Shown here piece after piece: positions 1-64,000 of a DNA stretch of 64,000 nt (the first letter of the stretch is position 1; every line of letters begins with the position of its first letter). Below the pieces are notes generated by a model that was not told the origin of the DNA, did not search any database, and saw nothing but the letters and a program-made list of their open reading frames with translations. This DNA comes from Paralichthys olivaceus (lineage: Eukaryota; Chordata; Actinopteri; Pleuronectiformes; Paralichthyidae), in assembly GCF_024713975.1 (NCBI RefSeq), contig NC_091113.1:458501-522500 (forward strand), read 5' to 3'. The position numbers and the translations under genes are program-made.

Positions 1-1360
1 CTCCCACGCTTCTTCTTGAGGGGGGGGTCGGGTTTGGCGAGCATGATCTGGGGCCTCTTCTGGGGGACGGGATGGACACGGGGGCCGGGCTTTGCCTTCT
101 TTGTGTGCTCTTCATCTTCTGAGGAGGAGGAGGTCGACGACGAGAGGACGGAGGACGAGGAGGACGAGGAGCGGCTGTCCTTCGCCGTGGTTGGTGCCAG
201 CTGTCGAAAAGAAGAAGAAGATGATGATGATGAGTGAAAGTGAAGGAGCTGAAGGTGAATCAGAATTAACGAAGCCGAGCTGCTTCACCAGAATCTTCCG
301 CGGTCGACCTCTCGGCCTCTTCCCTTTCTTCTGGAACAGCAGCTCCCGCTCTTGTTCTCTAAAAACAAACAACTTCATTAAACCTCAGGTCGGTTACTAA
401 CCGAGAGAATCTGAAAACACTCAAACTCAACATTCAATCCTGTTGAACTTCATGTCAATCTCACCAACAACTGAAAACCCCACCTCTTGTGAAACGCTGC
501 CAGTAACCTGGGGTCCAGAATGTTTTCCTCTGGTTCCCAACTGTTGTGTCTGAACAAATGAGATGAGCGTTAGAATCAAGAGCCCTGGACATTTCTAACA
601 AACCATCAGTTCACTGAGAATTAACCTGCGACACATTTCTAATAGTTTCAGTGGATCCATCAGAAGCTCCTCGTGTTGTTCTCCTCCCTGATGATGAACC
701 GGATGTGTCAGTGTTTAAACTGTCAGATAATAATGATGTGATGAACAGGACTCGGGTCAGTGAACGTCTCACTGGAGCTTTTTAACGGTCATGATTAAAG
801 CTCGTGTCCGGTGAGGCGTTCAGGTGACCCGGCCGAGCCCGCGGCTGCTCCCGGTCCTGCAGCACTAGCCTCCCGGTGTGAAAACACAGAGGAACCGGAC
901 AACGGGAGGAGCAGCGGCGGCTGTTGGACGGTGAGTTCCACGGCTGCGGGGTGAGCTGGTGTTTTACCGCCGCTGTGGAGACGCGGACACCGGGCCACAG
1001 CCGCGCATTGTTCCTGGATGTGTCGGCTAGCAGCGGGCTAGCAGCGGTTAGCTCCAGAACTATCCCCAGGGCTAGCAGCGGTTAGCAGCGGGGCTAGCAG
1101 CGGTTAGCAGCGGGGCTAGCAGCGGTTAGCAGCGGTTAGCAGTGAGCTACTTACTTGGACGACCACCCCCTCCACTTCACCAGATATTCAAACTTCCCCT
1201 GCGGACAAACACACACACACACACCGTCAGAGACACACCGACTCCCGCCTGCTCCCTCCCCGGGTCCCGCTGCACCGGTACCGGCTGCTCTTACCTTCCT
1301 GGGCCGTTTGCTGAGGATACATTCTGCGTCAAATACCTGGCCGACTGTGACCCCCTCCAT
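1..1360 (-). CDS. cbx2: Chromobox protein 2 (Polycomb PRC1 subunit), 5' part, truncated by window edge
   Basis: Polycomb reader of H3K27me3 in PRC1, acting in the nucleus. Coding exons read on the minus strand: 1360-1295, 1198-1155, 549-484, 358-289 and 200-1 (continues beyond the window). All joins keep frame and have AG/GT ends. Exons 1-3 encode the chromodomain, with aromatic-cage residues F10, W31 and W34 (VKWRGW) followed by [15 protein letters not shown]. Exon 4 carries the AT-hook KRPRGRPRK, which separates CBX2 from CBX4, CBX6 and CBX8. The last exon starts a serine-rich then acidic stretch and a segment reading [16 protein letters not shown], matching the CBX2 region after the AT-hook. 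The start is chosen at ATG 1360 because it aligns with the family N-terminus. Most of the long last exon, including the C-terminal Pc box, is not in the window. Intron 2 (550-1154) holds a short GCTAGCAGCGGTTAGCAGCG-type repeat at about 1027-1141. Family assignment is firm; exact splice edges are inferred. Confidence 0.93.
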
Positions 1361-1440
1361 TACTACCGCAGCCCCTCCGCGGACACGCGCTCTGACCTCA
1401 CACGGCCACCGTAGATCCCGTCACATGTAAACACGGTGTT

Positions 1441-1850
1441 ACTGCAAACACATACACCAGTACACATGAAATACTGCAAACACATACACCAGTACACATG
1501 GAATACTGTAAACACATACACCAGTACACATGAAATACTGCAAACACATGCACCAGTACACATGAAATACTGCAAACACATACACCAGTACACATGGAAT
1601 ACTGTAAACACATACACCAGTACACATGAAATACTGCAAACACATGCACCAGTACACATGAAATACTGCAAACACATACACCAGTACACATGAAATACTG
1701 CAAACACATACACCAGTACACATGGAATACTGCAAACACATACACCAGTACACATGGAATACTGCAAACACATACACCAGTACACAGGGAATACTGCAAA
1801 CACATACACCAGTACACATGAAATACTGCAAACACATACACTATTAATCA
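1441..1850. repeat. 32-bp minisatellite just upstream of cbx2
   Basis: About 12.5 tandem copies of a 32-bp unit (ACTGCAAACACATACACCAG...), with small variants such as CATGGAAT/CATGAAAT and one CACAGGG unit. It starts about 80 bp 5' of the cbx2 start codon, so it lies in the promoter or 5' UTR region. The long open frames across it result from the repeat lacking stops and are not genes. Confidence 0.95.
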
Positions 1851-2440
1851 ATTAATCGTGTATAACTATCATAAACACATTAATGCAAAATAAGATATAC
1901 AAACAAAAGGAAATACAAAATATTAAAATTATGTTCATTAAATTAATCAAATAAACACAAGAATACACCAGAACATTACACATGAACGACTTTAAATATA
2001 ATATATCATAAAATCAAATATAGATGAAAATAAAAAAATATAAAGGGTAATTCTTTTTATAAAATAAATGAATTACACAAAATATTAAAATTATTATTAA
2101 AACAAATAAGAACACAACATCCACACATAAAACTAAAATAAAGTAAATAATAAAAACTATATAAATTATCATCCATGGACTTGAGGGTCAGAGGTTTAGT
2201 TTAATATAAGTTTTAATGTGTTGTTAATAATAATAATAATGAAACACAAAACTAGACACTAAATGAAAACACACCAGAGTAGAAAAGTTGTTTTAATGTG
2301 AATCACTGTAGAATAAATGTATTAAAATCAATATGGTGGAGTAATGAGTAATCCATTACATTTGAATGGTACTGGAGTAATGTGGTCGTTACTTGGTCCT
2401 CACAAGTACACAAAGAAGAAACCAGTGCGGAACCTTTGTG
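1851..2440. other. AT-rich intergenic stretch, no gene seen
   Basis: AT-rich sequence between the divergent cbx2 (minus) and cox11 (plus) starts. No conserved coding frame was recognised. It probably contains the outer promoter region of one or both genes. Confidence 0.6.
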
Positions 2441-2533
2441 CCGGTGAGCTCAGTCCGGGGGAGCGCGTTCTGCGTCGCACCACAGTTACGTGTGTAACAT
2501 GGTAGTGATCGTGTCGGAGCCGCAGAGTCACAG
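2440..2533 (+). promoter_or_regulatory. Candidate noncoding first exon of cox11, with a short uORF
   Basis: A small CpG-containing island in AT-rich surroundings ends in a good donor (CACAG|GTAAAA, exon end 2533). A strong acceptor (GTCCTCCAG) ends at 3144, 50 bp before the cox11 ATG. If these are joined, an upstream ATG at 2499 gives 12 codons and a stop at 3146-3148, before the cox11 start. The transcription start cannot be seen; the left boundary is approximate. Confidence 0.45.
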
Positions 2534-3194
2534 GTAAAACATTTCAAATCTGAACTTTAATAACCTTTTATTCATTCACACCATGAGACTGAACTTGTTG
2601 TTGCATCGACTCTCGTTTGTTAAATTTAACATTTTTTCAATTAAAGATCGATAAAGATCAGAACAATGTCATTTTACTGCAATAATCGTATTTAACCGTA
2701 ACTATACTTCACTGCACGTTTAAACACACGAACAGAGCTCGAGGTAAAAACTTGATAAACGAAGTATTTTCTGTGTTTTGTCTCAATAACGCTCACGTGA
2801 CAATAACACACGAGACTTTTCTACGTTCTACTCGGTTCACCGGTAAATTCGGCTCGTCAGAGTCTGACTCAGAGATTTCTTCCTATTTCCTGCTCAGGTC
2901 ACATTAAAGCAGCCGCTGATAAGACGCTGAGCCTTGTGTCGTCCTCTCAGGAGAGCACACTGACTCATGTTTCTGAGGTTTCTACTGTTGGTGATGGTTT
3001 GACTCTTGCTGAGTTATGAACAGACGATGTTGCACCTTGTTAAGATCGATGAGACAAACTGTGATTTGTGTATATTAGACAAAACAAATATCATTTGACG
3101 GACTGATAATGAAACGTTCAGAGCTGAAGTTGTCTGTCCTCCAGGTGATTGTCCCTGCTGCAGCTTCAGGTGTGAACTGACTCCAGGACCGGCC

Positions 3195-4304
3195 ATGCTG
3201 CTGTCTCTCCTGCTGCGTCCGCCCCTCCCCTCCCCTCCCGTCTCCACACTGTTGTCAAAATGCGTCCGAACGTTGCGGTTTGATGCCGGCAGGATGCTGC
3301 ACTCTCAGACTGAACACTTCTTGCAGCGGAGGCTTCCCCTGTGCGTCCAGAGCCGAGGAGCCAAGAGCCGAGGCAGAAAGAGCCGGGGTCCGGAGGAAGA
3401 CTGGAAGACCAGGAACAAGACGGTGCTGACGTACATCGCTGCAGCCGGGGTGGGGATGATCGGCCTGTCGTACGCTGCGGTGCCACTCTACAGACTCTAC
3501 TGTCAGGTGAGGACGGGGATGGACTAAAACTCCTGACCCCCAGCTGTGTGACCCCTGTGTGACCCCTGTGTTTGTCTGACAGGCGGCTGGGCTCGGCGGC
3601 ACGGCGGTGGCCGGCCACGACACGAGTGTGGTGGAGACGATGAAGCCAGTGAAGGAGCGTGTTCTCAAGATCACCTTCAACGCCGACACACACGCCAGCA
3701 TGCAGTGGAACTTCAGACCGCAGCAGTCGGAGATCTTTGTAAGAACGACTTCACCATCAACCACTTTTCACGGACATCAGCTTCATAAACTGAAGTTTAG
3801 AGGAAACGTTGTCATAGACTGTTCATCTGTAGATTTGAAGGTTTTAAACTGTTTGTGTCGTGCAGGTGGTTCCAGGTGAGACAGCGCTGGCTTTCTACAG
3901 AGCCAAGAACCCCACAGACAAACCGATCATCGGCATCTCCACCTACAACGTGGTTCCCTTTGAGGCGGGACAATACTTCAACAAGATCCAGGTACGAGTC
4001 ATCATCTCGATGTCAAACATTATTTTGTTCTCTTTCTCTCAGTTACACCTTTAATAACCTTTTAGTAATATTTACTTCCTGCATCCCGCTGTGTTTTCCT
4101 GCCGCCCGTGTGCAGTGTTTCTGCTTCGAGGAGCAGCGTCTGAACCCACACGAGGAGGTCGACATGCCCGTCTTCTTCTACATTGACCCCGAGTTCGACG
4201 AGGACCCCAGGATGGCCCGAGTGAGCACCATCACCCTCTCATACACCTTCTTCGAGGCCAAGGAGGGCGAGAAACTCCCTCTGCCTGGATACAGCTACAA
4301 CTGA
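3195..4304 (+). CDS. cox11: Cytochrome c oxidase assembly protein COX11
   Basis: Copper chaperone of the mitochondrial inner membrane that helps build the CuB site of COX1. Coding exons: 3195-3506, 3583-3738, 3866-3991 and 4116-4304, all phase 0, giving about 260 residues. Residues 1-70 are a basic presequence-like region that is poorly conserved in the family. One membrane segment lies at about 77-97 (YIAAAGVGMIGLSYAAVPLY), followed by LYC. The intermembrane-space domain keeps QWNFRPQQ, VPGETALAFYRAKNPTDKP, the copper-binding CFCF at about 199-202, and the C-terminal ITLSYTFFEAKEG. Length and motif order match vertebrate COX11. The start follows an acceptor at 3144 and sits in a favourable GGCCATGC context. 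Introns are 76, 127 and 124 bp. Nothing appears broken. Confidence 0.96.
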
Positions 4305-4437
4305 GCCAACGGCCGCTGCCGCACGGAGAGGACGCAGTGAGACCTGAACCTGGGCCGAGGTTTGATTCTTATCCCAGTCTGAGTCAGTAACGCAGGAAAA
4401 GAAGAAAAATAATCCAAGACTTCTTTCTTTGACACCG

Positions 4438-4645
4438 AAGCTTCAACCAGAGACGACGACACGTCTCCAGAAATGAAGCCAAAATATCTCAGATACGAAC
4501 GCTTCCATCTTGTGGTGATTACATCATTTGCAGTCAGAGTCTGTGCAGTAGTGATCGTGGGGTGGAGCTGCGGTATCAAGGTCCCGCCCATACACGCTCT
4601 CGACCAATCCTGAGTCAGTCTCAGTTGTCAATCAAGACATCTTGT
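4438..4645 (-). mobile_element. Dispersed short repeat, long copy
   Basis: Contains CGTCTCCAGAAATGAAGCC, AAAATATCT and, at the far end, GAGTCAGTCTCAG followed by TGTCAATCA. The same blocks occur in the same order at 49790-49930, and the first block overlaps the shorter copies elsewhere in the window. It is probably a non-autonomous transposon of unknown class; no coding capacity is seen. Edges are approximate. Confidence 0.55.
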
Positions 4646-4782
4646 TTTTATATCATCAAATAACTAATAAACCCAAACTGATCAGAATCACTCACATCAG
4701 TGAGATGAGAACGAGCTGAAATGACAGAAACATCTTTACAAACATTTATTTAACGTCTACTTTGATTTTTAGTTTGGTCCAT

Positions 4783-4910
4783 GTCCCATCTGCTAACATG
4801 GTGGAGGAGGGTTTATGAGCTATACTGCAGCCAGCAGCCAGGGGGCAACCAGATGTTTTGGCTTCACTTTTTGGGCACTGTCATGTCGTCCATCTTTATT
4901 TATAGTGTGT
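4783..4910 (+). mobile_element. Dispersed short repeat copy with CTCF-like core
   Basis: Runs from GTCCCATCTGCTAACATG through ATGAGCTATACTGCAG, a CCAGGGGGC core and TGGCTTCACTTTT to GTCGTCCATCTTTATTTA. Close relatives lie at 16267-16391, 22823-22975, 26612-26690, 43905-44002 and 61973-62070. Confidence 0.7.
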
Positions 4911-5517
4911 CTGCGACTCATTGATGCTGATGCAGCCTTGCAGATTTTTTTTCGTGAGACTAAGTTATTCACAGCTCAGTGTCGGAACACGACAGAATAA
5001 ATCGATTCCAAGATTCCTCGTGGAAAAGCCCTTGAAGACAAAAGGTGTTGGTTTTAGAACACTCAGATTTATTAACACCAGTTTTCGGCCTCAGTGGAAG
5101 ACAGAAGCTCTTTGGTTCATCTGGTCGCGACACTGAAGAGAAAAACATCAGAACTGAACTGTTTCCTGGACGCACCGCTCTGCTGATCTGATGGTGTGTC
5201 ACAGACTGTTATTGTAAATGATGATTAAATTATTTTATAGTTGATTATTGAATTGATAAAGATCAATAAATATGGCTGATGCAGAGATTTCAATCAGATG
5301 AAGATGTGAAATTTGTTCAGGTTTATAGTCACTACTCGACTGTATCTGCCTCTTGTGGACACCAGGGGGCAGCAGAGGAGACGAGCTTCAACTGTTCATG
5401 TAAAAGGCTTCAGTTTGAAGCTCTGCTGTCATGCTTTTATTGTGGAGGCTCTGACAGGAAGTGGGATGCTCCTCTCACCTATTGATTGACGTCCTTGGCG
5501 ACAAATCCCAGCTCGTG

Positions 5518-5819
5518 GTTTCCCTAGCAACTCAACGGCTGGACCAATCAGAGAACAGGGATCTCCACTCCCCCCCCCAGCAGCAGAGGGGGCGGGGGGC
5601 AGGCTCGTGCTCGTCAGTCCTGAAGTGCGTAAAAGCGCGCGTCTGTGTCCGGTCACCACTCTCATGTAAACACGCGCACAGTCTTCGTCGGGGACGCGCA
5701 GCAAGTTTCACCTTTAATTTCCTCACGCGCTGTCTCACCTGTGCACCGCGAGGAGGGGGAGGGAATCGAACTCGTGTCATGATGGGACACCGCTGCTGTC
5801 GCCATCATCCACCGAGAGG
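5518..5819 (+). promoter_or_regulatory. Candidate rab40b promoter and 5' UTR
   Basis: GC-rich region directly before the rab40b start. It has an RFX X-box-like palindrome at 5518-5531 (GTTTCCCTAGCAAC) and a CCAAT box at about 5546 (GACCAATCAG), with no clear TATA. The start site is probably about 5600-5680. Inferred from motifs and position only. Confidence 0.5.
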
Positions 5820-7952
5820 ATGAGCCGGAGCAGCCCGCTGCGGGCGCACCACTTCCTGCTCAAGTTCCTGCTGGTGGGAGACAGCGACGTGGGGAAGGGA
5901 GAGATCCTGGAGAGTCTGCAGGGGGGGGGGTCCGAGTCCCCCTACGGGTACAACATGGGTGAGTGGGGGGAGAGTGAGGGGAGAGAGAGGGGAGAGAGAG
6001 GGGGAGGAGTGTGAGGGGGTGAGAGAGTGAGGGGGGTGAGTGTGAGGGAGAGAGTGAGGGAGAGAGTGAGGGAGAGAGTGAGGGGGGTGAGTGTGAGGGG
6101 GTGAGAGAGTGAGAGAGTGAGGGGGGTGAGTGAGAGGAGAGTGAGAGTGAGGGGGTGAGTGAGAGGAGTGTGAGGGGGTGAGAGAGTGAGAGAGTGAGGG
6201 AGAGTGTGAGAGAGGGAGAGTGAGGGGGGTGAGTGAGAGGAGATTATATCTATAATATTAAGTAATAAATCTATGTATATATCTATAATATAAAGATCTA
6301 TGTATATATCTATAATATAAAGATCTATGTATATATCTATAATATAAAGATCTATGTATATATCTATAATATAAAGATCTATGTATATATCTATTATATA
6401 AAGATCTATGTATATATCTATAATATACAGATCTATGTATATATCTATAATATAAAGATCTATGTATATATCTATATAAAGATCTATGTATATATCTATT
6501 ATATAAAGATCTATGTATATATCTATAATATAAAGATCTATGTATATATCTATTATATAAAGATCTATGTATATATCTATTATATAAAGATCTATGTATA
6601 TATCTATAATATAAAGATCTATGTATATATCTATTATATAAAGATCTATGTATATATCTATAATATAAAGATCTATGTATATATCTATAATATACAGATC
6701 TATGTATATATCTATAATATAAAGATCTATGTATATATCTATATAAAGACGGAGCATGTGACCATAGACTTCAACACATTAACACAATAAATCTTTTTCA
6801 TATTTCACACATGGAGCTGACTGAGGGGGCGGAGCAAGAGAGGAGGTCAAAGGTCAGGGGTGAAAGTACATCTGAGTCAAGTCTGAGACTGAAACCGTCA
6901 CGTTATAAAAACATACGTGAACATTTTCTGAGGTTCTGGATCAGAACCTGAAGCTGATGATGATGTTTGAGGAGAATGTGGCGAGCTGATGGAAACACAG
7001 CCATGTCTGCTGTTTCTGGGTCAGCTCGTTAACTGGAGGCCCGGCGGCAGGAGCAGACATGGCTGTGGTCGGCTGAAGTTTAGTGGTCGGCTGAAGTTTT
7101 GTGGTCGGCTGAAGTTTAGTGGTCGGCTGAAGTTTAGTGGTCGGCTGAAGTTTAGTGGTCGGATTGTTCGGAGCGGCGGCTGCCTTCACTGACACCGGCC
7201 CAACGTCCAGAGAAGAGCTGCGGTTAGAGGAGGACGCCAGAACCACAGCGAGCGACCACGCAGGCCAAGAAGAATGCTCTCTAACAGAGCTCCGTTTCTG
7301 TGATTGGCTCTACAGCTGATGGTCATTACTCACAAACGGGACGTGGAGAGAAGCCAGCGCTCGCTTGTTTTAACTCCCATGATCCTCTCTGTTTCATAAC
7401 ATCTTTCTGCTTGTTGTGTAACTTCACAACAACTCTGCTCTCCATGTTCTGAACGAGAGCGAGAAGCCAAAGCTTTGAAAATCCCAGAGATCCTCAGGAA
7501 GAGTGTGTGTGTTAGTGTGTGTTAGTGTGTGTTACAGTGTGTGTGTGTGTTAGTGTGTGTTACAGTGTGTTACAGTGTGTGTGTGTGTTAGTGTGTGTTA
7601 CAGTGTGTTAGTGTGTGTTACAGTGTGTGTTAGTGTGTGTTACAGTGTGTGTGTGTGTGTTACAGTGTGTGTGTTACAGTGTGTGTGTGTGACAGTGTGT
7701 GTTACAGTGTGTGTGTGTGTGTTACAGTGTGTGTTACAGTGTGTGTGTGTTAGTGTGTGTTACAGTGTGTCTGTTACAGTGTGTGTGTGTTAGTGTGTGT
7801 TACAGTGTGTGTGTTACAGTGTGTGTGTTACAGTGTGTGTTACAGTGTGTGTTACAGTGTGTGTTACAGTGTGTGTGTGTTAGTGTGTGTTACAGTGTGT
7901 CTGTTACAGTGTGTGTGTGTTACAGTGTGTGTTACAGTGTGTGTGTGTGTTA

Positions 7953-7989
<37 letters not shown>

Positions 7990-8140
7990 AGTGTGTGTGT
8001 TGTGGTGCTCTGTAGGATGATGAAGGTGTTGCCAGGAGAAGTCGACTCATTCCTCTGGATGTTCGCTCCCACTCGTTCAGACGCTGTGACCTCACACGTC
8101 AGAAACACAGGTTTATTTTAAGGAAGTACAAAGTCACACA

Positions 8141-8213
<73 letters not shown>

Positions 8214-11200
8214 CAGTTTTCATTCGTCCCGTTTGGTTTCAGGAATCGACTACAAGACGACCATCATCCTTCTGGACGGGAGAAGAGTCAAACTGCAGCT
8301 GTGGTACGTTCCTCAGACGCCACAGGTCCGCTCCCCTCATCCTGTTCGGATCATGTGACCGGGAATAAACAGGAAGTGAAGCCACTTTAACAAGATTCAA
8401 CGACTTCAGACGAGTCGACAGCAGCACTGAAATAAAAGCAGCATCCGTAACCATAGCAACAGTACGCATCACATACACGGACATCACACATGTGAACATT
8501 AACTGTGCTGCGCTCGTGTGACAGTTGAATCATGAACTGTTTCACTGACAGTTGATAAATAATGATGTTGAATTATTATTTAACGTTAAATCTTATTTCT
8601 CATGTTTGGACACGAGGACAATTCTGCAGGTTTAAAACCTCCGCACGCTCAGAGCAGGAGGAAACTGTGTGTGGGATTATAATGCACTTCAAGCACCACA
8701 CAGAGACACACACACAGAGAGACACACTGAGAGACACACTGAGAAACACACAGAGAGAGACACACACTGAGAGACACACACACTGAGAGACACACTGAGA
8801 GACACACAGAGAGACACACAGAGAGAGACACACACTGAGAGACACACTGAGAGACACACAGAGAGACACACACACTGAGACACACACACTGAGAGACACA
8901 CACAGAGAGACACACTGAGAGACACACAGAGAGAAACACACTGAGAGACACACACAGAGAAACACTGAGAGACACACACAGAGAAACACACACTGAGAGA
9001 CACACAGAGAGACACACACTGAGACATAGACAGCTAAACCGCCTCATCCGCTTAAACATCAAACAAAGTTTCCGATTAATAAATAAATTTTGACTCGACT
9101 AAAAATACCTCAGAGAGGCTGAGTGTGTGAGTGTGTGAGTGAGTGTGTGTGTCTGTGAGTGTGTGTGTCTGTGAGTGTGTGTGTGTGTGAGTGTGTGTGT
9201 CTGTGAGTGTGTGTGTCTGTGAGTGTGTGTGTCTGTGAGTGTGTGAGTGTGTGTCTGTGTGTGTGTGAGTGTGTGTGTCTGTGAGTGTGTGAGTGTGTGT
9301 GTCTGTGAGTGTGTGTGTGTGTGAGTGTGTGTCTGTGAGTGTGTGTGTGTATATTAATAACGTTGTGTGCCTCTCCTCTGGCTACACACCCTTTGAGTAA
9401 ATCTCAGACGATGCTCCAGTTGAAATATTGACTGTTCTGTAAAGTGACTGAGTGTTGATCACATGAAGTAACGTGTCGAGTGGAGTAGGAGTCATGATGA
9501 CACACTTTGTGTTGACGGACTCGTCCTGTCAGATTCTGGAGCTGATCCCAGTTTAGTCTGAACCTAAACATCAACGGTTCCTCAGAGCGACGCTGTCCGA
9601 CCCTCGGACCGATCACAGGAGGTTGAGACAGCATTAAACAATAGAAGAAGAAGCAGAGCAGTCTTCAACGACAGATAGAAGTTCTTGAATATTCAAAACA
9701 ATGTCAAAGATATGAACTCATCTGTCTCGAGGACAGGTTTGATTCCTCTGTCACAGTCAGAGTCTCAGGATCAGTTCATGAAGAATCCATCTTGTTTTCA
9801 AGGAACCAACGTGTCGGAGCAGCTGATTTATAATCCAGCAGCTGCCGACAGCCAGCGTCCTCATGAGCCAATCAAAACACTCCTCTGGTTCAGCTCCTGA
9901 GCTGTTAAGAGACACACGGGACTCTGGACACAACAAACTAAAACCACTGCACAAGCCCCTGGGTTCTGAAGGGGACGGACAGACGGACGAGTTCATGGCC
10001 TAGAGTCAGCACCAACCAGTCCGAGGTCAAGATGAACCAGTCCCAGGTCAACGACCAAATAAAGAGTTTACAATTCAAAGTCTGTAGACGAATCCAGAAT
10101 CAAGACGAGCGAGTCTAGAGGCGACACAATGTGATCAATCGCTGGCCAATCACAGCGCTGGTTCAAATTTGAGAGCAACAGTTCTCAAGTCAAAATCAAA
10201 TGTTTGAGACAAAGTGGAGACCAACGTGTCCCGAGTGAAGACAAAGAAACATGAAGCTGTTTATTCTCTGTTGTTTCAGGGACACGTCTGGTCAGGGACG
10301 ATTCTGCACCATCTTCAGATCCTACTCCAGAGGAGCACAGGTGATCTTCATGAGACTTTTATTTTCTTAAACCTCTGTTACACCTGCCGGTCAGGGCAGC
10401 TAATACTTAGTTAGCTTTGTGCCTTGTCGCTAATTAGCTACAGCTAGTGTTAAGTTAGCTTTGTTCCTCGTACCAGCTAACGAGGAACATATGATTACGT
10501 AACGTAATCATATGTTTGCTGGTGCTAGTGTTAGCTGGTGCTGTGTTGCTAGTAGCTTAGCCTAAATGTTGTGCTAGCTTTGTTCTTGCTACTGAAGCAA
10601 AAGCTTTTTTTATTCACATACATTCATTTATTTGTTTTATTTATTCACTGATTGATTTCTGACGTCACCACAACAAAACATCCAATGTGCAGATTTTCAA
10701 TTATAAAAAATAAAACTGAGAAAACAAACAACACATTTATTTCAAAAAATTTAATCATTGCAATGAAATGATGTTTTCACTTGTTTTCATTTTTCATAAA
10801 ATGTCATGAAAATGCTGGTTGCACATTATTTGTAATAAAAGTATATTTTCTCCTCTGCTCACCAGGGAGTTATTCTGGTGTATGACATCACCAACCGCTG
10901 GTCCTTTGATGGAATTGACAGGTGGATCAAAGAGATAGACGAGGTCAGTGATTGATAATCAATAATCAATAATAAATCATATATAATCAATAATAAATCA
11001 TATATAATCAATAATAAATCATATATAATCAATAATAAATCATATATAATATATAATCAATAATAAATCATATATAATCAATAATAAATCATATATAATA
11101 TATAATCAATAATCATAATACATCTGTTTGACTGTTTCTGTGCTGTTGCGTGACGTCATGTTTCTCATTGTTGACATGTTATTTAACAGACTGACCAACA

Positions 11201-13149
11201 ATGAGTCACAACAACCCACACACACACACACACACACACACACTTTTATGTTTTATAACCTGATTCCTCGTCTCTGGACTGAAGGTGAGAAACATTTCTC
11301 TTTGAAGGATGTTAAGACACATATTTAATGTGGAACTAACATGTGGACACATGAAGAGACACTGACAGTTGTTGTCTTCAGTTATCAACATGTGGACACA
11401 TGAAGAGACACTGACAGTTGTTGTCTTCAGTTATTAACATGTGGACACATGAAGAGACAGTTGTCTTCAGTTTTAGTAAAACAAGGAGCAGGAACACAGA
11501 TGCTGTCATGTCACAGTTTCACCTTCAGACACAACTCAGGGCCAAAAACTATAAAGTATATTTCAAATTTTATATCAAAATCGTACCTTTTTCCCAGCAT
11601 GCCCCAGGGGTGCCTAAGATCCTGGTGGGGAACCGTCTCCATCTGGCCTACAAGCGTCAGGTGACCACGGAGCAGGCGCAGGTGTACGCTGAGAAACTGG
11701 GCGTCACCTTTTTCGAGGTCAGTCCGCTGTGTAACTTCAACATCACCGAGTCGTTCACTGAGCTCGCCAGAGTCGTGCTGATGAGACACGGCATGGAGCG
11801 ACTGTGGAGGCCCAACAAAGGTCTGCACATACATGTCACTGTGGGAACACACGTGTCACAGTGGGAACATACATACGTGTCACTGTGGGAACATACATAC
11901 GTGTCACTGTGGGAACATACATACGTGTCACTGTGTGAACATACGTGTCACTGTGGGAACATACGTGTCACAGTGGGAACATACATACGTGTCACTGTGG
12001 GAACATACATACGTGTCACTGTGGGAACATACATACGTGTCACTGTGGGAACATACATGTCACAGTGGGAACATACATACGTGTCACTGTGGGAACATAC
12101 ATGTCACAGTGGGAACATACATACGTGTCACTGTGGGAACATACATACGTGTCACTGTGGGAACATACATACGTGTCACTGTGGGAACATACATGTCACA
12201 GTGGGAACATACATACGTGTCACTGTGGGAACATACATACGTGTCACTGTGGGAACATACATACGTGTCACTGTGGGAACATACATGTCACAGTGGGAAC
12301 ATACATACGTGTCACTGTGGGAACATACATACGTGTCACTGTGGGAACATACATACGTGTCACTGTGGGAACATACATGTCACAGTGGGAACATACATAC
12401 GTGTCACTGTGGGAACATACATACGTGTCACTGTGGGAACATACATACGTGTCACTGTGGGAACATACATGTCACAGTGGGAACATACATACGTGTCACA
12501 GTGGGAACATACATATGTGTCACTGTGGGAACATACGTGTCACTGTGGGAACATACGTGTCACTGTGGGAACATACATACGTGTCACTGTGGGAACATAC
12601 TATATTTATAATCGCCGGAGAACATCATCATGCTGACGTCCATAAATCACAGAAACTAGAAGCTGCTTGTAGTTTCAGAATAGTTTTCTTCAGAATCACA
12701 ATGATCTGGTGACAGTTTTCAGTTTTCATTATTTGTTTCTGCTGAAAACAAAAAGCCTTAAAGATCCAAACTGTTCTAAAAGTTTTACACAAAGTTTCCA
12801 TCGCGTCCTCAAAGGTTTGCAGTTTGCATTAGCAGGTCTGTGCTGCCCTCTGCTGGACAACAGTAAAAATACCACACACATTCTCACAAATGGTTGAATT
12901 TTAGAGGCACAGTGACGAACAGTTTCATTCAGCATGTATTTCACTTTTTTCTACAGTTTATTTGTGTATGTAACGAGGGAACGCTTGTCCTCCAGGTTCG
13001 GTCTGTGACGTCTTCAGAGCGAAATCAATATCATTGGTTGGTTGATTGATTGATTGGTTGGTTGAATGATTGATTGATTGGTTGATTGATTGGTTGATTG
13101 GTTGATTGATTGGTTGATTGGTTGACTGATTGATTGATTGGTTGATTGG

Positions 13150-13208
<59 letters not shown>

Positions 13209-13253
13209 GTTGATTGGTTGATTGGTTGATTGATTGGTTGATTGATTGATTGG

Positions 13254-13288
<35 letters not shown>

Positions 13289-13615
13289 ATTGGTTGATTG
13301 ATTGGTTGATTGATTGATTGGTTGCCTCTCTGTGTCTCTGTGTCAGTGTTGAGTCTTCAGGACCTCTGCTGTCGCTCCATCGTCTCCTGCACCCCCGTCC
13401 ACCTGGTGGATAATCTCCCCCTCCCGCTCGCTCTCAAGTCCCACCTCAAGTCCTTCTCTGTGGCCAACGGACTTAACACCCGCATGATGCACGGACGCTC
13501 CTACTCCGTCACCAAGAGGACCGGTGGGACGCTGGTGAAAAAACCCAAATTGATCAGGGCGCCACCGCTGAGCCCGTTGGCACAGAGCTGCAGAAACAGC
13601 TGTAAAATCTCCTAA
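5820..13615 (+). CDS. rab40b: Rab40B, Rab-family GTPase with SOCS box
   Basis: Substrate receptor of a Cullin-5 ubiquitin ligase: the Rab-like domain selects targets and the SOCS box binds elongin/Cul5. Coding exons: 5820-5958, 8243-8303, 10280-10340, 10866-10943, 11598-11820 and 13347-13615, giving 276 residues with every join in frame. The P-loop GDSDVGKG is at about 20-27. The switch II motif is DTSGQGRF rather than the usual Rab DTAGQE, and the guanine-binding motif is GNRLHL; both are hallmarks of the Rab40 group. The SOCS box starts at about residue 188 ([20 protein letters not shown]). The C-terminus CKIS is a possible prenylation site. [20 protein letters not shown] and [16 protein letters not shown] favour RAB40B over RAB40C. 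Introns are dominated by tandem repeats. The last coding base of exon 5 abuts a minisatellite. Confidence 0.95.
5964..6242. repeat. GA-rich imperfect tandem repeat in rab40b intron 1
   Basis: Imperfect GAGAGAGTGAGGGGGTGAGTGTGAG-type repeats start a few bases after the exon 1 donor (GTGAGTGGGG) and continue for about 280 bp. This is a purine-rich strand that could form triplex or G-rich structures. Confidence 0.9.
6245..6748. repeat. 27-bp AT-rich minisatellite in rab40b intron 1
   Basis: About 17 copies of a 27-bp unit (ATCTATGTATATATCTATAA...), with variants TATTATATA and two shortened units. Because 27 is a multiple of three and the unit has no stop on the minus strand, a spurious 271-residue frame (YIIDIYIDL repeated) crosses it. 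Confidence 0.95.
7058..7160. repeat. 18-bp tandem repeat in rab40b intron 1
   Basis: Five to six copies of GGTCGGCTGAAGTTTAGT, one with TTTGT. Short, uniform and apparently young. Confidence 0.9.
7505..8212. repeat. GTGTGTTACA-type array and (TG)n before rab40b exon 2
   Basis: Cryptic repeat of GTGTGTTACAGTGTGTGTG from 7505 to about 8000. After about 130 bp of other sequence comes a (TG)n run of about 36 units at 8143-8212, ending 30 bp before the acceptor of rab40b exon 2. Confidence 0.95.
8447..8460. promoter_or_regulatory. RFX X-box-like palindrome in rab40b intron 2
   Basis: GTAACCATAGCAAC, equal to GTTGCTATGGTTAC on the minus strand, fits the RFX X-box half-sites with correct spacing. 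Functional relevance is not shown by sequence alone. Confidence 0.45.
8699..9023. repeat. GAGACACACA-type tandem array in rab40b intron 2
   Basis: Imperfect decamer-like units GAGACACACA and CTGAGAGACA over about 320 bp. Open frames on the minus strand (CVSLSV-like) are repeat artefacts. Confidence 0.95.
9120..9352. repeat. GTGTGTGAGTGTCT-type tandem array in rab40b intron 2
   Basis: Imperfect GTGTGTGTGTCTGTGAGT units over about 230 bp. It is strand-complementary in type to the CACA-rich array 100 bp upstream, so the intron transcript could fold on itself. Confidence 0.9.
10463..10516. repeat. Two overlapping perfect palindromes in rab40b intron 3
   Basis: GTTCCTCG (10463-10470) and CGAGGAAC (10481-10488) form an 8-bp inverted repeat with a 10-nt loop. 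Overlapping it, 10486-10516 is a perfect 31-nt palindrome with 15-bp arms (AACATATGATTACGT) around one base. Neither is a simple repeat. Confidence 0.85.
10960..11120. repeat. AT-rich tandem repeat in rab40b intron 4
   Basis: Repeats of ATCAATAATAAATCATATATA begin about 17 bp after the exon 4 donor. Confidence 0.85.
11821..12604. repeat. 24-bp minisatellite starting at the rab40b exon 5 donor
   Basis: About 33 copies of a 24-bp unit (GGGAACATACATACGTGTCA...) plus 20-bp variants lacking one ATAC. The array begins within a few bases of the exon 5 donor (AAAG|GTCTGC). No plus-strand frame is closed, so the exon 5 frame stays open to 12611. This is a possible read-through protein if the intron were retained, but the normal splice to exon 6 restores the conserved SOCS box. 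Confidence 0.95.
13028..13324. repeat. (TTGA/TTGG)n tetranucleotide array before rab40b exon 6
   Basis: About 300 bp of TTGATTGATTGG units ending about 22 bp before the acceptor of the last rab40b exon. Confidence 0.95.
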
Positions 13616-15440
13616 CAGCTGGACGCACGCGTGTGTTGTCAGTGAACGCACCAACGCCTGGTTTCTACATGATGAGATTCATGACTCCAGGAACTGATTT
13701 GTTTCTTAAAACTGAGTTTCACTGGAATGAGCTGAGGGTCGACTCTGTTCGCTGGAACTAAACTACAATTTATAAGTTAAAAACCGTCAATGAAGTTTTT
13801 ATAAATCTGTTTGAAAATGGTTGTTTGATAATGTACATTGAATTTTGGTCTGTTTTGTTGTTTTGATATATTTTATACAGGAAATGACATCATGTCCAAA
13901 TCAACAGTAAACGTGTCGTAAAGCAACTTCATTATTCCACAGCCGCCATTTTGAATCTAATGTATAAAAGCCACTGCTGGAAAAAAAAATGAGATAAAAC
14001 ATATGATGAGACAAAGGTTTTAATAAGAAGTATTACAATAAAATATGCACATTAACTCAATCATAACATAATTCAGTTATGAAATATGATGTCAGTTATA
14101 ATTTGGGTGAAGTCAAACTTTATTCTCTTTGTCTCATTTTGACAATATTGCAACTTTTTTTCTTATCAAATTATTTTTTAAGTAATTTTAAATAATTAAA
14201 ATGTCAAAGAAACTTTTAAAATCAAATTAAAATCATAAAGTTAGAATTGTTAGTTTTATCAAAAGCTCCAGATTCTCACAGAATTCATTCTCAAAATGTT
14301 ACAAAATCTAAGCTTCAAATAATTCAGTTTTTTCTCAATCCAACATTTTTTTAAATAATTTTTTTAAACATCACAATTTCTTCAACCATTAATTAAACAC
14401 TAATTTTCTGAAAGAGGTTTTTTATCGTCGTGCAACTTTTTCATTCATCTTTTTTCCCTCAGAACGTTATGACTATTTCAAATTGGCTTCAATGCTGTCT
14501 CTCAGTCCCCGGGTGGAATTCTCCATTAACCACACGTTTTCTTCTTCCTCAGGATGTTTTCTACAAATGAACACAATGACACGCACACATTTGTACGTAT
14601 AAACTCTATGGACACTGTATTTTTGCACAATGAAAACAATGAATACATTTAAATCTTTGTGTCTGAGATGAAGTTTAACACTTTCTTTTACTTTGTGATC
14701 AGTTTTCAGGTCATCAAAGTCAAACCTGTTTTTTCAGACGCACACAGCTGCAGTATGTGAACAATATGTGAACGTATTGTAAATATGAATGTTTGATGAT
14801 GATTGAGAATCTGTGGATTTGTCTGAGCTGTTTTATCAGAGTTTAATAAGACGCACCTTCACAATAAATCTCTTACACACTTCCTGTGGTTTTAGATCAG
14901 CTACACAACAAAAACACAACATATCATTTTATTTATTCATTATTTATTCTGGGTTTGTCTCCTGATGAATCCAGAAATCTGACAGTGATGTTCAGGCAGA
15001 CTCCATTTAGTCATTTTTTTCTACAATTTCTGTATTTTTACATTTATTATTTCTATATTTCTACATGTTTTTACTTAGTTCTACATTTTGATATGCATTT
15101 ATTTATACCTGCAATTATTTGTTCATGTATGGATTTTTAAAATTCCTACATTTATATTTTAACTACAGTATTTCTGCATTACATTATATTGAAGTATAAT
15201 GTTGTAGTATATTGTATTATTTATATTCTAAGTGAATACTTGGAGCAGTTTATACCTGTGGTTTCTACAGCGGCTGCTCCCTCCGCTCCAGCAGGTGGCG
15301 CTGCTGAAGTGTTTGTTGCCACTTTGAAGGAAAAGGAGAAGAAGAGTTTGTTGTGGCGGTATGGCAGCTGGAGTGTGAAGCAGCAGAAGAAGAAAAACAA
15401 CAACAACAACAACAACATCTTGAAACGTGTTTAAAACGTT
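13616..15440. other. rab40b 3' UTR and intergenic region, no other gene seen
   Basis: AT-rich. Possible polyadenylation signals lie at about 14037 and 14863 (CAATAAATCTC). A strong CTCF-like motif (CCAGCAGGTGGCGCTG) is at 15288-15303, just upstream of the p4ha1 promoter, and a (CAA)n run lies near 15397. No coding frame was recognised. Confidence 0.55.
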
Positions 15441-15444
15441 AAAT

Positions 15445-15543
15445 CTTCCGGTTTTAGTCCAAATCGGACGTTTGTGGCGCTTCCGGTCAGATTCCCGTCA
15501 AACTGTTGGTTTCACCTGAGATCGATTCAGATCCACAGCGAAG
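15445..15543 (+). promoter_or_regulatory. Candidate p4ha1 promoter and noncoding exon 1
   Basis: Two ETS-type CTTCCGG motifs (15445-15451 and 15480-15486) are followed by a donor CGAAG|GTACCG (exon end 15543). The next acceptor on this strand, TGTCCTCAG ending at 16129, opens the exon with the p4ha1 ATG. This fits a TATA-less promoter with a short noncoding first exon, and is inferred. Confidence 0.45.
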
Positions 15544-15589
15544 GTACCGGTCAGCACACGGTTCTACTGTTCTACTGTAATACTGTAAT

Positions 15590-15962
15590 ACTTTACACTA
15601 TTACACAGGTATACTGTAATACTTTACACTATTACACAGGTATACTGTAATACTTTACACTATTACACAGGTATACTGTAATACTTCACAGTTCTACAGT
15701 CATACTTTAATACTTTACAGTTTTACACAGTAATATTTTTACACATGTATACTGATACACGTATCTCTGTATCACAGTACTTTCAGGTTTACTCACTTGG
15801 ACACACACACACACACACACTCACCTGGACAGACACGCCTAGACACACTCACCTGGACACACTCACCTGGACACACTCACCTGGACACACACACCTGGAC
15901 ACACACACCTGGACACACACACCTGGACACACTCACCTGGACACACACACCTGGACAGACAC
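15590..15962. repeat. 31-bp and 12-bp tandem repeats in the p4ha1 5' intron
   Basis: Three to four copies of a 31-bp ATACTGTAATACTTTACACT unit lie at about 15590-15690. A CACCTGGACACA 12-mer array follows at about 15797-15962. Confidence 0.85.
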
Positions 15963-16134
15963 TAGAGTATTTTGTCTCACTGATGATCAGATGTATTGTA
16001 TAGCACTAATCTGCTGTAAGGACCTCTGGGTTGTTTACAGAGACGATCCAGAGCTTCCAGTCGTATATGAAGAGAAACCCAGATGTATTGAACCATGACT
16101 GATCTGTGTCTCCGTGTCTCTGTCCTCAGACTGA

Positions 16135-16429
16135 ATGGCGCGGTGCTGGTGGTTTCTGATCCACTGTCTCCTCCTCGCTTCATCCTTCGCTCACAATGAC
16201 TTCTTCACCTCCATCGGTGAGTTTCTGTCCTGATACAATGAATCACTGACATGAAAACACACACGTCCCCTCTGCTCACATGGAGGAGGTGGAATTCACC
16301 ATCTACATTGCAGCCAGCCACCAGGGGGCGATCAAGATGATAAGGTTTAACTTTCAGGAGGCGTCATGTCGTCCATCTTTATTTACAGTGTGATTTAATG
16401 CCATTACAGTTCAAGTGTGTGTGTGTGTG

Positions 16430-16473
<44 letters not shown>

Positions 16474-17058
16474 CAGGTCAGATGACCGACCTGCTGTTCA
16501 CAGAGAAGGACCTGGTCACGTCTCTGAAGGACTACATCCGAGCGGAGGAGAACAAACTGGAGAAAATAAAAAAGTGCGACATTTTATTTTATAGGCAACA
16601 ACTTGGTTTAAGAAAAGTGATTAGATTTTCTTTAATTAAACTCCAGTGTGATGTCGAGCAACAATTAAAAGTTAGACTCTGAGTAAAGGAACCTTTTTGA
16701 ATCAAAGAGTTTTTGTTCCTGGTTGAACCTGTTTCTGAAGAACTGTCTCAGTCTGGTACCAAACAAAACTCACGTTCAGGTTTGACTCAAACTTTATCAG
16801 CCCAAAGATTTAAAAATAGTCCCGTTGTGTTTGTGCTGCAGGTGAAAGACGAGTCATGTGTATCGTATCTAAAGCGTGTTGTCTGTCTGTGTGTGTCTGT
16901 GTGTAGATGGACTCATAAACTAGACGTCCTCTCAGCTGCTGCCACTCAGGACCCTGAGGGTTTCCTGGGACACCCGGTGAACGCCTTCAAGCTGATGAAG
17001 AGACTCAACACTGAGTGGGCGGAGCTGGAGAGTCTGGTGCTGACGGACGTGTCTGATG

Positions 17059-17094
<36 letters not shown>

Positions 17095-18953
17095 ACACAC
17101 AGACACACAGCGGGACAGCAGCAGCCTCAGTGTGTGTGTGTGTGTGTGTGTGTGTGTTGCAGCGTTCATCTCTAACCTCACCATCCAGAGGCAGCACTTC
17201 CCAAACGATGACGACCAGACGGGAGCCGCCAAAGCTCTGATGAGGCTTCAGGACACGTACCAGCTCGACACCGACACCATCTCCACCGGACAGCTGCCAG
17301 GTCGGCACCATGTTTCTATCCAAACCACCTGAGATCAAAGTCACTCGAGATGAGCTGAACAAAGGGAAAAAGTCTGAATTGATTTAACATCTTTTGATTG
17401 ATTTCAATAACAAACGAGTGTCGACAATAAATAAAGAGAAAAACTAAACCATAAACACAATTTAACTTTCAGCTACAAAGTGAAGCAGTTTGACATAAAG
17501 TCGTAATATTCAAAGAGAAACTATGTCACCTTCAGAAGTGGATTTGATATTTTAACAGGAAGTAGTTTGACCTTGAGTTATCTCTGTTTACTCTTTGTAC
17601 TTTAGTTAAAACTGGTGTCGGCCTCAGATCAGTGAATTCAGGGAGTCGAGCTTTAGTGTTTCCAGCAGAAGTTTCCTGCTGTGGTCTAACGTCATCGGTC
17701 CATTTAAAAGTTCGACATATTTTCCTCCTCTCTCTGTTTCCTGCTCAGGCTCGTCCTCGGCCACTTCGCACCAGAGTCATCTGACGGTGGACGACTGCTA
17801 CGACCTTGGGAAGGTGGCGTACTCGGAGGCGGACTATTACCACACGGAGGTTTGGATGATCCAGGCCCTGAAGCAGCTGGACCAGGGAGAGACGTCCAGG
17901 GCCGTGGACGCCGTCACCATCCTGGACTACCTGAGCTTCTCAGTGTACCAGCAGGGGGAGCTGGAGAGGGCGCTGGAGTTCACAAAGAGGCTGCTTGAGC
18001 TCGGTCGGTAGCGACTCACATGACACCTTTCTGAAATATGTGTTTATATTGAGCTTCAGTCGTTTACGACCTCTGTGATGATTCTGTGTTTAGATGCGAC
18101 GCACCAGCGAGCGAACGGGAACCTGAAGTACTTTGAGTACCAGCTGGCCAAGCAGAAGAAGATGGAGGAGGCCGAGGGGAGGGAGACGAGGGAGACGAGG
18201 GATCGACCTGACGATTACCTGCCGGAGAGGAAGAGCTACGAGCAGCTGTGTCGAGGCGAAGGCATCAGGATGGTGAGGAGAGAAAAAAACCATGAACACA
18301 CGTTCTTCATCTTCACACTCAGTCTGATCATCTTTCTGTCAGACGCCGCGCAGGCAGAGCCGCCTCTTCTGCCGTTACTACGACAACAGCCGCCACCCGA
18401 GGTACGTAATTGGTCCGGTGAAGCAGGAAGACGAGTGGGACCGCCCCCGCATCGTACGCTATCATGACATCGTGTCGGACAAAGAGATGCAGAAGGTGAA
18501 GGAGCTGGCGAAACCCAGGGTGAGTGGAACTGAAGCTGCAGCGGTGAGCACAAAGAAACTCATCTGTGTCCAGTCGCTCTGAGTTTCCCTGTAACTCTCA
18601 GCCCATTGGCTCCACAGCTGCGTCGAGCGACCATCTCCAACCCCGTGACCGGCGTCCTGGAGACGGCCCACTACCGCATCAGTAAGAGGTAAGAGCTTCC
18701 GGAGGGGGAGACGACAGAAAACCCCTCTCCTAACCTGTCTCCCCCTCTCTATCTGTGTGTGTCTCTCTCTCTCTGTCTCTCTGTGTGTGTGTTTCTGTCT
18801 CTCTCTCTCTGTCTTTCTGTCTCTGTCTCTCTGTCTCTGTCTCTCTCTTTCTGTCTCTCTGTGTGTGTGTTTCTGTCTCTCTCTCTCTGTCTTTCTGTCT
18901 CTGTCTCTCTGTCTCTGTCTCTCTCTTTCTGTCTCTCTCTCTCTGTCTTTCTG

Positions 18954-18986
<33 letters not shown>

Positions 18987-21257
18987 GTCCCTCGCTCTCT
19001 GTAACTCTCTGTGATTGGTGCGGTAGCTCAGACGTGCCACGGTGCATGACCCTCACAGAAGTTCAGTCTGAATCGAATGATCTGCTGAGGCGACGAACAC
19101 GAGAACATCTGTAAATCAACACTATTTAAATTTTCCATCTTAAAGAAGAAGTTTGATCAGAGTCAGATCCTGACGTGGACGAGTTCGATTAAATCATCTG
19201 AAAAGTGAATGTGATCGTTGAAGGTTCAGTTTTCTGGATGAAATCTTTGTCTAAAACTCAGACTGTGACGTTCGTCACTTCCAGGTGAACGCAGGTCGTC
19301 CACCACAGTCACAGATATAAAATCCATCTCCGTCTGTATCTGTGTCCTCCTGCTCGTCCTCCTGCTCGTCCTCCTGCTCGTCCTCCTGCTCGTCCTCCTG
19401 CTCGTCCTGCTGCTCTCTGGCCTCCGTGTGCCGGTTTGTTTCTATGACGCTTGGTGTGATCAATCTTCTTCCTCCTGTCTCCTCTCAGCGCCTGGCTCGG
19501 AGCCCATGAGCATCCAGTGGTGGACCAGATCAACCAGAGGATCGAGGACATCACGGGTCTGGACGTCACCACGGCCGAGGACCTGCAGGTAACGCTCGCC
19601 CGGTTGAACGATGACGTGTTCTCTTGAGTCAGCTGCAGCTCCTGTGTCACCGTGGAAACACTTTCAAACTATTAAAAGAACAAATGGTTTGTTGATGATT
19701 AAATTCATCAATAGATTTGTATTTGCTGTCAAACTGCAGAAATCAAATTCTCGTGTTTCTTTTATTCAGTAAGTACTTGACAAAGATTTAAAGATTTAGG
19801 TGTCGGAGTAAAATCCTCACCAGAAACTTGATTCAGCTCATGGTTGTATTTTGTGTCTGTGTTTATTTACTGCGTGTGCGCAGGTTGCTAACTATGGTGT
19901 CGGAGGACAGTACGAGCCTCATTTTGACTTTGGACGGGTAAATATGAAACTTTATGTATTTAAATTTTTATTGTTGCTTCATAACTAAACTCACACAGAT
20001 CAGATCAGATGATAAACTCTTGTAATGTGGTTTTATTCAGTTCTGCTGCTGGAGGTTACTTTTCTTCAAGATGAATCAGCTGATTATTGGACAGAGTTAC
20101 TCACCTGATCCTGTTTGAATCTAAAATAAAAACCATAACATCCATTCTTCTTTTGGGAAAAATGATGAATTCTCTTTGAGCTGAGATTTGAGATATGAAG
20201 CGTTTGAAGATTCTCCAGGAAATGACATCACAGGAAGAAGAAGAAGTGTTTCCTTTATATAAAGTCTAAGACGTAGACACGGGGAACTTTTCGCTCCGAC
20301 ACGCAGGTTGACCCACTGACCTGTTGACCCACTGACCTGTTGACCCACTGACCTGTTGTCCTGATTTTGCAGAAGGACGAACCGGACGCGTTCAAGGAGC
20401 TGGGGACAGGAAACAGAATCGCTACGTGGCTTCTTTACGTCAGTGAGCGTCTCTGTGAGTTTTCACGTGTTCGGCTGCTGCAGCTCAGACTCATTAAGCC
20501 TCTGATTCTTCTGCTGCAGATGAGCGACGTGCAGGCAGGGGGCGCCACAGTCTTCACTGATGTCCGAGCTGCCATCTGGCCCAAAAAGGTGCCGTTCACT
20601 CCCAAAGATCAAAGTAGACGAGATGAGACGTAGCGTGAATTAGTTTTGTGTTAATTCAAAGTTTTTATTGTTGGTTTTGTAATTTACATCATTTAAAGAT
20701 TTGTTTCAGAAATAAAAGAAATACATCAATTTCTATTGATAATTAATAAAAGTTAAACTGACGTCAAACAAAAATAAACTTTAAGAGAAAAAAACGTAAT
20801 AAAAAAAAGTAAATTATTGATCGATCATAAAAAAGACAAAAGTTTCTGGTTCCAGCTTCTGAAAGAAAAAGATCTTTGAGACTCATCCGTCGATCAGGAG
20901 AATAATCGATAATGGAACTAGTTTTTATTCTTTAATGAGTTGATGCTTGACTTGATTATTGATTATTGGTTATCAGAGGATCTAGAAATGAATTGACGGA
21001 TGTTGGTGCGTCCTCAGGGGACGGCAGTGTTCTGGTACAATCTGTACCCCAGCGGTGACGGAGACTATCGGACCAGACACGCCGCCTGTCCGGTTCTCGT
21101 TGGAAACAAGTGGGGTGAGGTCGTCAATCCTGTGTTGGAGTTTTACTTTGTTCGAGATGAGTCTCACGCTGTCTTTGTCTCTGCAGTGTCTAATAAGTGG
21201 ATCCATGAACGAGGACAGGAGTTCAGGAGACGCTGTGGCCTTCAGGAGACGGACTGA
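16135..21257 (+). CDS. p4ha1: Prolyl 4-hydroxylase subunit alpha-1
   Basis: Catalytic subunit of the ER collagen prolyl 4-hydroxylase (alpha2-beta2 with PDI), using Fe(II), 2-oxoglutarate and ascorbate. Coding exons: 16135-16216, 16477-16573, 16907-17058, 17163-17300, 17749-18003, 18094-18272, 18343-18519, 18618-18688, 19489-19588, 19884-19937, 20373-20438, 20520-20588, 21018-21114 and 21187-21257, giving 535 residues (human about 534). A signal peptide (about 1-18) ends before HNDFFTSIG. The dimerisation and peptide-binding TPR regions include [17 protein letters not shown]. The catalytic domain has Fe ligands H430, D432 (EPHFDF) and H501 (TRHAACP), and 2-oxoglutarate lysine K511 (VGNKW). 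The C-terminus [15 protein letters not shown] is conserved. [18 protein letters not shown] marks P4HA1 rather than P4HA2. Only one of the two mutually exclusive 71-bp exons is intact (ATISNP type, 18618-18688). Confidence 0.95.
16267..16391 (+). mobile_element. Dispersed short repeat copy in p4ha1 intron
   Basis: Carries ACATGGAGGAGG, GCAGCCAGCCACCAGGGGGC, GATCAAGATG and CATGTCGTCCATCTTTATTT in the same order as the copies at 4783-4910 and 61973-62070. It lies inside the intron before exon 16477-16573. Confidence 0.7.
16419..16476 (+). repeat. (TG)n in place of a polypyrimidine tract before a p4ha1 exon
   Basis: About 25 TG units run directly into TTTCAG at the acceptor of exon 16477. Only three T residues and one C lie between the TG run and the AG. 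A short ACACACAC block lies at about 16258, near the 5' end of the same intron. Confidence 0.9.
17059..17162 (+). repeat. 104-bp p4ha1 intron with complementary (CA)n and (TG)n ends
   Basis: The intron begins GTACACACAC with a CA-rich tract to about 17109 and ends with a (TG)n tract (about 17130-17157) followed by TTGCAG. The two tracts are complementary, so the donor and acceptor can be drawn together by a long RNA stem with a loop of about 20-30 nt. The polypyrimidine tract is almost absent. Confidence 0.9.
18755..19000. repeat. CTCTGTCT-rich tandem array in p4ha1 intron
   Basis: Imperfect CTCTCTGTCTTTCTGTCTCTG repeats in the intron after exon 18618-18688. Frames across it on either strand are artefacts. 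Confidence 0.9.
19027..19053 (+). pseudogene. Relic of the alternative (second) 71-bp exon of p4ha1
   Basis: Right after an acceptor-like GCGGTAG, nine codons read LRRATVHDP, the start of the known alternative P4HA1 exon (LSRATVHDPETGK... in mammals). They are in the expected phase 0 and lie in the intron following the intact exon that starts LRRATISNP. Homology then fades: the frame reaches TGA six codons later, and no donor lies at the expected 71-bp position (19097/19098). The exon is therefore broken and could not be used as a normal mutually exclusive exon. Confidence 0.7.
19328..19410. repeat. 12-bp GTCCTCCTGCTC tandem repeat in p4ha1 intron
   Basis: Six to seven near-identical copies of CTCGTCCTCCTG about 80 bp before the acceptor of exon 19489-19588. 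Confidence 0.9.
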
Positions 21258-21579
21258 CGACTCGTCCTCCTCGTCCTCCTCGTCCTCGGGCTGCTGAGTC
21301 TGTGGCTGCACTTGTGATCCGACACGTTTATTTTTATCTCCGTGTGAGAGCCTGTGGACGTGGTCGACCTCCACTGACTTTTCATAAGCTGATAGTCAGA
21401 ATGAAGTTTCCAGATCTTCCATCATCAAACGTTCAAGGTTTGATGACTCGAATAATAACTTCAGCAGCTGAGACAGACAGGAAACTGAAACACGGCAGGT
21501 TTTAATGTAGATTAACCCTTTCACAATAAGAGACTGAAAGAGCAATATCTTCGTCTGAGACGTTTTCTCACTGAGCAGC

Positions 21580-21843
21580 TTCACGTGTCTTCACGTGTCT
21601 TCATGTGTCTCCGTGTGTCTTCATGTGTCTTCGTGTGTCTCTGTGTGTCTCCATGTGTCTTCATGTGTCTTCATGTGTCTACATGTGTCTTCATGTGTCT
21701 CCATGTGTCTCCATGTGTCTCCATGTGTCTTCATGTGTCTACATGTGTCTTCATGTGTCTCTGTGTGTCTCCATGTGTCTTCATGTGTCTCCATGTGTCT
21801 TCATGTGTCTCCATGTGTCTTCATGTGTCTTCATGTGTCTTCA
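21580..21843. repeat. 10-bp TCATGTGTCT array in p4ha1 3' flank
   Basis: About 26 copies of TC(A/C/G)TGTGTCT-type decamers. All plus-strand frames are open across it, but the product would be a simple CVSxCLHVS repeat with no family support. Confidence 0.95.
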
Positions 21844-22126
21844 AACAAACAAAACGAAAGAAACACAAAATTTTAAAAATCCAAAGTAGCTCAGTGACGA
21901 TGACTCAGCAAATTCTTTATATATTATCACATTATATTTGAATTAAAGAGTAAATTCTATTTTATATTTAAATGTGGAGCATCAGTAGGTTTGATTGATA
22001 ATTAACAGATGTTGTTCAGCCCCCCCCCCCCCCCCACCAATACACTGAGTGTTATCATGAAATCATTTCAGCCCCGAGGTCGTTAACTCTGCAGCAAACA
22101 CAGATAAACACTGACATGCAGACCAG

Positions 22127-22165
<39 letters not shown>

Positions 22166-22529
22166 GACACACACACACACACGCCCATCACTCGTCTCAG
22201 TTTAATCTTCATTTTAACAGTTGTCACATGAAGCAGCACAAGTTCAGATATTCATAAAATCAGTTTTGACTACATGTTTCTGCTTCATTCAAACTTTTAA
22301 AGAAATAAAAATCTGATTTAAAGAATTTAAACCTTTCAGAGAAACTTTACTTACTGATCAGACTCTTCTGTCTTCATATGAAATATTAAAGCTACAACCA
22401 GCAGCTCGTTAGCGTAGCTTAGCTTAAAGACTGAAAACTGGTGGAAAGTGTGAGCCTCCGTCTGTCCAATAGAAACTCACCTGTCAGACCCTGAACACAA
22501 CCTGAAGGTCGGACGACTCGTTTACACTC

Positions 22530-22705
22530 ATGTTCATGTTCTAGACCTGAACAGTTTCATGTTCATGTTCTAGACCTGGACAGGTTCATGTCCATGTTCT
22601 AGACCTGAACAGTTTCATGTTCTAGACCTGAACAGTTTCATGTTCATGTTCTAGACCTGAACAGGTTCATGTTCATGTTCTAGACCTGAACAGGTTCATG
22701 TCCAC
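22530..22705. repeat. TTCATGTTCTAGACCTGAAC tandem repeat
   Basis: Five to six copies of units built from GTTCATGTTCTAGACCTGAA CAG with 23- and 32-bp spacing. TTCTAGACCTGAA and CATG blocks recur with few changes. Confidence 0.85.
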
Positions 22706-22822
22706 TCACAATCCCACAATGCAATGCTCCACATTTTACAGAGGGAACGTTACGATGACCGGTGTCTAAAACTGAGTCTGTAAACGAGCGACGGTCGATT
22801 TCAGCGAAACACTCAAATATTC

Positions 22823-22975
22823 ACCATAAATCAAGATGGACGACATGACGGCTGGGTGGCCCCCTGGTGGCTGGATGCAGTATAGGTCACATATACAAGA
22901 TGGCAGCGTTCAAATCCCAGATGTTTGAGCTTCATTTCTGGAGGTGAAGTGTCGTCCATCTTTATTCACAGTCTG
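22823..22975. mobile_element. Foldback pair of the dispersed short repeat
   Basis: A minus-orientation part (AAATCAAGATGGACGACATG..., core GCCCCCTGGTGGCTGG) at 22823-22895 is followed at about 22925-22975 by a plus-orientation end (GTGTCGTCCATCTTTATTCA). The two outer ends are inverted copies of each other, giving a foldback arrangement not seen in the other copies. Confidence 0.65.
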
Positions 22976-23114
22976 AGACTCACAGATTTGATTCTATGCA
23001 GTGAAATGTTCAAGTTGCACTTTGTGTGTGAGTGTTGTTATTTTCCGTTCAGAATAAAGGTGACGTTTTGATGCCTCACAGATTCACAGACTTTTTATAA
23101 AACTGATTTGTGTC

Positions 23115-23120
23115 TTTATT
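23115..23120 (-). terminator. Likely arg2 polyadenylation signal
   Basis: AATAAA on the minus strand about 200 bp beyond the arg2 stop codon at 23320. Position and sequence fit; no cleavage site can be seen directly. Confidence 0.5.
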
Positions 23121-23319
23121 AAATGATCAATACAGTAGAATTATGAACGTTCAGTTTAACTCCAGTGATTCACCAACATCACATTTCCATTTTGAGAAAT
23201 AAAAACATTTCACTGACGTCAAGAAACAAACTCACAAGTTTCATCATCTGAGCTTTGTGAGGATCTGTGAGACCTTCAGGTGTCTGTCGAAGCAGTGGGA
23301 GATGTCAGAGTCGTTCTGC

Positions 23320-26300
23320 TCACGGCTCAGGCAGACGGTAACCTGGCGAGTGGTTTCCCTGACGGAGACGTCCGAAACATCCGAGCAGCAGGTGGACCGC
23401 CGTGCTGACTGTGGACTGAACGTCCTCCTCCGTCCGAGCCCTCAGAGGATTCACCTCCACCATGTCGACTGCTGACAGGAGACCTGCAGGTGAGAGGGAA
23501 CATACATGAACATACGTGACGTGTTTGGACCAGACCACGTGTGGAACAGACTTGTTACCTGTCTGACAGAGGTGTTCCGTGATGTACACGCCCTCTCTGT
23601 ACGTCAGCCCTCCGTTGACGGGTGTGCCAGTTGCCGGGGTAACAGAGGGGTCAACAGCATCGATGTCGTAACTCAGGTGAATCGGTTTCTTCACTCTGGT
23701 CAAAGTAGAACAACTTGATTTATTTTTTTTTTGTTCTGAAGAAAAAGAGAACGTCCAGAAAATAAAATGTTTGATTTGTTTGGTGAGGTCATCACTTTGA
23801 CCTTTGACCTTTGAAATCTGATCATTGTGTGTAAACAGTTTCCTCAGCGTTCTTCAGATGTCGTGTTTTTAAGAATGGGACGGACAACCCGAAAATATAA
23901 AGATATCATTAAACCTTCGACCACTGGGTGTCGCCAGCGTGGAGACATAAAACTTAACGGTAAGTCGGTGTCACCTGTTCGCTGACGTTCTAACAAGAAG
24001 AGTTTTCTTTATTTCGTTTTTGTTACATGTTGAGTTTCATACAACAATCTGAAGTTTTCACGACACGTCAGACGTGAAGTAACCGTGAAACTGATCAGGA
24101 GGCGCAGTTTACTTGTCGGAGAGATAATCACACGTCTCCTCCATGACTCTGGAAACTCCGAGCTGATCCACCTCCGACATGGAGAACACCTTCACCCCCA
24201 GCAGCTTCAGGATGTAACTGAAAAACAAAAAACACAAAACGACGTCACTGACTTTCTGTTTCTGTCGAACACGAGTCAGATGACGAGATTTCTCTGTCTG
24301 TGATCGACGCTGTGTCACATTCTGGGATTAGACTTTTTCATTTTGTGGCCTTGTGGCTGAGAGACCTCACGTTTCTCCTCGACCAATCACAGGCCGTCTT
24401 TACGTCTCGTCTTTCTGTTACAACATCGAGAGGCGTTCCAGATGTTGGTTATCGTTCATTATGACCCCTTGCCTGATGCCCATTGATCGTTTCTGAACCT
24501 GACGCCCGACATGTGTCGTCCTGTCAACGCCGACACTCACTGCTCCTCTGGATCCACGTCCCTCAGCCCGATGTAGACGAGATCTTTGGCCCAAACACAC
24601 GGTTTGATCCAGGAGAAGTTTGGTAAAACAGGAACCTGACGACACAGAGAACAACAGGGGATGAGAACCGTGAGGAACCGTGAGGAACCGTGAGGAACCG
24701 TGAGGAACCGTGAGAACGACACGCTTCACACAACGTACCTTGGACTGCAGCTCATGGAGGAGGTAGGACATGGGCTGTCCGTGGAAGTTTCCTGTGGCCG
24801 AGGTCAGTGGCGTGTTGATGTCGGCGTGAGCGTCGACCCAAACAACGCTCAGCTCCCCGACTGCTGCTGAGTGACCGTGGATAGAACCCATCGCCAAACT
24901 GAGCCCAAAGACATGAAGACGCCGTTAGACACGTGGACACAACCTCAGGTGTCTCGCCACTGGTTGGGTCACCTGTTAGAATTCAAGCTTCTAGGATTTA
25001 ATAGTAATTTTATTATTTATATTATTTCCACTGTTTATTATTTATTATAATTTTATTCAAATTACATATACTATAAATAATTACTATAATTATTATTATA
25101 AACATTAATAAAATGTGAACAGACAGTTAATTAGGTTGTTTTTAATCATAATGTGAAATTAATATATGAAATATATGTTATATCACTGTTATGTATTAAT
25201 CCGCTGATACTAGTATTTTTTACTTTATGTGACACTTTGGTAAAAAGAATAATTCACTGTTCTGATCTGAGAGTCGTCCTGGTGGATGATTGACGGACAA
25301 GCTGACGAAAACTAAAGTCAACGATTCACCAACATTTTAACAATTTACTGCGTAAATGTTTAAATTCAGACGAACGAATACTGTGGATATTTTACCTCAT
25401 TTAGTGTCTGTGATGAAAAACTGAAAAACGATTTGTATTTTTCAGTAAAATTGTTTTCATTTCATTTTGTTTAAACCGACAAAGTGATTTTGTGTTTCTC
25501 CAGTTTTAACAGGCGACACTTTACTTGTGTAACTCTACGAACATTGTGACGTGTTATATTAAATGTTTTTAATTATTGATGTAGTGATTTAACCTCATGT
25601 TCATTATTATTAGAAACTAAAATATTCAACATGTTAAAATGTTTGTGAGCACAGACGTGTAAAATAAAGAATTCATTCATTTTATTTACAATAAATAAAA
25701 TAAGCTGTCGTCCTGTGACGTCTAATATTAAAGTATAACTTGTGTTATTGATGATTTATTGTTGACTCTGACCTGTGGTCTCCTCCCAGCATCACAGACG
25801 TGTGTCCGTCCCTCTTCACTGCCTGCACTGCCTCTGACAGCCTCTGGTTGGCGCTGCCCACCGCCCTGGCACGCTTCACCCGACCGACAGGCTCGTCTTC
25901 AACCACATCCTCGAACTCCAGGTTCCCATAATCCTTCACTACACAGCCTGCAGACGCAGAGTAAAGAAGATGTGACGATGTTAATCGATGTTAATCGATT
26001 GTGTGACTGGCCCTTTGATCTGATCAAAGGTTTACATCCTGTTTATCACGACGGAGTTTCGTCATCAGCTGCAGGTTTATTATCGATATTTAAAGAATTC
26101 AGAGTAAAAGATGAATCATCCTGATATGATGAGAAATGATTTTAACGTCTGACGTTCGTGTTGAGACACACAAGTCCTGGTTTATTTTCCCAGAATGCTC
26201 AGTGTGTAAACATTAACAGTGGGTGTTTGGTTTTGTCTCCTCTGTGGAAACAGGTTTAAACAGACATGATGACCTTCGAACCTTGTTGTCCTCCGTTTCA

Positions 26301-27050
26301 GGAGACGTGTCCGTCTGCTCGAGCTCAGTCCACTGGCAGAAGAGAAACACTCAACTACACAGATATTAATGTTTAAGTACTTGAAGCTACTTCTGTACCT
26401 TGTCCCTGGAGCTTGTGCAGCAGCCCTGCAGCTCGGATCAGGTCCGGTCCTCTGTCCACTCCGTCTCTGGGCTGCAGCAACGACACACATTATGTCTCTG
26501 TGAGGACAAAGCTGTCCAAAACTCCTATTCTGACCTGAACCTTAAAACCAGGTGTGAACCCTCAGCCCAGCTGAGGACAGAGACAATTGTCCTCACAGTG
26601 TCCAGTGTAAGTGACCGGTACTGCAGACAACCACCAGGGGGCGATGGACATATTTTGGCTTCACTATTGGCAGCCGCTGTCGTTGAGCTCATTAAGTCTG
26701 CTGATATTGAACTTTAGGTTAAAACAGTGTTTGTCTCTTCACACGTGTCCTTAATCTTCTGTCCACAGTTTGAACTGGTGATCAAACATTGTTGGTTTTC
26801 AATCAGCATCAAACTAATTCAACCACAAACTGATCCTGTGACTGTGGACTGTTTTCAATCTGATGACTTCGTCCACATTAAAGCAGCTGTTACACCTGAT
26901 CCCAGATCATCGGGTTGATAGACGTTAGAATACCTGCCCAGTTTATATATATAGATATATATATAGATATATATATATATATAAGTACACACTGATTCTA
27001 ACCTGAAGCACAAAATCAAAACCCTCAGCTTCACTGAAGTTGTGAGAAAA

Positions 27051-27146
<96 letters not shown>

Positions 27147-27272
27147 ACACACACACACACACACCTGTCCCTTGGAGAACGGAGCCCCGATGATCCCCGC
27201 GGACCTCTGATGATGAAGACGGTGATGATGAAGATGATGAAGACTCTGCAGCAGCCTCCTCGCGCTCCTCAT
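23320..27272 (-). CDS. arg2: Arginase-2, mitochondrial
   Basis: Manganese enzyme that hydrolyses L-arginine to ornithine and urea in mitochondria. Minus-strand coding exons: 27272-27165, 26471-26399, 25947-25773, 24898-24739, 24635-24541, 24217-24113, 23695-23559 and 23483-23320, giving 338 residues (human 354) with all phases consistent. The N-terminus (about 1-24, [11 protein letters not shown] then a His-rich run) is a basic presequence, which points to ARG2 rather than cytosolic ARG1. The fold begins [11 protein letters not shown]. Mn ligands are visible in GGDH, in WVDAHADIN (two Asp, one His) and in [16 protein letters not shown] and TYREG are also conserved. The C-terminal tail is shorter than in human and ends RLPEP. 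The exon 1 donor lies at the edge of a long (GT)n tract. p4ha1 converges from the other side. Confidence 0.95.
24661..24715. repeat. 10-bp GAGGAACCGT repeat in arg2 intron 4
   Basis: Five copies of GTGAGGAACC between arg2 exons 4 and 5. Confidence 0.9.
24960..25770. other. Large AT-rich intron of arg2, nothing recognised
   Basis: About 870 bp between arg2 exons 3 and 4. It is AT-rich and has no coding frame or repeat array of note. Confidence 0.6.
26612..26690 (+). mobile_element. Short dispersed repeat fragment in arg2 intron 1
   Basis: TACTGCAGACAACCACCAGG, GGGCGATGG and TTTTGGCTTCACTATTGG match the middle of the repeat family. Both ends are missing or diverged. Confidence 0.6.
26943..27164. 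repeat. (TA)n and long (CA)n tracts next to the arg2 exon 1 donor
   Basis: An AT/TA-rich run lies at about 26943-26985 and a (CA)n tract at 27050-27164. On the arg2 strand the intron therefore begins GTGTGTGTGTG directly at the exon 1 donor. Confidence 0.95.
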
Positions 27273-27463
27273 GTTGAAGAAGCTCAGACTCAAGAACACG
27301 TCAAATAAAACCACCCCCTGACGTCACCGCGCACGACACCGTCATCACTGGTCGTTGTTTGACTGTAAATAAATCACTTTAAATAAAGTTTTTAAGATAA
27401 GATAAGACTTTACTGTCATTGTCACTTTCAAAGTTAAATAAGGAGCCTTCAAAGGGTAGAAAC

Positions 27464-27517
27464 TTACAATTTCACAATAAAAGATTCAAATGTGAATCTT
27501 TTATTGTGAAATTGTAA
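27464..27517. repeat. Perfect hairpin with 25-bp arms upstream of arg2
   Basis: The left arm 27464-27488 (TTACAATTTCACAATAAAAG...) and the right arm 27493-27517 are exact reverse complements around the 4-nt loop AATG. It lies about 190 bp 5' of the arg2 start codon. AATAAA occurs on both strands inside the arms. Confidence 0.95.
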
Positions 27518-27589
27518 CGTGATTATATATACAACCAAGTTAATCATGTTAAATTCAGATTCATTTTATTTTCACTTCATTAATATAAT

Positions 27590-28208
27590 ACTAATAATAA
27601 TATACTATCAATAATAATATACTACCAATAATAATATACTTCCAATAATAATATAATACCAATAATGATATACTACCAATAATGATATACTACCAATAAT
27701 GATATACTACCAATAATAATATACTACCAATAATAATATAATACCAATAATAATATAATACCAATAATGATATACTACCAATAATAATATACTACCAATA
27801 ATAATATAATACCAATAATAATATACTACCAATAATAATATACTACCAATAATAATATAATACCAATAATAATATACTACCAATAATAATATAATACCAA
27901 TAATAATATACTACCAATAATAATATAATACCAATAATAATATAATACCAATAATGATATAATACCAATAATAATATACTACCAATAATAATATACTACC
28001 AATAATAATATAATACCAATAATAATATACTACCAATAATAATATACTACCAATAATAATATAATACCAATAATAATATAATACCAATAATAATATACTA
28101 CCAATAATGATATAATACCAATAATAATATACTACCAATAATAATATAATACCAATAATAATATACTATCAATAATAATATACTACCAATAATAATATAC
28201 TACCAATA
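27590..28208. repeat. 17-bp AT-rich minisatellite
   Basis: About 36 copies of TACCAATAATAATATAC, alternating with versions ending ATAA or containing GATAT. It is the largest array between arg2 and the dopamine receptor. Confidence 0.95.
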
Positions 28209-28808
28209 ACAGTAATAGTAATATTCTCTTCACTCAGTGAAATGTATCACTTCCGTCAGAATATCAAATTAAAAGTCTTTATAATGAGATGATGTAACAG
28301 AAGAAAACTTTACTTTTGAACAGTTTCTGCTGCACAGACTCTGCACCACAGCGCCCCCTGCTGCACAGACTCTGCACCACAGCGCCCCCTGCTGCACAGA
28401 CTCTGCACCACAGTGGAGGACAGCGTGAGGACACTCATTGACATACATTCCCCAAAAACCCTTATACTTACCTGAACCATCCAAACTAATGTCTGACTCT
28501 AAAACCTAAAAGTCTTAACCCTCAGACGAGACACTGGAAAAGTGAGGACCAGAGAAAATGTCCTCACAATGATGCTATTGAACCAAAATTGGTCCTCATT
28601 ACTATAGATGTTCTCTCACACACACACTCTTCCTGTGAGTAACACACTGCTCATACAATCATCATCTGATTGATATGGAGTACTTGTTATTCACACTGTG
28701 TGTGTGTGTGTGTGTGTGTGTCCTCACTCTGTGGACCACTGATGAGCCTCTCCACTTCTTAAATGATCTTGTGTCCTTAAGCGATGATGCTGATCTCCAC
28801 CAGCTCGT

Positions 28809-28858
<50 letters not shown>

Positions 28859-31800
28859 ATGTCCTCTTATAGTCACTGATTTCTGAAATTATATGTTGCA
28901 TAATGGTTGTGTGTTTGTGTGTGTGTCTGTGTGGGCCTGAACCGCACACTGAACAGTTGAACAATCCTTTAAGTCAAACGTCAACATTTAATGAACAATG
29001 GACACTGTCGTCCTGAAGTAGCTGCTAATGCTAATGCACTGAACATTGTTATATTATTACATATTTTATGTATGTTCTGTATTTCAATATTAATGTGTGC
29101 AGTTATTGATCATCCCACTGAGCAGTAATATTCTGAATATCTGATCACACATCAGATCCTGAGTCGGCAGCTGATGCCTGAACAGAGACCGAAGCTCTGA
29201 GGATCCAGGACGTCCACTGGAGCTCCAGGTGGCTGCACAGGGATAAAGATACCCTGTGTGGACTCAGAGAGACGCACCAACACTGCAGGTCAGATGATTC
29301 ACGGTCTACACTGCATTTCTGTGTCTTGTTAAGAACAAGGGTTGATCTTTGACATGAGGAGCAGGATCTGTGGAACCAGAGAGAAACTGATCTGGAGAAT
29401 GAAGCAGCTTGTGTTTCACAGCTGAACTGAATCCTCAGGTTTAAAGGTTTGTTTGATTTACTTCCTTTTAATGCAGGGAAACGAGCAGCGCTGCTGAACA
29501 ACAGCAGACACGTCCAAGAAACCCTGAAGGACAGAGAGAGACAGAGGTACTTCAACACAAACTGACAAGTGAATGATTGTTGTTATAAATGAAGCCAGTG
29601 ACCTGAGAGACAGTCTCAGCTCCATGTTTGAGTCTGAACTGTGACGAGCTGCTCTGCTGCTCTGATTCCGACACTGGTCAACCTCACCTGGACTCACCTG
29701 GAGTTCATCAGGTCCTGAGGAGGAGGACAACCTGCAGAGACCAGGAGACAGAGAGACCCTGGTCGAACGTCACAGAGTCGGAGCCTGACGGACCACAGGT
29801 GAGTCCATGTGAGTGATTGAAGAACAAGTCATCGATGCAGATCCAGAATTTCTGCTTTATGATGTGATGGATGTGTTTCTCAGAATAATAATACATGATA
29901 ATAATTATAATAATTCATGGACACATTGAGAGAACTGACTTTTATGACTTTGTTTTTAATGACGTGAGGCTCTGCTGCTGTTCTCTGTCTCCAGGGCTTA
30001 AGAAGGACTTTGGACGGTGGACGGATGGAACCTGGACGCAGTGAGCTCATGTTGAAGAGAAGACGTCATCATATCAAACCAACATTAAAGCAGATGAGTT
30101 TCCTGCCTCTCAGTGTTTGGAGCTTTTGTTCTGTTGCAGCCGCTCAGGGTAGAAGGTCACGGGGAGCGAAGCAGACCTCAAACACAAGTGACCTGGAGCT
30201 GTTTGTAGCTCTCGCTCCACTTTGATGAGCAGCAGCAGAAGAAGAAGGAGGAGGAGGAGGAGGAGGAGGAGGAGGCGACTGTTTCATTGTCTCTGTGAAG
30301 TCACTTGAGCTGAGTGCGTCTGTCTTCACACACACAGGCTTCAGCATGATACACACTGTGAGTGTGTGAGTGTGTGAGTGTGTTTGAGAAATGATAGAAC
30401 TGGTCGTTCACTTGACTGGTTGATGTTTTACATGGTGACAGTTCAGTGGTGTTTTAGGGGACATACATTTTATTTTGAAAACAGCATTAGACCTGAGAGT
30501 CACAGCATCATGAGAATTCAACCTCCAGACAAATCTAATATTTGTGGGAACTGAACAGATATTTTCCTTTTTTCTAAAATGACCAAAAAAATCTCCGTCC
30601 AGATGAGAACGTACAAAAGAGAGCAAACTGCACCGGGACAGTAGGTGGCGATAAAGTCCACATCCTCCAACCGTCAGAGACACGTTCTCAGTGGCAGTAA
30701 CTTTAAAATCAAAATAAAATCCCTCATTCGTTTGAGTTATCTGTTTCATCACTTTATGTAAATGAAGACCTCGTGAACACGTGAAATCAACTGACGCTCA
30801 GTTTCACATGAACACAGCAAACAGAACTCTTCACGGTTCATCCTCTGGGCAACATGAACGCTGGCACAGACTTTAATGCAGAGCTCTTTTGTTTGGATAT
30901 TTTATTCTGGACCAACAAACATGGAGAAGATCGTGACTGAAGAGACCAACATGTCCGCCTGTCCTCTACTGTATCCTAGCAACAGCTGGAGATACAAACA
31001 CCAGCGCTGAGGTTTGGCTGAGAAGCAGCAGATGAAAGTGAGTGAAGGGCCCTCGAGAGGGGCCCGATGAGGGGTATAACCCAGCGACCTTCAGATGAAC
31101 AAGTTTTCCACGATCACTGTCGACGCTCTCGACTCCGTCTGAACACTTGACCACGTCAGCAGCTCAGTGTTTGTTGTCCTCAGAGGACGAGGACTCAAAC
31201 AGACCGGCACTTATCTGAAGAGCCAATTAAACACTCCGAGTAATGATCTAATTGATATGAATTATCTGTCCTGTCGGCCATCTTTAACATATCAAAGGCT
31301 GCTTCAGTGACGAGGAATCGAACCTGTGACTCGGTCGCTGCATCACTTTCTCAAATAACTGGATTTTACTGACCAGTTTAAAGAAGACCATTTATTTAAC
31401 ATGTCTGTTTATTACATTCTTCTTTGAATCAGTTAGAAATTTCTAACATGATAAAATCTCAAGGTCAAAACACAATTCTACTGAAATCATTTGGAAACTG
31501 ACAGAACGAACCCTCAAGAATGAGAGATGAGCAGTGAACTGATACTGAAGGAAACTTCAAGAAGATTCATGAAGTTCTGCAGAGACAAAGAAGATCTTTC
31601 TTTCAACAAGCATTTGTATTTATTGATTTATAAAAAAAACCATTTCTACTGTTCAGATCAGAAGACGAGGAGATAAAATACATGAAAACATTTCTGTTGA
31701 ATCTGTTTTGTAACTTTTTTTGCTTCTTTGTTGTGAAGGAAGTTTTTTGTCCAAACTTTGCTCTGATGGATTTTAGTCCAAAAGTTTGGAAACAACTTTG

Positions 31801-31888
31801 TCATCTGTGCCATCTGCAGGAGGTCAAAGGTCACCACCTGTCCTGCAGGACATGAAGCAGGCCCCTGATGAACCAGCAGGTTGGCCCC
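28209..31888. other. Gene-free region between arg2 and the dopamine receptor
   Basis: No coding frame was recognised. It contains a 31-bp duplication (about 28330-28410), each unit carrying a CTCF-like AGCGCCCCCTGCTG; an inverted (TG)n/(CA)n pair at about 28697-28722 and 28810-28857; a GGA run at about 30245-30275; an X-box-like GTATCCTAGCAAC at 30971-30983; and a CTCF-like AGTAGGTGGCGATA near 30640. AATAAA on the minus strand at 31619-31624 could end the receptor transcript. Confidence 0.5.
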
Positions 31889-33250
31889 TCACAGGTCCTG
31901 GGTTTGACCCGGGATAATGTAACGGTCGGGGGAGCTGAAGGGCATCATGTCTAAAGAGATCTCTGCCTCACACTCGGACTGCAGGATGGCAGGAAGCAGT
32001 AAGTTCCTGTGGTTCTGGGATTCATCAGAAATGGTGGAGACGTTGTCAAAGTTCTGCTGCAGGTCTCCTCCAGGGTGAGGAACCGCTGGAGCCACGCAGG
32101 GGCCCAGTCTCTGCGGCCCCGGGCCCAGCATGGCGCTGGCCTCCTTCTGCAGCGTGGTGTCGTGGTGATAAGACACCAGCTCGTTGCTGAAGTCCACCGC
32201 CTCCACCGCGGAGCTGGAGCAGAACCTGTGGCAGCCCAGGATGGTGGAGAAGGCCTTCCTGAAGTCCGCGTTGAAGGCGTAGATGACGGGGTTCAGGGAC
32301 GAGTTGGCCCAGCCGAACCACACGAAGATGCTGAAGGTGGTGTCGCTGACGCACGGCGGCTCTCCCGCTGTGTCCGGGTCACAGAAAGGAACCACGCAGT
32401 TCAGGATGAAGAACGGGAGCCAGCAGAACACGAACACGCCCATGATGACGGTCAGAGTCTTCAACACTTTGGTTTCTCTCTTGAACGAAGTTTTCAGCGC
32501 GCTTTCGTCCTGCGTCGACGCGCGGTGCCGTTGGTTTTGCGCACGGGGCCCCGCCGCCTTCTCCAAGGAGGAGATGCGTCTGATCTGGGTTTGGGCGATG
32601 CGGAAAATGCGCGTGTACGTGCCCACCATGATGAGCACGGGGATGTAGAAGCTGATGAGGGACGAGGAGATGGCGTAGGTCCGGTTCAGGCTCGCGTTGC
32701 AGTCGTCCGGGTTGTGCGTCGTCAGGTTGTCCGCGTCCGCGCGGTGCCAGTTGAGCTGCACAGGGATGAAGGAGATGAGGATCGACAGCGTCCACGCGAC
32801 CCCGATCATGAGGAACGCGAACCTGCGCGTCATCCTGCGCTCGTACCTGAACGGGCTGGAGATGGCCCAGTAGCGGTCCATGCTGATGACGCACAGGTTG
32901 AGGATGGAGGCGGTGGAGCACATGATGTCGAAGGCGATCCAGGTGTCGCAGAAGCGGCCGAAGAGCCAGACACCGGCCACCTCGGACACGGCTCTCCAGG
33001 GCATCACGAGCACGGCCACGAACAGGTCGGACACCGCCAGAGAGATCACGAAGGAGTTGGTGACTTTGGAGCGCAGGTGGCGGAACTTGATGACGGCGGC
33101 GCACACCAGCGTGTTCCCGAGCAGCGTGGACACGATCAGGACGCACAGGACGCAGCCGGTGAGCGCGCGGAGGCTGAGCCCTCCGCCTCCAGACCCGGGG
33201 ATGAAGTCCGCGGCCACCGTCACCACCCGGTGCTGCTCCGGTGCCTCCAT
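31889..33250 (-). CDS. drd6: D1-class dopamine receptor, DRD6 (D1C) type
   Basis: Gs-coupled dopamine receptor of the plasma membrane, encoded by a single uninterrupted exon of 453 residues as in other D1-class genes. Seven membrane segments are seen. Amine-binding D108 lies in [13 protein letters not shown] is at 125-127, TM5 serines fall at about 196-200 ([10 protein letters not shown]), CWLPFF is at about 276, and NPVIY at 320-324. Cysteines 101 and about 184 give the conserved disulfide. A cysteine pair after TM7 (GCHRFC) fits palmitoylation. [19 protein letters not shown] and [17 protein letters not shown] match the remembered D1C tail better than DRD1 or DRD5. N-glycosylation sequons lie in extracellular loop 2 (NLT, NAS, NRT), and none is in the N-terminus. 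The a/b paralogue cannot be told apart from sequence alone. Confidence 0.93.
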
Positions 33251-33521
33251 GGATGATCCAGAGTCAGCGCCTCGGTGCCAGATGTGCTGCCTCCATCCTC
33301 CTCAGACTCCAGGATCAGGTCTGAGATGATCCTGCAGCTGCAGCTCAGACCCTCATCACACCAGCCTCTGTTTCACAGCCTGGTTATCACTTATTGACCT
33401 GTTCGTTCATCTCAACATCATCTGTGATGAAAGTTCGTGTGAGGGAATAACTTTAGTTTAGTTGAATGTAAAGAGAGAAAACAGACCTTAAATGAACTTT
33501 AGTCTGTCTGTGTGTATATAT

Positions 33522-33578
<57 letters not shown>

Positions 33579-34700
33579 TATATATATATATACATTTACA
33601 CAAATAAAAGAGTCTGAAAGTTAAATTCTGAAAGAGTTTCATTAAAAGACTGGAAATCCACGAAACTTTGACCTTTTTAATTCAGTGTGACTAGTTTATC
33701 AGGGTTAATATGATTATATGATCATATGATCATATGATTTGATCGTCTTTGACATGATGAGCTCACGTGATTCTTAACACAAGTTGATTAAAATGTTAAT
33801 GTGACATTAAAAACAAAGGATGATCACGTGACTGGAGTTTCTCAGGGGAAGGTGAACTCTGCCCCCTACTGGACAAAGACTCACAGCACAGGAAACATCT
33901 GCACCATGTTCATCATTGGGCTCAGTTTGACTCCAGCGATTAAAACAATTATACAAATCAAGATTCGTGCTCGAGTTGGTGTTTAAGATACTTTATGTGT
34001 CTTCATTGAAATAGTTGTTTTTATGAAACACAGTACAATACAGACAGAATACCGATTGTGAGAAATGCAAATCATAAAGTTCACCAACAGATCTAAAAAG
34101 AGGATTTATCTTATTTCTAAGTACATGCTTTTTATTTGTAACAGTGTTTTTTATTTGGACAGAAAAACTATTTCTATTATCAAGGAAAGTAACATTCATA
34201 TTTGGGGTCAATTTTGACCCCAGGAAACCAAACACAATATTTAACATTTAGAACGATGTTATTTTAAATCATAGACTATAATAATCATCATCAGAACAAC
34301 TAATACCAATAGTCCTTTACCAACAAAATACACATATAAAGATACATCTGAGCGTATGAGGGGTAACAGCTGAACCCACTGATATTCTGTGTGGATGTAA
34401 GTTCACTCTCAGTTTTATGTTGTCGTCTTTTGATTTGTTCCCTTCTGCTAAAAAGAGCAGCCAAGTTTTTCCAGCTGTTCCCACACATGTGCCTCTGGTC
34501 TTGATTTCTCTTCTCGACTATAAGAGTTCAGGAAGTGACATTAAATTCATTCATTAATAATGAATACGTCTTTTTATTTTTCTATTATTGTTGATGTATT
34601 TTATTGATGAACTCATTCATTCGTTAACGAATGCATTGATGGATATTTCAGAATAAAATGTTTCAGTAGAGTTGAGCTGAATATTTTTCAAATTTTATTT
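33251..34700. other. Upstream flank of drd6, gene-free
   Basis: Likely contains the drd6 promoter on the minus strand, but no clear core elements were identified. A (TA)n run lies at about 33515-33590, a CTCF-like site (minus, CCAGTAGGGGGCAGAG) at about 33857-33873, and a perfect 16-bp palindrome CATTCGTTAACGAATG at 34618-34633. Confidence 0.5.
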
Positions 34701-34737
34701 TGTAAAGTTTGGTGATGAAAGGGTTACTGCGAGGTGG

Positions 34738-35243
34738 TGACGTCAGTGTCAGCTGTGAGTGTGTGTGTGTGGATGATTCAGCAGCAGTAGAGGACACGCA
34801 CACACACACACACACACTCACACTCACACAGAAACTCACTCACACGCACACTCATATAAAAACACTGGGCTTTTATTTTGACAGTTCTGTGCTGACACGA
34901 GCAGGATTCTAAGGTGAGCCCGTGCAGGTGACAGATCAGTGGGAGACCCCGTAGTGTGGATCAGACCGAGGCTCTGCGGAGACGCTGCTGCCGCCGCTGC
35001 TGCGTCCTGGCCCGGGTGAGCGTCCTCCGTCCCCCCGCTGAACGTCCTCCGTCCCCCCGCTGAACGTCCTCCGTCCCCCCGCTGAACGTCCTCCGTCCCC
35101 CCGCTGAACGTCCCCCGTCCTCCCGGTGAATCGACGCTTTATTAACCGGAACTCTTCGTGTTTGTTCCGGTTGAACCGACCGAACATCCAGAGCCTCGTC
35201 CGCCGCCTCTGGAGCCTGACGCCGCTTCCGCCTCCAGTCGACA
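34738..35243 (+). promoter_or_regulatory. Candidate ccser2 promoter and noncoding exon 1
   Basis: A full CRE palindrome TGACGTCA is at 34738-34745 and TATAAAA at 34855-34861. A CpG-rich stretch (about 34960-35245) then carries three possible donors: AAG|GTGAGC (34912), CGG|GTGAGC (about 35014) and ACAG|GTGAGTG (35243). The only plus-strand gene downstream is ccser2, whose first coding exon begins at an acceptor about 9.6 kb away. In mammals the first CCSER2 exon is also noncoding. The link is inferred. Confidence 0.45.
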
Positions 35244-35266
35244 GGTGAGTGACCACCGGAGAGCTG

Positions 35267-35359
<93 letters not shown>

Positions 35360-35665
35360 GGCGTATTAAACCGGTTAACGCTGCTGGCGACAGGCCCTGT
35401 GTAAAGTGAGTGTTTTCTCTATGAGGTTCTGGATGAGGTTCTATATGAGGTTCTGAATGAGGTTCTGGATGAGGTTCTATATGAGGTTCTGGATGAGGTT
35501 CTGGATGAGGTTCTATATGAGGTTCTGGATGAGGTTCTGAATGAGGTTCTGGATGAGGTTCTGAATGAGGTTCTATATGAGGTTCTGAATGAGGTTCTGG
35601 ATGAGGTTCTGGATGAGGTTCTATATGAGGTTCTGAATGAGGTTCTGGATGAGGTTCTGGATGGC
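35020..35665. repeat. 22-bp, (CA)n and 12-bp arrays downstream of the candidate ccser2 promoter
   Basis: About four copies of CGTCCTCCGTCCCCCCGCTGAA (35025-35115) are followed by (CA)n of about 42 units (35268-35353). About 20 copies of a GAGGTTCTGGAT dodecamer with GAAT/ATAT variants then run from 35418 to 35665. Confidence 0.95.
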
Positions 35666-38600
35666 GGTGAGGCGCAGAGTCCTCATGCTGGGATCATGAC
35701 AGTGACTGGACTTTACTGTTTATCTGGATTCAATGATGGAACATAATGTTTCATCATCTGTTGTCGCTGATATTCACGACTAATGTGTTTAATCTCTTAG
35801 AAAATCAGTTTATATCAGAAACGCCAGACTCTGTGTATAAAATGGCTAAATGTAGGTGTAGCTATTTTAATCAACACAGTACGCAGCTGAGGATGTTTTA
35901 TTTGACAGGTCATGACCAATTAGAAAAATAAAGAAGGACTGATGAGCAAATGATTAATTCACATAAGTTCAATTAAAACGCTTAAAAATATCCGTCACCA
36001 GTTCTTGACACTGACATCTGCACACTCTGACTCGTCCCCATCAGATGTTCAGTCGTTATAGATGAAGAATGAAAAGCTTCAGTTTGTTTGTTTCAGAATA
36101 TTATTAGTTGTGGTCGGAGTCATGTGACCACACCCCCACAGCTTCAGGTCAAATCCAGCTGTTCTGACGTTGCTGCTGAAAAACATCGAAGCTCCTGAAA
36201 GGGCACAGAAGGAATAACATCGCATTTAGTGAGTAGAAGAAGAAGAGCGTGTCGTCATGGAGACGATGTGAGGAATCTGACGACTGGTTCTCCGTCTGTG
36301 GACATTCCTCATGGCAGCAGGAACATTCCTCTTGTCCTCAGCTCCATTGTTTCCATTCTTTAGATCCATTAGTTTCACCTCTTCAGTTCCACTCGGCTCC
36401 TTCTGAGGTTCCTCTCGATAACCATCACTGCCAGTCGTGGAACCCGTTTCTCTGAGGGTATGTTGGGTTGTTTATATCTCTGCACCACGTTAGAACAGTC
36501 TGACGCTGTCACTGAATTCTTTGAAGGTTCTGACCTCCAGTTCACTTCTGATGGTTATGCAGGTTCTATTCCTGGGTGGTTTTTGTTCCGTGTGTGGTTC
36601 CTCTAGTTTGCTCGTTTTGTTGGTTGTGTGTGTGTGGTTCTCTGGATGTGATGGTTCTGTGTATGTGGTTCTCTGGATGTGTTGGTTCTGTGTGTGGGTG
36701 TTTGTGGTTCTCTGGATGTGTTGGTTCTGTGTGTGTGGTTCTCTGGATGTGTTGGTTCTGTGTGTGGGTGTTTGTGGTTCTCTGGATGTGTTGGTTCTGT
36801 GTGTGGTTCCAGCTGCAGAACAGCTGGTGTCAGTGCAGTGGAACCTGTTGACGGATCAGTATCTGTTCATTTTTGTCTCCTCTCTGAACGATGGTTCTCT
36901 GTCTGGGTGCTCGAGTCTCTGCTGAGGTGACGGATCTGTTCTTCATAGAACCGATTCATGGAGAGAACCCAACAGTGATGAAACTGCTGCATCACTCTCA
37001 CTGGTTCTTTTGTTTCTGTTGTGCCGAGATGAAACCCCTCCTCAGGAGATAGACGGATCCCCACAGTGATGTGTCCAGGATGTAGACCGTACTCAGCCCT
37101 CGGGTCTCTTCCTGGAAACACGGTGACGATGCAGAGTTCTGCTTCGTCTGTGGTGGTAAATAATTCATGTGTTAGTTCCTCTGTTTCAGTTTAAATCCCA
37201 CGATTCTTCAGGCTCAATAACAGTAAACGTTCCCTCCTCACGGAGAAAGGCAGCAGCTCTAGATGTTCTACTGAACATGCTCCTGTACAGGAAGGTCACA
37301 GAGTAAAGTCATTCTTTTTTATTTTCTGCTTATTTCACTTTCTGTTTTCGGGCTGACGTTGACTCTGACAGTTTGGTAGCACAGGCCACAGAGTTTCAGC
37401 TCAAGTAGTTATTACAGGAACTATTATCAGTGTTTAAAATCACCAATTTATACAGTTTCCTGTATATAAGTGTGTAAATCACTAGTTAGAAACCAAAAAC
37501 ACAGGAAGCTACGTCTGTGTGTGTGTGTGTGCGCATCACAGGCCACGTGCACTACGCAGCTGGTCTCATTGTAGTTTGAAATCTCCAGGTTATCACCGGC
37601 TCATGCCCAGTGGAGGTCGTGATCATGTCGTTTGTGTCGCTGTGTGGACGGAGGTCAGTTTTAAAACTGAGTTACTGTGGGTGGAGCCTCAGATCTGTGG
37701 ACACGTTTTCATATTCAGGAGAGAACAGGATGGTTTATTAGGGTTTGATTTACGACATGAATGTTCTAACGTCTCTCGACACACTGAGTTGTTTTATTTG
37801 CTTGTTCATCACATACAGTGTGAAATGAATGATGCTGTCTACAATCCTGTTTATTGATGTTTTCACTCTGGAACTGAGATCTTAAAAATAATTCAGTTAA
37901 CCATAAAGAGCGGCGTGTTTTACTTGTTGGTTTCTTGTGTGTGAAGTCACAGTGTCACAGTAACAAATGTCTCAAGCTGGAATCAGAATGAATCAGATCT
38001 GTAAACATAACTTGTGTACACAACGTAACTTCACGTTTACCTGTGACATCACCAACAGTCATGTGACCTAAAGACAGATGCGGTTAGATAATAAAAATAA
38101 AGCTGATGCTCTGTGTCCTGAGGCTTCGCTCGATCGTTCATCAGTGAGAAGCTTTCAGCCTCGACTTTAACGACCTGTCTTTCAAGCAGAATCATCACTT
38201 AGCTGCTCGGCTAATGATTAATCCTGTTCAGCAGAGGGGTGTGGTCGCTGCCGAGTCTTCACTTTAATGACGTAAACTCAAAGGCCTTCTCCGACACGTC
38301 TGTGTTTGTCCTCGCTTTGACTCTCAGGTTGATGTTGGCTCCAGATGTGGAATTTCAATGATTGACTTATTGAAAACACAGGAGGTTGTTTCATCAGGTT
38401 AGAAGAGACGAAGCTTGAATGAGTTCCTTTGGTGAACGTAGCGTGTGATGAACCAATCACTGAGCTGCTTGAGACGTTTTCAGTTTAAACAGCAGCTTCA
38501 CTCATTAAAGACTTTGAGAGCTGTGAGATTGATTGAGACATTTGGATGAAAATGTAAAAAGACAAAAAGTTGAATAAAAAAAGTAATCGTACTAAATGAG

Positions 38601-39859
38601 AGATGATGAGTCACAATTCAGACAGGACAACAAGCAAAGAAGATCAGAATGAATTTACGTATGGAAGCAGAATGTCTCTCTCAGCTGAAGGATGTTGGTG
38701 TCAGGAAATACTCTGTGAATCTCTTCATCTCTCTGTCTGTCCTCTTTGTCTCCAACCGGGTGGAGTCTGTCTGCAGTGTTTCCTCCCTACGATCAAATCA
38801 GCAGCAGCTGAAGATGTTTGTGATAAATGTTCTCATGTTTGAGGCCTAAATGAATATTGTCGTCCATGTGTCCTCATGTCTGTCTTTGTCTTAAGGCATG
38901 AACTCTGTAAAATGTCCAGAATATGTTGTGTGGACATGTTGTGTAGACATGTTGTGTAGTCAGTGTGTGTAGCAGATTGTCGACTCGTTCACAACAACAG
39001 GAACATGTGGGGACGTTCAGGTGAGGGGTGGAGCCTGTAGAGCAGCAGGAGGCGGGACATGACGTCTAAACTGTGTAAAGATCAGTGTTGTTGTTTACAG
39101 CTCGTCCACACGGCGTCGGCCCTCATCACCAAAACATCTGGAACCTCCTCGTCTTTCCAAGTGGACGTCTTTGTCTTCTACGTGTACGACTCCTCTTCTT
39201 CATCCTGAGATTTGTGTTCTTCAGTTTCACGTCCGTCACGTGTTAGAAACCTCAGAGACACGCCCACTCACTCACTGAGAAGGTTCCAGCTGTTTTCCTG
39301 CTGTTTTCTCTCATGGACCCACTCTGACTCTGATTTTACAGATGTTTGACCAGGAGGCTGCAGGAGAAGATCCAGAAAATGTCCAGAGGCACTGACACAG
39401 ACATTTGTTCTCACATACAGAACCTGCAGAACACGTCAGGAACACGTCAGGAACACGTCAGGAACACGTCAGGAACACGTCAGGAACACGTCAGGATAAT
39501 GTCCAGACTTCAGTTTATGAAAATAGCTTCATTTGTCGTCTCAGTCAGACGTGTAACTTTTTTGCTGCTGGATTTGTAGAAGTAGGTCTCTGGGCCTGGG
39601 GGGCTGGGTAAAGTGAAGTGTGGTGCATTGTGGGAGTTTGGTGCAGGGCTGTAGAGACAGAGTTGCTTTGTGGCAGATTAATGATGCTGGTGGTTGGAGG
39701 GGGGGGGGGTTATTAGAGGGAGTGAAGGAGCCTCCTCCAGAGCCTCCAACACAACAGGGATGTTGTCCACGGCAAGTTGCTATGACACCCAGGGGGGGGG
39801 GGGTGTCCGATGTCAGACTCTGTTTATCTTCTTGTTCACTCAGACGTTATTTCTTCTCT

Positions 39860-39898
<39 letters not shown>

Positions 39899-41589
39899 AA
39901 TAAAAAGATTCGGATGTTCCTGAACGCAACACAAGGCCGAGAGTAAAGTGATGAGAATCAGTTTATTGATTCACTGAAGCCAAAACACTGAGGCTCCACC
40001 CACACTGATACAAAAACACACATCACATGACCGCTCATGTACACTGGTCATGTGGTGTAAACAGGAAGTAGAGTGTCTCCTCTGCAGTTGGTTGCTTAGC
40101 AACAGAACCTCCTCTGAAGGAGGAGCAGTGATGGTGAAGAGTCAGAGCAGGGAGGAGGTGGAGCTGTGACTGACAGGAAGTGTTAGCGACGCTTTGTCTT
40201 CACCGCTGGTAGTCGAGTCATGTGACTGATGAGAACCAATCAGAAGAGAACGTGGGCGTCACCGTTTCTAAAGTCTCAGTTTGTGTTCAGACTAAAACAC
40301 AAAAGTTTTCAAAACTAAAACGAGATCAGTTCATACAAGTGACCTTTGACACAGAGGATCTTAGACCCTGTGCTACTTTCGGACTGACACAGTTGAGAAC
40401 ATTTCAGGAACGTGTCCAGACTTCACTGTTCCCCGGCTCTTTATATATTTATATATTTTGAAGAGGTGCTCTGCCTGTTTCTTTCTGTCTGACTGGTTAT
40501 TCAGACTGACAGTGAGCATGTGGACGTCAGGCTGAGAGAGGAAACATGTCACCCATTCTCCGAGGATCAAATGTCGTCCTGACGACACGCTCAGTCGACC
40601 AGACGCCCTAACACACCCACATCAGTGACACCGCACTGCACACAGACTAAAAGTGGCTTTTCTATTCTGATGAGGAGTCGATCTCACTGAGGCTAAAAAA
40701 AAGATGGTGTCCCTGCTGGAAGGAGCGTCCTCACATCCTGGTACTTCATGGTACTTTCTGTTTGTTAAGATCTAAATCCAGGTTTAATGATTTAACAAGG
40801 TGCAGAAGGAACGAGGAGGTGAAACAGTAGCATGGGATGAGGGGGGGGGTTATGCTCCGCTGCTCAGAATATCTCTGTCCTCTGGTGACCTGTGGAGAGG
40901 ACAGGAGGGAGGACGGGTCGCCTTTAAATACTTCACATGAAAGCATCTCTCACACCCTATGCTCATATTTAACGCCACAGAAACAGCAACGACAGCAGAG
41001 TTCAGATAAACCAAAGTTATCTCTCCAGTGACAACGTGTCATCCGTTACATCACGTGTGACCTTCAAACTCTGCCACAGCTGCTCAGAGTTCAGTTTCTC
41101 TGAAGGACGAGCAGAGAGGGTAAAGGTCAGGAAGCCGACACGCATCTAGATTTCTTGCATCACAGTTTGTTTTCCAGCTTCGTATTCAGGAGGTTTCAGA
41201 TTAGATTGTTTTTGCAAAACTCACTGAACGCGATAAGGATCTTTTTTCTGTTTATTATAACTTTCCCAAGATGATGTTATGAAACATAACTACAATTTAC
41301 GCAAAGTTACAGCAAATAAAGTTGATGATGAAACACATGACCAGCTCAGGCAGTGATCCATGAAAACAAAGGATTCTGACAAATGGGGAGAATGTTAGGA
41401 TACATATTTATTACCAATGAATTCTCTCAGTGGAGCCAGGAGTGAGGTTAAAGTACAACTCGGAATGTTTAAAACAAAGGATTCAAAAGTACAATAAATT
41501 GAAATTTAGTGGGAAGATCAGCGAATCATCGGAGCCCTATAATCCATACATGACAAATGATTACTTAGGTTATCGCTGAGCTTTCCAGA

Positions 41590-41745
41590 AAATAGTGTTT
41601 TTGTGTTTGTTTGCAATGGAGTGTCATCTGCATACAAGTATAAATGTTAAATTGTCACATACAGCCCAGGATAATTGATGTCAGGTTACTGCGTCATCTA
41701 TGAAAGTCAGAGGATCTAAGATGGAACCCTGAGGAACACCTCTGT
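41590..41745 (-). mobile_element. Decayed non-LTR retrotransposon (LINE) reverse transcriptase fragment
   Basis: Read on the minus strand, 41742-41711 gives GVPQGSILDPL, the reverse transcriptase motif GVPQGSxLGP. About 65 bp further on, 41645-41620 gives LYLYADDT, containing the catalytic YADD. The two lie in different frames and an in-frame stop separates them, so the copy is dead. The region from about 41400 to 41830 may all belong to it. Clade (L2, Rex or Jockey-like) is not decided. Confidence 0.7.
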
Positions 41746-43904
41746 TGGTTAATAGACGGTGATTCAAGCTTCTCTGCTGTTTTATAGTCAAAACATCAGA
41801 TAATCAAGACAATCATAAAGTAGTAATTAGTGTGAGAACATAACATTGAAATATGTCGTCTAGGTTGTTAACAGTATTTTATTTAAGTGTCGATGAACAT
41901 CCTGGATGTTGTGCAGCTTCTTCTCTCAGTTGTGTTTGATTCAGGCTGAGCAGCAGCTGCTCAGGTTACTATTGATTCATTTATCACTGAGAGATAATGG
42001 AAGATGATCCTGCTGCTGGTCGAGCTGCAGAACTTGCTGCTTTTATTTTCATTCTCAGTTGTTGAGAGCTTGTCTTTATTAAAACAGTCAGTGGAGGAAA
42101 AAGACGTCCACATGGTCAGGACAGTCCTGAGCATCTGTCGTGTCCCTGATCTCGTGAACGCTCTGCGGCCTTTGACCTTTTCTCAGCCTGATGATCGTTA
42201 ATGAAATGTGACCTCGCCGAGTGGAAAGACTCACCTGAGAGCCTGCATCTGTTGTAATGTGGAGGGAACGACGTCTGTCAGGAGACAAAGAGTCCGACGT
42301 CATTGAGGAATAAACCTACACAAGCACGTGGATTTGAATCTGTAACTTTATTAAAACATAGTCTCATCTGCACTGACATGATCATTTGACATCAAATAAT
42401 ATAAACAGTTTTAGTTTCGATTCATCATTAAAGTAAAGAGTAGATTTTTTTTCACCTGATTGGAAAAATATATTTTCAATCACATTTTTTTTTGCATAGC
42501 CCTTATTCACAAATCACAGTTTATCTCTTAGGGCTTAAAAAGCTACAACGTCTTCTGTCCTTAACACTAATATTTAGAATAATGAAGCAGACTGTGTTCA
42601 TGTTTTAACAACGATAACAGAGATCAAGACTTTTGCACATTTTCATGTGAAATTGTAGAAAAATAGAACCGATAGACTGATTAAATAAAAAAACAGTTTG
42701 ATGTGTTGAACCTCTTGTGGCTTTCGAGCAGTCGGCCTTTGATTCCTCTCAGCTCAGTGAACAGAGAAATGGAGCATGAGCACATCGATGACCTGCTCGG
42801 TTTGTGGACCATGTACAGTATGGGGGGAGGGGAGGAGACGGAGGTCAGAGTCTGGAAAAGAAAACGAGACGCTTCATGACAGTGATATGTGGTTTGATTT
42901 AGACGCAACAAGATTTCAGATTGTTTTGAATTCACATTAAGTTCACGAGTGAAGCTGCTCATACAAAAATCTGAGCTCTCCCTGTTAAATGTAACTGGTA
43001 ACACACAGTTTATTAATTTACTGGATCATTTCCACACCATGGAATCTTTATGGACTTTACTTCAGCATGTTAAGAATAATTCTGGTATTATTGTCAGTTT
43101 CTCTGTAATGTCTCACTTCTCTATTCTGTGGCTTTTAAGTCAAAACTCTTCATTCCTACTGAAGATATAAATCTCCAAAGTTTAAATCAAACAGGAGGAA
43201 ACTGCAGATCTTTTTGTTCTGCATATTAATCTACATTAATCTACAGACAGAACATACAGACTCATTTTAAACTCAGAGTTAACAGATGATGCTGCTGGGT
43301 CTGTTGAACCTTGTGATCATTATCCAGTGAATCAGTGGCTAAGAAACATATTTATATAATATATGTATAATATCAGGAGTTACGTGTTCACCTGACCTTC
43401 AACATCATGCTCTGTATCCTGCAGGATTATCTAATGTTTGAGGACGTGCAGGTGATGGTTTTATAAAAGAACCCAGGAGCTTTCTGTTTCTCTCACACTG
43501 AAATCACAAGTTATCTTCTGCTGGAGATAACAACATGTGCTCTTTTAATTTAGGCTTCCAGAAAAGCTTGTGATGCTCAGTGCAGTTGGAGATACAGTGG
43601 CCTTGGGCGGACAAATGACTGTTTCTTTCTTTTCCCAACATCAGCACCATGTGCTCAGACTGCAGGGCTGGAGAAGGATGTGTTCTAGTTTTCATTTGGA
43701 TTATTAGAGCTGAGAAAGTGGACTAACTGTCTGGGATTTGTTTGTCTTGTAGTTATTTGTTATTAAAGTAAATATTAATAAATCAGTCTGAATGAATATA
43801 TACATATAGAACCTACGCTAGTCTCAGAAAGGTGTTTATAATGGTTTACTGAGAACTTCTCTATGTGGGAGATAATATAAACAACCTGATTATTGCTGAG
43901 GTTA

Positions 43905-44002
43905 AATCTCGGGCTGGTCACAGTGAAAGGACCAGACACCAGGGGGCGATCAAGATGGTTCGGCTTCTCTCTTTGTGTGCCGTCCATCTTTATCACAGCA
44001 GA
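43905..44002 (+). mobile_element. Dispersed short repeat copy
   Basis: ACACCAGGGGGCGATCAAGA, TGGTTCGGCTTCTC and GCCGTCCATCTTTATCACAG match the family in order; the 5' part is diverged. Confidence 0.6.
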
Positions 44003-44274
44003 CATGACACCACACCTTCATGTTGTTTCACCGTCCGTACCCGAGCATGAAAACCTCAGGACACGTGCTCTCCGTGGTTTTGTTTGTTTCAGAATGTGCA
44101 GCAAAGTGTCTGAGTTTTAATGTGACGTCTAATATGTTCAGTGTGCGTCAGACGGACGCTGTCAGACCCTCGTGTGCTCCAACAACACAGAGCTCAGTGT
44201 GAGACACACACACTCCTGTAGACCTGAAACAGGCCCGCCTTGTTTCTGCCTGCCTCAGGGTGTGTAGTCTGTCA

Positions 44275-44375
<101 letters not shown>

Positions 44376-44899
44376 ATTGTTTTTATTATGGGTGTGGTTT
44401 GTGTGGGTGTGTGTGTGTTGTCAACACACACTCAGCCTGCAGCGTTTGAAGCAGCAGATCTGTCTCGGTGACTCTTGTTTCAGTTATTTGTCACAAACTA
44501 ATTAAAAGCTGCAGCTTCTCTTCTCACTACTTTAAATTATATTAACTGTAATTGCCTTTATGAACTACACTTATCGTGTGTGTGTGTCATCTGGTTTTTA
44601 TTTTAATTTTTTTACCTCTTTGGGCAGAATATTCAATCAGTCAACTTCTTCATCTGAATCAAAAAGTTTGATCGTTTAGTGTCGGCCGAGCTTCATGCTA
44701 ACAGCTAACAGCTGATGAACTCACCTGCTCCAGTTCCCTGATGGAGAAATAAAGAAACGTGTTCAAGACACTGAGCAAGAGTTTGAAACTCCACGTTATT
44801 CACAGTTCATTCACTGATTAAACAGATTTTTCTCTTTTCTCCGCCCCTACAGCTCCACTGGCTCTGTCTCCGTCTCCATGGTGAAGTGGGCGGGGTCTG

Positions 44900-57621
<12,722 letters not shown>

Positions 57622-59061
57622 GAGCGCTCGTCTGGCAGCAGCTTCCTAACGCGCAGCGACGTGAGTCCACCAACCACACGCTTCCCCCCCGAGCCGCTCC
57701 GCTCGAGTCGATTCTGATGGAATGAAAAATCTATTTATCAAATATTTTTATTTATTTATTGTATTTTTCATAGAAGATATCAAAGAGATAAAGAATAAAG
57801 ATTTTAATTTAAAGGTTAAACAGGAAAACACTGATTTCAGTTTAAAGCTGCTTCATGTGACTCTTCCTCCCACCAGCAGGTGGTGGTGTTGGACTAGTTT
57901 CAGCCATTGTTGTGTTTGAGACATCGGCCAAAAGAAAAGATGTTTACATATCTTATAAATTACCCAAACTCCCTTTCCTGCTTTTGAACCTGTAAAAAAG
58001 GTTTTAACATCGGCACTTACCAGACGTCATATATCAGATTCAATTGGATCTGTGACACGTAAATATATCGACCAATAAAATCAGTTCTCACGATGCTGCA
58101 GTGACCTCACAGAAGTTAGCATGCTGACGAGGGAGTTAGCATGCTAACATGGTGAGTAGATAAAGTTTGTTGACGGCTGCTAACAAAATGTCGTGTAGCT
58201 TTAAAGTGAGTAAACATCTGCTAACAACAACCTCATCACACCGACAAATTAAAATTAGATTTAGAGAAAGTTCTGGGCTCAGTCACAATGTTAAGTTATT
58301 CAGTGATTGTATGTTAAGTGTTATATTTATTATCGCTCGCTGCGTGTTAGGAACTGACACACTCAAACATGGCTCCTCCTCCTGGACGAACTCCGACACC
58401 AACACTGGCTTGTTTGTTTCAGACCGACTCATCATCTGACGTCAGAAGAATAAATCTCTGACTTTATTTTCACGTGACTCTGTCGTGTCACATGTTCGAT
58501 CCTCGCTTCATGTTTGGTTCACATGTTCTCTCCTGAACGTTTCCTGTTTGTTGAGAAATTCTCCTCAGTTTGAACGACTCATCGTAACGAGACGATATCG
58601 ATGCACGGACGACCAAGAAACAAGAGACAGACTTTCTCTCCATCGACCAATCAGACACTCCGACTGATGACACGTGATCGTCTGACACCCCCCCCCCCCC
58701 AGCTCCGCTTGCTTCGATATTATAAACAATATATACAAGAGACTATGCAACAGAGGCTCAACTCGTCCTGCCCGAGTTCCTCTGAGCCAGAGCAGAGACG
58801 CTGTCGTATGAATATTTATGCAAATAACTGAGATAGTTATAGATGGAGGAGGTTCACGGTTCATCCAACTGATGATGATGATGATGATGATGAAGAACCT
58901 GACCGCCGTGACACTGATGAACTCAAATATCAACATGTAAACAACATCGTCTCAGTCTGTAACGATGGAGGCGTCGCCCTCGTTCATCCTTTTAATAACA
59001 CACACACACACACACACACCTGAGAGCAGCAGGTACCACTCCAGTGTTGTAGATATACCCA

Positions 59062-59097
59062 GTTGCCATGGTGATGTAGTTGGACAGCCATGGCAAC
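59062..59097. promoter_or_regulatory. Pair of RFX X-box-like palindromes between (CA)n and (TG)n
   Basis: GTTGCCATGGTGAT (59062-59075) and ACAGCCATGGCAAC (59084-59097) are two X-box-like sites 22 bp apart in opposite orientation. They are flanked by (CA)n at about 58998-59019 and (TG)n at 59119-59187, so the pair lies in the loop of a potential long stem. Confidence 0.5.
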
Positions 59098-59113
59098 CGC
59101 AGCAGTGTTGGGA

Positions 59114-59188
<75 letters not shown>

Positions 59189-59525
59189 CGTGTGTGTTCA
59201 CCTGCTTCACTTTCACCTCAGAACAAACTAACGACCGAGCGTCGGTTTAAATCGTGTTAGCGACGGATTCGTTCATGAAGAGAAACAAAGCGATGATCTT
59301 CCTCCGGCTGCTCGTCGTCCAATCAGAATCAAGCGTCTTGTAGTTTTTACTTTTCTAAAAATGTTTTAATCAAATTCAGCAGCAGATAATTTCCACCTTA
59401 AATGTCTCTGTCTTCGCTCGGCGTCATGACAACAACAGTCGGATAAACACCAATTTTTCAGTGACAATTATAAATTCTTTGTTTTCATTTGTTAATTAGT
59501 CACAGTCGCAAAACTTCATCCTACG

Positions 59526-59612
59526 ACTTCCTGAAGATATTTCACATTAAAAGTCTTTTCTGCGAAGATAGAGCTGTCTGAAGACTTTTAATGTGAAGGA
59601 TCTGCAGGAAGT
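59526..59612. ncRNA. Pre-miRNA-like 87-nt hairpin (or foldback transposon remnant)
   Basis: ACTTCCTG pairs with CAGGAAGT. A region with two single mismatches and a G-U pair follows, then TTCACATTAAAAGTCTT pairs perfectly with AAGACTTTTAATGTGAA. The stem is about 31 bp with a loop of about 23 nt. The proportions resemble an animal microRNA precursor, but no known microRNA is recognised, and a miniature transposon would look the same. Confidence 0.35.
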
Positions 59613-60347
59613 GTTGAATTTTACTGACGTCTGTAGAAAAGTTAACAAAGTTAGAAACGTCTAAATCCTGGTGATTCCCCGAATATAAAGGTTTAAAACC
59701 CAGATATGAATGAAATAATCTGTTTGTTCTTCAAGTGGAAAATGAAACCAGGTGAATAATCGTGGATGTTTTCACCATCAGCTGCTTCAGTGTCGATGAT
59801 ATTTCAATCACTGTCTCAACTTATTTATTAGATCACAATGTTGTCCTCACTCTTCACGTCTGTACAGTTTATCCTTCACCTTTATATTTAAAGGCTGAAG
59901 GACAGGTATTTTATTTTGACGGACATCCTGCCATTTCCTGTATCACCTGCTGGTTTTTTGCAAATTTAAATTTTCGTGCAATAAGTCGCCGGCGTTTTCA
60001 AACTCGCCACCGCACAAAGTTTATTTATGTGAGGAACCGTCCGAACTGCTGCGATGAATAAACTCGTGTTATTGATGTTAATGAATCTTGAGCTTGTGAA
60101 GCGTCTCGCTCTGAAAATGCACTTTAATGAAAAGAGCTTCGATCAGTTCGACTCTGAAACTACTTTTATTTGTGTATATTTACTTTTAAAGTCGGAGTAA
60201 AGCTGCGTTCATGTCACGTGTTTGTCATCAGGAAGTTCGGCCTCGAGTTCAAAGTGTTGAACGTCCTGAACGACACATTTATTCAAATAAGTCATCGAAA
60301 AAAAACAATATTTCGTTGTTCAGTCTTTGACCTTTGAACCCGGCTCT

Positions 60348-60484
60348 CGTTGGTTCAAACCTGCATCGGAGCTGTTTCATTGGTTTGAGTGTGACGACGT
60401 CTGTGTGCTCTTTTACGATTGGCCGACACGCCTCTGCTTGTAGCTCATTGGTTCATGTTGATGGTTCTCTTCTGTCATTGGCTG
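60348..60484 (-). promoter_or_regulatory. Array of five CCAAT boxes
   Basis: ATTGG/GTTGG cores occur at about 60349, 60380, 60418, 60448 and 60478, all in the same orientation (CCAAT or CCAAC on the minus strand) and spaced about 29-39 bp, as in NF-Y-dependent promoters. No gene start was recognised next to it. Confidence 0.4.
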
Positions 60485-60914
60485 AAATAAAAACAATCCA
60501 CATCTTATTTAAACTTGTGTGTGTGTTTCTGACCTCTGACCTCTGACCTCTGACCCTGGATCCGTTGTGAGGCTTTTTAAAGGAGACGGATTTTACGGAA
60601 CAAGAAAAGTGATAATTTCTCTTAAATAGATTCTTAAAATCCTTTTAACTCAGTTTTAGTTGATTGTGTTCACAACACGTCATGTATGTTGTTATATGTA
60701 TAAATAATATATTTCATGTCACGTTTTTATCGACGACTGCTCCAGAGTTCAGACCAGGAGGCGGAGCTTCGGTCTTCGTGTGTGTGTCTGTGTGTATTGC
60801 AGCATCGCACAAAAACAAAGATGGCGGCAGTAAAAATCATCATCAGCTCTTAAATCTCTCACAACATTTTACAGCCTCCACTTTTATGAGTCCACTGATG
60901 GAGACTGAAGATTG

Positions 60915-60978
<64 letters not shown>

Positions 60979-61972
60979 GGATTAGTGTGTGTTGTGTCAC
61001 TGTACACTCTCATTTCCCATGATGCACTGTGACAGTCTCTCTGCAGGACGTGTTCTGAACTCAACACTGTTAGAGTCTGCACCTGAGAGCTGCTGAGCAT
61101 TCTGGGTTCAGAAAGCTGGTGGAAGGATGTGGTGTCTACAGCGCCCCCTAGTTTCTCTGTTAGCTTGCAGAATGAGACTGACGACCTCTGACCTCTGACC
61201 TCAGTGTTTGCTGTGACCTGTCGACACCAGGACGTCAGAGAGAAGCTTTAGTTGTTTAGATGTTTCCTGAAACCGGAGAGAAAATGATTCTCCTCACTTT
61301 TAATGAACCAACGAGCCGTTTAGATTCATTCTGCCAGAAGCTGCAATTTTCTAAATGAGTCAAATTCTCATTTTCTTCTTTGGCTGCAGAACGTTTTCAT
61401 TCACTTTCTTCTTCCTCCTCCGGAAAATTCATTTAGTTAAAATGTGTAAAGTAAAGTATGAAGGAATAAAAGTGAATAAACTTTAGTGTCTTTATTTAAG
61501 AATCTGGGTTTAAATGATCACTTTATTCTGCTTTTTATTTATTCTGACTTCAAACTGTTGTACGTGATAAATAATCTCACTTTATTTCTCAGTGTGTTTG
61601 TAGTGAAGCAGAAGAAAACCTCATTATTCTTTAGGATCATTTTATTACTGAGTTCAATGTGCAGAGTGAAATAGAATACACACAGTACACACAATGCAAT
61701 ACACACAGTACAATAAACACAGTACACTCACATACATGCTTCATCACTTGATGTCGTCTGTGATGAGTCTGATGCGAGCTGCTCTGGCGGCTCCTCTGTC
61801 ACGAGCCGGGTTTTACATCCAGGTTCTTCAGTGTCGCCGTGGAGACGAGTCCTCAGGTTCGTCTTTTCATTTCCTGATTGTTTCAGTCGAACGGGTTTTT
61901 ATCGACGGACTTTCTTTAATCGACGGATCTGTGTCACGTGTTGTTGACAGAAACCTACTTTGATTTTTCAGT

Positions 61973-62070
61973 CAGATGTCCCATCTGCTAACATGGAGGA
62001 GGAGGGTTTATGAGCTATACTGCAGACAGCCACCAGGGGGCGATGCTTTGGCTGTCATATCATCCATGTG
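61973..62070 (+). mobile_element. Dispersed short repeat copy with CTCF-like core
   Basis: GATGTCCCATCTGCTAACAT, GGAGGAGGGTTTATGAGC, TATACTGCAG and CCACCAGGGGGCGATG match 4783-4910 almost base for base. The far end is shortened (CATATCATCCATGTG). Confidence 0.75.
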
Positions 62071-62267
62071 TGTGTAAAAATGTGATGGACTGGTTTGAGA
62101 GCAGCGGTAAATGAAGCTGGAGGACGATGACCTGCAGGAAACGATCCCACGACTCAAGTTCACCTGAGCTCAAGTGATTTATTAGTTTTAACAGGTTTCA
62201 GCAGCAGAGACTCACAGGAAGTCATTGGTTTACATCCACTGATGTTTTCCTGGGGGACATGAAGGTT

Positions 62268-62386
62268 TGTCCTCCTCCTCCTCCTCCACCTCCACCTCCT
62301 CCTCCTCCTCCACCTCCACCTCCTCCTCCTCTACCTCCTCCTCCTCCACCTCCTCCTCCTCTACCTCCTCCTCCTCCACCTCCTCC
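62268..62386. repeat. (CTC)n-rich imperfect triplet array
   Basis: CTCCTCCTCCACCTCCACCT units over about 120 bp. Both strands are open (poly-Pro on plus, Glu/Val on minus), which is a composition effect. Confidence 0.95.
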
Positions 62387-63934
62387 CTGCTGGAATCATT
62401 CGGTTCATCCTGGTCATGAAAGACTGAACCTGTCGTCAGCTGCCAGGAACCACCGGCAGCGAAGAGGCCGAACATAAAACATCAAATATTCAGCTTCTGT
62501 GAACGAGTCCAGGTTGTTGTTCAGACGAGAGCCAGTCGAACAGACCGGCCCCAGAGCGACGACTTTCACCTGTGATGCTGGATTCTGTGTTTTTAAATTC
62601 AGAGTCTCATGAGTTTTTCAGTTCGTTGTGAAAATCTGCAGGAGATGATGAAAATGGAGGATGATTTTATTTCCTCTCATTTCTTGAATGAAATAAAAAA
62701 CATTCATCCTGAGAAGCTTCAGGAACGAGGAGTTTGATCTTCTGAGGAAGAAGCTGATAATCGATCCTGATCGCTTCTGTTTCAGGTCGTCAGTGGATCA
62801 GTTTGATTTCCAGCTCTGAGACCAAACGTTCAGAAGAAGAAAACTCATTTCTGTGATATACACATATAAATATATAATAATATACACATATATACACATA
62901 TATATATATATATATATGTGTATATATGTGTGTATGTATCTCTGAGGATAAACAGAGTGTAGCTTCAGTCCAGAGCAACACAACCTGCAGCTGTTTATTA
63001 CAGATGTTTCACTACATTGCAGAATAAAGCTCCATCAGGTCGACATGTGCTCAATATTATCTTGACTCTGAATAATTTAAACTGCTCAAACTTTTCTGAG
63101 ACAGAAAATCATTTGCTTTAACTTCAGCTCATCTTCTTCTGTTGCCTCCAGATCTCTACAAAACAAATATGGACCAGCTTTGGTTGACATGTGCTGTCGC
63201 TATGGTTACCTATGGCCCAGAGCAGCAAACAGCAACGGACCAGCGCCATCATGTGGTCCAGAAGGATTTTACTGTGAGTGTGTGTGTGACATCATCGGTG
63301 TCACTTCTCCCTCGTCGGCTGTGACTCTGTGAAGTTTCCTGATGATTCGAACCCTCGCAGATGAAAGCTCATGGAGCGGAGCTGCAGCAGGAAGCAGTTT
63401 CCAGACAAACAATCCAACGTCGACATTCTAACGTCTTTAAAAACAGAGCGAGCGTTGAATTCAAATGAGCGTCGCATTAAAAATAGATGGAGGAGAGACC
63501 GGGCGGTAAATACAAATGAAAGTGCCTGAAAGCTGAAGGAGCGGGAAGATAAAGTTCGTAGTAAATTCAGACGGTGAATCTGGACCCGTTTGGTGGAAAT
63601 GAACCTTGATTCTTTTCCATGAGGAGAAACTGGAGCTGTAATCGTTCCAGCTCCTGGAGGAGGAGAGGTCGCTTCATCTGCAGCAGCGTTCAGACTCAAA
63701 CGTGTCGTCAGTAAAGTTCGGTGTCAGAACCAGTGAGAAACTCAAGACTCTCCGCTGTGATGGAGAGAATAGACGGAGGTCTGGAATCCTCCTACATTTA
63801 GAAATCCCTGCTGCGTTCAAGTGTCTGTCCACGATTACAGAAAATATCAACTGTCTCGAAGCTGCGTTCTCTGTAATGACCAGCAGGGGGCAGACCGGCC
63901 GTTTCATTTCGGCCTGGTGGTCGACGCTGCCCCT

Positions 63935-64000
63935 CAACTGTGACGTGAATAAAGATGGCCGACGCGTCTCCGCCTTCTCCTTGAGATCCGGGCGACGCCA
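63935..64000 (-). mobile_element. Dispersed short repeat fragment at the window edge
   Basis: GTGAATAAAGATGGCCGACGCGTCTCC resembles the minus-orientation end seen at 49790 (GTAAATAAAGACGGACACTG CGTCTCC). It is cut by the window end. Confidence 0.45.

Follow-up and report, generated by a model that had tools for sequence, protein, structure and literature searches.

The window (the whole 64,000-nt stretch of DNA that was analysed) contains a complete p4ha1-type gene for a collagen prolyl 4-hydroxylase alpha subunit, a product that helps make collagen. Its 14 exons encode 535 amino acids from ATG to TGA with no internal stop, and each inner exon has AG before it and GT after it (Table 1). Residues 282-535 of the protein align to 7zsc, the catalytic chain of human P4HA2, and the reading frame of the catalytic domain is open. 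The window gene matches this chain at 69.4% (175/252) and the gene on contig C15 at 80.7% (201/249); for the N-terminal chain of human P4HA1 (4bta) the order is reversed, with 74.9% (170/227) for the window gene and 62.2% (117/188) for the C15 gene. As judged by these values, the window gene is of the P4HA1 type, being nearer P4HA1 than P4HA2 in a comparison that leaves human P4HA3 outside. Four such genes came up when the C-terminal 175 residues were searched against the genome (25 contigs, 588 Mb) with an E cutoff of 0.001: the one in the window, on contig C21, and others on C14, C15, and C11. The C11 match is the more distant of the four, and we take it to be p4ha3. With respect to synteny, the neighbour of the window gene is presumably RAB40-like; it has further matches on C5 and C8 but not on C14.

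Vertebrate P4HA1 carries a pair of mutually exclusive exons, 9a and 9b, also named exons 9/10 or 10a/10b. Human P4HA1 includes either 9a or 9b, and 9a inclusion rises with hypoxia and is linked to collagen deposition (PMC11868403, excerpts). In human C-P4H-I, alternative splicing changes the hairpin loop of the catalytic domain that binds the substrate (PMC9676403, excerpts). In the window gene the first exon of the pair, the ATISNP exon, is intact between AG and GTAAGA, and the intron preceding it (18520-18617) is 98 bp long. Both had been asserted in a sequence-only reading of this DNA, and the coordinates are borne out. Compared with its C14 counterpart the exon is identical at 55 of 71 nt and differs in amino acid at two of 23 codons; a PDB search with one short exon gave no match. 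The window ATISNP exon contains the sequence GAGACG, which is absent from the C14 ATISNP exon and agrees with the BsmBI site present in human 9a only (PMC11868403, excerpts), an agreement that is no more than suggestive. By order, the ATISNP exon corresponds to human 9a.

Table 1. Features of the p4ha1-type gene in the window and of the exon pairs in its relatives within the same genome.
Feature	Position	Strand	Remarks
p4ha1-type gene (collagen prolyl 4-hydroxylase alpha subunit)	16135..21257	+	spliced translation open; 14 coding exons
Intact ATISNP exon, first of pair	18618..18688	+	71 bp, phase 0 to 2
AG-free pyrimidine-rich CT/TG array before relic	18718..19024	+	AG-exclusion zone 307 nt
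Acceptor GTAG of lost exon	19023..19026	+	identical in C14 paralogue
Relic, first 26 nt of ATVHDP exon	19027..19052	+	22/26 nt vs intact C14 exon
Expected place of the exon's last 45 nt	19053..19097	+	no significant similarity; no GT donor at expected place
Next constitutive exon	19489..19588	+	ATISNP exon joins it in frame
C14 ATISNP exon	L028 5042-4972	minus	71 bp, donor GTAAGG
C14 ATVHDP exon	L028 4202-4132	minus	71 bp, donor GTAAGG
C15 first pair exon, RPFDRQLKVDGNRLATFLNY	L029 6936-6995		between AG and GTAAGT
C15 second pair exon	L029 7066-7131		between AG and GTAAGT

Downstream of the ATISNP exon, the peptide LRRATVHDP can be read in phase from position 19027, directly behind a TAG, and the same frame then continues with HRSSV and a stop. 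This is the sole 9/9 match to the peptide in the six frames of the window, the next best being the ATISNP exon itself with 6/9. At the nucleotide level the relic matches the intact C14 ATVHDP exon at 22/26, and the runner-up anywhere in the window, on either strand, scores 17/26. The four nucleotides that differ between the relic and the intact C14 exon are situated in codons 1-3 and are all synonymous, while the last 17 nt equal the paralogue at every base. The next base, 19053, already differs (CCT vs CCC). Hence, the nine-codon relic described in the sequence-only reading stands as to its phase, the TAG before it, and the stop after it, but the homology covers only 26 nt, that is eight codons and two bases. 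When the 800-nt intron was aligned locally to the matching C14 region with pyrimidine runs of 10 or more masked, the best segment was exactly 19023-19052 (GTAG plus 26 nt), with a score of 40 against a maximum of 28 in 200 shuffles. The relic was also considered as a copy of the ATISNP exon, a possibility rejected on a match of 14/27 to the ATISNP exon of this gene as against 22/26 to the ATVHDP exon.

In the C14 paralogue the pair is complete. A 769-nt intron separates its ATISNP and ATVHDP exons, acceptors and donors are present, and order and phase are the same as in the window gene. Two equal homologous exons thus lie between the same neighbours in C14 (71 + 71 bp), whereas the window gene has 26 nt and no donor in place of the second. 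An intact pair in the sister copy and a remnant here indicate, as far as the comparison of sequences goes, that this is a paralogue-specific loss of a tandem-duplicated exon within one genome. The sequence-only reading had suggested a recent or partial loss in this fish or this paralogue, which is supported by the two 71-bp exons of the C14 gene; within this genome the loss is confined to the window copy. As C14 keeps both exons, the ATVHDP form is not gone from the genome as a whole. Moreover, the p4ha2-type gene on C15 retains its own, different exon pair, so such pairs have not been lost in every p4ha gene of the genome.

On its 3′ side the similarity ends sharply: the exon is truncated and its donor is lost. 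The expected donor place reads GAACACGAG. The 70 nt that follow the break show no significant similarity to the rest of the exon in local alignment (p 0.96 against simulated sequence and 0.82 against other stretches of the window). A weak run of 16 nt (CTCACAGAAGTTCAGT vs CTCACTACAGCCCAGT) has anchored p values of 0.18 and 0.13 and is not significant; it would allow a smaller, frameshifting deletion of ~14 nt followed by decay. Searched over the whole window, the remaining 15 residues of the exon as a peptide found nothing better than 25 of 74 points besides the ATISNP exon, and the remaining 45 nt as DNA nothing better than 26/45. The exon had earlier been called decayed; its loss as a coding unit holds, but the event looks more like an abrupt cut of the 3′ part than like slow decay. 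Several other accounts of the break were rejected. A sequencing error of one or two bases does not explain 45 nt that are absent from the window and unrecognisable just after the break, and the missing part was not found moved elsewhere in the window or inverted. A transposon splitting the exon is without support, because apart from 19327-19425, a segment that holds a 12-bp tandem repeat, no stretch of the intron after the break matches other places in the genome (the search skips simple repeats). The four GT dinucleotides ahead of the stop would give exons of 7, 15, 34, and 39 nt with remainders of 1, 0, 1, and 0, where a remainder of 2 is needed for a cryptic in-frame donor.

These results make it very probable that the ATVHDP exon was truncated in the window p4ha1 gene and that this copy was left with the ATISNP form. 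The ancestral gene would have carried two mutually exclusive 71-bp exons, as is usual in vertebrates. One breakpoint of a later deletion or rearrangement would have fallen behind base 26 of the ATVHDP exon, and the event would have taken the exon's last 45 nt together with the donor. With this one breakpoint placed, a deletion is the simplest rearrangement that would produce this outcome, although not the sole one. Exon definition of the remnant is unlikely now that its donor is gone, and its use would bring translation to a stop after 14 codons; most likely the remnant does nothing as a coding exon. The choice between two exons should no longer be possible in this gene. The ATISNP exon would in effect become constitutive, since 71 is not divisible by three and skipping the exon would shift the frame. 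The window copy is probably fixed for one form of the substrate-binding hairpin loop and hence for one enzyme form.

With respect to timing, the C21 and C14 genes compared over 493 aligned codons have an NG86 dS of 3.95 (saturated) and a dN of 0.14, and the relic shows no amino-acid change over ~19.7 nonsynonymous sites. The chance of finding no change would be 0.05 at 0.15 neutral substitutions per site and 0.003 at 0.3. Provided that the remnant has evolved free of selection, neutral change since the loss is unlikely to have exceeded about 0.15 substitutions per site (p 0.05). Because synonymous sites are saturated and yet the amino acids of the relic are unchanged, the exon was probably maintained by selection through most of the paralogue's history and was lost late, much more recently than the duplication. 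The loss had been described as recent, which is upheld in this relative sense, the unchanged peptide being set against the saturated synonymous divergence of the genes. At fourfold sites the relic differs from C14 at 1 of 4, compared with 110 of 161 across the genes. This low divergence could hint at constraint at the nucleotide level, but the sites are few. The two copies may stem from the teleost duplication (p4ha1a/p4ha1b) or from an earlier one: in a four-taxon test on the N-terminal part, the grouping of C14 with human was favoured (RELL 0.73), and C21 with C14 was not rejected (AU p 0.29).

Other readings of the locus have to be weighed against a late truncation. The real chromosome might carry an intact ATVHDP exon whose 3′ part was lost or garbled in the assembly by the CT array. 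Assemblies fail at such places, and the CT/TG tandem array ends only 16 nt before the relic. However, the missing 45 nt appear in no frame or strand of the window and are not recognisable after the break, which is located 42 nt past the end of the array; the sequence that follows it is repeated elsewhere only in the 12-bp repeat segment noted above. An assembly or sequencing error is thus unlikely. A little less probable still is that the remnant has been reused, as a decoy acceptor or a poison exon by which productive splicing of this gene copy is reduced or timed. The GTAG acceptor is retained, as is the pyrimidine tract of 307 nt without AG, the stretch of 17 nt identical to the paralogue fits such a role, and a usable-looking donor (CAG/GTGAAC at 19285) would define an exon of 258 nt that contains an in-frame stop. 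However, a donor with such a score is present in 33% of the window's 454-nt stretches, and AG-free runs of 300 nt or more are also present at other simple-repeat places in the window, of which two are on the plus and one on the minus strand. Should reuse be true, the protein switch of the paralogue would have been turned into an on/off switch of dose.

An ancient loss soon after the duplication, with 26 nt surviving by chance, is very improbable. Duplication is known to be followed by exon loss in a single paralogue in some cases (PMC9741552, excerpts), but with dS and fourfold sites as divergent as given above, the absence of any amino-acid change in the relic argues against great age. Given that just 26 nt are concerned, a chance match or a stray copy that was never the gene's own second exon might also be considered. 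The remnant is nevertheless in the same intron, in the right order and phase and behind the right acceptor; it matches at 22/26 nt and 9/9 residues and is unique in the window, so that this reading is scarcely credible and the least probable of those raised here.

A late truncation in one duplicate has parallels among known exon pairs. Most mutually exclusive exons of tandem-duplicate origin are ancient, and among vertebrate splice events they are rich in functional evidence; after a gene duplication, one of the two tandem exons may disappear from one copy while both persist in the other, PGM1/PGM5 being an example (PMC9741552, excerpts, citing Abascal, Tress and Valencia 2015). Relative to the vertebrate P4HA1 pair 9a/9b, the C14 gene has the full set, while the window gene, with order and phase unchanged, has the first exon and a second one truncated to 26 nt. 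The p4ha1 case resembles PGM1/PGM5 in that one copy has both exons and the other loses one, as PMC9741552 describes in the excerpted text; it differs in that the window gene retains an identifiable piece of the lost exon. It also differs from CACNA1F and CACNA1S, a reciprocal partition of exons in the excerpts of the same source, in that it is not reciprocal, C14 keeping both.

In the duplicated mitf genes of fish, alternative exons degenerate, with complementary loss in the two copies. The p4ha1 case is alike in that an alternative exon decays in one duplicate, but here the loss is one-sided.

The window gene is a new and apparently fresh example of this known type of exon loss after duplication. 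An exon pair caught in the middle of its loss lets the loss be dated and makes the order of steps visible, here a truncation of the coding part with the acceptor still in place. It raises the question of whether a sister gene with both forms permits such a loss, and from the window paralogue one should learn for what purposes one loop form is enough. P4HA1 is absent from the main texts of PMC4465641, PMC9741552, and PMC7969005; excerpts of PMC8146666 and PMC7538616 contain nothing on the ATVHDP exon. Among the open-licence papers listed, judged mostly by titles and the starts of abstracts, no treatment of the loss in fish p4ha1 was found.

The tandem array before the relic itself spans ~18748-19010, about 250 nt, with units of 14 and 78 nt, and accounts for the greater part of the 307-nt AG-free zone that immediately precedes the relic's acceptor. 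Of 116 genome matches to the query 18500-19200, the 115 besides the window itself all fall inside 18730-19016; by this distribution, the CT array belongs to a repeat type that is common in the genome. The last 150 nt before the exon are 85% pyrimidine at the relic and 80% at the intact C14 exon, the AG-free zone of which is 167 nt. Among the 13 regular acceptors of the window gene the zones measure 14-64 nt in 12 and 172 nt in one (exon 9). P4HA1 10a/10b is listed as a U2AF-responsive homologous pair, the AG-exclusion zones of which measure 44 and 26 nt in human (PMC5224494, Table 1, excerpts), and OGDH 4a/4b has a long pyrimidine tract and an extended AG-exclusion zone before its second exon (PMC7969005, excerpts). 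Both fish p4ha1 copies resemble this mega-pyrimidine-tract or distant-branch-point arrangement of OGDH in their long zones (167 and 307 nt), in contrast to the short zones of human P4HA1. The array may have grown out of an older regulatory pyrimidine tract and may not be incidental. The 300-nt AG-free runs elsewhere in the window and the short human zones speak against such an origin. The sequence-only reading had pictured a CT array expanding next to the relic; the array does adjoin it, and is perhaps the enlarged form of a tract that also precedes the C14 exon. In C21 a CTAAC motif follows the ATISNP donor by 45 nt and precedes the relic by 294 nt, and candidate branch-point motifs in C14 lie ~101-135 nt before the exon, all of these being motif matches only.

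At its 3′ end, the truncated ATVHDP exon of the window p4ha1 gene is identical at 17 of 17 nucleotides (19036-19052) to the intact ATVHDP exon of the C14 paralogue (L028 4193-4177, minus strand), an identity that contrasts with the synonymous saturation between both genes and that involves few sites. Further downstream, the AG-exclusion zone (the run lacking AG upstream of an acceptor) ahead of the constitutive exon is unusually long, spanning 172 nt before the acceptor preceding 19489.

The p4ha2-type gene on C15 carries an alternative exon pair of its own, in which each exon is preceded by AG and followed by GTAAGT and the encoded ends read GNRLATFLNY and GNRVATFLNY. We take these exons to be the counterpart of the human P4HA2 exon 12a/12b pair. 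Splice variants and exon 12b are named in PMC9676403.

Repeat-rich features of the window and the C15 exon pair
Feature	Location	Details
Tandem alternative exon pair	L029 (C15) 6936-7131	p4ha2-type gene; 60 + 66 nt
AG-free zone with 12-bp GTCCTCCTGCTC tandem repeat	window 19314-19488	upstream of constitutive exon
Minisatellite, GTGGGAACATACATACGTGTCACT-like units	window 11860-12600	intron of presumed RAB40-like gene

Several frames are open through the minisatellite, generating ORFs of 257-398 codons, which are no evidence of coding. The longest AG-free run in the window (653 nt; 27558-28210, plus strand) is composed of AATAATAATATACTACC-like repeats.
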